A stretch of DNA of 64,000 bases. Origin: Paenimyroides baculatum. Lineage in GTDB: Bacteria > Bacteroidota > Bacteroidia > Flavobacteriales > Flavobacteriaceae. This document shows positions 1-64,000 of this stretch, piece after piece. Both the position numbers and the translations under genes were made by a program. The DNA is taken from positions 248,001-312,000 of the forward strand of contig NZ_VWSG01000001.1 of assembly GCF_008629655.1 (NCBI RefSeq), written 5' to 3'. Position 1 is the stretch's first letter, and every line of letters starts with the position of its first letter. Below the pieces are notes generated by a model, which saw nothing but the letters and a program-made list of their open reading frames with translations, was not told the origin of the DNA and searched no databases.

Positions 1-363
1 GCAACTTCTAGCTTCAATCATGGCTGCAAAAAGTAAACGATCAATAAAAGCATCGTTTCTAGAACCATCTTTACGCATAAATTTAAACAATTGGTTCACG
101 TAATCGTCTTTACGTTCGCGCCCAAAAGTAAAACCACGTTGTTTAATAATATCGTGCACCATTTTAAAATGTTCCATTTCTTCAATAGCAATTTCGGTCA
201 TCGCAGTAACTAAATCTTCATGTTCAGAATTGTACGTAAGAATGGTAATGGCATTGGTAGCCGCTTTTTGTTCGCACCACGCATGATCGCTTAAAATTTC
301 TTCTAAATTATCTTCGGCAATATTTGCCCATCGTGGATCGGTTAACAATTTAAGTCCTAACAT
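1..363 (-). CDS. miaE: tRNA-(ms2io6A)-hydroxylase MiaE, 3' part outside window
   Basis: The 121 visible N-terminal codons read leftward from an ATG at 363 and run off the left edge. The translation (MLGLKLLTDPRWANIAEDN at the start, then an SDHAWCEQKAA segment and EEMEHFKMVH) matches the MiaE family. MiaE is a ferritin-like diiron monooxygenase that hydroxylates the isopentenyl group of modified A37 in tRNAs reading UNN codons. The Glu and ExxH residues expected to bind iron are present in the visible helices. The gene is divergent from the glycosyltransferase at 439, with 75 bases between them. Only the C-terminal portion is missing, so the family call is fairly secure. Confidence 0.85.
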   Translation of the reverse strand, partial: MLGLKLLTDPRWANIAEDNLEEILSDHAWCEQKAATNAITILTYNSEHEDLVTAMTEIAIEEMEHFKMVHDIIKQRGFTFGRERKDDYVNQLFKFMRKDGSRNDAFIDRLLFAAMIEARSC

Positions 364-438
364 AAACCTTAATTTCTGCAAATTTACAAATTAATTGCAC
401 AGTTAGTATCTTTTACATTTTACTTCGATATTTGCTTT

Positions 439-1656
439 ATGAAATTACGTGTTTTAATAATTGGTTTGGTTTGGCCCGAACCTACTTCGTCGGCAGCTGG
501 TTGGCGCATGTTGCAACTGATTGATGAATTGAAGAAAATATCAAACGATATTCATTTTGCCTGTGCAGCATCTAAATCTGTTTCTTCTCATCCGTTAGAC
601 GAGTTGAATGTTATTACGCACGATATTGTTTTAAACGATTCGTCTTTTAATGATTTTATTGCCGGTCTAATTCCAGATGTTGTTGTCTACGACCGATTTA
701 TTACCGAAGAACAATTTGGCTGGCGCGTAAAACAGCTTTTTCCGAATATAGTATCGGTTTTAGATACCGAAGATCTGCATTTTGTTCGCAGATCTCGAAC
801 TACGGCTTTTAAGACAAATACAGAAGTGAATTATGATACGGCTGATTGTTACAGAGAATTATCGTCAATTTATCGATCTGATTTATCGATCATTATTTCA
901 AAATTTGAGTATGATTTGCTGATCAATCATTTCAATATTCCTTCAAAACAATTGTTATATCTGCCTTTTATTGAAACCAAAATTTCTAACGAAACACAAG
1001 AGAAACTACCTGATTTTAATAGCCGGAAAGATTTTATGTTTATTGGTAATTTTATTCATGAACCAAATTATCAAACAGTACTTCAGCTTAAAAAAATATG
1101 GACATCAATTAAAAAACGATTGCCAAATACTCAGCTTCATATTTATGGCGCGTATGCATCGCAAAAAGCACTTCAGTTAAACAACGCAAACGATGGTTTC
1201 ATCATTAAAGGAAAAGCCGATGATGTGAATGAAATCATGCAAAAATATCGAGTTTTGGTTGCACCAATTCCATTTGGTGCGGGTTTAAAAGGCAAATTTG
1301 TTGATGGTTTTAGAAACGCATTGCCAAGCGTAACTTCTAAAATCGGAGCAGAAGGAATGTCTGCTGAAAATTGGGGTGGATTTATTGCCGTAAACGAAAC
1401 AGATTTTGTTGATGCTGTTTGCAAATTGTACGGAGATGAAACGGAGTGGAATAGGGCAGTAGCAAACGGATTTGATATTTTAAACAATCAGTTTTCTGAA
1501 AGAATTTGGAGCGGAATTTTAAAAGATACTGTTTTGAAAATTTATGCAAATACCGAAACTCATAGAAGCAATTTATTCATTCAAAAAATACTGTGGCAGA
1601 ATGGTTTACAGGCTGTTAAGTACATGAGTTTGTGGATCGAACAAAAAAATAAATAG
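439..1656 (+). CDS. Glycosyltransferase, GT-B fold (family 1/4-like)
   Basis: This 405-residue protein has a GT-B layout. The N-terminal Rossmann half opens with MKLRVLIIGLVWPEPTSSAAG, a typical donor/acceptor loop entry. The C-terminal half contains KDFMFIGNFIHEPN, the segment VLVAPIPFGAGLKGKFVDGF and an AEGMSAENWGG stretch, which resemble the nucleotide-sugar binding region of GT4-type enzymes. The acceptor sugar cannot be deduced. It is a single gene with no polysaccharide cluster around it, so a role in envelope glycan or protein glycosylation is inference. It has no signal peptide and is presumably cytoplasmic or membrane-associated. Confidence 0.75.
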   Translation: MKLRVLIIGLVWPEPTSSAAGWRMLQLIDELKKISNDIHFACAASKSVSSHPLDELNVITHDIVLNDSSFNDFIAGLIPDVVVYDRFITEEQFGWRVKQLFPNIVSVLDTEDLHFVRRSRTTAFKTNTEVNYDTADCYRELSSIYRSDLSIIISKFEYDLLINHFNIPSKQLLYLPFIETKISNETQEKLPDFNSRKDFMFIGNFIHEPNYQTVLQLKKIWTSIKKRLPNTQLHIYGAYASQKALQLNNANDGFIIKGKADDVNEIMQKYRVLVAPIPFGAGLKGKFVDGFRNALPSVTSKIGAEGMSAENWGGFIAVNETDFVDAVCKLYGDETEWNRAVANGFDILNNQFSERIWSGILKDTVLKIYANTETHRSNLFIQKILWQNGLQAVKYMSLWIEQKNK

Positions 1657-1732
1657 CTTTTTTTTTAATGTTAACTTTTTGAAGATTAATCAAATAAAGC
1701 TGTATCTTTAAGAAAAGAAAATTCAAATTGTT

Positions 1733-2992
1733 ATGGAAAATCCGTTAGTAAATCAGATCAAACAGTACATTTCGCCCGACTTTATTTCAAGTTTGGCTGT
1801 TAGTACAAACGAAACAGAAGCATCAATAAACAATGCTTTTGATGTTGCCATTCCGGCACTACTTTTAAAAATGCATCATAAAGGCGATGCGTATTTAAGA
1901 TCAATGTTTAGCGAAATTCAGAATGTTTTTGCAAACTCTGTAAACGAATTCGAGTTTAAATTAGAAAAAACAGCTTCTTATTTAGACGATTTTTTGGGAA
2001 CAGATAAGCAGGAATTTGTAGAAAGAATTTCGGCGTTTTCAAACATTTCTCAAACATCGGCACATAGCGTATTAAAAACTGCGTTTTTGGGAATTATCGA
2101 TTATTATAAAGGCTTGGATGCCAACTTCGATCTTTCAACAATAAATGGCGTCATGTCAAACAATCTAACTTCATTAAAATCTATGATTCCTGTAGGTTTT
2201 GGATCGTTAGGTACCGTAGATTCTACAATTAATCAGCCAACTGCTGTGCGCATGGAAGAACGCGAACATGCCGATGCCGTGATTAATAATGTGGTGAACA
2301 ATAACGAGAAAGATCAGTTTAAAACCAACGAATCGCCTTACGCAGATCCACAAAAAGATAAAAGCGGAAACATGTTGAAATACATTTTAATTCCGCTGCT
2401 TTTGGGAATTGTGCTGATCTTCTTTTTGTATCGCGGCTGTAACCGAGAAGTTACAATAGAAGAATCGGTTGTTAAAGATACCATTCAAAACGATACATCT
2501 ACCACGGTAACTACAACCCGAACAACGAAGGAAATTGTAGTGAACGATCAGGTAAAACTGAATGCTTACAGCGATGGAATAGAAGATCAAATGGTTGCTT
2601 TTTTAAATAAAGGCGAATACAAAACCATGAACGAAGATCAGTTGAAAGATAAGTGGTTTAATTTCGATGATTTAAATTTTGAACATAACACCGCAAATGT
2701 TTTACCAGAATCACAAAAGCAGTTAGATAACATTGCACAAATTTTAACGGCTTATCCTGAACTAAAAGTGAAAATTGGTGGTTATACCGATAAAACCGGT
2801 GACGAAGCCATAAATAAAAAGGTTTCAACAGACCGAGCTATGGCTGTTAAAAAGTTTTTAGAAGGTAAAGGTTTAGGCAAGCAGGTTGTTGGTGCCGAAG
2901 GTTATGGATCTGAATTTGCAGTTCATCCGGCAGATGCATCAGAAGAATTAAGACTTACCGATAGAAAAGTAGCATTAAGTATAAGAAATTAG
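1733..2992 (+). CDS. DUF937-like / OmpA-domain envelope protein
   Basis: This is a 419-residue protein in three parts. Residues 1 to about 160 form an alpha-helical region resembling DUF937 (YidB-like). A single membrane segment lies at about 216-233 (KYILIPLLLGIVLIFFLYRG). After a Thr-rich linker, residues about 309-419 form an OmpA-like peptidoglycan-binding domain (GGYTDKTGDEAINKKVSTDR, with a final TDRKVALSI). The arrangement suggests a cytoplasmic N-terminus and a periplasmic domain gripping peptidoglycan, although the topology is inferred. A GC-rich hairpin with a T-run follows at 3002. The following small gene duplicates the membrane module of this protein. Confidence 0.8.
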   Translation: MENPLVNQIKQYISPDFISSLAVSTNETEASINNAFDVAIPALLLKMHHKGDAYLRSMFSEIQNVFANSVNEFEFKLEKTASYLDDFLGTDKQEFVERISAFSNISQTSAHSVLKTAFLGIIDYYKGLDANFDLSTINGVMSNNLTSLKSMIPVGFGSLGTVDSTINQPTAVRMEEREHADAVINNVVNNNEKDQFKTNESPYADPQKDKSGNMLKYILIPLLLGIVLIFFLYRGCNREVTIEESVVKDTIQNDTSTTVTTTRTTKEIVVNDQVKLNAYSDGIEDQMVAFLNKGEYKTMNEDQLKDKWFNFDDLNFEHNTANVLPESQKQLDNIAQILTAYPELKVKIGGYTDKTGDEAINKKVSTDRAMAVKKFLEGKGLGKQVVGAEGYGSEFAVHPADASEELRLTDRKVALSIRN

Positions 2993-3001
2993 TAAAAGAA
3001 G

Positions 3002-3028
3002 GCAACATTTTAAATGTTGCTTTTTTTA
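3002..3028 (+). terminator. Rho-independent terminator
   Basis: A nine-pair stem GCAACATTT/AAATGTTGC with a minimal loop is followed by seven T, ten bases after the stop codon of the DUF937/OmpA gene. Confidence 0.8.
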
Positions 3029-3079
3029 TTTTCGGTTAATATTTTAGACGAACTAATAAAATATGCTGAAAAAAGATAG

Positions 3080-3087
3080 TATATTTG
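3080..3087 (+). promoter_or_regulatory. Bacteroidota -7 promoter element
   Basis: TATATTTG matches the TAnnTTTG consensus 43 bases before the start of the 93-residue membrane protein. This shows the small gene has its own promoter after the upstream terminator. Confidence 0.55.
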
Positions 3088-3129
3088 CGCTGTTTTAATA
3101 TAACAGAATACTAAATAACTATAAATATT

Positions 3130-3411
3130 ATGAGTCATAACGGTCAAGACAAAAGCGGAAATGCACTTAAATACAGTCTAATTCCTTTGATGTTAGGAGT
3201 AGTGTTGATTTTCTTTATTCACAGAAGTTGCGATACTGCACTTTTTGATCCTACACCACAAAAAGGAACAAAATCAATTGTTGTAGAAGAAGAACTTTCG
3301 CCAGAGCAACCATTGGTTAAACAAGATACAACAAGTACAGTTACTACAGTTACGGCAACAGAGCCTGCTGCAGAAACAGTTGCAAAAGATACTGTACAAG
3401 CTGCAAAATAA
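3130..3411 (+). CDS. Small single-span membrane protein, module-duplicate of upstream gene
   Basis: This 93-residue protein begins MSHNGQDKSGNALKYSLIP and contains one membrane helix (about residues 15-32), followed by a Thr/Val/Glu-rich tail. Residues 7-35 align closely with residues 209-236 of the DUF937/OmpA protein just upstream. Both read DKSGN-LKY-LIP-LLG-VLIFF--R-C, and both are followed by a KDT..TSTVTT linker. It therefore looks like a copy of only the membrane-plus-linker module, without the DUF937 and OmpA domains. No known function. It has its own promoter and terminator, so it is probably expressed. Confidence 0.7.
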   Translation: MSHNGQDKSGNALKYSLIPLMLGVVLIFFIHRSCDTALFDPTPQKGTKSIVVEEELSPEQPLVKQDTTSTVTTVTATEPAAETVAKDTVQAAK

Positions 3412-3427
3412 TTTTAGTTTACACGAT

Positions 3428-3466
3428 AAAAAAAGTCCACTTCGTAATTGAAGTGGACTTTTTTTA
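3428..3466. terminator. Bidirectional terminator
   Basis: The perfect stem AAAAGTCCACTTC/GAAGTGGACTTTT has A and T runs on both sides. It lies between the convergent 93-residue gene (+) and the dipeptidase (-) and can serve both. Confidence 0.85.
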
Positions 3467-4852
3467 TTTAGACATTTCTGTAAAATACTTGTAAAACAAC
3501 GGAATAGTTTCAATACCTTTTAAGTAATTAAAGATACCGTAATGTTCGTTTGGTGAGTGTATCGCGTCAGAATCCAGACCAAAGCCCATCATAATGGTTT
3601 TCGATTTTAATTCTTTTTCGAATAAAGCCACAATTGGAATTGATCCACCTGAACGAACTGGAATTGGCGTTACGCCGAAAGATTCACTGTAAGCTTTTGA
3701 TGCAGCCTGATATCCAACAGAATCAATAGGTGTAACATAACCTTGTCCGCCATGATGTGGTTTCACAACAACTTTAACCGATGCCGGTGCAATGCTTTCA
3801 AAATGTTTTTTGAATAATTCGGTGATTTCTTCCCAATCTTGATTAGGAACCAAACGCATAGAAATTTTTGCAAATGCTTTAGATGCTATAACCGTTTTTG
3901 CGCCTTCGCCAGTGTATCCGCCCCAAATTCCGTTAACATCTAACGTTGGTCTTATCGAATTTCGTTCGTTGGTTGTGTAACCGGCTTCACCGTGAATTTC
4001 TTTAATATCCAATGCTTTCTTGTAATCGTCTAATGAAAAAGGACGTTTTCCCATTTCATCGCGTTCTTCTTTTGATAATTCTTCCACTTTATCATAAAAA
4101 CCTGGAATGGTGATATGATTGTTTTCGTCGTGTAACGAAGCAATCATTTGTGCAAGAATATTTATTGGGTTGGCAACAGCACCGCCGTATAAGCCCGAAT
4201 GTAAATCACGATTTGGACCCGTAACTTCAACCTCTACATAGCTTAAACCACGTAAACCTGTGGTGATTGATGGTTGTGTGTTAGAAATCATTCCGGTATC
4301 AGAAATCAAAATTACATCGTTCTTTAATTTTTCCTGATTTCTTTCAACAAACCAAGCCAAAGATGCCGATCCAACTTCTTCTTCGCCTTCAATCATAAAC
4401 TTAACGTTACAAGGCAACGTATCGGTCTGCATCATTAATTCCAATGCTTTAACGTGCATAAACATCTGACCTTTATCATCACAAGCACCACGCGCAAAAA
4501 TAGCTCCGTCTGGGTGTAATTCCGTTTTCTTGATAATTGGCTCAAAAGGTGGAGAATCCCATAATTCAATAGGATCTGCCGGTTGCACATCATAATGTCC
4601 GTAAACTAAAACAGTTGGCAGGTTGTCGTTAATGTGTTTTTCGCCATAAACGATCGGATAACCCGGAGTTTCGGAGATTTCTACTTTATCGCATCCGGCT
4701 TTTTCTAAAAATTCTTTTACCTTATCGGCAGTATTTAAAACATCTTGAGAATAGGCGCTATCGGCACTTACCGAAGGGATTTTTAACAAGTCAATTAGCT
4801 CATTAATAAAACGTTCCTTATTTTGTTGAACGTAATTTTTTATTACTTCCAT
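3464..4852 (-). CDS. M20 family dipeptidase
   Basis: This 462-residue zinc metallopeptidase is of the M20A/ArgE-DapE-carnosinase type. The metal and catalytic motifs are visible in order: YGHYDVQPADP (His ligand and catalytic Asp), ARGACDDKGQM (bridging Asp), EGEEEVGS (catalytic Glu and Glu ligand), and late in the protein an IHSPNE segment with the last His ligand. The insert between them (TGLRGLSYVEVEVTGPNRDLHSG) is the dimerisation domain. It has no signal peptide, so it probably cleaves di- or tripeptides in the cytoplasm. It is monocistronic, lies divergently from tRNA-Leu and ends at a shared terminator. Confidence 0.9.
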   Translation of the reverse strand: MEVIKNYVQQNKERFINELIDLLKIPSVSADSAYSQDVLNTADKVKEFLEKAGCDKVEISETPGYPIVYGEKHINDNLPTVLVYGHYDVQPADPIELWDSPPFEPIIKKTELHPDGAIFARGACDDKGQMFMHVKALELMMQTDTLPCNVKFMIEGEEEVGSASLAWFVERNQEKLKNDVILISDTGMISNTQPSITTGLRGLSYVEVEVTGPNRDLHSGLYGGAVANPINILAQMIASLHDENNHITIPGFYDKVEELSKEERDEMGKRPFSLDDYKKALDIKEIHGEAGYTTNERNSIRPTLDVNGIWGGYTGEGAKTVIASKAFAKISMRLVPNQDWEEITELFKKHFESIAPASVKVVVKPHHGGQGYVTPIDSVGYQAASKAYSESFGVTPIPVRSGGSIPIVALFEKELKSKTIMMGFGLDSDAIHSPNEHYGIFNYLKGIETIPLFYKYFTEMSK

Positions 4853-4913
4853 TGTATGAATTGAATGATTGCAGTTGATTAGAACAAATATAATGATAAA
4901 AATTTAATGAAAT

Positions 4914-4947
4914 TTTGTTGCAGAATAAAAAAGCATTTGTATATTTG
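4914..4947 (+). promoter_or_regulatory. Promoter of tRNA-Leu
   Basis: TTTTGTTG (ending at 4920) acts as the -33 element. It lies 19 bases before TATATTTG (4940-4947), which fits the Bacteroidota consensus TTG-N17-23-TAnnTTTG. The tRNA starts 40 bases downstream. Confidence 0.75.
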
Positions 4948-4986
4948 CAACGTCTTAAAAGAACAATAGTTCTTAACAAAAACGCC

Positions 4987-5068
4987 GCGGGTATGGTGAA
5001 ATTGGTAGACACGCCAGACTTAGGATCTGGTGCCGCAAGGTGTGAAGGTTCGAGTCCTTTTACCCGCA
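4987..5068 (+). tRNA. tRNA-Leu (anticodon UAG)
   Basis: The acceptor strands GCGGGTA (4987-4993) and TACCCGC (5061-5067) pair perfectly, followed by discriminator A. The anticodon arm CCAGA-CTTAGGA-TCTGG gives anticodon TAG, reading CUN leucine codons. A T-arm with TTCGAGT is present, and a variable arm is visible as expected for class II tRNA-Leu. The terminal CCA is not encoded (ACA follows). Confidence 0.95.
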
Positions 5069-5070
5069 CA

Positions 5071-5106
5071 AAAACCTCTGATTCATTTGAATTGGAGGTT
5101 TTTTAT
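5071..5106 (+). terminator. Terminator of tRNA-Leu
   Basis: The stem AAAACCTC/GAGGTTTT has a further ATTC/GAAT pairing inside and a trailing T-run. It begins three bases after the tRNA discriminator base. Confidence 0.75.
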
Positions 5107-5172
5107 TTTGATCTAATTACTTCTTACTATACTAAAACAAAATCTTAAAACGTTAATGTTAAAAAAATACAT

Positions 5173-5940
5173 ATGCGTTTAATTTTATTGCTGTTTTGCT
5201 TGATAACTTTTAAAGGGTTTTCGCAGCAAAAACAAAGTTTCTATTTTAATTATAATGAAAGCGAATTTACTGAAATCGAAAGACAAAAGATCGATGATTG
5301 GATAAAAATTCATCCAAATCTAACTGTTTTAAAGGTTGAAGGTTTTTGTGATTGGGTAGGAAATAATCAGTACAATAATGAACTTTCTGATAAAAGAATC
5401 AATGCTGTTTTAAGCTATTTAACTGGGAAAGTTAAAATTGATCAGGCAATTAAAACAAAATCTTTTGGAAAAGAATTTAAACAAAACGAAGTCCAAGATT
5501 TGAATAGAAGGGTTGATGTTTATTTTACTTATTTGAAAGATCAAGACAATTCAGAAAAAAATCTCGATAAGGAACTATATTCTGCTAAAGTTGGTGAGAA
5601 AATAAATTTAAAAAACCTAAATTTTAATGGAGGAACAGCAGTTTTTAAATCTCATTCATACCCTGTTCTAAAGGAATTGTTAGAAACAATGAGATCAAAT
5701 CCTAATCTCAAAATAGAAATTCAAGGTCATATTTGTTGCTATACTGAATCAAATGATCATGATGTTTCTGGTAAAAGAGCTTTAGCGGTTTATAACTATC
5801 TTATTAAAAGCGGAATCGATAAAAAAAGGTTAAAGTATAAAAGTTTTGGTGGATCGAAACCTATTTATGCAATTCCTGAACAAAACGAAGAAGAACGGGA
5901 AGCTAATCGCAGGGTTGAAATTTTAATCTTAGAAAAATAA
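5173..5940 (+). CDS. Protein with two OmpA-like domains
   Basis: This 255-residue exported protein has a signal peptide (MRLILLLFCLITFKGFSQQ). Two successive OmpA-like folds follow: residues about 22-118 (KVEGFCDWVGNNQYNNELSD, then NRRVDVYF) and about 145-255 (IEIQGHICCYTESNDHD, then NRRVEILIL). There is no beta-barrel or lipobox, so it is probably a soluble periplasmic protein. In the second domain the usual TD of the GHTD-type motif is replaced by a paired Cys (HICCYTE), so peptidoglycan binding may be altered. The 92-residue gene behind it may be co-transcribed. Confidence 0.75.
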   Translation: MRLILLLFCLITFKGFSQQKQSFYFNYNESEFTEIERQKIDDWIKIHPNLTVLKVEGFCDWVGNNQYNNELSDKRINAVLSYLTGKVKIDQAIKTKSFGKEFKQNEVQDLNRRVDVYFTYLKDQDNSEKNLDKELYSAKVGEKINLKNLNFNGGTAVFKSHSYPVLKELLETMRSNPNLKIEIQGHICCYTESNDHDVSGKRALAVYNYLIKSGIDKKRLKYKSFGGSKPIYAIPEQNEEEREANRRVEILILEK

Positions 5941-5988
5941 CAGCTTTTCTAGATACTTTTTAGTTACTTCGTACTTTAATTTTTTAAA

Positions 5989-6267
5989 ATGAAATTTACT
6001 TCAGACGAATACAATCTACTTAAAATTATAATTGCAAAGGTGCTGGAACAAAACAGTGCTTTTGCAGATAATGAAAATAAAACAAAATTATTGACAGATT
6101 TGCATGAACGATTGGGTCTTGAAAAAATAATATTGGGCGTTTATCTGCACGAACTGAATATGCAGATTAGAATGTATGTTAGTCAGAATGAATTGGCTGA
6201 TGATGTGAAAACTAAATTGGAAAATCTATCTGCGAAAATGAAACGAAAATCGCATTCTACTCGATAA
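5989..6267 (+). CDS. Small hypothetical protein
   Basis: I do not recognise this 92-residue protein. It is charged and predicted mostly helical (MKFTSDEYNLLKIIIAKVLE at the start), with no signal peptide, membrane segment or metal motif. It lies 48 bases after the double-OmpA gene, in the same direction. Codon use is like its neighbours. Confidence 0.55.
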   Translation: MKFTSDEYNLLKIIIAKVLEQNSAFADNENKTKLLTDLHERLGLEKIILGVYLHELNMQIRMYVSQNELADDVKTKLENLSAKMKRKSHSTR

Positions 6268-6326
6268 TTTTATCAAAACGAAGACATTGCACTTTAAATT
6301 TTCTTAAACAATCGCAATAACTGCCT

Positions 6327-6334
6327 TATCTTTG
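6327..6334 (+). promoter_or_regulatory. Bacteroidota -7 promoter element
   Basis: TATCTTTG matches TAnnTTTG and lies 20 bases before the AsmA-like start codon. No convincing TTG -33 element is found at the usual distance. Confidence 0.55.
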
Positions 6335-6354
6335 CAAAAATTGTATTGTTGTAA

Positions 6355-9300
6355 ATGAACACAAAAATAAAAAAAGGTCTTAAATATACCGGAATCACAC
6401 TGTTTGTGTTGATTGGTTTGGTGCTTATTGCACCACAGTTGTTTAAACCGCAAATAGAAAAAGCAGTAAAAGATGCAGCTGCCGAATTTGTTACTACTCC
6501 CGTAAATTTTACCGATTTAAACGTATCGTTTTTTACAAACTTTCCCAATTTAAGCGTTTCGTTAAAAGATTTAAGCATTAATGCGCCTAAAGAGTTTGGT
6601 AATCTTAAAACAGTTGAAAGTAATTCGGTCGATTTAGGGATCGATCTGTTCAGTCTGTTTTCAGATCAGATTAAGTTTACAAAATTGTATGTAAACGAAG
6701 GAAAATTTAATGTGGTAACCGATAGTCTGGGCAATTTTTCGTTCGCTATTTTTAAATCTTCCGACGAACCTTCTACAGACAGTTCTTTCTCTTTGGCGTT
6801 GAATAAAATTCACGTTAAAAACACCGATGTACTGTATCAGGACGATCAATCTAAAATAAAAATTCAGACCAAAAATACCAACATCAGCGGAAATGTGCAG
6901 GTAACCGACAAATACATTAATTTTGAAACCGAAGCCGATATAAAATCTCTGTTTTTTGGGTTAGATAAAAGCATTTTGGTCGATCATAAACCGTTAAAAG
7001 GAACCATAAATACCAAGGTGAATTTGGATCCTGTTTCTGTTGAGTTCAATAAAAGCGAATTGCTTTTGGCGAATTTACCGTTGAATGTTCTGGGAAAAGT
7101 AGCAGTTCTTGAAAAAGGAATCGATTTTAATTTAGATGTAAAATCTAATAATGCGTCGCTTGAAAATCTGTTTTCGCTTGTTCCGCAGGAATATCAGAAA
7201 TGGTACGACGGAATGACTTTTAAAGGAACATCGAACATTTATTTGTTGTTAAAAGGATTAATGCAAGATAGCGTTTCAAATCCCGATTTAAATATTAAGC
7301 TCGATATCGCCAACGGATCGATCGCAGCTAAACAGTTTCAAAACATTCCGGTTGAAAATCTACACACAAAAACCGAACTTAACCTGCCACAGTTAAACCC
7401 CGATTCGTTAACGGTAACCATTCCCGATTTCGCGTTTAATCTGGGTAAAGGTCATGCAAAAGGCAAGGCTTTGTACAAATTTCCAATGTTTGTTGATGCC
7501 GATTTAAATGCTAATTTAAATGTTACGCAATTGTGGCAAACGCTTGCCATTTCGGGCATGCAACTAAAAGGCGATGTTGTTTTAAATGGATCTGCAAAAG
7601 GTAATTACACAACGAAATCTTTTAAAAACAAACAAGGGATTTTAATTACTGAAATTACCGAGATTCCTAAATTCAATGTTCAGGCAAACTGGACAAACGG
7701 TTATTTTAAATGGAGCGAAATGCCTTTGGCGATCGATTATTTAACCTTTGATTTGAATACAGAAAATACTAGTGGGAATTATAAAACTACCAAAGTAGAT
7801 CTTAAAAATATCGATATTAAAGCAGCAGATGATTACGTGAAAGGACGCTTGAAAATTGATAATTTAATCGATTTTAATACTGATACTGATCTGAAGGCTT
7901 TTGTAAATTTATCAAACGTTAAAAATATTTTTCCTATAAAAGAAGTCGATTTTGGCGGACAATTAACCGTTGATACCAAAGCAAAAGGTCGATTGGATCT
8001 GGATCGAAACAAAATTCCTGTTACAACATCAATCGTGAAGCTTAAAAACGGTTATCTGCGTTACAACAGCTTGCCTGATCTTCCGTTGGAAAAAATTAAT
8101 CTCGAAACGCATATTTCATCGCCACGTGGTTCGCTGAACGATTTGCGGGTAAATGTACTGCCAATTTCGTTTGTTCTTGCTAATGAACCTTTTATGGTTG
8201 ATGCCAATCTGTTCAATTTTAATAACCTTACATTCGATATCGGAACAAAAGGAAAACTGAATCTGGGCAATCTGTATAAGGTTTTTGCAATTGACGGATT
8301 GAGTGTTTCCGGACAGTTGGAAACCGATGTGAAATTGAAAGGAAAAGGTGGGGCAGATGATCCTTCGTCGCTTAACAACCGTGGTTTTGTATTGTTGAAG
8401 GATATTCATATTAAGTCTGAATTTTTTCCACACGATTTTGTTTTTACCGAAGGGAAATTCAAGTTCTTCCGAAAACAAATGAAGCTTGAAAATATTAAAA
8501 TGAACTACGCCAAACAAACGTTTGTGTTAAATGGCGATTTGGAAAATTATATCAATTATTTTCTAACTCCGAACGCTACATTAAAAGGAAAATTGGCGGT
8601 TACATCACAGTTTATCGATGTTAATTCGTTTATGTTGCCGGCAAATCCAAACGCATCAAAAACAACATCTGCATCAAATTCTGGTGGAAGTGTTGTTTTG
8701 GTTCCCGATAAAATTGATTTTGAATTAACGGCAAACGCTCAAAAAGTAAAGTTCAACGATTTACAGTTAGATAATTTAAGCGGTGTTTTAAAAGTGTTCG
8801 ATCAAAAATTGGCGTTGCACGAAGCAAAATTCGGTTTAATTGATACGCAGTTTTTGTTAAACGGAACGTATCAGCCAATAAACAGCAAACGCGCGTTGTT
8901 TGGTTTTGATATTGATGCGCAACAGTTCGATATTCAGAAAGCTTACAAACAATTGGCATTATTCCGCGAAATGGCTCCGGCTGCAGAAAGTGCTTCGGGG
9001 CAGGTTTCTTTGAAATATCAGTTGCAAGGCACGCTTAATCAGGAAATGTATCCGAATATGAAATCGATCAAAGGATCGGGTGATTTAATTTTAGAGAATA
9101 TTCAGTTTAAAGGTTTTAAATTGTTTAATGCGGTTGCAAGCGAAACAAAAACGGATGCTTTGCGCGATGCCAATGTGAAAAATGTGGTTGTTAAAACATC
9201 GATCGCCAATAATGTAATGACAATTGAACGTACAAAATTCAAGGTTGCAGGCTTTCGCCCGAGAGTGGAAGGTCAGGTTACGTTAGACGGGAAAATGAAT

Positions 9301-9489
9301 ATTGGCATGCGATTGGGCTTGCCACCTTTCGGAATCATCGGAATTCCTATCACGGTAAACGGAACGAGTGATAAAATGGATATTAAGCTGGGTAAATACA
9401 AGAACGAAGATTTGGCAGAGGACGATGAAGATTACGATGCTTATAAAAAATCGATTGATACTTTACAGCAACCTGCTCAAAATCAATAA
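6355..9489 (+). CDS. AsmA-family large envelope protein
   Basis: This 1044-residue protein has an N-terminal membrane anchor (about residues 12-30, TGITLFVLIGLVLIAPQLF). A very long, repetitive beta-rich body follows, with an AsmA signature near the start (VNFTDLNVSFFTNFPNLSVS) and an AsmA-like C-terminal region (GSGDLILENIQFKGFKLF). Proteins of this class (AsmA, TamB, YhdP) are thought to form periplasm-spanning lipid-transfer bridges. The length fits such a bridge, but the transport role here is inference. The C-terminus is acidic (AEDDEDYDAY). A -7 promoter lies directly upstream, and the gene appears to be transcribed alone. Confidence 0.85.
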   Translation: MNTKIKKGLKYTGITLFVLIGLVLIAPQLFKPQIEKAVKDAAAEFVTTPVNFTDLNVSFFTNFPNLSVSLKDLSINAPKEFGNLKTVESNSVDLGIDLFSLFSDQIKFTKLYVNEGKFNVVTDSLGNFSFAIFKSSDEPSTDSSFSLALNKIHVKNTDVLYQDDQSKIKIQTKNTNISGNVQVTDKYINFETEADIKSLFFGLDKSILVDHKPLKGTINTKVNLDPVSVEFNKSELLLANLPLNVLGKVAVLEKGIDFNLDVKSNNASLENLFSLVPQEYQKWYDGMTFKGTSNIYLLLKGLMQDSVSNPDLNIKLDIANGSIAAKQFQNIPVENLHTKTELNLPQLNPDSLTVTIPDFAFNLGKGHAKGKALYKFPMFVDADLNANLNVTQLWQTLAISGMQLKGDVVLNGSAKGNYTTKSFKNKQGILITEITEIPKFNVQANWTNGYFKWSEMPLAIDYLTFDLNTENTSGNYKTTKVDLKNIDIKAADDYVKGRLKIDNLIDFNTDTDLKAFVNLSNVKNIFPIKEVDFGGQLTVDTKAKGRLDLDRNKIPVTTSIVKLKNGYLRYNSLPDLPLEKINLETHISSPRGSLNDLRVNVLPISFVLANEPFMVDANLFNFNNLTFDIGTKGKLNLGNLYKVFAIDGLSVSGQLETDVKLKGKGGADDPSSLNNRGFVLLKDIHIKSEFFPHDFVFTEGKFKFFRKQMKLENIKMNYAKQTFVLNGDLENYINYFLTPNATLKGKLAVTSQFIDVNSFMLPANPNASKTTSASNSGGSVVLVPDKIDFELTANAQKVKFNDLQLDNLSGVLKVFDQKLALHEAKFGLIDTQFLLNGTYQPINSKRALFGFDIDAQQFDIQKAYKQLALFREMAPAAESASGQVSLKYQLQGTLNQEMYPNMKSIKGSGDLILENIQFKGFKLFNAVASETKTDALRDANVKNVVVKTSIANNVMTIERTKFKVAGFRPRVEGQVTLDGKMNIGMRLGLPPFGIIGIPITVNGTSDKMDIKLGKYKNEDLAEDDEDYDAYKKSIDTLQQPAQNQ

Positions 9490-9543
9490 CTACTTAATCA
9501 ATAAAAAGAAAAGTTAAAATCAATTATCAGTAAAATAAATAAA

Positions 9544-9551
9544 TATCTTTG
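9544..9551 (+). promoter_or_regulatory. Bacteroidota -7 promoter element
   Basis: TATCTTTG matches TAnnTTTG. Because it overlaps an in-frame TTG at 9549, that upstream start can be excluded in favour of the ATG at 9573. Confidence 0.65.
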
Positions 9552-9572
9552 CAAATACTAAATAATCTAAAT

Positions 9573-10118
9573 ATGAAAACATTAAAAGGAATATCATTAT
9601 TATTTATGGCTGCTGCTTTTATGGTAAGCTGTAAACAAACTTCAAACGAGCAAAAAGAAGCGGTTACTACAGAAACTTCTGAAAAAGTAGCGTCTACAGA
9701 AGTTGCTGGAACTATGCAAAAAGCAACATTTCAGGTAGAAGGTATGTCTTGTGCCGTTGGTTGTGCAAAAGTTATTGAAGGAAAATTAGCGAAAATGGAC
9801 GGCATGAAAAGTGCTAAAGTTGATTTTGATACAAAGACGGCAACTGTAGAGTTTGACGATGCGAAACAAAACACCGACGCTATCAAGAAAATGGTAGAAG
9901 AAATTGCAAACGGAGCTTATAAAGTAGAAAATGTAAATGTTTCTAAAGAAATGGCAATGGTTTTCCAAGATGATAAAACAGACCAAAAGAAATGTTGTTC
10001 ATCTCACAAAGACGGTAAATCTTGCGGTGACAAAAAAGGTACTGAAAAGAAAAAAGACGGATGTTGCAGTAAAGACAAAAAAGATAAGAAAGCAACTACA
10101 AAACAGAATATAATCTAA
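9573..10118 (+). CDS. Heavy-metal-associated (HMA) domain lipoprotein with Cys-rich tail
   Basis: From the ATG at 9573 the protein has 181 residues. A lipoprotein signal ends at Cys20 (FMVSC). A Thr/Glu linker leads to an HMA fold at about 50-120, and a Lys/Cys-rich tail of about 45 residues contains five Cys (QKKCCSSH, GKSCGDK, DGCCSKD). The metal loop reads GMSCAVGCAK, so the two Cys are separated by three residues instead of the classical CxxC. It probably binds copper or another soft metal on the periplasmic side, but the metal is unknown. No exporter or regulator lies next to it. The start choice rests on the promoter covering the alternative start. Confidence 0.8.
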   Translation: MKTLKGISLLFMAAAFMVSCKQTSNEQKEAVTTETSEKVASTEVAGTMQKATFQVEGMSCAVGCAKVIEGKLAKMDGMKSAKVDFDTKTATVEFDDAKQNTDAIKKMVEEIANGAYKVENVNVSKEMAMVFQDDKTDQKKCCSSHKDGKSCGDKKGTEKKKDGCCSKDKKDKKATTKQNII

Positions 10119-10120
10119 AT

Positions 10121-10150
10121 AAAAAACTCTTGAGAAATCAAGAGTTTTTT
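10121..10150. terminator. Bidirectional terminator
   Basis: The stem AAAAAACTCTTGA/TCAAGAGTTTTTT closes on a GAAA loop. It lies between the HMA lipoprotein (+) and gldD (-), and touches the gldD stop codon. Confidence 0.85.
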
Positions 10151-10715
10151 ATTTGTTGGTCCATTCTAACGATTCCATTAAGGCTTTCATATCATCTTCG
10201 ATGTATTTTGTAGCAGGATAAATTGAATCAAAATTTGGTTTAGAGTAAAAGTATAACGTACCTACTACAAAGTTTTTGGTGCTGTCTGTAGCGTAAAACT
10301 GTACATTGGTTGCAGCATCACCAATTACCTTATAAAACATGCCGTACGTTCTTTTTTCAGGATGTTCAAAAATCGATTCTTGGATATCGTCTGCTTTTAT
10401 GGTATGGTTATACGTTAATTTTTGTGCGTCTTTCAACAATAAATTCAAGTTATTGTTAACCGGGCGGTAGTTCATATAAATACTCGCCTTCATCTTAGGA
10501 TAATCAATTTTAAACGAAAAATTTTCATCGGGTTTTACAACAGCCCATTTGTTTTTGTTGAATTTGAATTTTCCACTTGGATCAGTATAAGTTTCATACG
10601 CCGCTGTAGGATATTCTAAACTTAAATAACCGTCGGGTTTTGGGATTGCATCTTCTTTACAACTTGTTAAAGCCAGTGCAATTATAGCGGGAATTAAAAA
10701 TTTACTAGTTTTCAT
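10149..10715 (-). CDS. gldD: Gliding motility lipoprotein GldD
   Basis: This 188-residue protein has a lipoprotein signal (ALALTSC, Cys19). The GldD features PKPDGYLSLEYP, IDYPKMKASIYMNYRPV and KPNFDSIYPA are all present. GldD is required for gliding motility and supports the type IX secretion machinery in Bacteroidota. The protein sits in the envelope, although its exact biochemical role is not established. It overlaps the end of gldE by 11 bases, the usual coupled order, and ends at a shared terminator. Confidence 0.93.
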   Translation of the reverse strand: MKTSKFLIPAIIALALTSCKEDAIPKPDGYLSLEYPTAAYETYTDPSGKFKFNKNKWAVVKPDENFSFKIDYPKMKASIYMNYRPVNNNLNLLLKDAQKLTYNHTIKADDIQESIFEHPEKRTYGMFYKVIGDAATNVQFYATDSTKNFVVGTLYFYSKPNFDSIYPATKYIEDDMKALMESLEWTNK

Positions 10716-11985
10716 TAATGGTTACTTTAATTTTTTCTAATCTGCGTTTGTGAATGCTTACAACTTTAAAGCGGTAGTTTTCAAAAGTGATTACATCGTC
10801 GATTTTTGGAAAATCTTCAAACTGTTCCAGTAAAAACCCACCTAACGATTCGGCATCTTGTCTGCTTTCTTCAAACGGTTCTTCGTCAATATCTAAAATT
10901 CTGCAAAAATCAAGAATCGATACTTTTCCGTCAAAGATATAAACATTTGCATTTAGTTTCTGATACAATTTATCGTCTTCGTCTAATTCATCGGCAATTT
11001 CGCCTACAATTTCTTCAATAATATCTTCTAATGATATAATTCCCACGGTTTCGCCAAATTCATCAACAACGACCGCCAAATGGTTTTTGTCCGACTGAAA
11101 ATCTGTCAGTAAATCATCTAACTTTTTACTTTCGGGAATAAAATAAGGTTCGCGCAAAAGAGTTGTCCACTGAAAAACTTTTTTATCCAAAAACGGAATC
11201 AAGTCTTTAATGTACAAAATGCCCGTAATATTGTCGATACTTTCTTTATAAACCGGAATACGCGAATAGCCTTTTTCTATAATTTGAGGCAGAATTTCAT
11301 GAAATAATTCTTCATCACTTATCGCAAAAAGATCAATACGCGGAGTCATTACTTGTGTAACTTCGGTTGATCCAAAAGAGGCAATTCCTTCTAAAATTCG
11401 CTGCTCGTCCTCGTTTGCCGGGTTGTAATCGGTCATTTCCAAAGCCTGCGACAATTGTTCCATAGAAAACGAATCGTCTTTTTTGTCGATCTTTCCCATT
11501 ATAAATCTGTTGGCTTTTCTAAAAATCCAGGTTACAGGCGTTAAAACGGTGCAGAAAACATAAATAGGTGTAATTGTTTTTACAACCACTTTGTTTAACT
11601 GGCGCGAGCTGTAAATTCTTGGGTAAATTTCGCCAAATAATGCCAACGAAAAAGTGCCAATTAATACTACAATGATGATTCCCCAAAAACGTGTATAAAA
11701 GAAATGGTTGTAAATAACGAACAAACTCCACAAAAACAAAACCTTGAAAATGGTGTTGCTTAGATTAATGGTTACCTGAAGTTTTATGGGTTTATCGAGT
11801 AATTTTTGATACATTTTTGCTTTTTGCGGAAAAGATGCCAAAAGCTGCTCAAAACGATTTCTAGATGTTGAAAAGTACGCAACTTCTACTGCTGCAAACA
11901 ATGCAACAAAAAATAACGAAGCTACTAAACAAATGGTTGTGAAAGCTATAAAAAGTAATTGTAATGTGGCGGGGTCGGGATCCAA
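10705..11985 (-). CDS. gldE: Gliding motility-associated protein GldE (CNNM/CBS transporter-like)
   Basis: This 426-residue protein has an N-terminal DUF21/CNNM membrane domain with about four hydrophobic spans (residues about 5-165). Two CBS motifs follow at about 205-330 (VMTPRIDLFAI, then GILYIKDLIPF and VVVDEFGETVGIISLED), with a C-terminal CorC/HlyC domain (ESLGGFLLEQFEDFP). This is the layout of GldE, the partner of GldD. Homologues are proposed metal-ion transporters. It lies 19 bases after ssb and overlaps gldD, making an ssb-gldE-gldD transcription unit likely. Confidence 0.92.
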   Translation of the reverse strand: MDPDPATLQLLFIAFTTICLVASLFFVALFAAVEVAYFSTSRNRFEQLLASFPQKAKMYQKLLDKPIKLQVTINLSNTIFKVLFLWSLFVIYNHFFYTRFWGIIIVVLIGTFSLALFGEIYPRIYSSRQLNKVVVKTITPIYVFCTVLTPVTWIFRKANRFIMGKIDKKDDSFSMEQLSQALEMTDYNPANEDEQRILEGIASFGSTEVTQVMTPRIDLFAISDEELFHEILPQIIEKGYSRIPVYKESIDNITGILYIKDLIPFLDKKVFQWTTLLREPYFIPESKKLDDLLTDFQSDKNHLAVVVDEFGETVGIISLEDIIEEIVGEIADELDEDDKLYQKLNANVYIFDGKVSILDFCRILDIDEEPFEESRQDAESLGGFLLEQFEDFPKIDDVITFENYRFKVVSIHKRRLEKIKVTINEN

Positions 11986-12004
11986 AGGGGAAAAGTTTAA
12001 TTAA

Positions 12005-12454
12005 TTAAAATGGAATATCGTTTAGTTTGTCGTAATCAGAAATTTTAGGAACTTCAAAATTGTTCAATTTATCTTCTTCGGCATGTTTCATTGCCTTGGT
12101 TTTAGCATCAATTTCTTTTTTTACGTTCAGAAAAATAAACTCGGTAACCTGAATTTCGGTCGTGTGTTTTGTAGTACCGTCTTCGGTTTGCCAGTTGCGC
12201 GTACGAATTTTTCCTTCTACATAAATTTTATCACCCTTGCTTAAATATTTTTCGCACAATTCGGCAGCTTTGTTTCTAAAAACAAGATTATGCCATTCTG
12301 TAGAAGTAATTTTTTCGTTGGTAGTTTTATTAATGTAAACCTCGTTGGTAGCAATAGAGAAGCGCGCAATAGAATTACCGCCTTCAAAATAATGCATTTT
12401 TACATCGTCGCCCAAATGGCCAATTAAAGTTACTTTGTTTAAAGTTCCGTACAT
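12005..12454 (-). CDS. ssb: Single-stranded DNA-binding protein
   Basis: This 149-residue protein has an OB-fold at residues 1-110 (NKVTLIGHLGDDVKMHYFEG, EWHNLVFRNKAAELCEKYL, KIYVEGKIRTRNWQ). The short C-terminal tail ends in NDIPF, equivalent to the DDDIPF tip that recruits replication and repair partners. The tail is much shorter than in E. coli SSB. It sits between mutY and gldE, 28 bases after the mutY stop, as in other Flavobacteriaceae. Confidence 0.95.
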   Translation of the reverse strand: MYGTLNKVTLIGHLGDDVKMHYFEGGNSIARFSIATNEVYINKTTNEKITSTEWHNLVFRNKAAELCEKYLSKGDKIYVEGKIRTRNWQTEDGTTKHTTEIQVTEFIFLNVKKEIDAKTKAMKHAEEDKLNNFEVPKISDYDKLNDIPF

Positions 12455-12482
12455 AAAATGTGTTCGTTATCAATCAAAAATA

Positions 12483-13523
12483 CTAAATTTTTTCAAGCGT
12501 AAAAAAATCTTTTAGAAAATTCCATATAACAATCGGATACGCATATAAATGTAAATCTTGAATTGCCGATGTTTGTTGGTTTGAAGTAAAATCAGAAACA
12601 TTTATTTCATAAAAATTGATATGCAGTTGCTGGTGCGATAATTTGTGTTTGATGGTATTTGCAGTAACTTTTTTTATGCAGTTGTTTGGATAAAGGTTTG
12701 ATAAATACAGGAAAAATTCTTCTTCGTTGTCTGTTGAAGTTTCGATAAGGGGAAATTCGAACAACTGTTGCCAAATGTCTTTTTCTGTTCGTTGCTGAAT
12801 AACTATTTCGTTGTTTTTCCGTAAAATAAGATAATTCAAATACCTGTTTTTAACGCTGATCTTTTTGTTTTTTACGGGTAATTGTGCCACTTCGTTTTTC
12901 AGGAAAGCGAAACAGTTTTCGTTAAAAATACAGCTGCTACATTTTGGGTTTGCAGGTAAACAAACGGTTGCACCAAAATCCATAATGGCATGATTGAACA
13001 AATCGGGATGTTTTGTTGAGATCAGTTCGTTTGCCAGATTTTGAAAAACAGCTCGGGTTTTTGTTATAGCGATATCATCATAAATTCCAAAAAATCGAGC
13101 CAAAACTCTAAAAACATTTCCGTCAACAACTGCAACCGGTTCTTTATAAGCAAACGATGCTATTGCCGCCGCCGTGTATGGACCGATACCTTTTAGTTTG
13201 ATAATTTCAGCATACGATTTGGGAAAAACGCCATTGAGTTCGTTGTAAATGTATTGAGCCGTGAAATGTAAGTTTCGTGCGCGAGAATAATATCCCAAAC
13301 CCTGCCAAAGTTTTAAAACCGCATCTTCATCTGCCGTTGCCAGATCTTTTAATGTCGGGAATTTAGTTGTAAACGCCTCATAATACGGCAAGCCTTGTTC
13401 AATGCGTGTTTGTTGCAGAATAATTTCAGAAAGCCATATGTAGTAAGGGTTTGTGGTTGTTCGCCACGGTAAACTCCGCTTGTGTTTTTTATACCAATTA
13501 AGCAGTTGGTGGGTAAAATCCAT
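12483..13523 (-). CDS. mutY: A/G-specific adenine DNA glycosylase MutY
   Basis: From the ATG at 13523 the protein has 346 residues. It shows the HhH-GPD glycosylase core (SEIILQQTRIEQGLPYY with catalytic Glu, LKGIGPYTAAAIASFAY hairpin, VVDGNVFRVLARFF with catalytic Asp) and a [4Fe-4S] motif (CLPANPKCSSCIFNENC). A C-terminal NUDIX-like domain reads 8-oxoguanine. It removes adenine opposite 8-oxoG. An upstream TTG (13544) is excluded because a -7 promoter element covers it. This gene heads the leftward mutY-ssb-gldE-gldD group. Confidence 0.95.
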   Translation of the reverse strand: MDFTHQLLNWYKKHKRSLPWRTTTNPYYIWLSEIILQQTRIEQGLPYYEAFTTKFPTLKDLATADEDAVLKLWQGLGYYSRARNLHFTAQYIYNELNGVFPKSYAEIIKLKGIGPYTAAAIASFAYKEPVAVVDGNVFRVLARFFGIYDDIAITKTRAVFQNLANELISTKHPDLFNHAIMDFGATVCLPANPKCSSCIFNENCFAFLKNEVAQLPVKNKKISVKNRYLNYLILRKNNEIVIQQRTEKDIWQQLFEFPLIETSTDNEEEFFLYLSNLYPNNCIKKVTANTIKHKLSHQQLHINFYEINVSDFTSNQQTSAIQDLHLYAYPIVIWNFLKDFFTLEKI

Positions 13524-13541
13524 CAATACAATTTTAAGGTG

Positions 13542-13549
13542 CAAAGATA
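13542..13549 (-). promoter_or_regulatory. Bacteroidota -7 promoter of mutY
   Basis: Read on the minus strand this is TATCTTTG, 18 bases before the mutY ATG at 13523. It sets the start of the mutY-ssb-gldE-gldD transcript. Confidence 0.65.
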
Positions 13550-13601
13550 CACGATAAAAGTGTGGAAGATCAGCCTAAAAAAGGGTTTAATTTAAAATGA
13601 G

Positions 13602-13609
13602 TAACTTTG
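13602..13609 (+). promoter_or_regulatory. Bacteroidota -7 promoter of the GNAT gene
   Basis: TAACTTTG matches TAnnTTTG and lies 20 bases before the ATG at 13630. It overlaps an alternative upstream ATG (13597), arguing against that start. Confidence 0.6.
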
Positions 13610-13629
13610 TAATAGTAGAAATTAAAAAA

Positions 13630-14076
13630 ATGAATATGTTAGAAATCAAGACGTACAGTCAAGAAAACAAACCTGATCAAAATGAAAAAGAAACAATTTT
13701 AAACTTTCTATTTAAAAATTTAGAGCAATACGGCGATCCAAAACAGGATATCGAAAAGTGCATGAACTATGCCTTGAACGAAACACCTTCTTTCGGTGGA
13801 TTCATCGTAACCGCTTCGTTAGAAAACAACATTGCAGGTGCTGTGATTGTTAACGAAACCGGCATGAAAGACTACATTCCCGAGAATATTCTGGTTTATA
13901 TTGCAACCGATGCCAATCAACGCGGAAAAGGTATTGGTAAAGCACTAATGCAACATGCAATTGATAACGCCCAAGGAAACATTGCCCTACACGTAGAACC
14001 AGACAATCCTGCAATAAAACTTTACGAAAAGCTAGGTTTTACCAACAAGTATTTAGAAATGCGCTTAAACAAGTAA
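13630..14076 (+). CDS. GNAT family N-acetyltransferase
   Basis: From the ATG at 13630 the protein has 148 residues. The GNAT core is clear: a beta-4 strand (ILVYIATDANQ), the acetyl-CoA pyrophosphate loop (RGKGIGKALMQHAI, the Q/RxxGxG/A motif) and the C-terminal signature (PAIKLYEKLGFTNKYLEMRL). The substrate is not deducible. The next gene, an alanine-racemase-like enzyme, starts 5 bases after its stop, so the two are probably translated together and may act on related amino-acid substrates (inference). Confidence 0.85.
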   Translation: MNMLEIKTYSQENKPDQNEKETILNFLFKNLEQYGDPKQDIEKCMNYALNETPSFGGFIVTASLENNIAGAVIVNETGMKDYIPENILVYIATDANQRGKGIGKALMQHAIDNAQGNIALHVEPDNPAIKLYEKLGFTNKYLEMRLNK

Positions 14077-14081
14077 TTGTT

Positions 14082-15152
14082 ATGGCGATAATTACTTTAC
14101 ACAAAGAACGTTTACAATACAATTTTGAACGTTTAGATTATTTCTTTAAACTAAAAGAAATTCAATGGTCTGTGGTGACCAAAATACTCTGCGGAAACGA
14201 ACTTTTTTTGAAAGAAGTTTTAAGTTTAATGCCCAATCAGGTATGTGATTCACGCGTTAGCAATTTAAAAGCGATCAAAAAAATAAATCCCAAGGTTGAA
14301 ACCATTTACATTAAGCCAACTCCAAAACGGTCGGTTGCTTCGGTGGTAAAATATGCCGATATAAGCATGAATACTGATATTGAAACCATTAAACTGCTTT
14401 CGCACGAAGCCCAAAAGCAAAACAAAATCCATAAAATTATTATTATGATTGAATTGGGTGAGTTGCGAGAAGGTGTAATGCGTGATGATATTATATCATT
14501 TTACGATCAGGTTTTTCAGCTGAAAAATATCGAAGTAACGGGGATTGGAACCAATCTTTCTTGTTTGTATGGCGTGTTGCCAAGTACCGATAAATTAATT
14601 CAGCTTTCATTGTACAAACAGTTGATCGAGGCGAAGTTCAACAAAAAAATACCGTGTGTTTCTGGCGGATCTTCCGTAACAATTCCTTTGATCTTTCAAA
14701 ACAAACTTCCGGCTGGTGTAAATCATTTCAGGGTAGGGGAAACGCTTTATCAGGGAACCGATGTTTATAAAGATGCACCAAGTAATCTGCTAAAGCAGGA
14801 TATTTTTACTCTGAAAGCAGAAATTATTGAACTGATTGAAAAACCTAAAGTTCCCGAAGGTGATTTTGGAACTAATTTAGAAGGAAAATCATTTACTTTC
14901 GATCAAAAGGAAATCGGAAAAACATCGTTCCGTGCCATTTTAGATTTGGGTATTTTAGATGTAGATCAGGCAAATATCTTTCCTAAAGATGAAAATATAA
15001 AGTTTTTTGGCGCCAGTTCAGACATGATTATTGTTGATTTACAGGCTAACGACAAAAAATATAAAGTAGGCGATTATTTAGAATTTACTTTAAATTATAT
15101 GGGCGCTTTGCGGGCAATGAACTCGTCGTACATAGAAAAAGTGGTGGTTTAG
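14082..15152 (+). CDS. Alanine racemase-like PLP-dependent enzyme (alanine/ornithine racemase family)
   Basis: This 356-residue protein has an alanine racemase N-terminal TIM-barrel. The PLP lysine lies in WSVVTKILCGN and the phosphate/ring region in IGTNLSCLYGVLPSTDKL. Further motifs are VSGGSSVTIPLI and HFRVGETLYQGTDV. It belongs to the divergent YhfX/ornithine-racemase-like branch and lacks the canonical KANAYGHG motif, so the true substrate may not be alanine. It is coupled to the upstream GNAT gene. Together they sit between mutY and HU, two genes that are often adjacent in this family. Confidence 0.8.
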   Translation: MAIITLHKERLQYNFERLDYFFKLKEIQWSVVTKILCGNELFLKEVLSLMPNQVCDSRVSNLKAIKKINPKVETIYIKPTPKRSVASVVKYADISMNTDIETIKLLSHEAQKQNKIHKIIIMIELGELREGVMRDDIISFYDQVFQLKNIEVTGIGTNLSCLYGVLPSTDKLIQLSLYKQLIEAKFNKKIPCVSGGSSVTIPLIFQNKLPAGVNHFRVGETLYQGTDVYKDAPSNLLKQDIFTLKAEIIELIEKPKVPEGDFGTNLEGKSFTFDQKEIGKTSFRAILDLGILDVDQANIFPKDENIKFFGASSDMIIVDLQANDKKYKVGDYLEFTLNYMGALRAMNSSYIEKVVV

Positions 15153-15241
15153 CAGTTATAACAAACCAATGGTAATAAAGAATATTGGTTTATTTCATTA
15201 AAATTTAATGCATTGAACGGTAGATATTATAATTAAATTAA

Positions 15242-15249
15242 TATATTTG
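15242..15249 (+). promoter_or_regulatory. Bacteroidota -7 promoter of the HU gene
   Basis: TATATTTG matches TAnnTTTG and lies 42 bases before the HU ATG at 15292. A TTG at 15213 is a possible -33 but is somewhat far away. Confidence 0.55.
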
Positions 15250-15291
15250 CACACTCAAAAAACAGACAACAAATTAATTTATAAACAGATA

Positions 15292-15582
15292 ATGACTAAA
15301 GCAGACATTGTAGCTAAAATTTCAGAGAAATTAGGGCTTGAGAAAGGTGATGTGCAGGCAACTGTGGAATCTTTTATGGAGGAAGTAAAATCTTCTTTAG
15401 AAAGTGGAGATAACGTGTATTTAAGAGGTTTTGGTAGTTTTATTATTAAAACTAGAGCCGAAAAAACGGGAAGAAACATCTCTAAAAACACAACAATTAA
15501 AATTCCTGCTCACAACATTCCGGCTTTTAAACCAGCTAAAGTGTTCGTAGAAGGTGTTAAAACAAACACAGACGTAAAATAA
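15292..15582 (+). CDS. HU family DNA-binding protein
   Basis: From ATG 15292 it encodes 96 residues with the HU/IHF fold: MTKADIVAKISEKLGLEKG at the N-terminus, VYLRGFGSFIIKTRAEKTGR (the beta-arm entry) and IPAHNIPAFKPAKVF at the C-terminus. It is a nucleoid-associated dimer that bends DNA. An in-frame TTG at 15247 overlaps the promoter and is rejected as start. A 30-residue basic protein follows, 29 bases downstream. Confidence 0.95.
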   Translation: MTKADIVAKISEKLGLEKGDVQATVESFMEEVKSSLESGDNVYLRGFGSFIIKTRAEKTGRNISKNTTIKIPAHNIPAFKPAKVFVEGVKTNTDVK

Positions 15583-15611
15583 ATAATTACTAACTTAAAA
15601 ACTACAAGATT

Positions 15612-15704
15612 ATGCCAAGTGGTAAAAAAAGAAAAAGACATAAGGTAGCTACGCACAAACGTAAAAAAAGAGCGAGAGCTAACCGTCACAAGAAGAAAAA
15701 GTAG
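15612..15704 (+). CDS. 30-residue Lys/Arg/His-rich protein, possible small ribosomal or nucleoid protein
   Basis: This is a very short ORF of 31 codons. It starts MPSGKKRKRHKVATHKRKKR, ends NRHKKKK, and has almost no acidic or hydrophobic residues. It lies between HU and ribonuclease G, and its stop codon is embedded in a strong terminator. Conserved counterparts of this sequence type occur at the same place in Flavobacteriaceae (from memory, not searched here). The composition resembles tiny ribosomal proteins such as bTHX, and the Bacteroidota-specific bL38 is a candidate identity. I cannot confirm this. A nucleoid role next to HU is the alternative. Confidence 0.7.
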   Translation: MPSGKKRKRHKVATHKRKKRARANRHKKKK

Positions 15705-15722
15705 TTTTAAACTACTTTTTCT
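15696..15722 (+). terminator. Terminator overlapping the stop codon of the 30-residue protein
   Basis: The palindrome AAAAAGTAGTTT-T-AAACTACTTTTT gives a 12-pair potential stem ending in a T-run. The TAG stop codon lies inside the ascending arm. Confidence 0.75.
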
Positions 15723-15821
15723 TTTATTACAAATTAAAAAGTTCTTTGAAAAATCTTTTAAATTTTATTTTAAAAGAAAGGGTAATACCTGTTTAATGTT
15801 TAATCCATCTGTGCTTTTAAG

Positions 15822-15891
15822 TTATTAGTTTTGGGTTTTAAGTTTTAAGTTTTTGGACTTTCAACTTTTTACTTTCGACTTTCAACTGAAA
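15822..15891. repeat. Low-complexity direct repeats upstream of ribonuclease G
   Basis: The 200-base gap between the 30-residue gene and rng holds short tandem-like units. TTTTAAG appears repeatedly, followed by alternating ACTTTCAAC, TTTTTACTTTC and GACTTTCAACT. No ORF or clear promoter is recognisable inside them. Confidence 0.6.
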
Positions 15892-15905
15892 TAGTATGGA
15901 TAAAA

Positions 15906-17462
15906 ATGTACCAAGTGAACAAAGAGTTAATTATTAGGTCTGGTTCCAATACAGTAGATTTTGCCTTATTAAAAGACGGGAAATTAGTAGAATTACACAG
16001 AGACAGAGAAGACGAAAAAGGTTTCTCGGTAGGCGATATTTTTATAGCAAAAATACGCAAACCGGTTCCTGGCTTAAACGCGGCGTTTGTAAATGTTGGT
16101 TTCGATAAAGATGCCTTTTTACATTACCACGATTTGGGTCCAAACCTTCCTACGCTTATGAAGTTCACAAAACTTGTAACTGCAGGTAAATTAAATGATT
16201 TCACTCTTAAAAAATTTCCTTTTGAACCTGAAATTGATAAAAACGGCGTTATAACCGATGTGTTAAGTGCCAACCAATCAGTTTTAGTACAGATAGTTAA
16301 AGAACCTATATCAACCAAAGGTCCGCGAATTAGTTCAGAACTTTCGCTTGCCGGTCGTTATTTAGTATTGGTTCCTTTTTCCGAACGTGTTTCGATCTCA
16401 CAAAAAATCGAATCAAAACAAGAAAAAGAGCGTCTTAAAAAAATGATGCTTACTATTAAACCAAAAGGTTTCGGCGTTATTGTTCGTACAGTAGCCGAAG
16501 GCAAAAATGTTACAGAATTAGAAAAAGACTTACAAGGTTTAATGGATAAATGGATTTTACTTTGTAAACGTTTAACCACAGCTCATCACCCATCAAAAGT
16601 TTTTGGCGAAGTAAACAGAGCATCAAGCATTTTGCGCGATGTTTTTAATGATACTTTTACCGGAATCCATATAGATGACGATGAACTTTATTACCAAACG
16701 AAGGACTATCTGCAAGAAATAGCCCCTTCAAAAGTTTCCATTGTAAAGCATTATAACAACAAAGAAGTGCCGTTGTTCGAGAAATATCATATTGAACGAC
16801 AAATTAAAACTTCATTCGGTAAAACCGTATCTATGAGCAAAGGAGCCTATCTTATCATAGAACACACCGAAGCTTTGCATGTTATCGATGTTAACAGCGG
16901 AAACCGCTCAAACAAAGCTCTATCTCAAGAGGACACAGCTCTTGAAGTAAACATGATCGCCGCATCAGAAATTGCACGCCAGTTAAGATTGCGCGATATG
17001 GGCGGAATTATTGTAGTCGATTTTATCGATATGAGTAATCCCGAAAATCGTAAAGTTTTATACGATTACCTAAAAGAAGAAATGAGCGATGATAAAGCAA
17101 AACACAAAATCTTGCCTCCTAGTAAATTTGGATTAATTCAAATTACTAGACAAAGAGTTAGACCTGAAGTTTCTATCAAAACAAAAGAAGAAAACCCTGA
17201 CCATAACGGTGAAGGAGAAATTGAGGCTCCAATTTTAGTTATTGATAAAATATCAGCTGACCTAGAAAGAATTGTTAAAGACCATAAAACTATGGTTTTA
17301 AGTGCGCACCCTTTTATAGCTGCGTATCTTACAAAAGGTTTACCGTCGGTACGTGCTAAATGGTTTTTAGAACACAAACGTTGGATAAAAATTATACCGC
17401 GAGATGCCTACACCTATTTAGAATACCATTTCTTTGACAAACAAGGAAACCAGATTGAATAA
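15906..17462 (+). CDS. rng: Ribonuclease G (RNase E/G family)
   Basis: This 518-residue endoribonuclease has an N-terminal S1 RNA-binding insert (SVGDIFIAKIRKPVPGLNAA, FVNVGFDKDAFLHYHDLGP). The catalytic RNase E/G core contains the metal-binding segment ALHVIDVNSGNRS and the partner aspartate in GGIIVVDFIDM. RNase G matures 16S rRNA ends and takes part in mRNA decay. The ATG at 15906 gives MYQVNKELIIRS. A GTG at 15915 would give the VNKELIIRS start often seen in homologues, and I cannot decide between them. A strong terminator follows immediately. Confidence 0.92.
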   Translation: MYQVNKELIIRSGSNTVDFALLKDGKLVELHRDREDEKGFSVGDIFIAKIRKPVPGLNAAFVNVGFDKDAFLHYHDLGPNLPTLMKFTKLVTAGKLNDFTLKKFPFEPEIDKNGVITDVLSANQSVLVQIVKEPISTKGPRISSELSLAGRYLVLVPFSERVSISQKIESKQEKERLKKMMLTIKPKGFGVIVRTVAEGKNVTELEKDLQGLMDKWILLCKRLTTAHHPSKVFGEVNRASSILRDVFNDTFTGIHIDDDELYYQTKDYLQEIAPSKVSIVKHYNNKEVPLFEKYHIERQIKTSFGKTVSMSKGAYLIIEHTEALHVIDVNSGNRSNKALSQEDTALEVNMIAASEIARQLRLRDMGGIIVVDFIDMSNPENRKVLYDYLKEEMSDDKAKHKILPPSKFGLIQITRQRVRPEVSIKTKEENPDHNGEGEIEAPILVIDKISADLERIVKDHKTMVLSAHPFIAAYLTKGLPSVRAKWFLEHKRWIKIIPRDAYTYLEYHFFDKQGNQIE

Positions 17463-17494
17463 AAAAATGCCGAACCTACGTTCGGCATTTTTTG
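17462..17494 (+). terminator. Terminator of rng
   Basis: The stem ATGCCGAAC/GTTCGGCAT closes on CTAC and is followed by a run of six T, directly after the rng stop codon. Confidence 0.85.
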
Positions 17495-17545
17495 TTTGTA
17501 CTAATTCTTAATTGTTAACATATCGATTAATTAGTAGTTGAAATA

Positions 17546-17576
17546 TTTTGTTAAAATGTATTAATTGTTATATTTG
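17546..17576 (+). promoter_or_regulatory. Promoter of first barrel gene
   Basis: The -33-like TTTTG (17546-17550) lies 18 bases before TATATTTG (17569-17576), a near-ideal Bacteroidota promoter. Confidence 0.65.
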
Positions 17577-17595
17577 TTATTAAAATTTAAAAGAT

Positions 17596-18204
17596 ATGTT
17601 TATGAAAAAAAGTTTTTTAACCTTATTAGGTTTAGTTGCTATCTCTACAACTGCAGTAGCGCAGCAAGAAGTAAAATTTGGTCCAAAAGCCGGCGTTAAT
17701 ATTGCTAATTTGTCTGGATTAGACAATAGTGAAATGAAAATTGGTTTTCATGTAGGTGCTGTTGCAGAAATTAAATTTAACGAAAAATTTTCAGTTCAAC
17801 CAGAGGTTCTTTATTCAGCTCAAGGAGCAAAAAGTTCAATAGTAACACCATTAGGGACTATTGAGAGTGAGGTAAAGAATGACTACATTAATGTGCCAAT
17901 TATGGCAAAGTATTACATAGTAGAGGGTTTTTCGGCTGAATTAGGACCGTACGTTGGTTTCTTGATGAAATCTGAAACAAAGGTTGGTGATGTTACGGCT
18001 GATGCTAAAGATTCTTATAAATCTGTTGACTTTGGTTTAGGTGTTGGTTTAGCTTATGATTTACCTATGGGACTTTTTGTTGGAGCGAGATATAATTTAG
18101 GATTATCAAAAGCTAATGAAGATGTACCAGCAGGAATTCTTACAGTTCAAACAGATGATATTAAAAACGGTGTAATCCAAGTAGGAGTTGGTTACAAATT
18201 CTAA
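17596..18204 (+). CDS. Outer-membrane beta-barrel protein, PorT-like (paralogue 1 of 3)
   Basis: This is a 202-residue exported protein; the ATG at 17602, giving MKKSFLTLL, is an equally good start. A signal peptide ends near TTAVAQQE. The mature part has the OMP_b-brl_2/PorT pattern of alternating strands: VKFGPKAGVNIANLSG, FSVQPEVLYSAQGAK, VPIMAKYYIVEGFSAELGPY and a final VGVGYKF with C-terminal Phe for BAM assembly. It is one of three tandem paralogues. Each has its own promoter or terminator, so they are separately expressed units. Function unknown. Confidence 0.85.
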   Translation: MFMKKSFLTLLGLVAISTTAVAQQEVKFGPKAGVNIANLSGLDNSEMKIGFHVGAVAEIKFNEKFSVQPEVLYSAQGAKSSIVTPLGTIESEVKNDYINVPIMAKYYIVEGFSAELGPYVGFLMKSETKVGDVTADAKDSYKSVDFGLGVGLAYDLPMGLFVGARYNLGLSKANEDVPAGILTVQTDDIKNGVIQVGVGYKF

Positions 18205-18222
18205 TAATTAAGATATTTAGTT

Positions 18223-18250
18223 AAACCGCAACATATTGTTGCGGTTTTAT
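18223..18250 (+). terminator. Terminator after barrel paralogue 1
   Basis: The stem AAACCGCAACA/TGTTGCGGTTT is followed by T-rich sequence. It is nearly the same sequence as the terminator after paralogue 2, consistent with duplication of the whole unit. Confidence 0.8.
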
Positions 18251-18285
18251 TTTTTATATTTTTTCGTTAAATTATATAACATAAT

Positions 18286-18293
18286 TATATTTG
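18286..18293 (+). promoter_or_regulatory. Bacteroidota -7 promoter of barrel paralogue 2
   Basis: TATATTTG matches TAnnTTTG, 23 bases before the start codon, in the same context (ATATTTGTT) as the promoter of paralogue 1. Confidence 0.55.
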
Positions 18294-18315
18294 TTGAAAA
18301 TTAAAAATTACAATT

Positions 18316-18972
18316 ATGAAAAAAATTACCTTAACCCTTTTAGGGTTAGTTGCATTCTCTACAAGTGCATTAGCGCAACAAGAAGTAAGATTTGGTCCTA
18401 AAGCAGGTGTTAATATTGCTAATATAAGTGGAAAGGATGCAAATGACAATAAAATGTTAATCGGCTTTCATGTGGGAGCATTTGCAGAAATTAAGTTCAA
18501 CGAAAAATTCGCTGTTCAGCCGGAGATTCTGTATTCGGCTCAAGGGGCAAAACGTGAAGGAACTAGAAATGTTATGGGTGTGAATGTAACTACAAATACT
18601 ACATCTAAAATTGATTATATTAATGTGCCTATTATGGCTAAATATTATATAGCGCCAAGTTTTGCTGTTGAAGCAGGACCTTATGTTGGTTTTCTAATGT
18701 CTGCAAAAACGGAAGGAACAATTAATTCCATGGGTGAAAACGTGTCAATTGAGAGTGATGATAAAGATTTTTCTAACTCTATTGATTTTGGTGTTGGCGC
18801 TGGAGCAAGTTTCAATTTAGATAATGGTTTTTTTATTGGAGCTCGTTATAATTTAGGTTTGTCAAAAGTAGGTAAAGATAATACACTAAATTTTGGAGAT
18901 GTTGATATTAATGTTGAAGCTTTAGATACTAAAAATGCAGTCATTCAAGTTTCTGTTGGTTACAAATTCTAA
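18316..18972 (+). CDS. Outer-membrane beta-barrel protein, PorT-like (paralogue 2 of 3)
   Basis: This 218-residue protein is closely similar to the preceding one. The signal peptide (MKKITLTLLGLVAFSTSALA) differs from that of paralogue 1 by only a few residues. It continues with RFGPKAGVNIANISG, FAVQPEILYSAQGAKRE and VPIMAKYYIAPSFAVEAGPY, and ends VSVGYKF. The main differences are longer surface-loop insertions (around residues 80-100 and 135-160), as expected for barrels whose loops diverge fastest. Recent tandem duplication is the simplest explanation. Function unknown. Confidence 0.85.
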   Translation: MKKITLTLLGLVAFSTSALAQQEVRFGPKAGVNIANISGKDANDNKMLIGFHVGAFAEIKFNEKFAVQPEILYSAQGAKREGTRNVMGVNVTTNTTSKIDYINVPIMAKYYIAPSFAVEAGPYVGFLMSAKTEGTINSMGENVSIESDDKDFSNSIDFGVGAGASFNLDNGFFIGARYNLGLSKVGKDNTLNFGDVDINVEALDTKNAVIQVSVGYKF

Positions 18973-18990
18973 TAAGTAAAGATATTAAGT

Positions 18991-19021
18991 AAAACCGCAA
19001 CAATTTGTTGCGGTTTTTTTG
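18991..19021 (+). terminator. Terminator after barrel paralogue 2
   Basis: The stem AAAACCGCAACAA/TTGTTGCGGTTTT is followed by a T-run. It is the sister copy of the element at 18223. Confidence 0.85.
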
Positions 19022-19129
19022 TGGAAAAAAGTTACAGTTTAATAATTTGCGCAGTAACATGTTTGTGTTATTTTGAGTAACTTCGGCTTTGGATTAAAAT
19101 TTGATAAATAATTCATAAAGCCCAATACT

Positions 19130-19723
19130 ATGAAAAAGTTACCTAAAATTATAACAATGCTTTTTACTGTGTTTTTATGCGGAAATGCAGTACAGGCGCA
19201 AGATTTCTCATTCGGACCTAAAGTGGGTTACAACAATGCAAAATTAGAAGGGAAAAGCTGGCAGGATTTTCACGACAATAATTCCATTAATGGATTTCAC
19301 GTGGGTGCATTTGCAGAAATTCGTTTTAACAAATTTGCCATTCAGCCCGAAGTTTATTATTCGTCAGCAGGTGGTAAATGGAAAACTACATTTGAAAACG
19401 CTACCGTTGAACACGATTTTAACTTAAGTTATGTAAACGTGCCGTTAATGTTGAAGTATTATATTACCAACGGAATTGCCATTGAAGCAGGTCCACAAGC
19501 CGGATTTTTAACCGATTCGAAAGTTAAGTTTTCAGACTTAAATCCGGACAGTACTAAATTCAATGACTTTGATTTTTCGCTGAATGTTGGTTTAAGTGTC
19601 AATTTACCATTAAACTTTATGATTTCTGCGCGTTACAATGCCGGAATGACAAATGTTATCGATGAACCGAATGTTGACTGGAAAAACCGCGTAATGCAAC
19701 TTTCTGTCGGATATCGTTTTTAA
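19130..19723 (+). CDS. Outer-membrane beta-barrel protein, PorT-like (paralogue 3 of 3)
   Basis: This 197-residue protein has a signal peptide ending at AVQAQDF. It shares the barrel framework of the two genes before it (FSFGPKVGYNNAKLEG, FAIQPEVYYSSAGGKW, VPLMLKYYITNGIAIEAGPQ, final LSVGYRF) but is clearly more diverged than they are from each other, so this split is older. No terminator hairpin is obvious after it; instead a repeat-rich gap begins. Function unknown. Confidence 0.82.
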   Translation: MKKLPKIITMLFTVFLCGNAVQAQDFSFGPKVGYNNAKLEGKSWQDFHDNNSINGFHVGAFAEIRFNKFAIQPEVYYSSAGGKWKTTFENATVEHDFNLSYVNVPLMLKYYITNGIAIEAGPQAGFLTDSKVKFSDLNPDSTKFNDFDFSLNVGLSVNLPLNFMISARYNAGMTNVIDEPNVDWKNRVMQLSVGYRF

Positions 19724-19753
19724 TTCGTAGATTTTTAAATAAGTTAAATTTTA

Positions 19754-19808
19754 CGTCAGTTCGAGTAAGAATTTCGAAGAGAAGCGGAGGAATTCTGTAT
19801 CGAGAACT
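19754..19808. repeat. Dispersed palindromic repeat, TTCGAG-type
   Basis: A CGTCAGTTCGAG start and a TATCGAGAACT end give pairing arms (AGTTCGA/TCGAGAACT). Similar units occur at 46780. It lies in the intergenic gap between barrel paralogue 3 and tadA. Confidence 0.5.
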
Positions 19809-19840
19809 AAATAAGAAAGCTGTTTAGGAAAGTTAACTAT

Positions 19841-19920
19841 TGTCATTCCGGACTTGATCCGGAATCTCATTTATTTTGATTAAAAACTTTATGAGAAGCT
19901 GAATCAAGTTCAGCTTGACA
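19841..19920. repeat. Dispersed hairpin repeat, two arms with CTTGA loops
   Basis: Arm 1 reads TGTCA, then stem ATTCCGGA-CTTGA-TCCGGAAT, then TCTCAT. Arm 2, inverted, carries stem AAGCTGAA-CTTGA-TTCAGCTT and closes with TGACA. The whole element is an inverted repeat of two hairpins with different stems but the same loop. It is 80 bases long and has no coding potential. Confidence 0.8.
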
Positions 19921-19944
19921 AATTAGTGTTTGTTAAACAGTTTT

Positions 19945-20379
19945 TTATCTTTTATTCTGAAAAAAAGTCAGCATCAATTCTTTACATTCATCTTCTAAAA
20001 CACCGTAAACAATTTCCGTTTTCGGGTGCAGTTGTCCGCCAATTGTGGTAAACCCGCGTTTATTATCTTGTGCACCAACCACAATTTTAGAAATCTGACT
20101 CCAATACAACGCACCGGCACACATTTGGCAAGGTTCAACCGTTAAATACATGGTGCAGTTTTTTAAATACTTGCCACCAATGGCGTTTGCTGCAGCTGTA
20201 ATTGCCTGCATTTCGGCGTGAGCGGTAACATCCTTCAAATTTTCGGTTAAATTATGCGTCTTCGCTATTATGGAATTATTCGCCACGATAACCGCTCCAA
20301 TAGGAATTTCGTTTTTTAAAAGCGCTTCTTTTGCTTCGTTTAAAGCAATCCGCATAAAATATTCGTCGTTCAACAGCAT
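19945..20379 (-). CDS. tadA: tRNA adenosine(34) deaminase TadA-like nucleoside deaminase
   Basis: This 144-residue protein belongs to the cytidine/deoxycytidylate deaminase family. The zinc motif is complete: HAEMQA (His54, catalytic Glu56) and VEPCQMCAGA (Cys84, Cys87). The pattern is that of TadA, which converts adenosine to inosine at the wobble position of tRNA-Arg(ACG). A guanine-deaminase-type function cannot be fully excluded. It is divergent from dxs, with 68 bases between them. Confidence 0.88.
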   Translation of the reverse strand: MLLNDEYFMRIALNEAKEALLKNEIPIGAVIVANNSIIAKTHNLTENLKDVTAHAEMQAITAAANAIGGKYLKNCTMYLTVEPCQMCAGALYWSQISKIVVGAQDNKRGFTTIGGQLHPKTEIVYGVLEDECKELMLTFFQNKR

Positions 20380-20420
20380 TTCAATCAGTAAATTATTCGT
20401 TCAAAAATAAGATATTATTG

Positions 20421-20428
20421 TAAATTTG
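20421..20428 (+). promoter_or_regulatory. Bacteroidota -7 promoter of dxs
   Basis: TAAATTTG matches TAnnTTTG and lies 19 bases before the dxs start codon. Confidence 0.55.
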
Positions 20429-20447
20429 TTTAATAATTTAAAAGTTA

Positions 20448-22214
20448 ATGACCCCAATTTTACCAACAATTCAATTTCCTTCCGATTTAAAATCGAAAAC
20501 CTTGGAACAGCTGCAACAGTTGGCAGATGAAATCCGTAGGTTTATTATCGATGTTGTTTCGGTAAACGGCGGTCATTTAGGTGCAAGTCTGGGTGTTGTA
20601 GAACTAACCATTGCATTGCATTACGTGTTTGATACACCTATTGACAAATTGGTTTGGGATGTGGGACATCAGGCGTATGTGCACAAAATTTTAACCGGTC
20701 GTAAAGCCGATTTTGAAACCAACCGACAAAAAAACGGATTGAGCGGATTTCCTAAAATCAGCGAAAGCGAATACGATGCTTTTGGTGTTGGGCATTCATC
20801 TACATCTATATCGGCAGCTTTGGGAATGGCGATTGCCAGCAAATTGAAAAACGAGGACGATATTCAGCATATTGCGGTTATTGGTGATGCATCTATTGCT
20901 TCGGGAATGGCGTTTGAAGCCTTAAATCATGCCGGTGTTACAAATGCCAATTTAATTGTGGTTTTAAACGATAATGCTATTGGGATCGATCCGAGTGTAG
21001 GTGCGTTGAAAAGCTATTTAATGCAGGTAAAGCAAGGCGAAAATCCAAAGAGTAACAACATGATAAAATCATTGAATTTTAAATATGTGGGACCGGTTGA
21101 TGGACACGATTTAAAAGCATTGATTCATGAACTGCAAAGATTGAAAGTTAAAAGCGGACCACAGTTTTTACATATCACCACCACAAAAGGCAAAGGGTTA
21201 AAGCAGGCAGAAGAAAATCAGGTGTTGTATCATGCGCCGGGAAAATTTGATAAAATTACAGGCGATCTGCTTGAAAATAATACACAGAAGTTTACAAAAT
21301 ATCAGGATGTTTTCGGACTGACTTTATTAGAATTAGCGCAGCAAAATTCCAAAATATTTGCCATTACACCTGCAATGCCAACGGGAAGTTCGCTAAAATA
21401 CATGATGGACGAAATTCCTGAACGCGCTATTGACGTAGGTATTGCTGAACAGCATGCGGTTACATTGGCAGCCGGCATTTCATTAAGTGGTTTCACTGTT
21501 TTCTGCGCCATTTATTCTACTTTTTTGCAACGCGCGTACGATCAATTGATTCACGATGTGGCGTTGCAGAATATTCCGGTTATTTTCTGTATAGATCGTG
21601 CCGGTTTGGTGGGCGAAGACGGTGCAACACATCAGGGCGTTTTTGATATTGCGTATTTACAGGCAATACCAAACCTTACCATTTTGGCTCCGAAAGATGC
21701 AGTAGAATTGCGTCAAACCTTATTCACGTTGCAGAATAATAATTCAAAGCCGGTGGCAGTTCGTTATCCACGCGGATATTCATCTGTCGAAAATTGGAAA
21801 GTTCTTTTTAAAACAGTCGATCTTTCTAAAATTCAATCGATAAAAAAAGGAAAAAAAGCAGCCGTTTTTTCAACAGGAACCATTTTAGAAAATGTTTTAG
21901 AAGCATTAAGTTTCGATACAGATTACTTTGCGGTGCATCATTTCTTACAAATAAAACCTTTAAACGAAACAGAAATTGTGGAGTTGATTAAAGGTTTTGA
22001 AACTATTATTACGGTAGAAGAAGGAGTAATTAAAGGCGGTTTTGGCAGTGTAATCAATCAGATTATTTTGGCAAACAATATAAATGTTAAGGTAATAAAT
22101 TTAGGTGTTCCCGATGTTTTTATAGAACACGCAACGGTGAACGAACAGCTTAAGCAGTGTGGATTAGATGTGGAATCTATGCAGAATTTATTTAAAAAAA
22201 TACGTAATGTTTAA
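20448..22214 (+). CDS. dxs: 1-deoxy-D-xylulose-5-phosphate synthase
   Basis: This 588-residue transketolase-like enzyme carries out the first step of the MEP isoprenoid pathway, condensing pyruvate and glyceraldehyde 3-phosphate. The thiamine-diphosphate motif is visible (VIGDASIASGMAFEALNHAG), preceded by WDVGHQAYVHKILTGR. Later come the pyrimidine domain (DVGIAEQHAVTLAAG) with DGATHQGVFD. It is shorter than the E. coli enzyme (about 620), as usual for the Bacteroidota form. It overlaps the start of the DUF3078 gene by 8 bases, indicating translational coupling. Confidence 0.95.
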   Translation: MTPILPTIQFPSDLKSKTLEQLQQLADEIRRFIIDVVSVNGGHLGASLGVVELTIALHYVFDTPIDKLVWDVGHQAYVHKILTGRKADFETNRQKNGLSGFPKISESEYDAFGVGHSSTSISAALGMAIASKLKNEDDIQHIAVIGDASIASGMAFEALNHAGVTNANLIVVLNDNAIGIDPSVGALKSYLMQVKQGENPKSNNMIKSLNFKYVGPVDGHDLKALIHELQRLKVKSGPQFLHITTTKGKGLKQAEENQVLYHAPGKFDKITGDLLENNTQKFTKYQDVFGLTLLELAQQNSKIFAITPAMPTGSSLKYMMDEIPERAIDVGIAEQHAVTLAAGISLSGFTVFCAIYSTFLQRAYDQLIHDVALQNIPVIFCIDRAGLVGEDGATHQGVFDIAYLQAIPNLTILAPKDAVELRQTLFTLQNNNSKPVAVRYPRGYSSVENWKVLFKTVDLSKIQSIKKGKKAAVFSTGTILENVLEALSFDTDYFAVHHFLQIKPLNETEIVELIKGFETIITVEEGVIKGGFGSVINQIILANNINVKVINLGVPDVFIEHATVNEQLKQCGLDVESMQNLFKKIRNV

Positions 22215-23457
22215 ATTTAAGATAATTGTTTTTTTTATGTTATTGTCGGCAGTTGGTTTCTCGCAACCGTTGGATTCTCTGCACATAAAAAAAACAAGTA
22301 CAGATGTAAATACTTTTTACAGAACGCAGTTTTCGGTTTTTGATACGCTGGTAAAAAGAAACGATACCCTTTTTTTACGACCAATTACGGTAGAACCTAA
22401 AATGGTTTTGCAAGATTCGGTACTCATGAATTTAAAATCGGGCGATGTGCAACAGGTTGTTGTTTCAACGTTCGAAGTTACCAAACGCAACAAAAATACC
22501 GATCTGGCATACTTTTTAATATCAAAACCAACCGGATTTGTTTATGACAGACTACCGCGTGCCAATTCGCAAATTCCGTATGATGCATTGTCTCCGATTC
22601 GATCTGAAGTAAGTTTCTGGAAAAAAACGAACAGTTTGGGATTAGATATCAACCAAGGAACCTTCTCTAACTGGAATGCCGGTGGTTTTAGTTCTGTTTC
22701 GGGCATCGTTAAAGGCGATTTTACAAGAAAATATGAAAAAGGACGAACAGTGTGGTTGAACGAATTAAAAGTGCGTTATGGTTTAAATAAACAAGAAAAT
22801 TTGGAACTTCGAAAAACCGATGACGTTTTAAACATCAATTCCTCTTTCGGTTATAAAACATCGGTAAAATCAAACTGGTATTATTCTGCAAAAATGACGC
22901 TGAATACCCAAATGGCGAACGGTTACGCGTATCCCAACGTAGAAGATCCAATTTCGCGTGCATTTGCGCCGGCATATCTTTTTGCGGGTATCGGTTCCGA
23001 ATATTTCAAAAACAACTTTAAAGCTTATATTTCGCCGCTTACCTTGAAATCTACGTTTGTTTTGGATAATACTTTGGCAAATAAAGGTGAATTTGGTTTG
23101 GAAGGTGGTATTTTCGATGCTGATGGAAATTTACTGAAAGCAGGAAAAAAATCGAGAAACGAACTGGGGTTTTTGTTTACCAGCGAATGGAATAAATCGA
23201 TCATGAAAAACGTTAATCTTAAAAATAATCTGACACTTTATACCGATTATCTGAATAACTTTGGAAATGTTGATGTAGATTGGCAGTTGCAGTTAGAGAT
23301 GAAGGTAAACAGTTTAATTAAGGCAACTTTGGGCGGACATTTGATTTATGATGATGATATTAAAAACAAACGCGATGTAAACGGAACACAGATTACCGAA
23401 GGTCCGCGCGTGCAGTTTAAACAGTTGTTAAGTGTTGGTTTGGTTTATAATTTTTAA
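22207..23457 (+). CDS. DUF3078 family exported protein
   Basis: From the ATG at 22207 (overlapping the end of dxs) the protein has 416 residues. It has a signal peptide (FFMLLSAVGFSQ) and a long body typical of DUF3078 in Flavobacteriaceae: LGLDINQGTFSNWNAGGFSS, GRTVWLNELKVRYGLNKQE and a final LLSVGLVYNF. The many amphipathic strands and terminal Phe suggest an outer-membrane barrel. An upstream start at 22168 would lie inside dxs and lack a signal peptide start. Function unknown. Confidence 0.83.
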   Translation: MFKFKIIVFFMLLSAVGFSQPLDSLHIKKTSTDVNTFYRTQFSVFDTLVKRNDTLFLRPITVEPKMVLQDSVLMNLKSGDVQQVVVSTFEVTKRNKNTDLAYFLISKPTGFVYDRLPRANSQIPYDALSPIRSEVSFWKKTNSLGLDINQGTFSNWNAGGFSSVSGIVKGDFTRKYEKGRTVWLNELKVRYGLNKQENLELRKTDDVLNINSSFGYKTSVKSNWYYSAKMTLNTQMANGYAYPNVEDPISRAFAPAYLFAGIGSEYFKNNFKAYISPLTLKSTFVLDNTLANKGEFGLEGGIFDADGNLLKAGKKSRNELGFLFTSEWNKSIMKNVNLKNNLTLYTDYLNNFGNVDVDWQLQLEMKVNSLIKATLGGHLIYDDDIKNKRDVNGTQITEGPRVQFKQLLSVGLVYNF

Positions 23458-23460
23458 GAG

Positions 23461-24153
23461 ATGAAAGTTTTTTTTAGCATATTGATACTGTTGGTTTCTG
23501 TCAAAACATTTTCGCAGGCTATTGATAGTTTGCCGGCTTTGGACAGAACCATAAAAGTAACCGATCCGTTTTATCGAGAAGATCAGTTTTATGTGGGTGT
23601 AACGCATAGTTTAATGATGAAACAACCCGATAATTTTTCGACTAATTCTATTTCAATAGGAACAAATTTTGGTTTTCTGCGCGATTTTCCGATCAATAAA
23701 CAACGAACGGTTGCAATTGCTCCGGGTGTTGGTTTTGCATTTTATAATTTGCGACACAATATGGCATTGATTGATAATGATCCCGTTACTTTTGAAATTG
23801 ATAACGATCGAGAAAAAAATGTACAGAAACTGTCTTACATCGAAATTCCGTTTGAAATCCGTTGGCGTAATTCAAAAGTACATTCACATAAATTTTGGCG
23901 TGTTTATACCGGAATTAAATACAGTTATTTGTTGAATGCAACTTCAAAGTACGAAGGTGCTTTAGGAAATCATAGTTTTAAAAACAGTGATCTGCTGTCA
24001 AGATCAAATTTAGGAGTTTATATTTCGGCAGGTTTCAACACCTGGAATTTATACGGATATTACGGTTTTAAACCTTTATACAACAAAAATACAATTGATA
24101 CCGGAAGCCATATAAACATGCTAAATGTAGGTTTGATGTTTTACATCTTATAA
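23461..24153 (+). CDS. PorT-like outer-membrane beta-barrel protein
   Basis: This 230-residue protein has a signal peptide (ILILLVSVKTFSQ) and barrel strands such as YVGVTHSLMMKQPDNF, IAPGVGFAFYNLRHNM and SYIEIPFEIRWRNS. It resembles the PorT/SprT family, one member of which is needed for type IX secretion. Whether this is that PorT or only a relative cannot be decided without comparison. It lies 3 bases after the DUF3078 gene in a dxs-DUF3078-porT-like operon, and its 3' end overlaps the convergent PAP2-like gene by 13 bases. Confidence 0.78.
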   Translation: MKVFFSILILLVSVKTFSQAIDSLPALDRTIKVTDPFYREDQFYVGVTHSLMMKQPDNFSTNSISIGTNFGFLRDFPINKQRTVAIAPGVGFAFYNLRHNMALIDNDPVTFEIDNDREKNVQKLSYIEIPFEIRWRNSKVHSHKFWRVYTGIKYSYLLNATSKYEGALGNHSFKNSDLLSRSNLGVYISAGFNTWNLYGYYGFKPLYNKNTIDTGSHINMLNVGLMFYIL

Positions 24154-24746
24154 AACAAAATAAACGACGGTACAAAACCAATCAAAGCACCAACAATAAT
24201 TTCAACGTTGGTATGTGCCCTTAAATACAATCGAGAGGAAGCTACCAAACCGATTATTAGTAGTAATGCCGGTAAAATATAAAACGGGTTTAAATAGTAG
24301 GTGGTAGTTTGGTTTACAAATAACGGGATGGCACTGCAAACGCTTGCTACGTGTACGCTGTATTTACGCTTTAACAATATGCCGAAGAATAAAATCGTAT
24401 ACGAAATACAGTATCCGATAAAAAATACTTTTAAAGAGGAATTGGATGCGTTTTCCCAGATTTTAAAAATAAGAATATTTATAATTACGATATTCAAAAA
24501 CATTGGGGCACTGCGTTCTCGCAGATTCTGAATCATTACCGATGATTTTAACAATCCCAGTGATTTCAAGAAAAAGTAAATACACACAGGTAACAGAAAA
24601 GTCATTAAAAAAGCCTGACCGGTTGCTAGATATTGTTCTAACGGAATAAAAAAATCGGCATTTAATAAGTAAAAACATCCTGTGATTATTGTTGGAATAA
24701 AAACAGGATGGAATATGTAGGATATTATTTTAGCAACATACTTCAT
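24141..24746 (-). CDS. Integral membrane protein, PAP2-like
   Basis: This 201-residue protein has about five or six hydrophobic segments. The C-terminal segment ASSRLYLRAHTNVEIIVGAL resembles the SR-x5-H region of PAP2 phosphatases. The other PAP2 motif (KxxxxxxRP) is not evident; there is only NLRERSAP. It may be an inactive or diverged lipid phosphatase. It directly follows rpoN (stop to start spacing is zero or overlapping by one base), so the two are probably co-transcribed. Confidence 0.7.
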   Translation of the reverse strand: MKYVAKIISYIFHPVFIPTIITGCFYLLNADFFIPLEQYLATGQAFLMTFLLPVCIYFFLKSLGLLKSSVMIQNLRERSAPMFLNIVIINILIFKIWENASNSSLKVFFIGYCISYTILFFGILLKRKYSVHVASVCSAIPLFVNQTTTYYLNPFYILPALLLIIGLVASSRLYLRAHTNVEIIVGALIGFVPSFILFYKM

Positions 24747-26209
24747 TAAATCTTTTTGCGCATTCTTGCCACCGGAATATCTAACTGTTCGCGGTATTTT
24801 GCAACCGTTCTGCGGGCAATAGGGTAGCCTTTTTCCTTAAGCATTTCTGCCAGTTTATCATCTGGTAAAGGTTTTTGCTTGTCTTCGTCGGCGATAATCC
24901 TTTGCAGAATATTTTTAATTTCAATTGTCGAAACCTCTTCTCCTTGATCGTTGGTCATTGATTCAGAGAAAAATTCCTTAATCAGTTTGGTTCCGTAAGG
25001 TGTATCAACATATTTGCTGTTGGCAACACGTGAAATGGTCGAAATATCCAAACCAACCATATCGGCAATATCCTTTAAAATCATCGGACGGATTTTTGTT
25101 TCTTCACCTTCCAGAAAATATTCTTGTTGATATTCGATAATAGCGCTCATGGTAACAAAAAGTGTTTCCTGACGTTGTTTAATGGCATCGATAAACCATT
25201 TGGCACCGTCTAATTTTTGCTTTATGAACTGTACCGCATCTTTTTGAGCCGACGATTTTTGGTTTGCTTCTTTATAGGTTTGCAACATTTCCTGATAATC
25301 TTTAGAAACGTGCAGTTCCGGAGCGTTACGACTGTTTAAATGTAGTTCAATTTCTCCGTCATCGACCTTTACAGTAAAATCGGGGATGATGTGTTCTACA
25401 GCACGAGAATTTCCTGCAAAACTTCCGCCCGGTTTCGGGTTCAGTTTTTCAATTTCATCAATAGCCTTGCGAAGTTGTGATTGCGAAACGTTGTATTTCT
25501 GCAATAACTTATCGTAATGTTTCTTGGTAAAAGCCTCGAACTGATTATCAATAACGTCTTTTGCAAGATCTATCGATTCGTTTGGAGTTTTATTGTTCAG
25601 TTGCAATAACAAGCATTCCTGCAAATCGCGAGCACCCACACCGCTTGGTTCCAATTCGTGGATAATGTTTTCCAAAATACTTTTAACCTGCTCTTCGCTG
25701 GCGTAAATTCCCTGCGTAAATGCCATATCATCTACAATATCCTGAATATCACGACGAATGTAACCCATATCGTCCATACTGCCAATTAAAAACTCGGCAA
25801 TAGTACGTTCTTCATCGGTTAAAATAAAAGTGTTCAGCTGTTCAATTAAGTTCTGATGGAAACTTACCTGCGCTTCAATCGGCATAAAGGTTTCGTCATC
25901 ATCATCGCTGTAATTGTTGCTTTTAAGCTTGTAGTCGGGGGTTTCGTCGTCGCTTAAATAATCATCAATGTTGATGTCGTCTGTGTCGATGTGTTCATTG
26001 TCGTAATCATCAAATTCGTCCGAATTATCCTGAAACTCATCTGCATCGTTCACTTCATCTTTCCCAGATTCCAACGCCGGATTTTCAACCAATTCTTCTT
26101 TTAAACGTTGTTCAAATGCAAGCGTAGGCAATTGAATCAATTTCATTAATTGAATTTGCTGAGGCGATAATTTCTGCGATAATTTAAACTGTAAATTCTG
26201 TTTTAACAT
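24746..26209 (-). CDS. rpoN: RNA polymerase sigma-54 factor
   Basis: This 487-residue protein has the three sigma-54 regions. The Gln/Leu-rich activator-contact region I is at 1-48 (FKLSQKLSPQQIQLMKLIQL). The strongly acidic region II is at about 50-110. Region III contains the helix-turn-helix and the RpoN box ARRTVAKYR at 465-473. It directs transcription from -24/-12 promoters and requires an ATP-dependent activator. Sigma-54 next to asnS is a common Flavobacteriaceae arrangement. A long hairpin separates it from asnS. Confidence 0.95.
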   Translation of the reverse strand: MLKQNLQFKLSQKLSPQQIQLMKLIQLPTLAFEQRLKEELVENPALESGKDEVNDADEFQDNSDEFDDYDNEHIDTDDINIDDYLSDDETPDYKLKSNNYSDDDDETFMPIEAQVSFHQNLIEQLNTFILTDEERTIAEFLIGSMDDMGYIRRDIQDIVDDMAFTQGIYASEEQVKSILENIIHELEPSGVGARDLQECLLLQLNNKTPNESIDLAKDVIDNQFEAFTKKHYDKLLQKYNVSQSQLRKAIDEIEKLNPKPGGSFAGNSRAVEHIIPDFTVKVDDGEIELHLNSRNAPELHVSKDYQEMLQTYKEANQKSSAQKDAVQFIKQKLDGAKWFIDAIKQRQETLFVTMSAIIEYQQEYFLEGEETKIRPMILKDIADMVGLDISTISRVANSKYVDTPYGTKLIKEFFSESMTNDQGEEVSTIEIKNILQRIIADEDKQKPLPDDKLAEMLKEKGYPIARRTVAKYREQLDIPVARMRKKI

Positions 26210-26238
26210 TTTATAATGCTCCTATAACTTTTAGTAAT

Positions 26239-26302
26239 AAAAAAAGTTTGACACAAACTAATTTATTCAAAAATAACAAATAATTAGCGTTGTGTCAAAC
26301 TT
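26239..26302 (-). terminator. Long-stem terminator between asnS and rpoN
   Basis: On the minus strand a 13-pair perfect stem (AAGTTTGACACAA at the asnS side, TTGTGTCAAACTT at the rpoN side) encloses an inner CTAATT/AATTAG stem. It is followed by a run of seven T. The orientation fits termination of asnS, with rpoN beginning 30 bases further on. Confidence 0.7.
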
Positions 26303-26334
26303 AATATGCTATAAAATCTATGAAAGATTCTTTT

Positions 26335-27771
26335 TTAAAATTCTGCGTTTTGTGGTGTTCTTGGGAACGGAATTACGTCGCGAATGTTGGTCATGCCGGT
26401 TACGAACAATACCAAACGTTCAAAACCTAAACCAAATCCAGAGTGAACTGCCGATCCAAATTTACGGGTATCCAAGTACCACCATAATTCTTCTTCGGGA
26501 ATATTTAATGCCTGCATTTTTTCTACCAACACATCGTAGCGTTCTTCACGTTGCGATCCGCCTACGATTTCACCGATTCCAGGGAATAAAATATCCATTG
26601 CACGAACCGTTTTACCATCGTCGTTCAAACGCATGTAGAACGATTTAATATCTGCAGGATAATCAAACAAAATTACCGGACATTTAAAGTGTTTTTCAAC
26701 CAAGAAACGCTCATGCTCACTTTGTAAATCGGCACCCCATTCTTCAATTAAATACTGGAATTTTTTGTTTTTGTTCGGTTTCGATCCTTTTAAAATATCA
26801 ATAGCTTCGGTGTAAGAAACACGTTTGAAATTGTTTTCCATAACAAATTTCAGTTTCTCCATCAATGTCATTTCCGAACGATCTGCCTGTGGTTTCGATT
26901 TTTCTTCGTCTATCAATCGTGCTTCCAACTGTAATAAATCGTCTTCGCATTTTTCAACCGTATATTTAATTACGAATTTGATGAAATCTTCCGCCAAATC
27001 CATATTATCATCTAAATTATTAAAGGCAACTTCAGGCTCGATCATCCAAAACTCGGCTAAATGGCGCGATGTGTTTGAATTTTCAGCACGGAAAGTCGGT
27101 CCGAATGTATAGATCGATCCCAATGCCATTGCATACGCTTCGCCTTCTAACTGACCCGAAACGGTTAAATTGGTATGCTTGCCGAAGAAATCTTCTTTGT
27201 AATTAATGCTTCCGTCTTCGTTTTTCGGAGCAGAACCATCTAAAGGAAGTGATGTAACCTGAAACATTTCACCAGCACCTTCGGCATCAGATCCCGTGAT
27301 AATCGGCGTGTTTACATAGAAAAATCCGTTATCTTGAAAGTATTTGTGCACCGCGTAAGAAAGCGTACTGCGCACACGCATAATAGCACCAAACATATTG
27401 GTACGAATGCGCAAATGAGCATTTTCGCGTAAAAATTCTAACGAGTGTTTTTTAGGCTGTATCGGATATTTTTCGGCATCAGAATCGCCTAAAATCTCCA
27501 ACGTATTTGCCTGAATTTCGTATTTCTGACCTTTACCCTGACTTTCAACCAATGTACCTTTAACGCTAATTGCTGCGCCGGTTGTAATACGTTTAATGGT
27601 TTCTTCAGGAAAAGCGTCTAATTCTAAAACGCATTGTATGTTATGAATGGTAGATCCGTCGTTTAACGCAATGAACTGGTTGTTTCTAAAAGTACGAACC
27701 CAGCCTTTAGCCACTACTTCTTGTAAAAGACTTGAACCTGCTAAAAGATCTTTAATCTTAGTATGTTTCAT
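26335..27771 (-). CDS. asnS: Asparagine-tRNA ligase
   Basis: This 478-residue class IIb aminoacyl-tRNA synthetase has an N-terminal OB-fold anticodon-binding domain ([20 protein letters not shown]). The class II motifs follow: motif 2 ([20 protein letters not shown]), the AsnRS-type WMIEPEVAF segment, and motif 3 ([16 protein letters not shown]). It charges tRNA-Asn with asparagine directly. It ends at the long hairpin before rpoN. Confidence 0.96.
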
Positions 27772-27876
27772 TATATTTTGCTATAATTTAGATGTCAATA
27801 ATTACAGTGGGTAAAATTACAACTTTTTTTAGTTTTTGGTACGATTAATTTTTAAGCTGTTGGTTGCCGATTTTTA

Positions 27877-27884
27877 TATCTTTG
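27877..27884 (+). promoter_or_regulatory. Bacteroidota -7 promoter element
   Basis: TATCTTTG matches TAnnTTTG, 27 bases before the 121-residue membrane protein. TTG triplets upstream are closer than the usual -33 spacing. Confidence 0.5.
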
Positions 27885-27911
27885 ATATAGTGTATTTATA
27901 ATTGCTAATAA

Positions 27912-28277
27912 ATGAAAATAGCTAGATTTCAAAGAAATGCAATAATAATTTGTGTTTTACCAATTATTGCATTTATAATAGCTAACTATACTCAACAGTA
28001 TAGGGTTTCTAATAGAAATATTTATTTAACCATGATTGCAGCAATTTACATGTTATGGGCTGTGTCTCTTTTGTGGGGGCTTATTAATTCAATATTCATA
28101 TTAAATGACAAAAATCATAAACTTAAAAAAAGAATTTTTTGGTCTATAATAAGTATGTTGCCTTTAATTTATTTGGGAATAATGTTGTGTACTTCTTTTA
28201 TTATAGATGAATTTAATAATGATGATATAATTCTTGAATCTGGCGAAAGAATTGATGGTTATTATCGTAATTCCTGA
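27912..28277 (+). CDS. Small hypothetical membrane protein
   Basis: I do not recognise this 121-residue protein. It has three hydrophobic segments (about 12-26, 40-65 and 78-98), a basic N-terminus (MKIARFQRNAIIICVLPII) and an acidic/Ser/Arg tail. It stands alone between asnS and the insertion sequence, and no domain motif is visible. It could be an accessory gene brought in near the IS, but its codon use is not obviously different. Confidence 0.55.
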   Translation: MKIARFQRNAIIICVLPIIAFIIANYTQQYRVSNRNIYLTMIAAIYMLWAVSLLWGLINSIFILNDKNHKLKKRIFWSIISMLPLIYLGIMLCTSFIIDEFNNDDIILESGERIDGYYRNS

Positions 28278-28336
28278 CCTGATTTTTAAAATCTGTGTAT
28301 CTCCTATGTTTGCAAAGTTATAAATTTGAATAAAAT

Positions 28337-28475
28337 AAGATAAAAAAGGATGAGAGTTGACAGTGCATTAAATAACATAGTAATGTATATTCAGCCACAG
28401 ATATAACCTCATTCTTGTTTTATCTTTTAGAGTCTGAACAGAATGTAAGGAATAATCAACCATAAGATTATATCC
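28337..28475 (+). ncRNA. Candidate bridge/seek RNA region of the IS110 left end
   Basis: A near-perfect 18-pair stem joins 28337-28354 (AAGATAAAAAAGGATGAG) to 28408-28426 (CTCATTCTTGTTTTATCTT), with one bulged G and one G-U pair. It encloses a 53-base loop with an inner ACAT/ATGT hairpin. A second stem follows: GGAATAATC (28449-28457) with GATTATATCC (28466-28475), one bulged A. Structured RNA at this position, before the transposase, is the known layout of IS110 bridge RNAs. The guide loops cannot be assigned without the insertion target. Confidence 0.5.
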
Positions 28476-28554
28476 AGAATATCCAACCAGGAGACAAGAC
28501 GAAGGGAGATTTTTTATCTTATAATTTTAGTTTTATTCACAAAAAAAGTTGGAA

Positions 28555-29606
28555 ATGAAAGTTTTAAAGCAAGTATTAGGAGTCGATGTTTCCCAAAAAG
28601 AATTAGAAGTGAGTTTAGGCAGGCTAAACGAAGATTTAAGCATTGAGTTGTATTCTCATCGGTTTTCAAGAACAAAGAAACAGGATTCGAGGCCTTGTAT
28701 AAATGGCTTGAGAAGAATACTATTGTTGAATTCCCCGTCCGTATCGTGATGGAAGCCACCGGAGTTTATCATCAGAAGTTCGCTTGTTTTATAATAGAAA
28801 AAGGCTGTAATATAAGTATTGTTCTTCCCAACAAAATCAGTAATTATATGCGAACTTTGGACACGAAGACCGTAACGGATAAGACTTGTAGTGAAGCTAT
28901 TACAAGGTTTGGTTTGGAAAGAAAGTTGGAAGATTGGAACAAACCTGATGATACTTATCGAAGCTTACAACAATTAACCCGTGAACGAGACCAGATAGTA
29001 AATGAAAGAACTGTTTGTAAAAATCGTTTACACGCAGAAGAAAGCGAGGCTTTTCCCAATGAAGGAAGTATTAGAAGGATCAATGAACTGATAAAATTCC
29101 TCAACAAACAAGAACAAGAAATTAAGCAAGAAATAGCCATAATACTAAATGAAAACCCAGCCATAAAAGAACAAGTAAAACGAATCTCTACCATTCCGGG
29201 AATGGGAGAACTAACAGCAACGATTATTTTAGCCGAAACCAATGGTTTTGAACTTATACGAAGTAAGAAACAATTGACCAGCTACGCAGGAATGGATATA
29301 AAAGAAAAGCAATCGGGAACATCGGTAAAAGGGAAACCCAGACTATCCAAAAAAGGAAATCGACACATACGGAAGGCAATGCATTTACCATCGTTATCAG
29401 CCGTGAAATACAATCCGATACACAAGGATTTATATGCGAGATTAGTGGCAAAACACGGAATCAAAATGAAAGGCTTAGTAGCAGTACAAAGGAAATTATT
29501 GGAATTATCTTTTATCCTTTGGAAAAACAAAATCAACTATAACCCTGAATATGAAAAAGAAAAGAGAGCTGTACAAAATGACAAGCCCTCTTTGAAACTA
29601 GCATAA
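28555..29606 (+). pseudogene. IS110-family transposase, frameshifted
   Basis: Two overlapping frames together make one IS110 transposase of about 350 residues. The first frame (from ATG 28555) holds the RuvC-like start VLGVDVSQKELEVSLG with the first catalytic Asp. At the T-run 28663-28666 the homologous reading moves by one base to the frame reading FKNKETGFEALYKWLEKN. That frame continues through VMEATGVYHQKF, the C-terminal Tnp_20 domain (ISTIPGMGELTATIILAETN) and the catalytic Ser region GTSVKGKPRLSKKGNRH. A lost T in the run is the simplest cause. Programmed frameshifting or an assembly error remain possible. Confidence 0.8.
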
Positions 29607-29720
29607 AGCTGTTTTGAATCTCAAATATATAAAAAATACATATTTTATTTGGTGGTTAATACAGAATCTGTGGTAAAGATTAATTTTACAATAATTCTAA
29701 ACAATAAAAACAAAATAAAA

Positions 29721-30215
29721 ATGAGCATTAAAAAAGCATTACTAATTGAATTAGAGCGCGAAAAAGGAAATACAAAACGCATTATTAGTCGTTTGAACAA
29801 CGAGAGTTTTGGTTACAAACCACACGAAAAGTCAATGACTTTAGGTGAATTGGTAAACCATATTGTTGAACTGCACAACTGGGTTGATTTTGTTTTAAGC
29901 AAAGAAACCTTTGATTTCCATGTTGATTATACGTCTACAAAATTAACTTCGGTTGATGATTTGTTGAGTAAATTGGAAAGTGATTTTGAAAAAAACAAAG
30001 CAATCATTGAACAAATGGACGAAGCCGTTGTTTTTGAAGATTGGGCTTTAAAAGCGGGCGATCATGTAATTGCTTCCATGCCAAAAACCGGTGCGTTGCG
30101 TTTTATTGTAACTAACCATTTAATTCACCACCGCGGGCAGTTAACGGTTTATATGCGTTTGCTGGATATTCCTGTTCCAGGAATTTACGGTCCGTCTGCA
30201 GATGATAAAGCGTAA
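29721..30215 (+). CDS. DinB family protein
   Basis: From the ATG at 29721 the protein has 164 residues. It forms the four-helix DinB/YfiT fold, with the metal-binding His residues in LVNHIVELHNW and FIVTNHLIHHRGQLTVYMRL, the latter being the characteristic DinB C-terminal motif. DinB-like proteins bind a divalent metal, and several act as thiol-dependent transferases. The substrate here is unknown. An upstream start at 29649 would add 24 unlikely residues. Confidence 0.85.
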   Translation: MSIKKALLIELEREKGNTKRIISRLNNESFGYKPHEKSMTLGELVNHIVELHNWVDFVLSKETFDFHVDYTSTKLTSVDDLLSKLESDFEKNKAIIEQMDEAVVFEDWALKAGDHVIASMPKTGALRFIVTNHLIHHRGQLTVYMRLLDIPVPGIYGPSADDKA

Positions 30216-30248
30216 AAAAATTGCTACTTGAAAAATTATATAACAGGT

Positions 30249-30315
30249 TATCATTTCGAACTTGATTCGAAGTCTCAAATTAATGATGGGAAGCTGAATC
30301 AAGTTCAGCTTGACA
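30249..30315. repeat. Dispersed hairpin repeat, two arms with CTTGA loops
   Basis: Arm 1 is TATCA, stem TTCGAA-CTTGA-TTCGAA, then GTCTCAA. Arm 2 is the same AAGCTGAA-CTTGA-TTCAGCTT arm (inverted) as at 19841, ending TGACA. It lies in the gap between the convergent DinB and alpha/beta hydrolase genes. Confidence 0.75.
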
Positions 30316-30346
30316 AGTAGTAACTTTCAGATAGTTTTAATTAAAT

Positions 30347-30883
30347 TTATTCGTTTACAGAATCAATCAAACGTAACAATTCGGCGGTATCTAAATTACT
30401 CAAGGTGTGATTCCATTCGCCTACAATGATTTCGTTTAATTTATGCAAACGCTCGTAGGTATAATTGTAATCTAAAACTTCGTCGTTTTTTCCTAAAAGA
30501 ATCAATCCGTTTGATAAATCTGCTGACGGATTTTTTAATTGATTTGCCAGCAACATCGGAAAAAGATAATTGTCTATTTTTCGTTGTTCCACATTCAGCA
30601 AAGGATTTATCAAAACAAACGATATTTCTGTATCTGCAAATTGCTCTAAAAGCTGGTACGTGAAATTTCCACCGGTCGATGATCCGATCAAACAAACCGG
30701 TTCTTTCCAATCAATTTCGTTTTCAAGTTGCAAAGTCAGTTGTTCTAAAATATCCGGCTGATGTTCGTTCCATTCCAACGCAATTGCTTTTGCATTTTTT
30801 GCCGTTGCGTGTGCCAGAATTTTTTTAAACTTGGTGCTGTTTGCGCCTGTGGTGCCAAAACCGTGAATGTAAACGTACTGCAT
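30347..30883 (-). CDS. Small alpha/beta hydrolase, YqiA-like
   Basis: This 178-residue protein has a minimal alpha/beta-hydrolase core. An oxyanion-loop HGFG lies near the start (YVYIHGFGTTGANS), the nucleophile elbow is GSSTG with Ser69, an acid candidate lies in LLGKNDEVLDY, and the catalytic His is in GEWNHTLSNLD. The closest family resemblance is the YqiA/UPF0227 esterases. It has no signal peptide, so it acts in the cytoplasm. Its start codon overlaps the stop of the metallo-beta-lactamase (TAATG), so the two are translationally coupled. Confidence 0.75.
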   Translation of the reverse strand: MQYVYIHGFGTTGANSTKFKKILAHATAKNAKAIALEWNEHQPDILEQLTLQLENEIDWKEPVCLIGSSTGGNFTYQLLEQFADTEISFVLINPLLNVEQRKIDNYLFPMLLANQLKNPSADLSNGLILLGKNDEVLDYNYTYERLHKLNEIIVGEWNHTLSNLDTAELLRLIDSVNE

Positions 30884-31635
30884 TATTTTTGTGTGAATAA
30901 TTTTATGGTGTAATCAATTAAAGCGGTGTTTCCTGTTGAACCGTGTCCGGGAATTACTATTTTGGCATCGGTAATCGTGCTTTTTAATTTAGTTGCTGTT
31001 TCTGCCCATGCTGCTTCATTTGCATCAGCTAAATTTCCTTTTCCAGCGTTTAATTCCTTAATCAAACATCCGCCAAACAACACTTTTTCGTTAGGATAAT
31101 ACGCTACAATATTGTCTTTGGTATGACCTTCTCCAAAAAAATAAAGTTCTGTAAATTGGTTTCCGACTGCTATTTTTTCTTGATTGGTAAACGATTTTAA
31201 AGGAACAGGAAGTTTCTTTTCTTTTGCAATTTCGATTGTTTTGCTGTTTGCTATCGATGGAATATGGTGTTTATGAAACGCATTCAATCCACCCAAACAG
31301 TCATCATGAAAATGAGTAGGAACTACCGCATTTATTTTGCTTTTTAAGCTGTTTTGAATCCATTGGATCAATTCTTCTGAAATTTCATCGTTAACCGGCG
31401 TATCAAAAACAACCGTCTCGTTATTGTTGTGTACAATCATTCCGTTGCAGGGAACATTACCAAAACTTTCGGTTTGTAAAAACGATGTATGCTGATACAC
31501 GTTCGGCGAAACCTGTGTAATTATCAATGTTTCGGACTGATAAAAGGTTTTGTTTTCTGATTTTTTCTTTTGTGCAGAACAGCTTAAGGTTACTATAAAA
31601 ATAACAGAAAGCAGAAATAATTGAATGATTTTCAT
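30883..31635 (-). CDS. Subclass B1 metallo-beta-lactamase
   Basis: This 250-residue exported zinc hydrolase has all B1 ligands: H108, H110 and D112 (THFHDDCLGG), H171 (GEGHTKDN), C190 (FGGCLIKEL) and H231 (IPGHGSTG). The Cys ligand and the HxHxD motif distinguish B1 from B2 and B3. The region around GNLADANEAAW is closest in feel to the CcrA/CfiA lineage. The signal peptide ends in TLSCSAQ, so Cys19 may be lipidated. B1 enzymes hydrolyse most beta-lactams including carbapenems. Activity here is inferred, not shown. It is coupled to the downstream hydrolase gene. Confidence 0.88.
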   Translation of the reverse strand: MKIIQLFLLSVIFIVTLSCSAQKKKSENKTFYQSETLIITQVSPNVYQHTSFLQTESFGNVPCNGMIVHNNNETVVFDTPVNDEISEELIQWIQNSLKSKINAVVPTHFHDDCLGGLNAFHKHHIPSIANSKTIEIAKEKKLPVPLKSFTNQEKIAVGNQFTELYFFGEGHTKDNIVAYYPNEKVLFGGCLIKELNAGKGNLADANEAAWAETATKLKSTITDAKIVIPGHGSTGNTALIDYTIKLFTQK

Positions 31636-31705
31636 GGAATGCAGATTTCATTCAAAAGTACAAAAACAAAAAATCCGTTTCAATTTAAAAACGGATTTTA
31701 ACTGC

Positions 31706-32107
31706 TTATATTTTCGTGATTTTATTGTTTACACCGGCAACTGCACTAATAACTTTGCCATCGGCAGCCGATGTTTTCTTATAGTTGACTTTGTTTCCGG
31801 TTCCTTCAACACTGATAGATTTTACATCGTCAACCGTAACAACATTGTCTACACCTTCAATTTTAATGGCGTTACACGAACCTTTAATGGTGATTTTGTT
31901 GTTGGTGCCTTCAATTCTGATCGTTTCATCGCCGGTAGCTTCAATTGTTTTAGAAATTCCGACACCTTCAATAACGATTTCTTTCTGCTTATCGTCTGAT
32001 TTTTGTTCACTTGCAGTATTAGGAATCAGTTTTGCCGCAGTGGCAGCGGTTACAATTCCTAAACATAAAACGGTGAGTGCTATAATTCTCTTTTTCATAA
32101 TTTTCAT
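31706..32107 (-). CDS. DUF3060 family exported protein
   Basis: This 133-residue protein has a signal peptide (ALTVLCLGIVTAATA); a second ATG three codons in, giving MKKRII, is an equally good start. The body is a short repeated beta pattern with the unit I-I-G--N-I-I (GTNNKITIKGS, GVDNVVTVDDV, GTGNKVNYKK, GVNNKITKI), which is the DUF3060 fold, a small right-handed beta-helix. It is probably periplasmic or surface-located, with unknown function. It lies 70 bases upstream of the lactamase on the same strand. Confidence 0.78.
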   Translation of the reverse strand: MKIMKKRIIALTVLCLGIVTAATAAKLIPNTASEQKSDDKQKEIVIEGVGISKTIEATGDETIRIEGTNNKITIKGSCNAIKIEGVDNVVTVDDVKSISVEGTGNKVNYKKTSAADGKVISAVAGVNNKITKI

Positions 32108-32183
32108 TTTTAATAAATATACAATTTTAATACCAATTTCTTCAATTGCCTATTTAAAATTTAACTCTGCTATGATTTACATT

Positions 32184-32285
32184 TGTCAAGCTGAACTTGT
32201 TTAACTTCGTTCTGTTCGCAAGCTCGGGTCAGCTTCTCATTATTTTACATTTAAGTATGCGATCCTGAATCAAGTTCAGGATGAC
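32184..32285. repeat. Composite dispersed repeat with nested unit
   Basis: Arm 1 begins TGTCAAGCTGAACTTGTT. It is interrupted by about 25 bases containing TTCGCAAGCTCG before it resumes TCAGCTTCTCAT. Arm 2, inverted, is the stem ATCCTGAA-CTTGA-TTCAGGAT bordered by GTC. The nested TTCGCAAGCTCG unit recurs at 49545-49556. Confidence 0.65.
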
Positions 32286-32303
32286 TGCGACGAAGACTGG
32301 GAA

Positions 32304-32870
32304 TTAATAATACAGATGAAATCCTAAATTGGTGCAAAGAGCGTAATGTTTTTGAAACAACGCTTCAACAACATCGGTAACGTCATCAAAATCGGGGTAC
32401 AGACTAAAAAAATGATAATCTAACAACATGCTGCTCGTAAAGCTTTGATCCTGATAGCCCGAAATAGCTTTTGCGCCCGTGACATCTAAAAAATATTGAG
32501 CAGTTTCACTATCCAAATTCAGTGTTTTAGAATTTGCGAAATGCAGTATTTTACCTTTTAATTTTCCTTCAAAAAGTTCTGCGATTTCTTCTAAAGTGTA
32601 TAAATAATCGTTTACAATAATCTCGTTTTCACTTCCGCCACAGATAAAATAAAGCAGATCGTAATCTTTAAAATTTCGATCCTCATACAGTAGCGTGTTT
32701 AAACTGTTTTCAAAATCTTCAATAGAATCAACGGCTTTGTACACATTCACCATGCTGTGCTGTTTAACCAGTTGTTCCAAAAGCGGAAATATTTTGCTTT
32801 CTGCAGATTCATCGACCGTTTTAACGCATTCCAAGCAAAATAATTTCAGTTGATCGTTAGATAAATACAT
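32304..32870 (-). CDS. Conserved hypothetical protein (possibly DUF6642-like)
   Basis: This 188-residue protein has no signal peptide. It reads like an alpha/beta protein with a caspase/CHAT-like feel: LKLFCLECVKTVDESAES at the start, DYDLLYFICGGSENEI in the middle and TGAKAISGYQDQSFTSSMLL later. There is no canonical His-Cys dyad, so no catalytic function is claimed. It is monocistronic and flanked by a repeat on the 3' side. The DUF6642 association is from memory and uncertain. Confidence 0.6.
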   Translation of the reverse strand: MYLSNDQLKLFCLECVKTVDESAESKIFPLLEQLVKQHSMVNVYKAVDSIEDFENSLNTLLYEDRNFKDYDLLYFICGGSENEIIVNDYLYTLEEIAELFEGKLKGKILHFANSKTLNLDSETAQYFLDVTGAKAISGYQDQSFTSSMLLDYHFFSLYPDFDDVTDVVEALFQKHYALCTNLGFHLYY

Positions 32871-32990
32871 CGGTTATTTTTTATCAAAGATATTATTTCG
32901 TTTACTTTTAAAAAAGCGATCGTTTTTGCCAATCATTAAATTTTTGTAATATTTAATATACTATTTAAATTTCTTTAACGTTTTAACAAT

Positions 32991-32998
32991 TAGGTTTG
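32991..32998 (+). promoter_or_regulatory. Bacteroidota -7 promoter element
   Basis: TAGGTTTG matches TAnnTTTG, 19 bases before the 292-residue exported protein. Confidence 0.5.
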
Positions 32999-33017
32999 CA
33001 ATAACCAAATTGTATTT

Positions 33018-33896
33018 ATGAAACAACTGTTACTTTTCTTTTTACTTTCGATACCAGCCGTTGCACAAAAATCTTTTTTAGTAAAAGATAGTTCAACCAA
33101 TGAACCAATTGCATACACAAGTATTTTTACTGAAAACGGAACTTTTAAGGTAAATGCCGAACCCGACGGAAGTTTTATAATACCCAATGAATTTTTACAC
33201 GAAATTTTTGTTTTTGATGCCGTTGGCTACGAAGCTAAACAACAGCTTTTAACCGATATTGTTTTATTGGAACCAAAAAGCGAACTTTTAGATGAGGTTG
33301 TGATTGTTCCAAAGTTAGGAACAAAGGAAGTTAAGGTGGGAAGTATTAAAAAAAAGCTCTTTTCTAGCTATAATTATGGAATGGGAGCTAATACAGATAA
33401 GGTTGTTTGGTCCTTTGGACGCATGTTTCCATATTTTGAAGAATACAGTACAACTCCATTTATAAAAAAAATAACATTTTTATTAAGGTCAAAAGATAAA
33501 AATTCTACCTATGAAATCAAAATTTATGAGGCAGATGAAGATGGTAAACCAAATCAATTATTACACGACAATTTTATTAATGGAGTAGCGGAAAAAGGTT
33601 ATAAAAAATCACAAATAGATCTTTCTGAATTGAATATTGAATTTCCAAAGAATGGCATTGTAATAGTATTTGATTGGTTAACAATACAAGAGAATTTGGT
33701 AGAAGATCTACATGACAATGAAATTAGATTTAAATATAACCCAAACTTTGAAGCTGAAGAAATTAAAAATCCAAATGAGGCATTAGTAAAAATCAGTGTA
33801 ATACAAACTGAATGGAAAACGACCACGGAATCTAAAATAACCTTTGATGAAAACAAAGCTTATTCATTTATGTGCGAAATTACCCTTACAAACTAG
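33018..33896 (+). CDS. Exported protein with carboxypeptidase-regulatory-like domain
   Basis: This 292-residue protein has a signal peptide (LLLFFLLSIPAVAQ). An N-terminal CarboxypepD_reg-like beta domain follows (VKDSSTNEPIAYTSIFTENG, VFDAVGYEAKQ). The larger C-terminal part (FIKKITFLLRSKDKNSTYEI, GIVIVFDWLTIQ) probably forms a beta-sandwich. This combination is frequent among surface proteins of Bacteroidota. There is no TonB-dependent receptor barrel or T9SS C-terminal domain, so it is probably periplasmic. Specific function unknown. Confidence 0.7.
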   Translation: MKQLLLFFLLSIPAVAQKSFLVKDSSTNEPIAYTSIFTENGTFKVNAEPDGSFIIPNEFLHEIFVFDAVGYEAKQQLLTDIVLLEPKSELLDEVVIVPKLGTKEVKVGSIKKKLFSSYNYGMGANTDKVVWSFGRMFPYFEEYSTTPFIKKITFLLRSKDKNSTYEIKIYEADEDGKPNQLLHDNFINGVAEKGYKKSQIDLSELNIEFPKNGIVIVFDWLTIQENLVEDLHDNEIRFKYNPNFEAEEIKNPNEALVKISVIQTEWKTTTESKITFDENKAYSFMCEITLTN

Positions 33897-33935
33897 AACC
33901 AATACAAACATTTTTGATAGCTATTTATTTAGCAG

Positions 33936-33962
33936 AAAAGCCACTCGATTGAGTGGCTTTTT
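33936..33962. terminator. Bidirectional terminator
   Basis: The stem AAAAGCCACTC/GAGTGGCTTTT closes on GATT. It lies between the convergent 292-residue gene and frr. Confidence 0.85.
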
Positions 33963-33964
33963 AA

Positions 33965-34528
33965 TTATACTTTCATGATTTCTGCTTCTTTTTCAGCGTA
34001 GATTTCATCGATTTTTTTAATGAAATTATCGGTTAATTTCTGAACGCGGTCTTCGGCATCTTTACAAACATCTTCAGAAGTTCCTTCCTTTTCCTGTTTT
34101 TTGATATCGGTATTCGCATCTTTACGTGCGTTACGGATCGATATTTTAGCATCTTCCGCTTCGGTTTTAGCCTGTTTTGCTAAATCTTTACGACGTTCTT
34201 CTGTTAACGCAGGAATGTTAATGATGATCAAATCACCATTGTTCATTGGGTTCAAACCTAGATTGGCAATCATGATTGCTTTTTCAATAGGCTGTAACAT
34301 GTTTTTTTCCCAAGGCGTAACAGTTAACGTACGCGGATCGGGTACGTTGATGTTTGCTACTTGTGATAAAGCAGTTGCCGATCCGTAGTAATCTACAAAA
34401 ACAGCACCCAACATTTGCGGGTTAGCTTTACCAGCACGAATGTTTAACAAGGCTTTGTTTAAATGCTCAATAGAACCGCTCATTGATTCTTTTGCTTCGT
34501 CTATAATAAAATTAATTTCTTCTGTCAT
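33965..34528 (-). CDS. frr: Ribosome recycling factor
   Basis: This 187-residue protein has the full RRF signature: ALLNIRAGKANPQMLGAVFV at the start of the helical domain, VNIPDPRTLTVTPWEKNML and NIPALTEERRKDLAKQAK in the head, and RNARKDANTDIKK near the C-terminus. It splits post-termination ribosomes together with EF-G. It follows pyrH by 17 bases, the conserved pyrH-frr order. Confidence 0.97.
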   Translation of the reverse strand: MTEEINFIIDEAKESMSGSIEHLNKALLNIRAGKANPQMLGAVFVDYYGSATALSQVANINVPDPRTLTVTPWEKNMLQPIEKAIMIANLGLNPMNNGDLIIINIPALTEERRKDLAKQAKTEAEDAKISIRNARKDANTDIKKQEKEGTSEDVCKDAEDRVQKLTDNFIKKIDEIYAEKEAEIMKV

Positions 34529-34545
34529 TGCTTAAAATATCTTTG

Positions 34546-35250
34546 TTAATAAACCGTTGTACCAATGTAGTCGCCTTGGCAAACTTTTAATAAATTACTC
34601 TCTTTGTTCATATCAAAAACAACAATTGGTAAGTTGTTTTCCTGACTTAAAGTAAATGCGGTAGTATCCATAACATTTAATCCTTTTTCCAAAACATCGG
34701 CAAACGAAATGTTTTCGTATTTAGTTGCATTAGGATCTTTTTCAGGATCGGCAGTATAAACACCGTCAACTCGCGTTCCTTTTAAAATAACATCGGCACC
34801 AACCTCAATTCCTCTTAAAACAGCAGCGGTATCAGTTGTAAAATACGGATTTCCCGTACCTGCGCCAAAAATTACAATTCTGCCTTTTTCTAAATGACGA
34901 ACGGCTCTACGTTTAATGTAAGGTTCTGCAATTGCTTCAATTTTTAAGGCAGTCTGCAAACGGGTAAGCATTCCGGCATCTTCCAAAGCACCTTGTAACG
35001 CCATTCCGTTAATTACCGTTGCCAGCATTCCCATATAATCGCCTTGTACGCGATCCATTCCTTTACTTGCTCCGGCAACACCTCTAAAAATGTTTCCTCC
35101 GCCAATTACAATGGCTACTTCCACACCTAAATTAACGATTTTTTTTATTTCTTGAGCATATTCTGCCAAGCGATTTGGGTCAATGCCGTACTGGTTATCG
35201 CCCATTAAAGCTTCACCGCTTAATTTTAGAAGTATTCTTTTGTATTTCAT
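34546..35250 (-). CDS. pyrH: UMP kinase
   Basis: This 234-residue amino-acid-kinase-fold enzyme phosphorylates UMP to UDP in pyrimidine synthesis. Visible motifs are [15 protein letters not shown] (ATP lysine), [34 protein letters not shown] and [18 protein letters not shown]. The enzyme is the bacterial hexameric type. Upstream, on its 5' side, lies the toxin-antitoxin cassette bounded by 25-bp repeats. Confidence 0.97.
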
Positions 35251-35303
35251 ACTGAAGGAAATTTATTTGCAAATATATTATTTTTGCTATTCTTTAAAAA
35301 CGC

Positions 35304-35328
35304 TTAAGGTAATTTATCTTTTATTTTT
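35304..35328. repeat. 25-bp direct repeat, copy 1 (3' end of toxin gene)
   Basis: TTAAGGTAATTTATCTTTTA plus TTTTT is identical to 35949-35973, 645 bases away. The copy covers the toxin stop codon and last residue. The two copies bound the toxin-antitoxin pair. Confidence 0.9.
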
Positions 35329-35638
35329 CCCGTTCTATTTTATTTGGGTTCTGACGGGTATCGAAAACATCGGCAATTTTTATCAGCATTTCATCGTCAT
35401 CAATGGAATAAATGATTTTATAATTCAACGCTAAAATATAGTGATAAGTAATTAATCTTTGTTGTAAAGTGTGTTCTTTTTGTCCGATTTTTGGATTGTC
35501 GATTAAAATATCGGGAGCTAAAAGTATTTTTGTAACAATATCTAATGCAAGTTTGTAGGTTGCTTTTTGCGTGTAATAATTGAAAATACCATCGATCTGT
35601 TTTTCAGAAAATGCCGACCACACAATTTTATATTTCAC
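35321..35638 (-). CDS. RelE/ParE family toxin
   Basis: This 105-residue protein has the RelE/ParE fold: an early helix (FSEKQIDGIFNYYTQKAT) and C-terminal strands (LALNYKIIYSIDDDEMLIKI). It starts 3 bases after the antitoxin stop, the usual antitoxin-first order. RelE members cleave mRNA on the ribosome and ParE members poison gyrase. The ParE-type KIIY strand pattern does not decide between them. Its last codons lie inside a 25-bp direct repeat shared with the neighbouring patatin gene. Confidence 0.82.
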   Translation of the reverse strand: MKYKIVWSAFSEKQIDGIFNYYTQKATYKLALDIVTKILLAPDILIDNPKIGQKEHTLQQRLITYHYILALNYKIIYSIDDDEMLIKIADVFDTRQNPNKIEREK

Positions 35639-35641
35639 AGC

Positions 35642-35872
35642 TTAATATTTTGAAAGAAGTTCGGCGGTTGTTTTAAACTTGTTGTTTTCAAAATCTTTTT
35701 CCGATTGTAAAATACGTTCGTTTAGTTCTTCCACAGTAAAAGTCTCAAAATCGTTTTCAGATTCTGATTGTTTCGCGTTTCTTAAAAGTTTTTCAAATTG
35801 AGAAATCATTTCTTCACTTTGAAGTTTAAGAAAAGCCTGTACAAATTCTATTTTTCTTGTTTGTAAGTCCAT
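35642..35872 (-). CDS. Antitoxin of the RelE/ParE-type pair
   Basis: This 76-residue acidic, helical protein (FVQAFLKLQSEEMISQFEKL, then an acidic hinge NDFETFTVEELNERI and a C-terminal ELLSKY) matches the addiction-module antitoxin layout found beside RelE-type toxins in Bacteroidota. It lacks an obvious ribbon-helix-helix or helix-turn-helix, so DNA autoregulation is uncertain. The C-terminal part should wrap the toxin. It is directly upstream of the toxin. Confidence 0.78.
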   Translation of the reverse strand: MDLQTRKIEFVQAFLKLQSEEMISQFEKLLRNAKQSESENDFETFTVEELNERILQSEKDFENNKFKTTAELLSKY

Positions 35873-35948
35873 GGTTTTAAAACTCTTTACAATTCAAATT
35901 TACGAAAAAAATCACATAACTGAAAGTTATCAATTATGAACGGATTCA

Positions 35949-35973
35949 TTAAGGTAATTTATCTTTTATTTTT
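35949..35973. repeat. 25-bp direct repeat, copy 2 (3' end of patatin gene)
   Basis: This copy is identical to 35304-35328 and spans the patatin stop codon (35966-35968). A duplication of the host gene's 3' end with the toxin-antitoxin pair between the copies is the simplest reading. Confidence 0.9.
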
Positions 35974-36736
35974 TCGAAGTTCTTTTTTGCTTCCTGATAA
36001 CCGATGTCAAAAATTTCGTCCATTCTTTTTTTCGATGTTTAAAGGTACTGTAATTTGCAAGCGCTTCGGGCTGAATGTGCCAATCGCACAATTCGTTTTG
36101 CGGAAAAGTGTTTTGCATCATCATAATTTCAAACGCCCTCAAAGCAACCGATTTTATCGATGTAAACCGAGTTTGATTGTACATTAACACCGGATTTACG
36201 TTGCTGCCTATTAAAAAATCGCAACGCCCCTGAATGGTATTTACCGGATAATTGTTTAAAATACCGCCATCGCTGTACACTTTGTTGTTGATGATTACCG
36301 GCGAAAATACTCCAGGAAATGCGCTTGATGCCAATATTGCCGAAACTACTTTTGTGTTTTTATGAAAGATTTTTAACTTGCCTCGTTCGATTTCGGTTGC
36401 CGAAATATACAGTTCGATATCTAAATCTTTAATGGTTTTATCGCCAAATTCTTTATCAAGATAACGTGCAAACTGATCGGCATCTAAAAAACCAGCCTTT
36501 TTAAAAGATAAATGCGTCCAGCTGAACAAACTAACCGATTTAAAAAAAGTAAGAATGCTTTTAGGTGTCATTCCGTTAGCGTACAATCCGCCTACGATGG
36601 ATCCTGCGCTGGTTCCCGAAATAATTTCAGGAAAAATTTCCTGTTCGTTTAAAAACTGTAATACACCGGCATGGGCAATTCCTTTATGACCGCCGCCCGA
36701 TAATGCCAAACCGAAAACGGTTGAATTGTTATTCAT
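35966..36736 (-). CDS. Patatin-like phospholipase
   Basis: This 256-residue protein has the patatin Ser-Asp dyad: oxyanion loop ALSGGGHKGIAHAG, nucleophile elbow GTSAGS with Ser43, and the acid in YSDGGILNNYP. It probably hydrolyses fatty-acyl esters of phospholipids in the cytoplasm. It has no signal peptide, unlike the longer surface patatins with barrel domains. The final codons coincide with the direct repeat that bounds the toxin-antitoxin pair, so the present C-terminus (RTSKK) may be influenced by that rearrangement. Confidence 0.87.
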   Translation of the reverse strand: MNNNSTVFGLALSGGGHKGIAHAGVLQFLNEQEIFPEIISGTSAGSIVGGLYANGMTPKSILTFFKSVSLFSWTHLSFKKAGFLDADQFARYLDKEFGDKTIKDLDIELYISATEIERGKLKIFHKNTKVVSAILASSAFPGVFSPVIINNKVYSDGGILNNYPVNTIQGRCDFLIGSNVNPVLMYNQTRFTSIKSVALRAFEIMMMQNTFPQNELCDWHIQPEALANYSTFKHRKKEWTKFLTSVIRKQKRTSKK

Positions 36737-36759
36737 TATTTTTTGTAACGTTAAATCGT

Positions 36760-36767
36760 TATTTTTG
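36760..36767 (+). promoter_or_regulatory. Bacteroidota -7 promoter element
   Basis: TATTTTTG matches TAnnTTTG, 16 bases before the thioredoxin-like start. A TTTTG lies 14 bases further upstream, slightly close. Confidence 0.45.
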
Positions 36768-36783
36768 TATAAAAATACAAATT

Positions 36784-37389
36784 ATGCAGGCAATATTTCA
36801 AAAAGCAATCGAAAATTCGATGTCTTATAACGATTATTTAAATTTGATCGACCAAAAAATTAACGAGAACAGTTCAACCGGACACGAGCAAAATGAGATG
36901 CTTACCGATTTTACAAAACTGAACCGTGCCAGAATGAAGCGTTTAGATAAGACCCAACAGATACTTCCCGAATTGGAAAACATTACAAAACAGATTACCG
37001 AAAAACAGGTTTGGATAGTGCTTACAGAAAGTTGGTGTGGCGATGCTGCGCAGAATGTTCCGGTATTGCAAAAGCTTGCTGAAATAAATCCAATGATTGA
37101 TTTACGTTTGGTTTTACGTGATGATAACGACGAATTAATGCAGAATTATTTAACCAATGGTGGAAAATCTATTCCTAAATTAATTGCGGTTTCTGCCGAT
37201 TTAGATAAGGAATTGTTTACTTGGGGCCCACGTCCTGCAACTGCACAAGTTGAAGTAAAACGACTGTTAGATGAAAACGGAGGTTTTAACGACAAAGTAA
37301 AGGAAGGTATCCAGATTTGGTACAACAACGATAAAGGAATTTCTATGCAGAATGAACTGATAAATTTATTAAAAAACGCAGCTAATTAA
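36784..37389 (+). CDS. Thioredoxin-family protein with single active-site Cys
   Basis: From the ATG at 36784 the protein has 201 residues. An N-terminal helical part is followed by a thioredoxin fold (VWIVLTESWCGDAAQNVPVL, then LTNGGKSIPKLIAVSADL with the cis-Pro). The active site reads WCGDA, so the second Cys of CxxC is replaced by Ala and only Cys85 remains. It cannot perform normal disulfide exchange and may form mixed disulfides or bind metal instead. The upstream in-frame start at 36703 overlaps the divergent patatin gene and is not used. The gene ends inside its own terminator. Confidence 0.8.
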   Translation: MQAIFQKAIENSMSYNDYLNLIDQKINENSSTGHEQNEMLTDFTKLNRARMKRLDKTQQILPELENITKQITEKQVWIVLTESWCGDAAQNVPVLQKLAEINPMIDLRLVLRDDNDELMQNYLTNGGKSIPKLIAVSADLDKELFTWGPRPATAQVEVKRLLDENGGFNDKVKEGIQIWYNNDKGISMQNELINLLKNAAN

Positions 37390-37401
37390 GCTGCGTTTTT
37401 G
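37371..37401. terminator. Terminator overlapping the thioredoxin-like stop codon
   Basis: The stem AAAAACGCAGCT/AGCTGCGTTTTT closes on AATTA. The TAA stop lies in the loop. It also faces the convergent JmjC-like gene. Confidence 0.8.
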
Positions 37402-37402
37402 A

Positions 37403-38266
37403 TTATTTCAATAAAGCATTCGTTCGTCTAATTGCTTCGGCATCTTTATAATCTAACCATTGTTGACCTTTTGTTTTACGCATGTAATTATCGTAATATC
37501 TGTTGAAAACTACATTCTTTAAACCGTTGAATAAATTTTTTGGTCTGCCTGCCAACGATCGCAAACTTAACGAAAATCCTGGTGTTTGATATTTCATGTA
37601 ATGCCACCAACCTTCGGGCATGTACAGCATTTCGCCGTGCTGTAACTGCGTAATGTACGGATTTACCTTTTTAAGTGCCGGAAAACGGTCAAAATCGGGA
37701 TTGTCAAAATCTATTTCTTCATGACAAATCCACGAATACGGCAAACGGTACATGTATTTTGTTTCTTTAGGATCTACCAATACACACTGCTTTTTTCCAT
37801 CGAAATGAAAATGGAAAATATTTGGAAAATCAATATCGTAATGCATAAAAACCTTGGCGTTCTCGCCACCAAAAAACACCAAAGGCAAATTTTTAAGCAA
37901 TCTGATTCCTAAATCTGGCCAACGCATATCGTCTTTCATAGACGGAGCATCTTTCATAAGGTTGTACAAAAAAATACGTAAATCGGTCGGGCCTTTTTCT
38001 AAAATATCAATGTATTCTGCCATTGTCATTTTAAAATCGGGCTCGTTTACTTTTTTGGTATAATCGGTTTTTCTGCTGTCGTAAAGCGGAACTGTTTTAT
38101 CGCCGGCAATTTCTTTAATAAAGTCTAAATTCCACTTGGTAAACGCAGGCCAGTCTTCAATTTGATTGGTAATTACCACAGGCTTCTGCTTTTTGTAGTA
38201 ATTCTCTATGAACTCTTTTTTCGTAAGCTTTGTTACGCGTTCAATCTCTATATAATTAAAACTCAT
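37403..38266 (-). CDS. JmjC/cupin-like protein
   Basis: This 287-residue protein has the cupin_8/JmjC core. The first metal motif HYDID lies in VFMHYDIDFPNIFHFHFDG, followed by KKQCVLVDPKET, and the distal His is in GEMLYMPEGWWHYMKYQTPG. Such proteins are usually Fe(II)/2-oxoglutarate-dependent hydroxylases acting on protein side chains. The motif is HxD as required, so activity is plausible, but the substrate is unknown. No signal peptide, cytoplasmic. Confidence 0.8.
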   Translation of the reverse strand: MSFNYIEIERVTKLTKKEFIENYYKKQKPVVITNQIEDWPAFTKWNLDFIKEIAGDKTVPLYDSRKTDYTKKVNEPDFKMTMAEYIDILEKGPTDLRIFLYNLMKDAPSMKDDMRWPDLGIRLLKNLPLVFFGGENAKVFMHYDIDFPNIFHFHFDGKKQCVLVDPKETKYMYRLPYSWICHEEIDFDNPDFDRFPALKKVNPYITQLQHGEMLYMPEGWWHYMKYQTPGFSLSLRSLAGRPKNLFNGLKNVVFNRYYDNYMRKTKGQQWLDYKDAEAIRRTNALLK

Positions 38267-38352
38267 ACTTAAATTACAGCTTAAATACTATGATGGATAA
38301 AAGTAGTGAATTTAAAGATTTGTTGTTTTTTATTGAACTTTTATTTAACAAT

Positions 38353-38383
38353 AAATCCTTAACCTTTCGGGTTAAGGATTTAC
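38353..38383 (-). terminator. Hairpin between the PEP-mutase-like and JmjC genes
   Basis: The stem AAATCCTTAACC/GGTTAAGGATTT is strong. On the minus strand it follows the stop of the isocitrate-lyase-like gene and has T-rich sequence after it, so it probably ends that transcript. Confidence 0.65.
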
Positions 38384-38393
38384 GTTTTTTTAT

Positions 38394-39152
38394 TTAACTT
38401 AATGATTTAGTTTTCATTAAATCATCAAAAGCTTTATTGGTAGCTTCGGTTATTTTTGCATGAATTCCGTTACCGTAACTTACTCTGTGTACACCTAAAG
38501 TAGCAAACTCCTCGTAGGTTTTCAATCCGTCTTTCATAAAAACGTTTAAGGGTAGTTTCGTGGTTTCTAAAACAGCTTTAATATCTTCATCGGTATTTAT
38601 CAATGGAACAAAAAATCCGTCGGCACCAGCAGTTTCATAAGCTTTAATACGCTTTAAAGTTTCATTGATAGCATCGGGATGTTTGGTTGTGTAAGTGTCG
38701 ATACGCGCATTAATGTAAATGTCTTTTCCTTTTGATTGAAGATGCGATTTTATTGCTTTGATCTTATCAGTCAAAACAGAAATATCGCCTAAAGATCGAT
38801 CTTTTCCGTTGGTTAATCCGTCTTCCAGATTGATTCCTAGAATACCGGCATCAACCAATTTTTCTACATTTTTAGCAACCTGTTGCGGATCGTCTGAATA
38901 TCCTGATTCAAAATCGGCAGAAACCAATAGTGAGGTTGATTTTGTGATTTTTTCGACCACAAAAAACATTTCTTCAAACGGAATATTCTCGCCGTCTTCA
39001 TATCCCAAAATATTTGCAATGGCATGGCTTGATGTTCCTATTACCTGAAAACCCGCTTTTTCGGCAGCTTTACTGCTAATAGCATCCCAGGTATTGGCAA
39101 TTAATAACGGCTGGTTTTGGTTGTGTAACGATTTAAACTTTTCTAAACTCAT
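38394..39152 (-). CDS. Isocitrate lyase / phosphoenolpyruvate mutase family protein
   Basis: This 252-residue TIM-barrel protein has the pattern LLIANTWDAISSKAAEKAGF, VSADFESGYSDDPQQVAKN (Asp and Glu metal/substrate residues), ILGINLEDGLTNG and YINARIDTYTT. It belongs to the small PEP-mutase-like branch, whose members include oxaloacetate decarboxylases and C-C lyases. The KKCGH Cys motif of true isocitrate lyases is absent. The substrate remains open. It is monocistronic. Confidence 0.85.
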   Translation of the reverse strand: MSLEKFKSLHNQNQPLLIANTWDAISSKAAEKAGFQVIGTSSHAIANILGYEDGENIPFEEMFFVVEKITKSTSLLVSADFESGYSDDPQQVAKNVEKLVDAGILGINLEDGLTNGKDRSLGDISVLTDKIKAIKSHLQSKGKDIYINARIDTYTTKHPDAINETLKRIKAYETAGADGFFVPLINTDEDIKAVLETTKLPLNVFMKDGLKTYEEFATLGVHRVSYGNGIHAKITEATNKAFDDLMKTKSLS

Positions 39153-39275
39153 AACTTTATAATTTTCTTGTTCTTTATAAAGTTACGCTTTTTTAAATCG
39201 AAACAAAAGAAGATTTTTTACAAAGCACTTTTTAGAGCAATATTAGGTTAAGCTGTCTAAAAACATTTCTTACTA

Positions 39276-39345
39276 TGTCATTCCGGACTTGATCCGGAAT
39301 TTCATTATCTACTTTATGAGAAGCTGAATCAAGTTCAGCTTGACA
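39276..39345. repeat. Dispersed hairpin repeat, two arms with CTTGA loops
   Basis: The same two-arm element as at 19841: TGTCATTCCGGACTTGATCC first, then inverted AAGCTGAA-CTTGA-TTCAGCTT with TGACA, but with a 10-base shorter middle. It lies between the YiiX-like gene and the PEP-mutase-like gene. Confidence 0.8.
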
Positions 39346-39367
39346 AATGATTATTTTTAGGCACCTT

Positions 39368-39988
39368 TTACATTTGAAAAACTTTCAAAGTTATTTTTTT
39401 ATCAAGACTCATTCCGCCTGGGTTACAGCCCGGTTTTCCTTCGGGTATTTCTATTCCGCGTTTTGCAAAATGTTCCGTCCAAACAGGAAAAAAGTTGTCA
39501 GACTTTGGTTCTTTATACGTCATTAGGAACAATTTAAAAAACGGTTTGTTTTTATTGGCGAATTTAAACGCATCGTAAATTAATTCCGAACAATAATATT
39601 TACCGTTATCGTATAAAAAATCATCATCGTACGGAACGCCTAACTGTGATTCGCAAAACGAAATAGCTTTTGGAATTAAATCAGTATACTTACTTTTTAA
39701 TTTGCCGACATAAACCGTGTTTTTGGTGTAAGCCAGAAAATTATTCAACGGGGTTTTTACAACGGCACTGCCAATAGCTTCGTAAACAAAAAAATCTTTA
39801 TTATTTGTGGTAACAACCAAACCCATGTGGTTAAAATCGTTGTTTTTATAACCGTTTGTAACTGCATTAATAGCATCGCACATGCCGCCGCAATTTATAT
39901 TGATAAACAGCAGATCGCCATTTTTTAATTCGGTTTTTTGAGCGAAAATAGATATGGAGAAAAGTAAAAAGAATAGAATATTTTTCAT
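39368..39988 (-). CDS. YiiX-like permuted NlpC/P60 family protein
   Basis: This 206-residue exported protein has a signal peptide (FFLLFSISIFAQ). The permuted papain-like amidase order has His in FNHMGLVVTTN and the catalytic Cys in KYYCSELIYDAFKFA, preceded by LGVPYDDDF. Members of the YiiX/YebB (DUF830) group act on acylated or peptide-linked envelope substrates; the exact substrate is unknown. It sits 6 bases after the upstream 186-residue gene and may be co-transcribed with it. Confidence 0.8.
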   Translation of the reverse strand: MKNILFFLLFSISIFAQKTELKNGDLLFININCGGMCDAINAVTNGYKNNDFNHMGLVVTTNNKDFFVYEAIGSAVVKTPLNNFLAYTKNTVYVGKLKSKYTDLIPKAISFCESQLGVPYDDDFLYDNGKYYCSELIYDAFKFANKNKPFFKLFLMTYKEPKSDNFFPVWTEHFAKRGIEIPEGKPGCNPGGMSLDKKITLKVFQM

Positions 39989-39994
39989 AGTTGA

Positions 39995-40555
39995 TTATTT
40001 TTTATCTTTAAAAAGCGTACCGCCAAAACCAATACCTAATGTACGGTAAACCTGTTGTTTTAATCTAAATTGATGGTCGTTAGCAAATAAGAAAATTCTG
40101 GAACCACCGCCAAGTTCAACCCCAAAATGATAATGAGAAAAAACTCCGTTTAAGTTTCCTCTGCCAATCGCCGTATTCCAGCCATATGCTACCTTACCGT
40201 AAATTCTGGTTTCGCCGCCAATTAATGGTGCTAAAGTTACAGTCGGAGCAATTGGAATTGTATAAGCACTGTCAAAATAGTTTGCATGAATTCCTGTAAG
40301 TAGTCCAAGGCGAATCCATTGCTTGTAAGCAATTCCGTATTCATAATGCCCGGCAATTCCGCCAATTACAAATTTAGAAGGTTCTTCCATTTGCCCGGTA
40401 TTGGCATCGTAATAACTTTCTTTGTCTGAATTTGCGTTGAATAGTAACATGTAATCTATTGCCTGATATTGTTCAAAAGCAGGTTTCTTCTCTTGAGCAG
40501 TTACTTGAAATATAGAAATTAATAAACTTATCTGAAAGATCTTTCTCATAAGCAA
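39995..40555 (-). CDS. Exported hypothetical protein, probable small outer-membrane barrel
   Basis: This 186-residue protein has a signal peptide ending at FQVTAQEK. The body alternates aromatic and Gly residues as in beta-barrels (GGIAGHYEYGIAYKQWIRLG, YHFGVELGGGSRIFLF, RTLGIGFGGTLF). No named family is recognised. It lies 9 bases after truB, so the ftsX-DUF3098-uppP-truB unit may extend through it into the YiiX-like gene. Confidence 0.65.
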   Translation of the reverse strand: MLMRKIFQISLLISIFQVTAQEKKPAFEQYQAIDYMLLFNANSDKESYYDANTGQMEEPSKFVIGGIAGHYEYGIAYKQWIRLGLLTGIHANYFDSAYTIPIAPTVTLAPLIGGETRIYGKVAYGWNTAIGRGNLNGVFSHYHFGVELGGGSRIFLFANDHQFRLKQQVYRTLGIGFGGTLFKDKK

Positions 40556-40564
40556 AAAAGAAGC

Positions 40565-41284
40565 TTATTCGGCTTCTTTAAAATTTGGATTGTATATTTT
40601 TTCAAAGGCTAACGGTTCTGTGGCATCATCCACAGAAAAATCGCCTATTTTGGTTCTTCGTAAAGCAGTTAAATGACCGCCTGAATTTAAAGCTTTTCCA
40701 AAATCGAAAGCTAAAGATCTAATGTAAGTTCCTTTGCTGCAAACCACTCTGAAATCAATTTCAGGTAAGGCAATTCGGGTAATTTCGAACTCGGTAATTT
40801 CAATTTTTCTCGATGCAATTTCAACTTCTTCGCCAGCACGGGCATGTTCGTACAAACGTTTTCCGTCTTTCTTCAACGCTGAAAAAATAGGAGGGAACTG
40901 ATCTATAATTCCAATAAACTTCTTGCGAGTTTCTTCTATTAATTCGTTCGATATATGATCTGTAGGAAATTCCTGATTAATTTCGGTTTCCAAATCGTAC
41001 GACGGTGTTGTTCCCCCAACAGTAATCGTTCCGGTGTATTCTTTAACCTGACCTTGCAATTCGGCAATTCGTTTGGTGAATTTTCCTGTACAGATAATTA
41101 AAAGTCCCGATGCTAAAGGATCTAACGTTCCCGCATGACCAATTTTGAACTTTTTCGGTAGATCTAAATTTTTTAGTAACGCGTATTTTATTTTGTTTAC
41201 CGCCTGAAAAGAACTCCAAGTTAACGGTTTGTCTATCAGTAAAATATGTCCTTCCAGAAAATCTTCCTTTGATAACTTCTGCAT
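40565..41284 (-). CDS. truB: tRNA pseudouridine(55) synthase TruB
   Basis: From the ATG at 41284 the protein has 239 residues. The TruB motif with catalytic Asp is clear (KIGHAGTLDPLASGLLIICT). Also visible are YDLETE, DQFPPIFSALKKDGKRLYEHA and VVCSKGTYIRSLAFDFG. It converts U55 in the T-loop of tRNA to pseudouridine. The start overlaps the uppP stop as TAATG, indicating coupling. The longer in-frame extension would run inside uppP and is rejected. Confidence 0.94.
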   Translation of the reverse strand: MQKLSKEDFLEGHILLIDKPLTWSSFQAVNKIKYALLKNLDLPKKFKIGHAGTLDPLASGLLIICTGKFTKRIAELQGQVKEYTGTITVGGTTPSYDLETEINQEFPTDHISNELIEETRKKFIGIIDQFPPIFSALKKDGKRLYEHARAGEEVEIASRKIEITEFEITRIALPEIDFRVVCSKGTYIRSLAFDFGKALNSGGHLTALRRTKIGDFSVDDATEPLAFEKIYNPNFKEAE

Positions 41285-42099
41285 TATTTCGTATAAAAAT
41301 AAATTAACAACCCAATACCAATAATGATTCGGTACCAGCCCCAAAATTTAAAACCGTATTTAGTAAGTACGGCAATGAATGTTTTTACGGCAATTAAAGC
41401 GGTGATAAATGCAATAACGTTACCAATTATGAACAATATAATGTGGTGCTGATCTTGTAAAATCATTTCGTAACCTTTCATTTCGGTTGCTGTTCCTTTA
41501 CCCCAGGTTTTTACAAAAATTGAGTAAACCGTAACGGCTAACATGGTTGGAACTGCCAAAAAGAACGAAAATTCAGCCGCTGCTTTTCTGCTTAAACCTT
41601 GCGTCATACCACCAATGATCGATGCTGCCGAACGCGATGTTCCGGGCATCATTGCCAAACATTGCCAAAAACCTATGGTGATTGCCGTTTTAAACGAAAT
41701 GTCTTTTTCGTGAATGATTTTAGGATTTTTAAACCAGCGATCCACAAATAAAAGTACGATTCCGCCGATGACTAAAACCGATGAAATGGCAATTTGATTT
41801 CCTAAAACGGCTTCAATTTTATCATCTAACAAATAGCCCAATCCCAATGCAGGAATTACGGCAAATGCCAGTTTGTAATAGAATTGCAGGTTGCTGAAAT
41901 CGAAGAATTTTTTCCAGTATAAAACAACGATCGATAATATGGCTCCAAACTGTATCGAAACCTGAAACATCTTTAAAAACTCAGACTCTTCCATTCCTAG
42001 AAGAGCCGCGGTAAAGCCCATGTGAGCTGTAGATGATATAGGTAAATATTCGGTTAGTCCTTCAACAATTGCAATGATGATGGCTTGTAATAAATCCAT
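41284..42099 (-). CDS. uppP: Undecaprenyl-diphosphatase UppP/BacA
   Basis: This 271-residue membrane protein has about eight hydrophobic segments and the two family motifs: EGLTEYLPISSTAHM near the N-terminus (EGxTEFLPxSSTxH type) and MPGTSRSAASIIGG in the middle. It recycles undecaprenyl diphosphate to the monophosphate carrier for peptidoglycan and other envelope glycans. It forms an operon with ftsX, the DUF3098 gene and truB, the usual Bacteroidota order. Members can raise bacitracin tolerance. Confidence 0.95.
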   Translation of the reverse strand: MDLLQAIIIAIVEGLTEYLPISSTAHMGFTAALLGMEESEFLKMFQVSIQFGAILSIVVLYWKKFFDFSNLQFYYKLAFAVIPALGLGYLLDDKIEAVLGNQIAISSVLVIGGIVLLFVDRWFKNPKIIHEKDISFKTAITIGFWQCLAMMPGTSRSAASIIGGMTQGLSRKAAAEFSFFLAVPTMLAVTVYSIFVKTWGKGTATEMKGYEMILQDQHHIILFIIGNVIAFITALIAVKTFIAVLTKYGFKFWGWYRIIIGIGLLIYFYTK

Positions 42100-42110
42100 T
42101 TAAAAGTTTT

Positions 42111-42353
42111 TTATGATTTTTTTGCAGGGTTTTTAAAGATCGAATAAATGCAGATTCCAAAACCAATAAAAATTACGGTTGGTGCTAAACGAATTCTTCT
42201 AAAACTGAAAACAGCTTCGTTAAAAACATTCGGATCTTCACTGTTTCCGCCTGCCATCAGTAAAAAGCCTAAAGCAATTACTGCGACACCTGCCAATAAA
42301 AGTATGTAGTTCTGTTTGCTAAACAAAAATGATTTTTCGGTATTATTTTCCAT
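42111..42353 (-). CDS. DUF3098 membrane protein
   Basis: This 80-residue protein has two membrane helices (about 13-32 and 57-75) and the DUF3098 pattern: FLFSKQNYILLLAGVAVI, then NEAVFSFRRIRLAPTVIFIG. Function unknown. It sits 3 bases after ftsX and 11 bases before uppP, and this constant position suggests a link with division or lipid-carrier metabolism (inference). Confidence 0.88.
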   Translation of the reverse strand: MENNTEKSFLFSKQNYILLLAGVAVIALGFLLMAGGNSEDPNVFNEAVFSFRRIRLAPTVIFIGFGICIYSIFKNPAKKS

Positions 42354-42356
42354 AAG

Positions 42357-43235
42357 TTACAGGTATAAATCGTCTGATTTTAAATTTAAAAAGCGCTGTG
42401 TTGCAAAATACGTGCTAATGTAGGTAATGATTATTCCGACAATAAAAACGGTTCCACATACTAAAACAATCGACTGTATATCGCTCATTAATCCCAAAGT
42501 AGGCAGTTTGCTGTCTGCATAAGCTGTTAACGCCAAAATACCAATAATTGCCAAAACCGATCCTATTACACCCAATTTAACGCTTGTAACGATGAATGGT
42601 TTACGAATGAACGATTTTGTTGCGCCAACCATTTGCATGGTTTTTATGATGAAACGTTTTGAATAGATCGATAATCGAAGTGAACTGTTAATTAAAAGTA
42701 TTGATATAAAAGCAAATACGCCACTGATAATCAATATCCAGAAACTGATTGTTTTTATGTTTTTGTTCACTAAATCAACCAATTGCGAGTCGTAAACAAC
42801 TTCGTCAACCAACGGGTTTTCTTTAATGCTTATTTCAATATCTTTAATAGAATCTTTTTCAACGTAAGCTCCGTTAAAATGTAAATCGAACGAATGTTGT
42901 AGCGGATTAAAACCTAAAAACTTCACGAAATCTTCGCCAATTGTTTTTTGGTGTGCGTTTGCTGCCGAATCTTTATGAACAAAAGTAAGGTCTTTAATAA
43001 ATTTCTGCTGACCTAATTCGGTTTGATAGGCTGCAAGCTGTGTTTCGTTTACATTCTCTTTAAAATAGATCGACATTGGAATGTTTTCCTTAAAATTGTT
43101 CGATATTTTTCCATAATTAATAACGAACATTCCTAATGATCCCAACAAAAACAACACTAAAAAAATACTTAAAATAACCGAAAAGTAAGACGATATTAAT
43201 CTGCGCTTTTGATATTTTTCGTACGCTGTAGCCAT
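42357..43235 (-). CDS. ftsX: Cell division protein FtsX
   Basis: This 292-residue permease-type protein has four membrane helices (about 18-40, 168-188, 220-240 and 258-280). A periplasmic domain between the first and second (IPMSIYFKENVNETQLAAYQ) is typical of FtsX. With FtsE it forms an ABC-type complex that switches on peptidoglycan hydrolases during division. ftsE is not next to it. The gene heads the ftsX-DUF3098-uppP-truB operon. Confidence 0.93.
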   Translation of the reverse strand: MATAYEKYQKRRLISSYFSVILSIFLVLFLLGSLGMFVINYGKISNNFKENIPMSIYFKENVNETQLAAYQTELGQQKFIKDLTFVHKDSAANAHQKTIGEDFVKFLGFNPLQHSFDLHFNGAYVEKDSIKDIEISIKENPLVDEVVYDSQLVDLVNKNIKTISFWILIISGVFAFISILLINSSLRLSIYSKRFIIKTMQMVGATKSFIRKPFIVTSVKLGVIGSVLAIIGILALTAYADSKLPTLGLMSDIQSIVLVCGTVFIVGIIITYISTYFATQRFLNLKSDDLYL

Positions 43236-43346
43236 AATTTTATTTTTTAATGGGTAAAGATAATAAACAATTTAAAAATATACTTAACCAATCTTTAGAA
43301 TGTTGAAAAACTAATGTTTCTAATTACGTTCTTAACTAAAAAAGAG

Positions 43347-43367
43347 ATTCCGGAACAAGTCCGGAAT
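43347..43367. repeat. Dispersed hairpin repeat, single arm
   Basis: The inverted arm ATTCCGGA-CTTGT-TCCGGAAT is preserved as a perfect 8-pair stem. It lies between the ftsX operon start and the 95-residue gene, without the second arm seen at 19841. Confidence 0.7.
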
Positions 43368-43395
43368 AACACAAATAAATATTTTAAAACTGCTT

Positions 43396-43683
43396 TTATA
43401 TGATGCGGTAAATTCTGTTCACGGGTATGGTAACGCCTTTTTTAAGCACCAAATGTTCGGGTGTTACCGCCCAAACAGTTGTATTGGCTACCAGCTGGTT
43501 TTTATCGTCTTCAAAGAAAATTTCAATCTTCACGTGATCTGTATTTCCCATTGCCATTGCTTTTTCAAGATCTTGTTTGCGTTGAAAAATCTCGTGTTTG
43601 TCTGTCAAAACATCTTCGGCAGGAAAATGCAGTTTTGCTATATCTTCTTTTTCTATAGGTTTAAATGTTGTAGTCATATTCAA
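43396..43683 (-). CDS. Small conserved hypothetical protein
   Basis: This 95-residue cytoplasmic protein begins MNMTTTFKPIEKEDIAKLHF; an ATG two codons in is equally possible. It continues with strands HVKIEIFFEDDKNQLVANTT and VLKKGVTIPVNRIYRI, suggesting a small beta-barrel or PilZ-like fold. No named family is recognised. It is monocistronic. Confidence 0.6.
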   Translation of the reverse strand: MNMTTTFKPIEKEDIAKLHFPAEDVLTDKHEIFQRKQDLEKAMAMGNTDHVKIEIFFEDDKNQLVANTTVWAVTPEHLVLKKGVTIPVNRIYRII

Positions 43684-43886
43684 ATGTTTTTAATACTTTA
43701 TAATGTAATTTATTTTTGTAAAGATAATTTTTTCTAAAATAATTAAGTTTTTTGTTATTTCAAGCAAGTTTGTGATTTTTTTGATTAAATCAAATGTATA
43801 AAAAAAATAATCGCTTAAAATTAATCAAGATTAATTTCGACGATTGGTTAATATAATAAAAAATTAGTAATCTAAAGAATTTAAAG

Positions 43887-43894
43887 TAATTTTG
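43887..43894 (+). promoter_or_regulatory. Bacteroidota -7 promoter of leuS
   Basis: TAATTTTG matches TAnnTTTG, 28 bases before the leuS start. The 239-base gap before it is very AT-rich and shows nothing else recognisable. Confidence 0.5.
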
Positions 43895-43922
43895 TAATTG
43901 TTAAAAATCACAGGCTTACAAA

Positions 43923-46769
43923 ATGAAATACAATCCAAAAGAAATAGAAGCCAAATGGCAGAAATACTGGAGCGATAACAATACGTTCAAAGCAAGTAAT
44001 CAATCTAATAAACCAAAATATTATGTGTTAGACATGTTTCCTTATCCGTCTGGTGCAGGCTTACACGTTGGGCATCCGCTAGGTTACATTGCGTCAGATA
44101 TCTATGCGCGCTACAAACGCCATCAGGGTTTTAACGTACTGCATCCGCAAGGATACGATTCTTTTGGTTTGCCGGCAGAACAATACGCAATTCAAACAGG
44201 GCAACATCCTGCAGTTACAACCGAAACAAACATAAACCGTTACCGCGAACAGCTGGATAAGATTGGTTTTTCATTCGATTGGAACCGCGAAGTGCGTACA
44301 TCAAATCCGGAATATTATAAACATACACAGCGCATTTTTATTCAGTTGTTTAATGCGTGGTACAATAAAAATACCGATAAAGCAGAAAGCATCTGTACGT
44401 TGATCGATTTATTTTCGAAAGAAGGAAATGCGACTGTAAATGCAGTATCCGATGAAAATATCGAAGTTTTTTCTGCCGATCAGTGGAATGCTTTTTCTGC
44501 CGATGATCAAGAAAGAATTTTATTAAAATACAGATTGACCTATTTGGCTGAAACCGAAGTAAACTGGTGCCCTGCATTGGGAACGGTTTTGGCGAACGAT
44601 GAAATTGTAAACGGTGTTTCAGAACGCGGTGGGCATCCGGTGATTCGTAAAAAAATGACTCAGTGGAGCATGCGTATTTCTGCTTATGCAGAACGTTTGT
44701 TGCAAGGTTTGGATACGATCGACTGGAGTGAATCTATCAAAGAAGCACAACGTAACTGGATCGGAAAATCTGTTGGTGCGTCTGTAACTTTTAATGTAAA
44801 AGAATCAAACGAAACAATCGAAGTGTTCACAACGCGTCCTGATACTATTTTCGGTGTTAATTTCATGACATTGGCTCCGGAACACGAATTGGTTGCTGCA
44901 ATTACAACTGCTGATCAAAAAGCGGCTGTTGATGCGTATATTCAAGCAACGTCAAAACGATCAGAACGTGAGCGTATGGCAGATGTTAAAACCATTTCGG
45001 GTGTGTTTACCGGTGCGTATGCAGAACATCCTTTCACCAAAGAACCGGTTGCAATCTGGATTGGCGATTATGTTTTGGCAGGCTACGGCACGGGTGCGGT
45101 TATGGCGGTTCCGTGTGGTGACGAGCGCGATTATGCGTTTGCGAAACACTTTGCCTTACAAAACGGAATGCCTGAAATCATTAATATTTTTAATAAGGAT
45201 ATTTCTGAAGAAGCGTACACCGAAAAAGCTGGTTTTGAATTACAGAATTCCGATTTTTTAAACGGAATGGATTACAAGGAAGGGACTAAAAAAGCTATCG
45301 ACGAATTAGAAAAGATAGGGCAGGGCAAAGCCAAAGTAAATTACCGTTTACGTGATGCTGTTTTTTCGCGTCAGCGTTATTGGGGTGAGCCTTTTCCGGT
45401 TTATTATGTGAACGGATTACCTAAAATGATCGATCCGAAATATTTACCGATTGAATTACCCGAAGTAGAAAAATATTTACCAACCGAAGACGGACAGCCG
45501 CCATTAGGTAACGCGATAAATTGGGCTTGGGATACCGTAAATAATAAAGTAGTTTCAAGTGATCTTGTCATCCCGAACGAAAGTGAGGGATCTCAAACCA
45601 TTTTCCCTTTAGAACTAAACACCATGCCGGGTTGGGCAGGTTCGTCTTGGTATTGGTTGCGATATATGGATGTTGATAATGAAAACGAAATCGCATCGAA
45701 AGAAGCTATTGATTACTGGCAAAATGTAGATTTATACATTGGTGGAAGCGAACACGCAACCGGACATTTACTGTACTCTCGTTTTTGGAACAAGTTTTTA
45801 AAAGATTTTAATATAGTACCAACCGAAGAACCGTTCCAAAAATTAATCAATCAAGGAATGATTTTGGGAATGAGTGCAATCGTTTACAGAGTTTCTGGAA
45901 CAAATAAATATGTTTCTAAAAATCTTAAAGGCGATTATGAAGTTGAAGAATTACGAGTTGATGTAAGTTTAGTAAATGCTTCTGATGAAATTGATATTGA
46001 AGGATTAAGAAATTGGATTCCTGAATTTAAAGAAGCAGAATTTATATTAGAGAACGGAAAGTACTATGTTGGGCGTGAAGTTGAAAAAATGTCTAAACGT
46101 TGGTATAACGTAGTAAACCCGGATGATATTTGTAACGAATACGGTGCAGACACTTTGCGTTTATACGAAATGTTTTTAGGTCCGTTAGAACAATCTAAAC
46201 CTTGGAATACTGCGGGAATTACTGGTGTATTTGGTTTCCTTAAAAAACTTTGGCGTTTGTATGCAGACGATAACGGATTAATCGTTACCAACGATGAACC
46301 AACGGCTGAAATGTATAAATCGTTACATAAAACAATCAAAAAGGTAACCGAAGATATCGAGAATTTCTCGTTCAATACATCGGTTTCTCAATTCATGATC
46401 TGTGTAAACGAACTGCAACAGCAAAAATGCAACCACCGAGCTATTTTAGAGCCGTTGTCAATTGTAATTTCGCCTTATGCACCGCACATTGCAGAAGAAT
46501 TATGGAATATGTTGGGTCATACTGATTCAGTTTCACAACAACCATTTCCAAAGTTCGAGGAGAAATATTTGATAGAGAGTTCAAAAGAATATCCGGTTTC
46601 GTTCAACGGAAAAATGCGTTTTAAAATAGAATTACCTTTAGATTTAACCGCAGAACAAATCGAAGAAATTATTATGAACGATGAACGCACACAGGCGCAA
46701 TTACAAGGTAAAACTCCTAAAAAAGTAATTATCGTTCCTGGTAAAATCATCAATTTGGCTGGGTTTTAA
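43923..46769 (+). CDS. leuS: Leucine-tRNA ligase
   Basis: This 948-residue class I synthetase has the HIGH-type motif in GLHVGHPLGYIASDIYARYK, the CP1 editing domain (TTRPDTIFGVNFMTLAPEHE, GTGAVMAVPCGDERD) and the KMSKS motif in VEKMSKRWYNVVNPDD. The anticodon-binding helical region is at the C-terminus. It charges all tRNA-Leu species and edits norvaline and isoleucine. Residues 548-558 (LVIPNESEGSQ) come from a palindromic dispersed repeat lying in frame within the gene, next to TIFPLELNTMPGW. This replaces what is normally a short surface loop. Confidence 0.96.
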   Translation: MKYNPKEIEAKWQKYWSDNNTFKASNQSNKPKYYVLDMFPYPSGAGLHVGHPLGYIASDIYARYKRHQGFNVLHPQGYDSFGLPAEQYAIQTGQHPAVTTETNINRYREQLDKIGFSFDWNREVRTSNPEYYKHTQRIFIQLFNAWYNKNTDKAESICTLIDLFSKEGNATVNAVSDENIEVFSADQWNAFSADDQERILLKYRLTYLAETEVNWCPALGTVLANDEIVNGVSERGGHPVIRKKMTQWSMRISAYAERLLQGLDTIDWSESIKEAQRNWIGKSVGASVTFNVKESNETIEVFTTRPDTIFGVNFMTLAPEHELVAAITTADQKAAVDAYIQATSKRSERERMADVKTISGVFTGAYAEHPFTKEPVAIWIGDYVLAGYGTGAVMAVPCGDERDYAFAKHFALQNGMPEIINIFNKDISEEAYTEKAGFELQNSDFLNGMDYKEGTKKAIDELEKIGQGKAKVNYRLRDAVFSRQRYWGEPFPVYYVNGLPKMIDPKYLPIELPEVEKYLPTEDGQPPLGNAINWAWDTVNNKVVSSDLVIPNESEGSQTIFPLELNTMPGWAGSSWYWLRYMDVDNENEIASKEAIDYWQNVDLYIGGSEHATGHLLYSRFWNKFLKDFNIVPTEEPFQKLINQGMILGMSAIVYRVSGTNKYVSKNLKGDYEVEELRVDVSLVNASDEIDIEGLRNWIPEFKEAEFILENGKYYVGREVEKMSKRWYNVVNPDDICNEYGADTLRLYEMFLGPLEQSKPWNTAGITGVFGFLKKLWRLYADDNGLIVTNDEPTAEMYKSLHKTIKKVTEDIENFSFNTSVSQFMICVNELQQQKCNHRAILEPLSIVISPYAPHIAEELWNMLGHTDSVSQQPFPKFEEKYLIESSKEYPVSFNGKMRFKIELPLDLTAEQIEEIIMNDERTQAQLQGKTPKKVIIVPGKIINLAGF
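45566..45595. repeat. Palindromic dispersed repeat inside leuS
   Basis: TGTCATCCCGAACGAAAGTG followed by AGGGATCTCA has the borders (TGTCA, TCTCA) and paired stem (ATCCC/GGGAT) of the intergenic repeat family. It is exactly 30 bases, a multiple of three, so the leuS frame is kept. Confidence 0.7.
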
Positions 46770-46779
46770 AAGAAACCTT

Positions 46780-46849
46780 CGTCAGTTCGAGCTTGTCGAG
46801 AACTTAACTTCTCGATACACTTCACTGCGTTTCGTTACTCGAAGTGACG
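46780..46849. repeat. Dispersed palindromic repeat, TTCGAG-type
   Basis: CGTCAGTTCGAGCTTGTCGA starts arm 1 and the element ends TTACTCGAAGTGACG, giving CGTCA...TGACG borders. Related to the unit at 19754. It follows the leuS stop codon by 10 bases. Confidence 0.65.
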
Positions 46850-46874
46850 ATATGAATTCGAATTAATTTATACA

Positions 46875-46908
46875 AAAACCGCTCAATAAACCGAGCGGTT
46901 TTCTTTTT
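46875..46908 (+). terminator. Terminator downstream of leuS
   Basis: The stem AAAACCGCTC/GAGCGGTTTT closes on an 8-base loop and is followed by CTTTTT. It ends the leuS transcript after the repeat. Confidence 0.8.
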
Positions 46909-46947
46909 GGCTTGCTTTTTGTATTGGCAGAAGAAAAATCTAACATT

Positions 46948-47586
46948 ATGAAACACGCACTACTTTTATCAGCATTTTTGTTTACACAAATAACATTCGC
47001 TCAATCGCAACAAAACGATTTGGCGTTTACCGCAAAAGCAACTGTTTTGCCGGTTTTTAACAGCAACCGTTTAGGAGCCGAAGTCGGTTTAAGATATTAC
47101 ATCACCGATGCTTTCTCTATCGGGAACAACTACATCTATACAAACGATAAGTTTACGCATGGTTTTGGGTACGATACCAATAATTCTATTATGCATTATT
47201 TGGGTATCAATGTACCGTTGCAGTACGATGTGGTTAACGAAAGTAAGTTTCAGTTTGCAATGGGAATTTCTCCGGGACTTTCTTTAAGTACGTTGCGCGA
47301 TAAAAATCAGCTGAAAATAGAGGAACATTATGACGAAGAAACAGGAGTAACAACAGTAGTTAAAACACCTGTTCGTTTAAACCGAGATGCCTATTTTTCA
47401 TTAACGCCTAATATTGATTTATCTGTAAAATTGGCAAACATCGATCCTAAAAGTAATACCGCAATATATGTGACCGGAAATGCGGGTTATCAGTTTGCTT
47501 TCGGCAAGGGCGACTTTACAAAACCAAGCGATTTTAGAAATTATATTGTATCTTTAGGCTTTACAATAAAAGGAGCATTAGATTAA
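46948..47586 (+). CDS. Exported beta-barrel-like protein
   Basis: From the ATG at 46948 the protein has 212 residues. It has a signal peptide (LLLSAFLFTQITFAQ) and barrel-like strands such as LGAEVGLRYYITDAFSIGNN, MHYLGINVPLQYDVV and FAMGISPGLSLSTL. The last strand (YIVSLGFTIKGALD) continues to the end without a terminal Phe. No family is recognised beyond a general porin-like fold. It is followed 2 bases later by an SPFH-like membrane protein and then a LytTR two-component pair, so this may be part of that regulated unit. Confidence 0.7.
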   Translation: MKHALLLSAFLFTQITFAQSQQNDLAFTAKATVLPVFNSNRLGAEVGLRYYITDAFSIGNNYIYTNDKFTHGFGYDTNNSIMHYLGINVPLQYDVVNESKFQFAMGISPGLSLSTLRDKNQLKIEEHYDEETGVTTVVKTPVRLNRDAYFSLTPNIDLSVKLANIDPKSNTAIYVTGNAGYQFAFGKGDFTKPSDFRNYIVSLGFTIKGALD

Positions 47587-47588
47587 TT

Positions 47589-48008
47589 ATGAAAAATTCA
47601 AAAGCATTAGTAATTGTATTTGTAGCCATTGCAATTCTGGTTGTGGTGTTAATGGTTGGGTTGCCGGTTTACAATGTTTGGCAACAGGAAATGGCTGGTA
47701 AAGCAGAAATGGCAAAGGCAGAACAAAACCGTAAAATTTTAATTGAAGAAGCTAAAGCCCGTTTAGAAGCCGAAAAACTAAATGCACAGGCAGAAGTTGA
47801 GCGCGCACGTGGTATGGCAGAAGCAATGAAGTTGGAAAACGGAACATTAAATACAACTTATAATCAATATTTGTTTATTAGAACTTTAGAGAAATTGGCA
47901 GATAAAGGCTCGCTTCCTCAAATCATCTATATGCCTGCAGAAGGTTTGGTTCCTGTGATGGATGTAAGCACAAAAGCACCTGCTAAACCAATTGTTGTAA
48001 ACGACTAA
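47589..48008 (+). CDS. Small membrane protein resembling the end of SPFH/prohibitin proteins
   Basis: This 139-residue protein has an N-terminal membrane helix (ALVIVFVAIAILVVVLMVGL). A charged coiled coil follows (about residues 33-80: NRKILIEEAKARLEAEKLNA), then NQYLFIRTLEKLADKGSLPQ. The coiled coil plus C-terminal segment resemble the tail of prohibitin/HflC-like proteins. The SPFH beta domain itself is missing, so this is a shortened relative. Its stop overlaps the start of the sensor kinase (1 base), pointing to joint expression. Confidence 0.65.
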   Translation: MKNSKALVIVFVAIAILVVVLMVGLPVYNVWQQEMAGKAEMAKAEQNRKILIEEAKARLEAEKLNAQAEVERARGMAEAMKLENGTLNTTYNQYLFIRTLEKLADKGSLPQIIYMPAEGLVPVMDVSTKAPAKPIVVND

Positions 48009-48718
48009 TGGGCTTTAAAGACTATATAATTTTAGTGCTGATTGTTGCTGTTGGCTATTTCTGGTTCAGAATGCGCAAATACAAGCAAACAATCGAAGAT
48101 TATAATAAATCAACCGGTTATTTAGAACGCAAGTACGAAACTATTGAGTTAGAAAATATCGATACGCGTTTAAACCAGCATTTGTTTAAAAATGTACTGA
48201 ATTCTATACAGTCGCACGTTTATCAATCGTATTATACCATCGAGAAATTATCGAATGTGTTGGATTATGTTTTATATAAAACCCCAAAACAGCTGGTAAC
48301 ACCGCGCGATGAAATCAATTTTATAAAGAATTTAATCGAGATCAATAAAATAAAGTTGAGTCCGCTTTTTGATTTGCGAACCAAAATTTTGATAGATGAC
48401 CGCGATCCGTTTTTAGAACGAAAAGTTATTGCGCCTTTAGTAGCAATCGATTTAATTGAGAATGCCTTTAAACATGCCGATGCCCAGAACAACGATTCTT
48501 TTATTTCGATAGTTGTCGAATTGAACAACGGTTATTTTACGCTTTCGGTATCCAACAAAATATCGGTTCAAACTCCGTTGGCTAAAACAAGCGGCGGGAT
48601 TGGTGTTAGCAGTTTGGAAAAACGATTGAAGCATCTTTATGAAGATCGATACAAACTGCAGAAAAGTATCCACGATCAGGTTTATTCTGTATCATTAAAA
48701 ATTAAATTAGAAGAATAA
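48008..48718 (+). CDS. LytS/YehU-type sensor histidine kinase without sensor domain
   Basis: This 236-residue protein has a single N-terminal membrane segment (DYIILVLIVAVGYFWF) and no periplasmic or PAS domain. A His_kinase domain follows, with the phosphorylatable His58 in LNQHLFKNVLNSIQSHV (LNPHFLFN in classical members) and a HATPase_c domain with N-box VAIDLIENAFKHA. Signals must enter through a partner, perhaps the SPFH-like protein just upstream. It overlaps the response regulator start. Confidence 0.85.
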   Translation: MGFKDYIILVLIVAVGYFWFRMRKYKQTIEDYNKSTGYLERKYETIELENIDTRLNQHLFKNVLNSIQSHVYQSYYTIEKLSNVLDYVLYKTPKQLVTPRDEINFIKNLIEINKIKLSPLFDLRTKILIDDRDPFLERKVIAPLVAIDLIENAFKHADAQNNDSFISIVVELNNGYFTLSVSNKISVQTPLAKTSGGIGVSSLEKRLKHLYEDRYKLQKSIHDQVYSVSLKIKLEE

Positions 48719-49419
48719 TGCTGCGCTGTGTTTTGTTAGATGATGAGTTGCTTGCACTGCAATATTTGAAGTTGTTGTGCGAGCAGATTAGCGGGGTTGA
48801 GGTTGTGAAAGCCTACAATAACGCCGAAAAATTTATTCAGGAAAAAGACGAATTGGATTTTGATGTTTGTGTTTCCGATATCGAAATGCCGTCGATCAAC
48901 GGCTTGCAGATTGCAAATTTATTATCGGAGAAGCACATTGTTTTTACCACAGCCTATCGCGATTTTGCCGTAGAAGCGTTTGATTTGGAAGTGATCGATT
49001 ACATTACGAAACCGGTACAGAAAGATCGATTGGAAAAAGCATTCCGTAAAATTGAAAAGCTAACAAAAGAAGCCAAACAGGTTTCGGAATATATTACGCT
49101 GAATTCCGAAAAAGGAAAAAGCATCATCAACACCAACGATGTTTTTTATATTACGGTTTCCGATGTTGACAGCCGCGATAAAATCATTCATTTTAAAGAT
49201 GAAACCACACTATTGGTTAAAAATAATTCCTTTGAAAAACTAAAGGAAATTCTACCAACCGGAAAATTTTCTCGTATCAACAAGCGCGAAATCATTGCTA
49301 TGAACAGTGTGAACTACTACTCGCATGATGAAATTGTATCTAAAATTTTAATCGATGGTAAACCTAAAACCTTTACAATAGGCATCAACTTTAGAAACGA
49401 ATTTTTAATGCTGTTATAA
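48718..49419 (+). CDS. LytTR-family response regulator
   Basis: This 233-residue protein has a receiver domain at 1-115, with phospho-acceptor Asp54 (DVCVSDIEMPSINGLQIA) and the switch Lys in VIDYITKPVQKDRLE. A LytTR DNA-binding domain occupies about 130-233 (ILPTGKFSRINKREIIAMNS). It is the cognate regulator of the kinase whose stop it overlaps. The target genes cannot be read from this window; the upstream barrel and SPFH-like genes are candidates (inference). Confidence 0.9.
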   Translation: MLRCVLLDDELLALQYLKLLCEQISGVEVVKAYNNAEKFIQEKDELDFDVCVSDIEMPSINGLQIANLLSEKHIVFTTAYRDFAVEAFDLEVIDYITKPVQKDRLEKAFRKIEKLTKEAKQVSEYITLNSEKGKSIINTNDVFYITVSDVDSRDKIIHFKDETTLLVKNNSFEKLKEILPTGKFSRINKREIIAMNSVNYYSHDEIVSKILIDGKPKTFTIGINFRNEFLMLL

Positions 49420-49471
49420 ATATAGGAGATTGTTGTGAAAGTCATATCAAGCTTTAATTTTACGCTTCTAG

Positions 49472-49581
49472 GTCATGCTGAACTTGTTTCAGCATCTCAC
49501 AAGATTAAAAAATGATGATATTTATGATGCGATTGCTTCGCCAGTTCGCAAGCTCGTGTCCGTGTCAAGCACGGAATGACA
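49472..49581. repeat. Composite dispersed repeat with nested unit
   Basis: The region 49420-49722 contains no gene. It holds arm ATGCTGAA-CTTGT-TTCAGCAT with GTC/CTCA borders, a middle AT-rich part, the nested TTCGCAAGCTCG unit shared with 32214, and a final inverted arm TCCGTG-CTTGA-CACGGA ending TGACA. Nothing else is recognisable in the remaining about 140 bases before the antiporter. Confidence 0.7.
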
Positions 49582-49722
49582 TGCACTGCAAAGTAAAAGT
49601 TATTCATTCGTCTTTATTACAACTTTTTTACGTTTTGTTACATTATCTGCGTTTTATTTTACAACGTTAACAAGTGTTTGAGCTAGGTTTAGCACTTTTG
49701 TGTGAAATTTAAAATAACACAC

Positions 49723-51981
49723 ATGCGCAAGTACAAGAATTCTATTTTTTACGGGGCTGTAATTGTTGTTTTCTCCTTTATAATGTACCTAACGGTTAAC
49801 AGGGGAAAATTCCTTGAAGTCGATGTCGTAAATGTAGCTTCAGATAAAAATGATTGGCAGGAATTTTTAGATTCGTTTATAAATAATCTTCATCATCCGT
49901 TGGCATTACTGTTAATGCAGATCATTGCCATTGTAATAGCCGCTCGTTTCTTCGGTTGGCTGTTCAACAAAATTGGTCAGCCCGCAGTAATCGGCGAAAT
50001 CATTGCAGGTATTGTTTTGGGACCATCCTTATTCGGAATGTATTTTCCCGAAGCCTCGGCAGCTTTGTTTCCATTAGAATCATTAGGGAATTTACAGCTT
50101 TTAAGTCAGGTTGGATTGATTCTCTTCATGTTCGTCATTGGAATGGAACTTGATCTAAAGGTTCTTAAAAGCAAGGCGCAGGATGCTGTTGTAATTAGTC
50201 ATGCAAGTATCATTATTCCGTTTACATTAGGCATGGTGCTGGCATATTATACCTACACGCAGTACGCCCCAGACGGAATCAACTTTTTATCGTTTGCCCT
50301 TTTTATGGGAATTGCAATGAGTATTACGGCTTTCCCGGTGTTGGCACGTATTGTTCAAGAACGCGGTATACAGAAAACAAAATTGGGTACTGTAGTACTG
50401 ACAGCTGCCGCTGCCGATGATATCACTGCCTGGTGTATTCTGGCAGTAGTAATTGCCATTGTAAAAGCAGGTTCGTTTGTAAGTGCTTTGTATGTAATTG
50501 TGCTGGCAATTGTGTATGTAATAGTAATGCTTAAACTGGTTCGTCCGTTTTTGCGTCACATAGGTAATTTAAATGCTAATAACAAAACATTGAGCAAGCC
50601 GGTTGTTGCCATATTTTTACTGGTGTTGATTTTATCATCGTACCTAACAGAAATCATTGGTATTCATGCGCTGTTCGGTGCGTTTATGGCAGGTGCGATC
50701 ATGCCCGATAATCATAAGTTCCGCCACATATTCGTTGAGAAAGTAGAAGACGTTGCTGTGATACTGTTCTTACCGTTATTCTTTGTTTATACCGGCTTAA
50801 GAACCGAAATAGGTTTATTGAACGATATATCGTTATGGAAAATGACCGGAGTCATTATTCTGGTTGCCGTGGTAGGAAAATTTGTTGGTAGTGCCGCCGC
50901 CGCCAAGTATGTAGGACAAAGTTGGAAAGATAGTTTAACCATTGGTGCTTTAATGAATACCCGCGGATTAATGGAACTGGTTGCCTTGAACATTGGTTAC
51001 GAATTAGGCGTTTTAACGCCCGAAGTTTTCGCAATGATGGTAATTATGGCATTGGTTACTACTTTTATGACCGGACCGATATTAGATTTTCTGAACCGAA
51101 TTTATAAGGATAAAACCCAGAGTGCCGAAGAAATTCTGAATGAAACCAAGTTTAAGATTCTGTTTTATTTTGAACGAATCACTACCGGAAAAAATCTGTT
51201 GAAGCTTGCGAATACGTTTACCAAAAACCAGCAGGAAAATTCGGTTGTTACTGCACTGCATTTGGTAAACAGTAGTGATGTTGATTTAATGGATAACAAA
51301 TACGAGGAAAAGATATTTTCGCCTATCGAAGAAGAAGCTCATAAGATCAATCAGAAATTAATCAATCTTTATAAAGTATCTACCGACGTAAATTCAGAAA
51401 TTGTTGATGTAGCGCACAAAGGTAATTATGATTTAATTTTAATGGAACTAGGTTCGTCTATTTACGATGGCACTATTCTGGGAAGATTGTTAGGCTTTAC
51501 CACGCGTATTGTTAATCCCGAAATCATTGTTGATAAAGTAATTGGTAAGGAAAAGTTCTTTGATTATTCTCCGTTCGACGATCAAACGCGTTACGTAATC
51601 ACCAACTCTAAAATACCTGTCGGAATTTTTATCGACAAAAACCTGGAAGAAGTGAATAAGATCTTTGTGCCGTTTTTCCATGAAAGCGATAAAAAGTTAA
51701 TTCCGTTTATATTGAAGTTTATTCAGAACAACGATTCGCAGATTGTAATTATGGATATTAAAGGTCATTTAAAAACAAATACGTTTATTAAAGAAGAAAT
51801 CCGTTTGATAGAACAAGCAAAGCCTAATCATATTTCAGTATTGTCTGACACGGAAATCGATTTGAATCTGATCCAGCAACAGGATCTTATTCTTACAACC
51901 GTAAAATCGTGGCGTAATATGATCGATAAAAAATACAACTGGCTAAAAAATACTACATCGCTACTATTAATAAAGCCTTAA
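49723..51981 (+). CDS. CPA2-family cation/proton antiporter
   Basis: From the ATG at 49723 the protein has 752 residues. A Kef/CPA2-type membrane domain (about 12 helices, residues about 60-460) carries the motifs GEIIAGIVLGPSLFG, AAAADDITAWCILAVVIAIV with the ion-binding DD pair, and GALMNTRGLMELVALNIGYE. The cytoplasmic C-terminal part (about 470-752) looks like a regulatory USP-like alpha/beta region (VVTALHLVNSSDVDLMDN) rather than TrkA-N. It exchanges Na+ or K+ for H+; which ion is unclear. The GTG at 49702 is a less likely start. Confidence 0.9.
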   Translation: MRKYKNSIFYGAVIVVFSFIMYLTVNRGKFLEVDVVNVASDKNDWQEFLDSFINNLHHPLALLLMQIIAIVIAARFFGWLFNKIGQPAVIGEIIAGIVLGPSLFGMYFPEASAALFPLESLGNLQLLSQVGLILFMFVIGMELDLKVLKSKAQDAVVISHASIIIPFTLGMVLAYYTYTQYAPDGINFLSFALFMGIAMSITAFPVLARIVQERGIQKTKLGTVVLTAAAADDITAWCILAVVIAIVKAGSFVSALYVIVLAIVYVIVMLKLVRPFLRHIGNLNANNKTLSKPVVAIFLLVLILSSYLTEIIGIHALFGAFMAGAIMPDNHKFRHIFVEKVEDVAVILFLPLFFVYTGLRTEIGLLNDISLWKMTGVIILVAVVGKFVGSAAAAKYVGQSWKDSLTIGALMNTRGLMELVALNIGYELGVLTPEVFAMMVIMALVTTFMTGPILDFLNRIYKDKTQSAEEILNETKFKILFYFERITTGKNLLKLANTFTKNQQENSVVTALHLVNSSDVDLMDNKYEEKIFSPIEEEAHKINQKLINLYKVSTDVNSEIVDVAHKGNYDLILMELGSSIYDGTILGRLLGFTTRIVNPEIIVDKVIGKEKFFDYSPFDDQTRYVITNSKIPVGIFIDKNLEEVNKIFVPFFHESDKKLIPFILKFIQNNDSQIVIMDIKGHLKTNTFIKEEIRLIEQAKPNHISVLSDTEIDLNLIQQQDLILTTVKSWRNMIDKKYNWLKNTTSLLLIKP

Positions 51982-52018
51982 ATAATTATTACAACCAACC
52001 AAACCCTAATTAAAACGG

Positions 52019-52046
52019 AAAGCAGCACAATTGTGCTGCTTTTTTA
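52019..52046. terminator. Bidirectional terminator
   Basis: The perfect 20-base palindrome AGCAGCACAATTGTGCTGCT is followed by T6 and preceded by AA. It lies between the convergent antiporter and SPOR-domain genes. Confidence 0.85.
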
Positions 52047-52433
52047 ATTTTTTAGCTTTACTACAAAAGCATCGGGATATTTGCCTGCAATTTTTTTCAA
52101 CAGATGTTCTGCTTCAATTTTATTCTTGTAATTGCCTACAACCAATTTAAATTTAGGGTTAGCATAAATAATGGTAGCATCGATATCAGGATTTTGCGTT
52201 GTAAAATCTTTATACATGCTTTCAACATCTTCTTTTAAACCGTTTTTAAGCTGTACCGAATAATTTGTGTAAAGTGAAAACTGATTGTTCTGGCTCATTT
52301 TTCGTTCCAATAACAGATCAATGGTTTTTTGTTCGCTGTTTTCAATAACATTAATTTGTGCGTTGACATTTTGCCCTGCAACAAATGTTAAAATAAATAT
52401 AATAAAAACTTTATAAGTTCTTAAATTCTTCAT
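52044..52433 (-). CDS. Exported SPOR-domain protein
   Basis: This 129-residue protein has a signal peptide (IIFILTFVAGQNVNAQ). A C-terminal SPOR-like fold contains YSVQLKNGLKEDVESMYK, then FKLVVGNYKNKIEAEHLLKK and DAFVVKL. SPOR domains bind peptidoglycan stripped of stem peptides. There is no membrane anchor, so it is periplasmic. It ends at the terminator shared with the antiporter. Confidence 0.75.
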   Translation of the reverse strand: MKNLRTYKVFIIFILTFVAGQNVNAQINVIENSEQKTIDLLLERKMSQNNQFSLYTNYSVQLKNGLKEDVESMYKDFTTQNPDIDATIIYANPKFKLVVGNYKNKIEAEHLLKKIAGKYPDAFVVKLKN

Positions 52434-52556
52434 AATGAGTAAATTTTACTACAAAATTAAAAAATTATCGTCAAAATAGAATTTAAGAATTTATTTAGAA
52501 TTGTTATAAATTAAGTTTTGCCTTTTATTAGGTTTTAATTACTGCGTGTTATGTTG

Positions 52557-52564
52557 TATTTTTG
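52557..52564 (+). promoter_or_regulatory. Probable -7 promoter of the act-cox operon
   Basis: TATTTTTG matches TAnnTTTG. It leaves an 88-base untranslated leader before actA. No clear -33 TTG lies at the preferred distance. No other promoter is visible before the operon. Confidence 0.5.
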
Positions 52565-52652
52565 TCAAAGTTTATAAATAAGGTAACGCAAATACTATAG
52601 TAAAATATAGGAAAACCGGTGCCAAAATTAGTTGATAATCATTTTTTTAACT

Positions 52653-53924
52653 ATGAAAAAAGTGGGTAACCATACTTCGTTTTCAAGGATTCTTTTCTTG
52701 TGTTTAACATTTGTGTTAACATTTTCTACAGGATCTTTTGCTCAAGATGTTGCAAAAGGTAAAGAGTTATTTAATGCAAACTGTGCAGCTTGTCACAAGC
52801 TGGATGCTAATTCAACAGGACCTTCTTTAAGAGGTGTTATTGATCGCCATTCAACCGATTGGTTGCATAAATGGATTAAAGACAGTTCAGGTTTAATCAA
52901 ATCTGGCGATGCAGCAGCTGTTAAGATTTTTAACGAGTGGAACAAGGTTCCAATGAACTCGTTTCCTAATTTATCTGATGAAGATATCGATAACATCATC
53001 GCTTATACATCAGAACCAAAACCAGAAGTGAAAGCTCCAGCGCCAGGAACTGCTCAAGCGGGTGGTGGTGCATCAAGCGGTGTTTCTGAAATGGTTGTTT
53101 TAGGCGGTTTAATCGTTGTTCTTGCAATGTTGGTAGTAATGCTGGTATTGGTAAGAAGAGTGTTAAACAAAGTTGCCGATAGAAACAACTTAACGGTAAA
53201 CGAAACTAAATCGTTGCCAATTTGGAAAGCTTTTGTAAAAAACCAGTTCTTGGTAATTACTTCAGTAATCTTGTTAATGTTAACAGGTGCATACTTTGCT
53301 TTCGGGTTTATGATGCAGGTTGGTGTTGATCAAAATTACGAGCCTATCCAGCCAATTCACTTCTCGCACAAAATTCACGCAGGTGAAAACGGTATCGACT
53401 GTAAATATTGTCACTCTTCGGCACGTACGTCTAAAACATCGGGAATTCCTTCTTTGAATGTTTGTATGAACTGTCACAAGAATATTACAGAGTTTACAGG
53501 AAGTGCAGATTCTACTTATGTAGATTACAGTAAAGAATTCTATACTGCAGAAATTCAAAAGATTTATGACGCAGTAGGATGGGATCCGGCAAAACAGGCA
53601 TACACAGGTAAAGAGAAACCAGTTAAATGGGTACGTATTCACAATCTTCCAGATTTTGTTTACTTTAACCACTCACAACACGTTTCTGTTGCAGGTTTAG
53701 AATGTCAAACTTGTCACGGTCCTGTTGAATCTATGGAAATTATGAGACAACATTCGCCATTAACAATGGGTTGGTGTATTGAATGTCACCGTGAAACGGA
53801 AGTAAACGTTAAGGATAACGAGTACTACGCTAAAATTCACGAAGAATTATCTAAAAAGTATGGTGTTGAGAAATTAACAGCAGCACAGTTAGGTGGTTTA
53901 GAGTGTGGTAAATGTCACTATTAA
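52653..53924 (+). CDS. actA: Alternative complex III subunit ActA, multihaem cytochrome c
   Basis: From the ATG at 52653 the protein has 423 residues and a signal peptide ending at TGSFAQ. A class I cytochrome c domain comes first (CAACH at 44-48, possible axial Met in NKVPMNSFPN). Two membrane helices follow (about 145-167 and 199-220). The pentahaem domain has CxxCH motifs at 250, 271, 351, 375 and 418 (CKYCH, CMNCH, CQTCH, CIECH, CGKCH). That gives six haem sites in one subunit. It passes electrons from quinol oxidation toward the oxidase. First gene of actABCDEF-coxBA. Confidence 0.94.
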   Translation: MKKVGNHTSFSRILFLCLTFVLTFSTGSFAQDVAKGKELFNANCAACHKLDANSTGPSLRGVIDRHSTDWLHKWIKDSSGLIKSGDAAAVKIFNEWNKVPMNSFPNLSDEDIDNIIAYTSEPKPEVKAPAPGTAQAGGGASSGVSEMVVLGGLIVVLAMLVVMLVLVRRVLNKVADRNNLTVNETKSLPIWKAFVKNQFLVITSVILLMLTGAYFAFGFMMQVGVDQNYEPIQPIHFSHKIHAGENGIDCKYCHSSARTSKTSGIPSLNVCMNCHKNITEFTGSADSTYVDYSKEFYTAEIQKIYDAVGWDPAKQAYTGKEKPVKWVRIHNLPDFVYFNHSQHVSVAGLECQTCHGPVESMEIMRQHSPLTMGWCIECHRETEVNVKDNEYYAKIHEELSKKYGVEKLTAAQLGGLECGKCHY

Positions 53925-53953
53925 TAATAATTTAAGAAGCTAATATATATACA

Positions 53954-56900
53954 ATGGCATCAAACAAAAAATACTGGAAAAGTGTTGAGGAACTTAACGA
54001 GAACAGTTCTATTGTTGAGACGCTAAGAAACAATGAGTTTGTTGAAGAGATTCCAACCGAGGATTTTCTTGGAGACAAAAATGCGTTGTCGTCTTCATCA
54101 ACATCTCGTAGAGACTTTTTGAAATACGTTGGATTTTCTACAGCTGCAGCTTCTTTAGCAGCGTGTGAAGGACCAGTTAAAAAGTCTATTCCTTATGTAT
54201 TTCAACCAGAGGAAATTATTCCTGGTGTTGCTGATTTTTACGCAACTACTGTTGCAGATGGATTTGATTTCGTAAACGTGTTAATTAAAACACGTGAAGG
54301 CCGTCCTATTAAAGTAGAAAATAACTTTATGGAAAGCGCATTAACAGGTGCAAACGCACGTGTACACGCTTCTGTATTGTCTTTATATGACAGTTTACGC
54401 TTAAAGCAACCAAAAATTGAAGGCAAAGCTGCTTCTTGGTCTGATGTTGATCAGAAAATAAAAGCAAGTTTAACAGCTGCGACAGGTCAGATTGTTTTAT
54501 TAACAAACACTATGGCATCGCCGTCTACAGATAAGTTAATAGCAGAATTCAAAGCTGCTTATCCAACAGCGAAGCATATCGTACACGATGCGGTAGGATC
54601 TGATGCTGCTTTAGATGCTTATCAGCAGGCTTACGGTGAACGAGCAATGGCTGATTACAATTTTGGAAAAGCTGATGTAATTGTTTCTGTTGGTGCAGAT
54701 TTCTTAGGAGACTGGCAAGGTGGCGGATACGATAGCGAATATGCTAAAGGCCGCGTTCCTAAAAACGGAAAAATGTCTAAACACATTCAGATCGAGGCAA
54801 ACATGTCTTTATCTGGTGCAAATGCAGACAAACGTATTCCGTTAACTGTTGCAGATCAAAAATTAGCTTTAGTTAAGATATACAATATTGTTACAGGTAA
54901 TGCTGTAGCAGTTACAAATACTGCTGCCGATGCAGAAGTTACAAAAGCGGCACAACAATTAAAAGCTGCAGGTTCTGCGGGTGTGTTGGTTTCAGGTTTA
55001 GACGATGTAAATGCACAGTTATTAGTTTTTGCTATTAACCAGGCATTAGGTTCGGTTGCTTTTAACCCTGCACAAGCTAAATATGTACGCGGTGGTAACA
55101 ATAAAGAAGTTACCCAGTTGGTAAAAGACATGAATGCAGGTTTGGTTCATACATTAATTATGAACAATGTAAACCCGGTTTATACATTATCAAACGGAGC
55201 TGCTTTTGCTGAAGGATTGAAAAAAGTGAAGCTTTCTGCTGCTTTTTCATTACGTGAAGACGAAACAGTATCTTTAACTACAATCGCTGCTGCAGCACCT
55301 CATTATTTAGAATCATGGGGCGATGTTCAAATGCGCAAAGGACATTATTCTATTACGCAGCCAACAATTCGTCCGTTATTCAATACAAAACAATTCCAAG
55401 AAGGTTTATTAACTTGGTTAGGTAAAACAGAATCTTTCTACGATTATTTAAAAACAGCTGGTGCTGGTTTAACTAACGGGAAAACTTGGAACCAAATGGT
55501 TCATGACGGTTTTTCTGCTGTAGAAGTTACAGGTTCGGCTGCTGCGTCTGCTGATTTTGGTGGAGCTGCATCTGCTTTAGCTGCAACTAAAAAAGCTGCT
55601 GGTTTAGAGTTGGTATTGTACTCAAAAACAGGAATGGGAGATGGTCAACAGGCAAACAACCCTTGGTTACAAGAGTTTCCTGATCCTATCACACGTGTTT
55701 CTTGGGATAACTATTTAACAGTTTCTAAAGCTGATGCGGAAGCATTAGGTATTAAAAACTACAATGTTGCAAACGGTGGTTTAAACGGATCTTACGTTAC
55801 TTTAAAAGTAGGTGATACTGTTTTAGAGGATGTTCCTGCATTTATCCAACCAGGTCAGGCAAAAGGTACTTTAGGTTTAGCGTTTGGTTACGGACGTAAA
55901 TCTGCCTTAAAAGAAGAAATGCAAGTAGGTGTTAATGCTTACAAATTATACAAAGATTTTAATAATACACAAAACGTATCTGTTGAAGTAGGTACAGGTG
56001 ATCATGAGTTTGCTTGTGTTCAGTTGCAAAGAACTTTAATGGGTCGTGGAGATATTGTTAAGGATACTACATTAGAGATCTTTAATACAAAAGATGTTAA
56101 AGAGTGGAATGTTAAACCACATGTATCTTTAGATCACCAGTCGGTTGAAGCATCAACAGTTGATATCTGGGAAGAGTTTGATCGTTCGGCAGGACATCAT
56201 TTCAACTTGTCTATCGATTTGAATTCTTGTACAGGTTGTGGAGCATGTGTTATTGCATGTCACGCAGAAAACAACGTTCCTGTTGTTGGTAAAGCCGAAG
56301 TAAGAAGATCACGCGATATGCACTGGTTACGTATCGATAGATATTATTCTTCTGAAGATACTTTTGCAGAAGATGTAACTACAAAGAATGCTGCTAAAGG
56401 TTTAATGGAAAACATCAGTACATTTAACGGTTTAGAGCATCCAGCAGACAATCCACAGGTAGTTTTCCAACCGGTAATGTGTCAGCACTGTAACCACGCA
56501 CCTTGTGAAACGGTTTGTCCGGTTGCTGCAACATCTCACGGTCGTCAAGGTCAAAACCATATGGCGTATAACCGTTGTGTTGGTACACGTTACTGTGCAA
56601 ACAACTGTCCGTACAAAGTACGTCGTTTCAACTGGTTCTTATACAGCCAAAACGATGCGTTTGATTACCACATGAACGATGATTTAGGACGTATGGTATT
56701 AAACCCAGATGTTAATGTACGTTCTCGTGGAGTTATGGAAAAATGTTCATTATGTATTCAAATGACACAAGCGAGCATCTTAAAAGCGAAGAGAGAAGGT
56801 AGAGCAATAAGCGGAGATGAGTTTGAAGTAGCTTGTTCTGCAGCATGTACATCAGGATCAATGGTTTTTGGAGATGTTAACGATAAAGAGTCTGAAGTTG

Positions 56901-56995
56901 CTACATTGTTTGAAGATGACAGAAGATATCATTTGTTAGAGCATATCGGTACTAAACCAAATGTGTTCTACCATGTTAAAGTTAGAAACGTATAA
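53954..56995 (+). CDS. actB: Alternative complex III subunit ActB, iron-sulfur protein
   Basis: This 1013-residue protein has a Tat-type SRRDFLKYVGFSTAA leader at 51-65 with lipobox LAAC (Cys71). A large molybdopterin-oxidoreductase-like domain without cofactor follows. The C-terminal ferredoxin domain has four clusters: CTGCGACVIACHAENN, CQHCNHAPCETVCPV, RCVGTRYCANNCPYK and CSLCIQMTQ...CSAACTSG. It carries electrons in the quinol oxidase module. Lipidation and Tat export are inferred from the motifs. It starts 29 bases after actA. Confidence 0.95.
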   Translation: MASNKKYWKSVEELNENSSIVETLRNNEFVEEIPTEDFLGDKNALSSSSTSRRDFLKYVGFSTAAASLAACEGPVKKSIPYVFQPEEIIPGVADFYATTVADGFDFVNVLIKTREGRPIKVENNFMESALTGANARVHASVLSLYDSLRLKQPKIEGKAASWSDVDQKIKASLTAATGQIVLLTNTMASPSTDKLIAEFKAAYPTAKHIVHDAVGSDAALDAYQQAYGERAMADYNFGKADVIVSVGADFLGDWQGGGYDSEYAKGRVPKNGKMSKHIQIEANMSLSGANADKRIPLTVADQKLALVKIYNIVTGNAVAVTNTAADAEVTKAAQQLKAAGSAGVLVSGLDDVNAQLLVFAINQALGSVAFNPAQAKYVRGGNNKEVTQLVKDMNAGLVHTLIMNNVNPVYTLSNGAAFAEGLKKVKLSAAFSLREDETVSLTTIAAAAPHYLESWGDVQMRKGHYSITQPTIRPLFNTKQFQEGLLTWLGKTESFYDYLKTAGAGLTNGKTWNQMVHDGFSAVEVTGSAAASADFGGAASALAATKKAAGLELVLYSKTGMGDGQQANNPWLQEFPDPITRVSWDNYLTVSKADAEALGIKNYNVANGGLNGSYVTLKVGDTVLEDVPAFIQPGQAKGTLGLAFGYGRKSALKEEMQVGVNAYKLYKDFNNTQNVSVEVGTGDHEFACVQLQRTLMGRGDIVKDTTLEIFNTKDVKEWNVKPHVSLDHQSVEASTVDIWEEFDRSAGHHFNLSIDLNSCTGCGACVIACHAENNVPVVGKAEVRRSRDMHWLRIDRYYSSEDTFAEDVTTKNAAKGLMENISTFNGLEHPADNPQVVFQPVMCQHCNHAPCETVCPVAATSHGRQGQNHMAYNRCVGTRYCANNCPYKVRRFNWFLYSQNDAFDYHMNDDLGRMVLNPDVNVRSRGVMEKCSLCIQMTQASILKAKREGRAISGDEFEVACSAACTSGSMVFGDVNDKESEVATLFEDDRRYHLLEHIGTKPNVFYHVKVRNV

Positions 56996-57030
56996 GTTAG
57001 TATTAATTAGAAACATTATAATAAAGGATT

Positions 57031-58434
57031 ATGTCGTCACATTACGAAGCACCCATTAGAAAACCTTTAGTTATTGGTGATAAATCATATCACGATATAA
57101 CGGTAGATGTTGCTAGACCTGTAGAAACACGTGCGAATAAACAATGGTGGACTGTTTTCACTATTGCTTTAATTGCATTCCTTTGGGGAGCTGGTTGTAT
57201 GGTTTATACAATTGGTACAGGTATTGGTACATGGGGATTAAATAAAACTGTAGGATGGGCTTGGGATATTACCAACTTTGTTTGGTGGGTAGGTATCGGT
57301 CACGCAGGTACACTTATCTCGGCTGTATTATTATTATTCCGTCAGAAATGGAGAATGGCTATTAACCGTTCTGCAGAAGCAATGACCATTTTCTCTGTAG
57401 TTCAGGCAGGTTTGTTCCCAATTATTCACATGGGTCGTCCATGGTTGGCTTACTGGGTATTACCAATGCCAAACCAGTTCGGGTCGTTATGGGTTAACTT
57501 TAACTCACCGTTATTATGGGACGTATTTGCGATCTCTACGTATTTATCTGTATCATTGGTTTTCTGGTGGACAGGTTTATTACCAGATTTCGCCATGTTA
57601 CGTGATAGAGCGGTAACACCTTTTTCAAAAAGAATTTATTCTACTTTATCATTCGGATGGTCTGGTCGTGCAAAAGACTGGCAACGTTTTGAAGAAGTAT
57701 CTTTAGTATTGGCAGGTTTAGCGACGCCATTAGTACTTTCGGTACACACCATTGTATCTTTTGACTTTGCTACGTCGGTAATTCCAGGTTGGCATACAAC
57801 CATTTTACCACCTTACTTCGTTGCGGGTGCGATCTTCTCTGGGTTTGCCATGGTAAACACGCTTTTGATCATTATGCGTAAAGTTGTAAGTTTAGAAGAT
57901 TATATTACCATTCAGCATATCGAATTAATGAACATCATTGTAATGATTACAGGTTCGGTTGTTGGTATTGCATATATCACAGAGTTATGGGTAGCTTGGT
58001 ATTCGGGAGTAGAGTATGAACAATACGCTTTCTTAAACCGTGCAACAGGTCCTTACTGGTGGTCATACTGGTTAATGATGACGTGTAACGTAATTTCTCC
58101 GCAGGTAATGTGGTTTAAAAAGATACGTACATCAATTTTAGGATCGTTCATTATATCAATTATCGTAAACATCGGTATGTGGTTTGAGCGTTTCGTGATC
58201 ATCGTAACATCATTACACCGTGATTATTTACCATCGTCTTGGACAATGTTCCAACCAACATTTGTAGATGCAGGTATTTATATCGGAACAATAGGGTTCT
58301 TCTTTGTATTATTCTTATTATACTCTAGAACATTCCCTGTAATTGCACAAGCAGAGGTTAAAACAATTTTAAAATCTTCTGGTGAGAATTACAAGAAAAA
58401 GAGAGAGAACGAAAACCATTCACATAATCATTAA
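57031..58434 (+). CDS. actC: Alternative complex III subunit ActC (NrfD/PsrC-like)
   Basis: This 467-residue membrane protein has about ten hydrophobic helices and the NrfD/PsrC-type quinol site region (VVQAGLFPIIHMGRPWLAYW). The C-terminus is His-rich (ENHSHNH). With ActF it forms the two quinol-binding membrane subunits of the complex. It lies 35 bases after actB and 6 before actD. Confidence 0.95.
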   Translation: MSSHYEAPIRKPLVIGDKSYHDITVDVARPVETRANKQWWTVFTIALIAFLWGAGCMVYTIGTGIGTWGLNKTVGWAWDITNFVWWVGIGHAGTLISAVLLLFRQKWRMAINRSAEAMTIFSVVQAGLFPIIHMGRPWLAYWVLPMPNQFGSLWVNFNSPLLWDVFAISTYLSVSLVFWWTGLLPDFAMLRDRAVTPFSKRIYSTLSFGWSGRAKDWQRFEEVSLVLAGLATPLVLSVHTIVSFDFATSVIPGWHTTILPPYFVAGAIFSGFAMVNTLLIIMRKVVSLEDYITIQHIELMNIIVMITGSVVGIAYITELWVAWYSGVEYEQYAFLNRATGPYWWSYWLMMTCNVISPQVMWFKKIRTSILGSFIISIIVNIGMWFERFVIIVTSLHRDYLPSSWTMFQPTFVDAGIYIGTIGFFFVLFLLYSRTFPVIAQAEVKTILKSSGENYKKKRENENHSHNH

Positions 58435-58440
58435 TAAATT

Positions 58441-58965
58441 ATGAGTACAAAAGTTTTACACGTATTATACAATGATGATGATGTTTTAATGGATGCAGTA
58501 AAAACAACCAGAGCTGCACATCATCATATCGAAGAGGTTTTTACACCTTTTCCTGTACACGGTTTAGATAAAGCAATGGGATTAAAACCAACGCGATTAG
58601 CAATTTGTGCATTTATCTATGGTTTATGTGGTTTGTCTTTCGCAACCTTCATGATGAATTACATTATGATTCAAGATTGGCCACAGGATATTGGTGGAAA
58701 ACCAAGTTTCAGTTACATTCAAAATATGCCATCATTTGTGCCTATTATGTTTGAATTAACCGTTTTCTTTGCAGCCCATTTAATGGTTATTACTTTCTTT
58801 TTAAGAAGTAGATTATGGCCGTTTAAAAAAGCAGAAAACCCTGATGTAAGAACAACCGATGATCATTTTTTAATGGAAGTTGCTTTACACGGTAGCGAAG
58901 AAGAAGCTTTAGAGTTCTTTAGAAACACCGGTGCAGTAGAAGTTAAAGTAATCGATAAACATTAG
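58441..58965 (+). CDS. actD: Alternative complex III subunit ActD (DUF3341)
   Basis: This 174-residue protein has a cytoplasmic-type N-terminal part (HVLYNDDDVLMDAVKTTRAA, then HHHIEEVFTPFPVHGLDKA) and two membrane helices (about 58-80 and 106-122), the standard DUF3341/ActD layout. It appears to hold the membrane part of the complex together. Placed between actC and actE with 6- and 8-base gaps. Confidence 0.94.
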   Translation: MSTKVLHVLYNDDDVLMDAVKTTRAAHHHIEEVFTPFPVHGLDKAMGLKPTRLAICAFIYGLCGLSFATFMMNYIMIQDWPQDIGGKPSFSYIQNMPSFVPIMFELTVFFAAHLMVITFFLRSRLWPFKKAENPDVRTTDDHFLMEVALHGSEEEALEFFRNTGAVEVKVIDKH

Positions 58966-58973
58966 TAGTAAAA

Positions 58974-59522
58974 ATGAAGAGTTTATATAAAATAGTTGCG
59001 TTGGCAGCAGTTTCAACTTTAGCTACATCTTGTTTTAATAAGGAAAAACCTAATTATCAGTTATTTCCTAATATGTACGAGTCTGTAGCCTACGAAACAT
59101 ATTCTGAATCAAGCGCATTTAAAAACGGAAAAGAGGGTCAGGTGCCTGCACAGGGATCAGTACCTCGCGGATTTACACCTGAAGAGTATCCAAATACACC
59201 GGCAGGTTTAGCTGCGGCAAGACTAAATTCAAAATCTCCTTTAGATTCAATTACTTCAGGCGATTTAGATAAAGCAAAGCAGTTATACACTATTTACTGT
59301 GCAATTTGCCACGGTGATGCAGGAGACGGAAAAGGTAATTTAGTTAAGAGAGAAAAATTCCTGGGAGTACCAAGTTATGCTGAACGTGAGTTGACAGAAG
59401 GTGGTATTTACCACGTTGTAACGTACGGATTGAACGCAATGGGATCACATAAGAACCAGTTAACACAAACCGAAAGATGGATGGTAGCTGCTTATGTGTT
59501 AAAATTGAAATCGGAATTATAA
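58974..59522 (+). CDS. actE: Alternative complex III subunit ActE, monohaem cytochrome c lipoprotein
   Basis: This 182-residue protein has a lipoprotein signal (TLATSC, Cys20), a Pro/Gly-rich spacer, and a cytochrome c domain with CAICH (109-113) and a probable axial Met in LNAMGSHKNQLT. It is the last haem carrier of alternative complex III and hands electrons to the oxidase. The lipid anchor holds it at the periplasmic membrane face. Second-last subunit before actF. Confidence 0.94.
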   Translation: MKSLYKIVALAAVSTLATSCFNKEKPNYQLFPNMYESVAYETYSESSAFKNGKEGQVPAQGSVPRGFTPEEYPNTPAGLAAARLNSKSPLDSITSGDLDKAKQLYTIYCAICHGDAGDGKGNLVKREKFLGVPSYAERELTEGGIYHVVTYGLNAMGSHKNQLTQTERWMVAAYVLKLKSEL

Positions 59523-59549
59523 TTGTAAAACTTATTTGAAAGTTTAGAT

Positions 59550-61061
59550 ATGTACACATTTTCAGGCAAATTAAAAACCTTTTCTATTATTTTAATGGCT
59601 TTGGGGATCATCGGGATAGCTTATGGCTTTCTTACGGCACCTAAAACAGTTGAAGAGGTTGAAGCAATTTTAAGCGAGCAACATCATGGTGGTCATGGTT
59701 CGCACGATGCTCATGCAGCACCTGCACATGGCGAAGCTACTGCTCATGGAGCAAATACAGCTAGTCACGATGCACATGCAGCAAATCATGAGGAACACAC
59801 TGCAACTGTAACTGCTGTTATTAATGATAGTACTGCTCACGCTGCAGATTCAACGGAAACACACATTGCACATGTAACAGAAGTGACTCCGGCACATGCT
59901 GAAGCGAATGCACACGTTGCAAAAGCAGATACGCATGATGCGCACGCAGAACACACAAAACATTTAGAGCACGTATTACACCAGTTACAAAACAAACCTT
60001 GGGCTGCTGTTTACGTTGGGTGTATCTTTTTCATGCTTATTTCTTTAGGTATTTTTACATTCAATCAAATACAATATGCTGCATCAGCAGGTTGGTCACC
60101 GGTATTATTCCGTGTAATGGAAGGCTTATCAGCTTACTTGTTACCAGGTTCTGTATTGTTTTTCTTACTATTATTGGCTAGTTCGGCACATTTGAACCAT
60201 TTATTTATTTGGATGGATGCTGATGTTGTAGCAAACGATCCGCTTATCGCAGGAAAAACAGGTTTCTTAAACATACCGTTCTTTTTAATCCGTGCTGTAT
60301 TGTTTTTAGGAGGATGGAATTTATTTAGAATTTTATCTCGTAGAAATTCATTGGCATTAGATGAAACAGGCGATTTAACGTACTTCAAAAAGAACTTTAA
60401 ATTGGCAGCAGGTTACTTGGTGTTTTTCATCATAACAGAATCTATCATGTCATGGGATTGGATCATGTCAATCGATACACACTGGTATTCAACATTGTTC
60501 GGTTGGTATGTATTTGCATCATTCTTTGTAACAGCGGTAACTATTATTGCGTTGGCAACATTATATCTTAAAAACAAAGGATTGTTAGAATTTGTAAACA
60601 CATCACACATTCACGATTTAGCTAAATTCATGTTCGGTTTATCTATCTTCTGGACGTACTTATGGTTCTCTCAATTCATGTTAATGTGGTATGCAAACAT
60701 TCCTGAAGAGGTAACGTACTTCATTTTCAGAATAGAAGAATACAACTTGCCTTTCTTTGGTATGCTGGCGTTAAACTTTTTATTACCTATATTATTATTA
60801 ATTAATACAGACTTTAAACGATTATCTTGGATTATCGTTATGGCAGGTGCATGTATTATTGCAGGTCACTATTTAGACTTCTTTAATATGATTATGCCTG
60901 GAACTGTTGGTGCATCTTGGTTTATTGGTGCTGCCGAAATAGGATCTGTATTGTTCTTTGGCGGATTGTTTATCTTTGTCGGATTCTCGGCAATTGCTAA
61001 AGCTCCGTTATTGGTTAAGAATAATCCAATGGTAGAAGAAAGTAAACATTTTCATTATTAA
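59550..61061 (+). CDS. actF: Alternative complex III subunit ActF with long His-rich insertion
   Basis: This 503-residue NrfD-like membrane protein has one N-terminal helix and about nine further helices from residue 150 onward (WAAVYVGCIFFMLISLGIFT). Between them, residues 41-148 form an Ala/His-rich stretch with 22 His between 45 and 144 (SEQHHGGHGSHDAHAAPAH is typical). The membrane core holds the second quinol site region of the complex. The His-rich loop should face one side of the membrane and could bind metal; this is inference. It lies between actE and coxB. Confidence 0.93.
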   Translation: MYTFSGKLKTFSIILMALGIIGIAYGFLTAPKTVEEVEAILSEQHHGGHGSHDAHAAPAHGEATAHGANTASHDAHAANHEEHTATVTAVINDSTAHAADSTETHIAHVTEVTPAHAEANAHVAKADTHDAHAEHTKHLEHVLHQLQNKPWAAVYVGCIFFMLISLGIFTFNQIQYAASAGWSPVLFRVMEGLSAYLLPGSVLFFLLLLASSAHLNHLFIWMDADVVANDPLIAGKTGFLNIPFFLIRAVLFLGGWNLFRILSRRNSLALDETGDLTYFKKNFKLAAGYLVFFIITESIMSWDWIMSIDTHWYSTLFGWYVFASFFVTAVTIIALATLYLKNKGLLEFVNTSHIHDLAKFMFGLSIFWTYLWFSQFMLMWYANIPEEVTYFIFRIEEYNLPFFGMLALNFLLPILLLINTDFKRLSWIIVMAGACIIAGHYLDFFNMIMPGTVGASWFIGAAEIGSVLFFGGLFIFVGFSAIAKAPLLVKNNPMVEESKHFHY

Positions 61062-61080
61062 TATTTAAAGTAATAAACAA

Positions 61081-62268
61081 ATGACGAGTTTATTAATATT
61101 AGTTATTGTAGCTTTATTAGGAATTGCAGTTTGGCAATTAACTAAGATTTTCGACTTAACTCAGAGCAAACAACACGTTGGCGAAGATTACAAGACACAG
61201 GTTGCTACACATAAAGACAATAATATCAACGGATATTTAATGTTCGGATTCCTGGCATTCATCTACATTTTCACAATTTATAGCTGTGTTAAATGGGGTT
61301 ATATGCCGTTGTTAAGCAATTCTGCTTCTGAACATGGTAAAGATGTTGACCAGCTAATGTGGATTACTTTATTAGTTGTCTTCTTTGTTCAATTCTTAAC
61401 GCAGTTTTTATTACACTACTTTGCATTTGCATACCGTGGTAATAAAGACAGAAAAGCAGAATTCTTTGCTGATAATGATAAGTTAGAGTTTATCTGGACA
61501 ATTATTCCGGTAATTGTTTTAGCAGGATTGATCTTATACGGATTATACGCTTGGAACAACATTATGCATTACGACGAGGAAGAAGAAGTGATTTACGTAG
61601 AAGTTTACGCAAAACAGTTCAACTGGGATTTCCGTTATGCAGGTGACGATAACGTATTAGGTAAAGCAAACGTTCGTTTTATTGAAGGAATCAACGTTGT
61701 TGGTGCCGATATGGCAGATCCAAATGCACAAGACGATGTTGTAACAAAAGAATTACACTTGCCAGTTGGTAAAAAAGTAGTGTTGAAAATGCGTTCTCAA
61801 GACGTTTTACACTCTGCTTATTTCCCACACTTCCGTGCACAAATGAATACTGTTCCTGGTATGGTTACGCAGTTTGCAATGACACCAACGGTTACTACTA
61901 CAGAAATGAGAGACCGTGAAGAAATTGTAGACCGTGTAAACAAAATCAACGAAGCACGCAACAAACACAGCAAAAAGCTGGTTGAAAAAGGTGAGCCTGG
62001 TTTAGAGCCATATACGTTTGACTATATTTTATTGTGTAACAAAATATGTGGTCGTTCACACTATAACATGCAAGCAAAAGTTATAGTTGAAACAGAAAAC
62101 GAGTTTAAAAAATGGATAGGTCAACAACCTAAATTAGGAAAACAAGTAGCTGAAGAAAAAGCTGCTGCTGCAGCTCCGAAAGTTGAAGCACAGCCGGTTC
62201 AAACTCCAGTAGCAGAACCACAAATTGTAGTTGATACTACAGCAGTAGTTGCTCAAGTAATTAAATAA
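61081..62268 (+). CDS. coxB: Cytochrome c oxidase subunit II
   Basis: This 395-residue protein has an N-terminal membrane segment, then two more hydrophobic helices (GYLMFGFLAFIYIFTIY and LVVFFVQFLTQFLLHYFAFA). The CuA domain follows, with ligands visible in DVLHSAYFPHFRAQMNTVPG and CNKICGRSHYNM (Cys, Cys, His, Met). A Pro/Ala/Val-rich tail extends after it. It receives electrons from the cytochrome c side and passes them to CoxA. It lies 19 bases after actF, making one act-cox operon. Confidence 0.95.
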   Translation: MTSLLILVIVALLGIAVWQLTKIFDLTQSKQHVGEDYKTQVATHKDNNINGYLMFGFLAFIYIFTIYSCVKWGYMPLLSNSASEHGKDVDQLMWITLLVVFFVQFLTQFLLHYFAFAYRGNKDRKAEFFADNDKLEFIWTIIPVIVLAGLILYGLYAWNNIMHYDEEEEVIYVEVYAKQFNWDFRYAGDDNVLGKANVRFIEGINVVGADMADPNAQDDVVTKELHLPVGKKVVLKMRSQDVLHSAYFPHFRAQMNTVPGMVTQFAMTPTVTTTEMRDREEIVDRVNKINEARNKHSKKLVEKGEPGLEPYTFDYILLCNKICGRSHYNMQAKVIVETENEFKKWIGQQPKLGKQVAEEKAAAAAPKVEAQPVQTPVAEPQIVVDTTAVVAQVIK

Positions 62269-62295
62269 TTTGTTTACCAATATAAAATTATTAGT

Positions 62296-64000
62296 ATGTC
62301 AGCAGTAGTAGGACACGAATTAACACACGATCACTCACACGATGATCACCACCATAAAGAAACTTTTGTAACAAAGTACATCTTTAGTCAGGATCATAAA
62401 ATGATTGCCAAACAATTCCTTGTAACAGGTATTATTATGGGAATCATTGGTATTGCAATGTCATTATTATTCCGTATCCAAATCGCTTGGCCAGAAGAAT
62501 CATTCAAAGTATTCTCTTGGTTATTAGGAGACGATTTCGCTCCGGGTGGTGTAATGCGTAACGATATTTATTTAGCTTTAGTTACCATTCACGGAACCAT
62601 CATGGTATTCTTTGTATTAACTGCAGGTTTATCAGGTACGTTCTCTAACTTATTAATTCCATTACAGATCGGAGCGCGCGATATGGCTTCAGGATTCATG
62701 AATATGTTATCATATTGGATCTTCTTTATTGCTTGTATCGTAATGATTTCTTCATTGTTCGTAGAGTCTGGACCGGCTTCGGCAGGTTGGACTATCTATC
62801 CTCCGTTATCGGCAGTTCCTGAAGCAATTCCAGGTTCTGGTACAGGTATGACGTTGTGGTTGGTTTCTATGGCATTGTTCATTGCACAATCGTTAATGGG
62901 GTCATTAAACTATGTGGTAACGGTGTTAAACATGCGTACAAAAGGTATGTCTATGACACGTTTGCCGTTAACAATATGGGCTTTATGGGTAACTGCAATT
63001 ATTGGTATTGTATCGTTCCCTGTATTATTATCGGCTGCATTATTGTTAATTATGGATAGAAGCTTTGGTACGTCTTTCTTCTTGTCTGATATTTATTTAG
63101 CAGGAGAGGTGTTACATTATCAAGGTGGATCTCCGGTATTATTTGAACACTTGTTCTGGTTCTTAGGTCACCCTGAGGTATATATCGTAATTTTACCAGC
63201 AATGGGTATTACGTCAGAAGTAATTTCGGCAAACGCTCGTAAACCTATCTTTGGTTACCGTGCCATGATTACATCTATCTTAGCAATTGCATTTTTATCT
63301 ACAATTGTTTGGGGTCACCACATGTTCGTATCAGGTATGAACCCGTTCTTAGGTTCGGTATTTACCTTTACAACATTGTTAATTGCAATTCCATCGGCAG
63401 TAAAAGCGTTCAACTACATTACTACATTATGGAAAGGTAATTTACAAATGAACCCTTCTATGTTATTCTGTATTGGTTTCGTATCAACGTTCATTACAGG
63501 TGGTGTAACAGGTATTATATTAGGAGATTCAACGTTGGATATCAACGTACACGATACGTATTTCGTTATTGCACACTTTCACTTAGTAATGGGTATATCT
63601 GCTCTTTACGGAATGTTCGCTGGTATTTACCACTGGTTCCCTAAAATGTACGGACGTATGATGAATAAGAACTTAGGTTATATTCACTTCTGGGTAACGG
63701 TAGTTTGTGCTTACGGAGTTTTCTTCCCAATGCACTTTATTGGTATGGCTGGTTTACCACGTCGTTACTACACCAACTCAGCGTTCCCAATGTTCGACGA
63801 TATGGTAGATGTGAATATCTTAATTACCATGTTTGCATTAGTAGGAGCAGCGTTCCAATTGGTATTCTTGTTTAACTTCTTCTATAGTATTTTCTATGGT
63901 AAGAAAGCGCCAAGAAACCCATGGAGAGCTACAACTTTAGAATGGACTACACCGGTAGAGCACATGCACGGTAACTGGCCGGGGGCAATTCCAGAAGTAT
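62296..64000 (+). CDS. coxA: Cytochrome c oxidase subunit I, 3' end outside window
   Basis: About 568 codons are visible from the ATG at 62296, then the window ends. The N-terminus is His-rich (GHELTHDHSHDDHHHKETF). Haem-copper oxidase motifs are present: WFLGHPEVYIVILPAMGI (CuB His and Tyr), VWGHHMFVSGMNP (two CuB His) and YFVIAHFHLVMG (haem a3 and a His). It catalyses oxygen reduction and pumps protons. It lies 27 bases after coxB and is the last recognisable gene of the act-cox operon here. Confidence 0.95.
   Translation, partial: MSAVVGHELTHDHSHDDHHHKETFVTKYIFSQDHKMIAKQFLVTGIIMGIIGIAMSLLFRIQIAWPEESFKVFSWLLGDDFAPGGVMRNDIYLALVTIHGTIMVFFVLTAGLSGTFSNLLIPLQIGARDMASGFMNMLSYWIFFIACIVMISSLFVESGPASAGWTIYPPLSAVPEAIPGSGTGMTLWLVSMALFIAQSLMGSLNYVVTVLNMRTKGMSMTRLPLTIWALWVTAIIGIVSFPVLLSAALLLIMDRSFGTSFFLSDIYLAGEVLHYQGGSPVLFEHLFWFLGHPEVYIVILPAMGITSEVISANARKPIFGYRAMITSILAIAFLSTIVWGHHMFVSGMNPFLGSVFTFTTLLIAIPSAVKAFNYITTLWKGNLQMNPSMLFCIGFVSTFITGGVTGIILGDSTLDINVHDTYFVIAHFHLVMGISALYGMFAGIYHWFPKMYGRMMNKNLGYIHFWVTVVCAYGVFFPMHFIGMAGLPRRYYTNSAFPMFDDMVDVNILITMFALVGAAFQLVFLFNFFYSIFYGKKAPRNPWRATTLEWTTPVEHMHGNWPGAIPEV

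Follow-up and report, generated by a model that had tools for sequence, protein, structure and literature searches.

A CGTC-type REP in frame within leuS of Paenimyroides baculatum, and a probable recurrent landing site for REPs in Flavobacteriaceae LeuS

The CGTC REPs described in PMC3733652 (Di Nocera et al. 2013) include a TGTC variant and have a stem of 8–9 bp that starts with AT, a loop of 4–5 nt and a short unpaired tail, mostly CCA. According to the same description, they are mostly intergenic, frequently form inverted dimers, occur in Bacteroidetes and have no dedicated transposase; in-frame copies are known, including some in tRNA synthetase genes, and recB of two Xanthomonas species carries REPs at about the same site. 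The source also equates CGTC-1 and CGTC-4 of R. conorii with the elements RPE-6 and RPE-4, so the likeness to Rickettsia palindromic elements drawn in the initial annotation was apt. Tagged, Bacteroidetes-borne and synthetase-located copies are thus already described. In the open-licence PMC literature, as judged by titles and abstracts, we found no report of the parallel use of one protein loop across a family, nor of REPs in Flavobacteriaceae LeuS. REPINs and the GTAG REPs mobilised by RAYT form a second comparable group of short, non-autonomous palindromes arranged in inverted pairs.

The window (the whole analysed stretch of 64,000 nt) contains leuS, encoding leucyl-tRNA synthetase (LeuRS), at 43923–46769 (+), an ORF of 948 codons (948 aa) without an internal stop. 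Its product carries the Pfam domains tRNA-synt_1_2 (editing domain) and Anticodon_1, and matches Thermus and E. coli LeuRS among PDB sequences (1h3n, E 1e-174). The fold of its AlphaFold model matches LeuRS structures (4ari, Z 19.9, rmsd 6.0 over 687 residues). Domains, PDB matches and fold together mark it as a normal bacterial LeuRS. Within the gene, positions 45566–45595 (+) read TGTCATCCCGAACGAAAGTGAGGGATCTCA, a CGTC-type REP copy laid out as TGTC + ATCCC-GA-AC-GAAA-GT-GA-GGGAT + CTCA, i.e. a TGTC tag, a 22-nt imperfect palindrome at 45570–45591 (+) that folds as 5 bp, GA/GA mismatches, 2 bp and a 4-nt loop, and a CTCA tail. This 30-mer is in frame, as first proposed; it touches residues 548–558, starting at the third codon base of Leu548 and ending at the second codon base of Gln558.

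The 30-mer had been assigned to the intergenic repeat family. Its tag (TGTC), its tail (CTCA) and a stem that starts with AT agree with this assignment, but the core, GAACGAAAGTGA, is not the local GAACTTG(A/T)TTC. The window holds ten copies of this related REP family, tagged TGTC and ending in a CTCA tail; in most of them the palindrome is 21 nt long and built around GAACTTG(A/T)TTC. Many local copies form inverted pairs. Intergenic pairs lie at 19839–19922 (19839–19871 +, 19890–19922 −), 30247–30317 (30247–30279 +, 30285–30317 −) and 39274–39347 (39274–39306 +, 39315–39347 −), and single intergenic copies at 43341–43373 (−) and 49469–49501 (+). At 32182–32288, an interrupted copy (32182–32241, +), which overlaps a 112-aa ORF at its end, is followed by a second copy (32256–32288, −). 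Elsewhere in the window, DNA repeats that are 69–81% alike and spaced 714–829 bases apart (17577–19333) suggest three tandem related genes.

A covariance model, R1, built from nine window copies and one relative, was searched over the 3.34-Mb genome. With 150 of 2558 candidates scored, it found at least 69 copies at E≤0.01, of which 65 overlap no ORF of at least 90 aa. The remaining four meet ORFs 91–157 aa long, three at the edge and one inside a 116-aa ORF (C4:9007) that has no Pfam match; where a copy touches the ORF at C2:45277, the Pfam domain begins past the repeat. None of the 69 copies was found within a gene of a recognised family, the check covering these two of the four ORF-touching copies, which leaves the leuS copy as the only one found in a recognised gene among the 70. 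This is also the difference from Rickettsia RPE-4 and RPE-6, which resemble the leuS repeat as palindromes read in frame inside proteins, a link that runs through the description in PMC3733652. The leuS copy is absent from the 74 matches of R1 at E≤1 (150 of 2558 candidates scored). A genome search for the 30-mer, which the initial annotation had treated as one of a dispersed family, gave no second copy within 3 mismatches and one looser relation (C8:12328). The leuS copy is therefore a rare, single-copy subtype, the odd one in its genome.

The local family is multi-copy, dispersed, mostly intergenic and in many cases arranged in inverted dimers, and on these features it classes with the CGTC-tagged REPs. 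The TGTC variant of the tag is found at 45566 and in most of the 69 family copies. The R1 stem is 8 bp with a 5-nt loop, and some local copies start with AA or AC instead of AT; the leuS copy starts with AT and has a 4-nt loop and 7 bp broken by GA/GA. The window repeats differ from the published CGTC REPs in their CTCA tail (mostly CCA in the latter), and the leuS copy also in its interrupted 5+2 bp stem. The TGTC tag likewise separates them from the GTAG-tagged REPs mobilised by RAYT. Y1_Tnp was the only transposase type tested, and a single such gene was found in the genome, RAYT-like (L133:1339-1941, on contig C26), with no R1 match within 1.5 kb. With no REP beside this gene, a RAYT was rejected as the mover; the gene itself adjoins short tandem repeats read as VLQNTNR. 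DUF559 was also considered as a mover and rejected, none being found in the window's own genome.

The host segment of the REP, between the anchors NA..W and TMPG, spans residues 530–570 (45510–45632, +). It has 41 residues in the window's LeuS and 35 in most Flavobacteriaceae LeuS. Nearly all family sequences without a repeat or an odd loop have 35 residues, in line with the earlier claim of a shorter segment in other Flavobacteriaceae; an equal-length conserved sequence, which would have marked the segment as ancestral, was looked for in relatives and is not there. The window's protein reads VVSSDLVIPNESEGSQTI at the loop, its nearest relative (G027) VVSSNEVENETI and a second relative (G022) VVSTTEINNETI, the REP being absent from leuS of both. 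The net gain is 6 codons (18 nt), with about 4 codons (~12 nt) of host sequence replaced, and is not a clean 30-nt insertion. The frame had been thought to survive since 30 is a multiple of three; with ~12 nt replaced, this property is not what preserves it. Precise insertion boundaries or target duplications were sought by comparison with G022 and G027, which proved too diverged at the intergenic REPs; one clear REP (L217:18554) came out of a scan that covered 100 kb in G022 and 36 kb in G027.

Two further observations concern the surroundings. Directly after leuS, at 46779–46850, an inverted pair of CGTC-tagged repeats was recognised by eye; it is absent at that place in G022 and G027, and a similar 72-bp sequence (89%) lies elsewhere in G027 (L219:6821-6891). 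Within the genus, related species differ greatly at LeuS residues ~655–680, before KMSK, a segment hypervariable in sequence as well as length that can hold tens of additional residues.

That this is ordinary LeuS sequence resembling a repeat by chance, with no insertion at all, is scarcely credible. The aligned place in G027 holds CGAACGAAGT, which does resemble the core, but the length, tag, palindrome and tail all coincide in the window's copy, and relatives hold other REPs at the same site. A shuffle test with the 26-mer itself expects 0 matches but is circular; a chance origin is excluded by the recurrence of several REP types at this very position in relatives.

The history of the copy in the window's own clade is not that of a simple recent gain. 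The leuS of G1046, which by DNA identity is nearer to the window's genome (G000) than G022 is, has the identical 30-mer (30/30), while its flanks match at 51 of 60 positions on the left and 57 of 60 on the right. In the LeuS tree, G000 and G027 are grouped (support 96) with G1046 outside, and the absence of the 30-mer from G027 thus calls for loss or local exchange. One possibility is that the copy predates the split, with later loss or replacement in G027; the other is local exchange. The unchanged 30-mer could also reflect selection on the insert for a function, as a new protein loop or as an mRNA hairpin affecting leuS translation. The RNA fold points the same way (−9.5 kcal/mol, z −2.15, 8 of 200 shuffles equally good); the corresponding hairpin in DNA has little stability under standard energies (−3.4 kcal/mol, z −0.92, 34 of 200 shuffles folding equally well). 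We consider such a function improbable as a general explanation, since the peptide varies with REP subtype and frame, close relatives do without the insert, and similar inserts occur in unrelated enzymes; a function in a single lineage would still be compatible with these data.

The insert was expected to occupy a tolerant loop, and the structural evidence supports this without proving it. In an AlphaFold model of moderate quality (mean pLDDT 72.6, pTM 0.63, 37-row alignment), it lies between strands 542–545 and 560–563, with pLDDT <50 at residues 552–555. In the phmmer alignment it faces the TTCPKCGG stretch of Thermus LeuRS and a gap in the E. coli enzyme, a length-variable part of LeuRS. 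The model, the alignment and the recurrence described below would together be consistent with a loop that tolerates insertions.

To place the window's copy in the family, a head-first search pattern was run over 397 Flavobacteriaceae genomes; 52 matched, and the matching sequences were then judged by eye. A REP-like palindrome is present at the leuS loop in 18 of the 397, representing 18 genera, the window's own included. A phylum sample of 395 genomes contained 41 family members, of which 5, all of the window's genus, have a REP at the loop; the other 354 gave no REP among their matches by eye, an unfair test in that their LeuS may lack the segment or its anchor codons. Loci collected by LeuS similarity gave 27 REP-containing rows, or 28 with G1046, from at least 18 genera and with several CGTC-type REP types. 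Thus, one leuS loop has been hit in parallel across a family, compared with recB in two species for the published Xanthomonas case.

Within each of 27 copies, the arms pair at 120 of 135 positions by Watson-Crick rules (shuffled mean 69; none of 10,000 shuffles as high). The arms match within and not between copies, and palindromes of different types must therefore have arrived. In five of the 28 rows (L194, L205, L207, L222, L223) the forward copy is preceded by an inverted one and both are in frame, the inverted copy of L194 having a worn tag. Net gains over the usual loop range from 1 codon (L110, L221) to 20 codons (L205, L207), and the REP heads fall 18, 8 and 1 times in the three forward frames.

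It could be argued that the leuS sequence itself attracts REPs, in that the loop's Leu-Val codons would contain a TTGT-like site recognised by the movement machinery. By eye, 15 of the 28 copies begin with CTTGTC or CTTTGTC, and all single copies lie head first. However, the search pattern fixed the orientation, so this bias is independent only for the 7 REP-containing rows among L003–L132; a stop codon interrupts the common types when they are read in the other forward frame (by eye), so that selection also explains the orientation; and a second loop near residue 292, in the LeuS editing domain, takes REPs too (12 of 171 ORF sequences). Recognition of this kind is, on balance, unlikely. Among the flanked loci L053–L132, 7 REP cores lie in leuS (4 in this loop, 3 near residue 292), 21 elsewhere and none in other ORFs of at least 150 aa, a distribution with a chance of 0.001 if insertions were proportional to coding bases, although few neighbouring genes are covered.

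Other kinds of insert were seen in LeuS. The proteins of four relatives, L037, L038, L039 and L042 (G016, G025, G028 and G031), have in-frame inserts of ~120–137 aa near residue 292, with repeat peptides of the PLSxGEG or PAPSxGGG type beside them; that of L038 is DUF559 (Pfam E 1e-34), the other three being assigned by likeness, and L037 has a second such insert near residues 423–428. These look like in-frame mobile genes that are not spliced out. In L129, L048, L210 and L227, a different in-frame palindrome (of the CCCCTTCGGGG type), or its likeness, stands in this REP-receiving loop region, shortly before TMPG.

The recurrence could alternatively stem from one old insertion, or a long-loop form of leuS, spread by descent and segment exchange, the REP later being swapped by gene conversion with resident copies. 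REP-free LeuS mostly reads DNxT(V/I)FPLELN, while NG(I/V) precedes (F/Y)PLELN in most REP-containing sequences outside the window's genus and in L035, L067 and L086, within or near that genus, a pattern that could reflect a long-loop form passed on by descent or by transfer. The scheme also accommodates the long loops of L184, L185 and L197, which show no clear REP, and the sharing of one identical copy by G000 and G1046 to the exclusion of G027. Against it, copies of the window's genus (G000, G029, G585, G534, G597) keep the ordinary T(I/V)F flank and hold several REP types, and the copies occupy two main reading frames with net gains of 1–20 codons. The tree also speaks against a single event. 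It was built from LeuS without the loop using FastTree, with 28 REP-containing rows (enriched by the pattern search) and 132 REP-free rows. Identical and duplicate rows, that of G022 among them, were dropped; so were seven unclear rows, three with long loops (L184, L185, L197) and four with the other palindrome or its likeness (L129, L048, L210, L227); L051, L195, L049 and L104 gave no usable ORF or anchor. The distribution requires 25 changes, 21 of them on branches with support of at least 95, and shuffled labels need 26 on average; REP-containing rows hardly cluster. Among the 120 rows fetched before the REP search at this site (L003–L132, 2 unclear rows unscored), 7 are REP-containing, the window's included, and require 7 changes. 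A single old insertion is accordingly a rather unlikely account.

The REP types found in leuS were compared with those resident in each genome by counting two core types, GAGCGnAGTCGA and GAACTTG, genome-wide in 35 genomes, leuS's own copies included. All 11 genomes whose leuS has the GAGCGnAGTCGA core only (G078, with a decayed copy, among them) have more GAGCGnAGTCGA than GAACTTG, and all 4 whose leuS has the GAACTTG core only (including G366 and G172, with one-core dimers) have more GAACTTG. The leuS core thus agrees with the commoner genomic core in 15 of 15 testable genomes (Fisher p 7e-4), a test that covered neither mixed dimers and other cores nor G597 and the window's own copy. At least four core matches were found in 23 of 23 genomes with a REP in leuS (22 of 23 without leuS's own copies), versus 2 of 10 hand-picked genomes with a REP-free leuS (p 3e-5). 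G027 and G022 were counted but kept out of these controls. The former has 44 core matches and no leuS copy, so resident REPs are not sufficient; the latter has none. For the GAACTTG pattern, the genome-wide counts are 29 in G027 and 0 in G022.

The window's own copy is an exception to the match with resident subtypes. In its genome the leuS subtype has 1 copy, against 30 matches for the GAACTTG pattern and 8 for the GAGCGnAGTCGA core. The 22-nt core pattern of the window's copy occurs in just 3 of 398 genus genomes, in leuS of G000 and G1046 and in metG (methionyl-tRNA synthetase) of G923; on this count, residents of the window's own subtype were rejected as its source. In metG of G923 (L242:1-2034) this 22-nt copy, close to that of the window, is also in frame, the REP being read as VISNESEKS.

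In two relatives, G013 and G263, REPs also stand inside the frames of other enzymes. Nineteen stretches of G013 account for all 26 of its GAACTTG copies, of which 1 is in leuS and 7 are inside six other ORFs of at least 120 aa: a KDO transferase, a transketolase/E1 dehydrogenase-like protein, RmlD, a radical SAM protein, an OYE-type oxidoreductase and IleS, the last with two inverted copies. Twenty stretches of G263 hold 32 of its 46 GAGCG copies; leuS contains 1 of them, and another 3 lie in the ORFs of PurL, PrmC and YggS. With 7 of 26 and 3 of 32 copies in ORFs other than leuS, REPs inside genes are commoner in these genomes than in that of the window.

Taken together, we regard it as probable that leuS received the 30-mer in frame as a CGTC-type REP, and that its loop recurrently serves resident REPs as a tolerated landing site. 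On entry, the 30-mer would have replaced about 4 codons of this loop between two β strands. In many Flavobacteriaceae, a REP, usually of a type resident in the genome concerned, would have been copied or moved into the loop. Copies are seen only where the frame stays open, and between close species they appear to come and go; out-of-frame insertions would be purged, and the insert would be close to neutral for LeuRS. The copying may proceed through a single-stranded hairpin, moved by an activity acting in trans.

More broadly, and tentatively, the leuS loop may be a standing target of the REP-moving activity in Flavobacteriaceae, acting as a naturally occurring insertion trap in which the REP types once active in each lineage are recorded, with REPs repeatedly supplying new loops to class I tRNA synthetases (leuS, ileS, metG). 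CGTC REPs have no known mover, and a conserved gene that catches them many times in parallel, with sites both filled and empty among related species, gives defined insertion events. The target, the unit and the mechanism could be read from such events. The loop would also represent a family-wide way of turning selfish DNA into protein loops of an essential enzyme.
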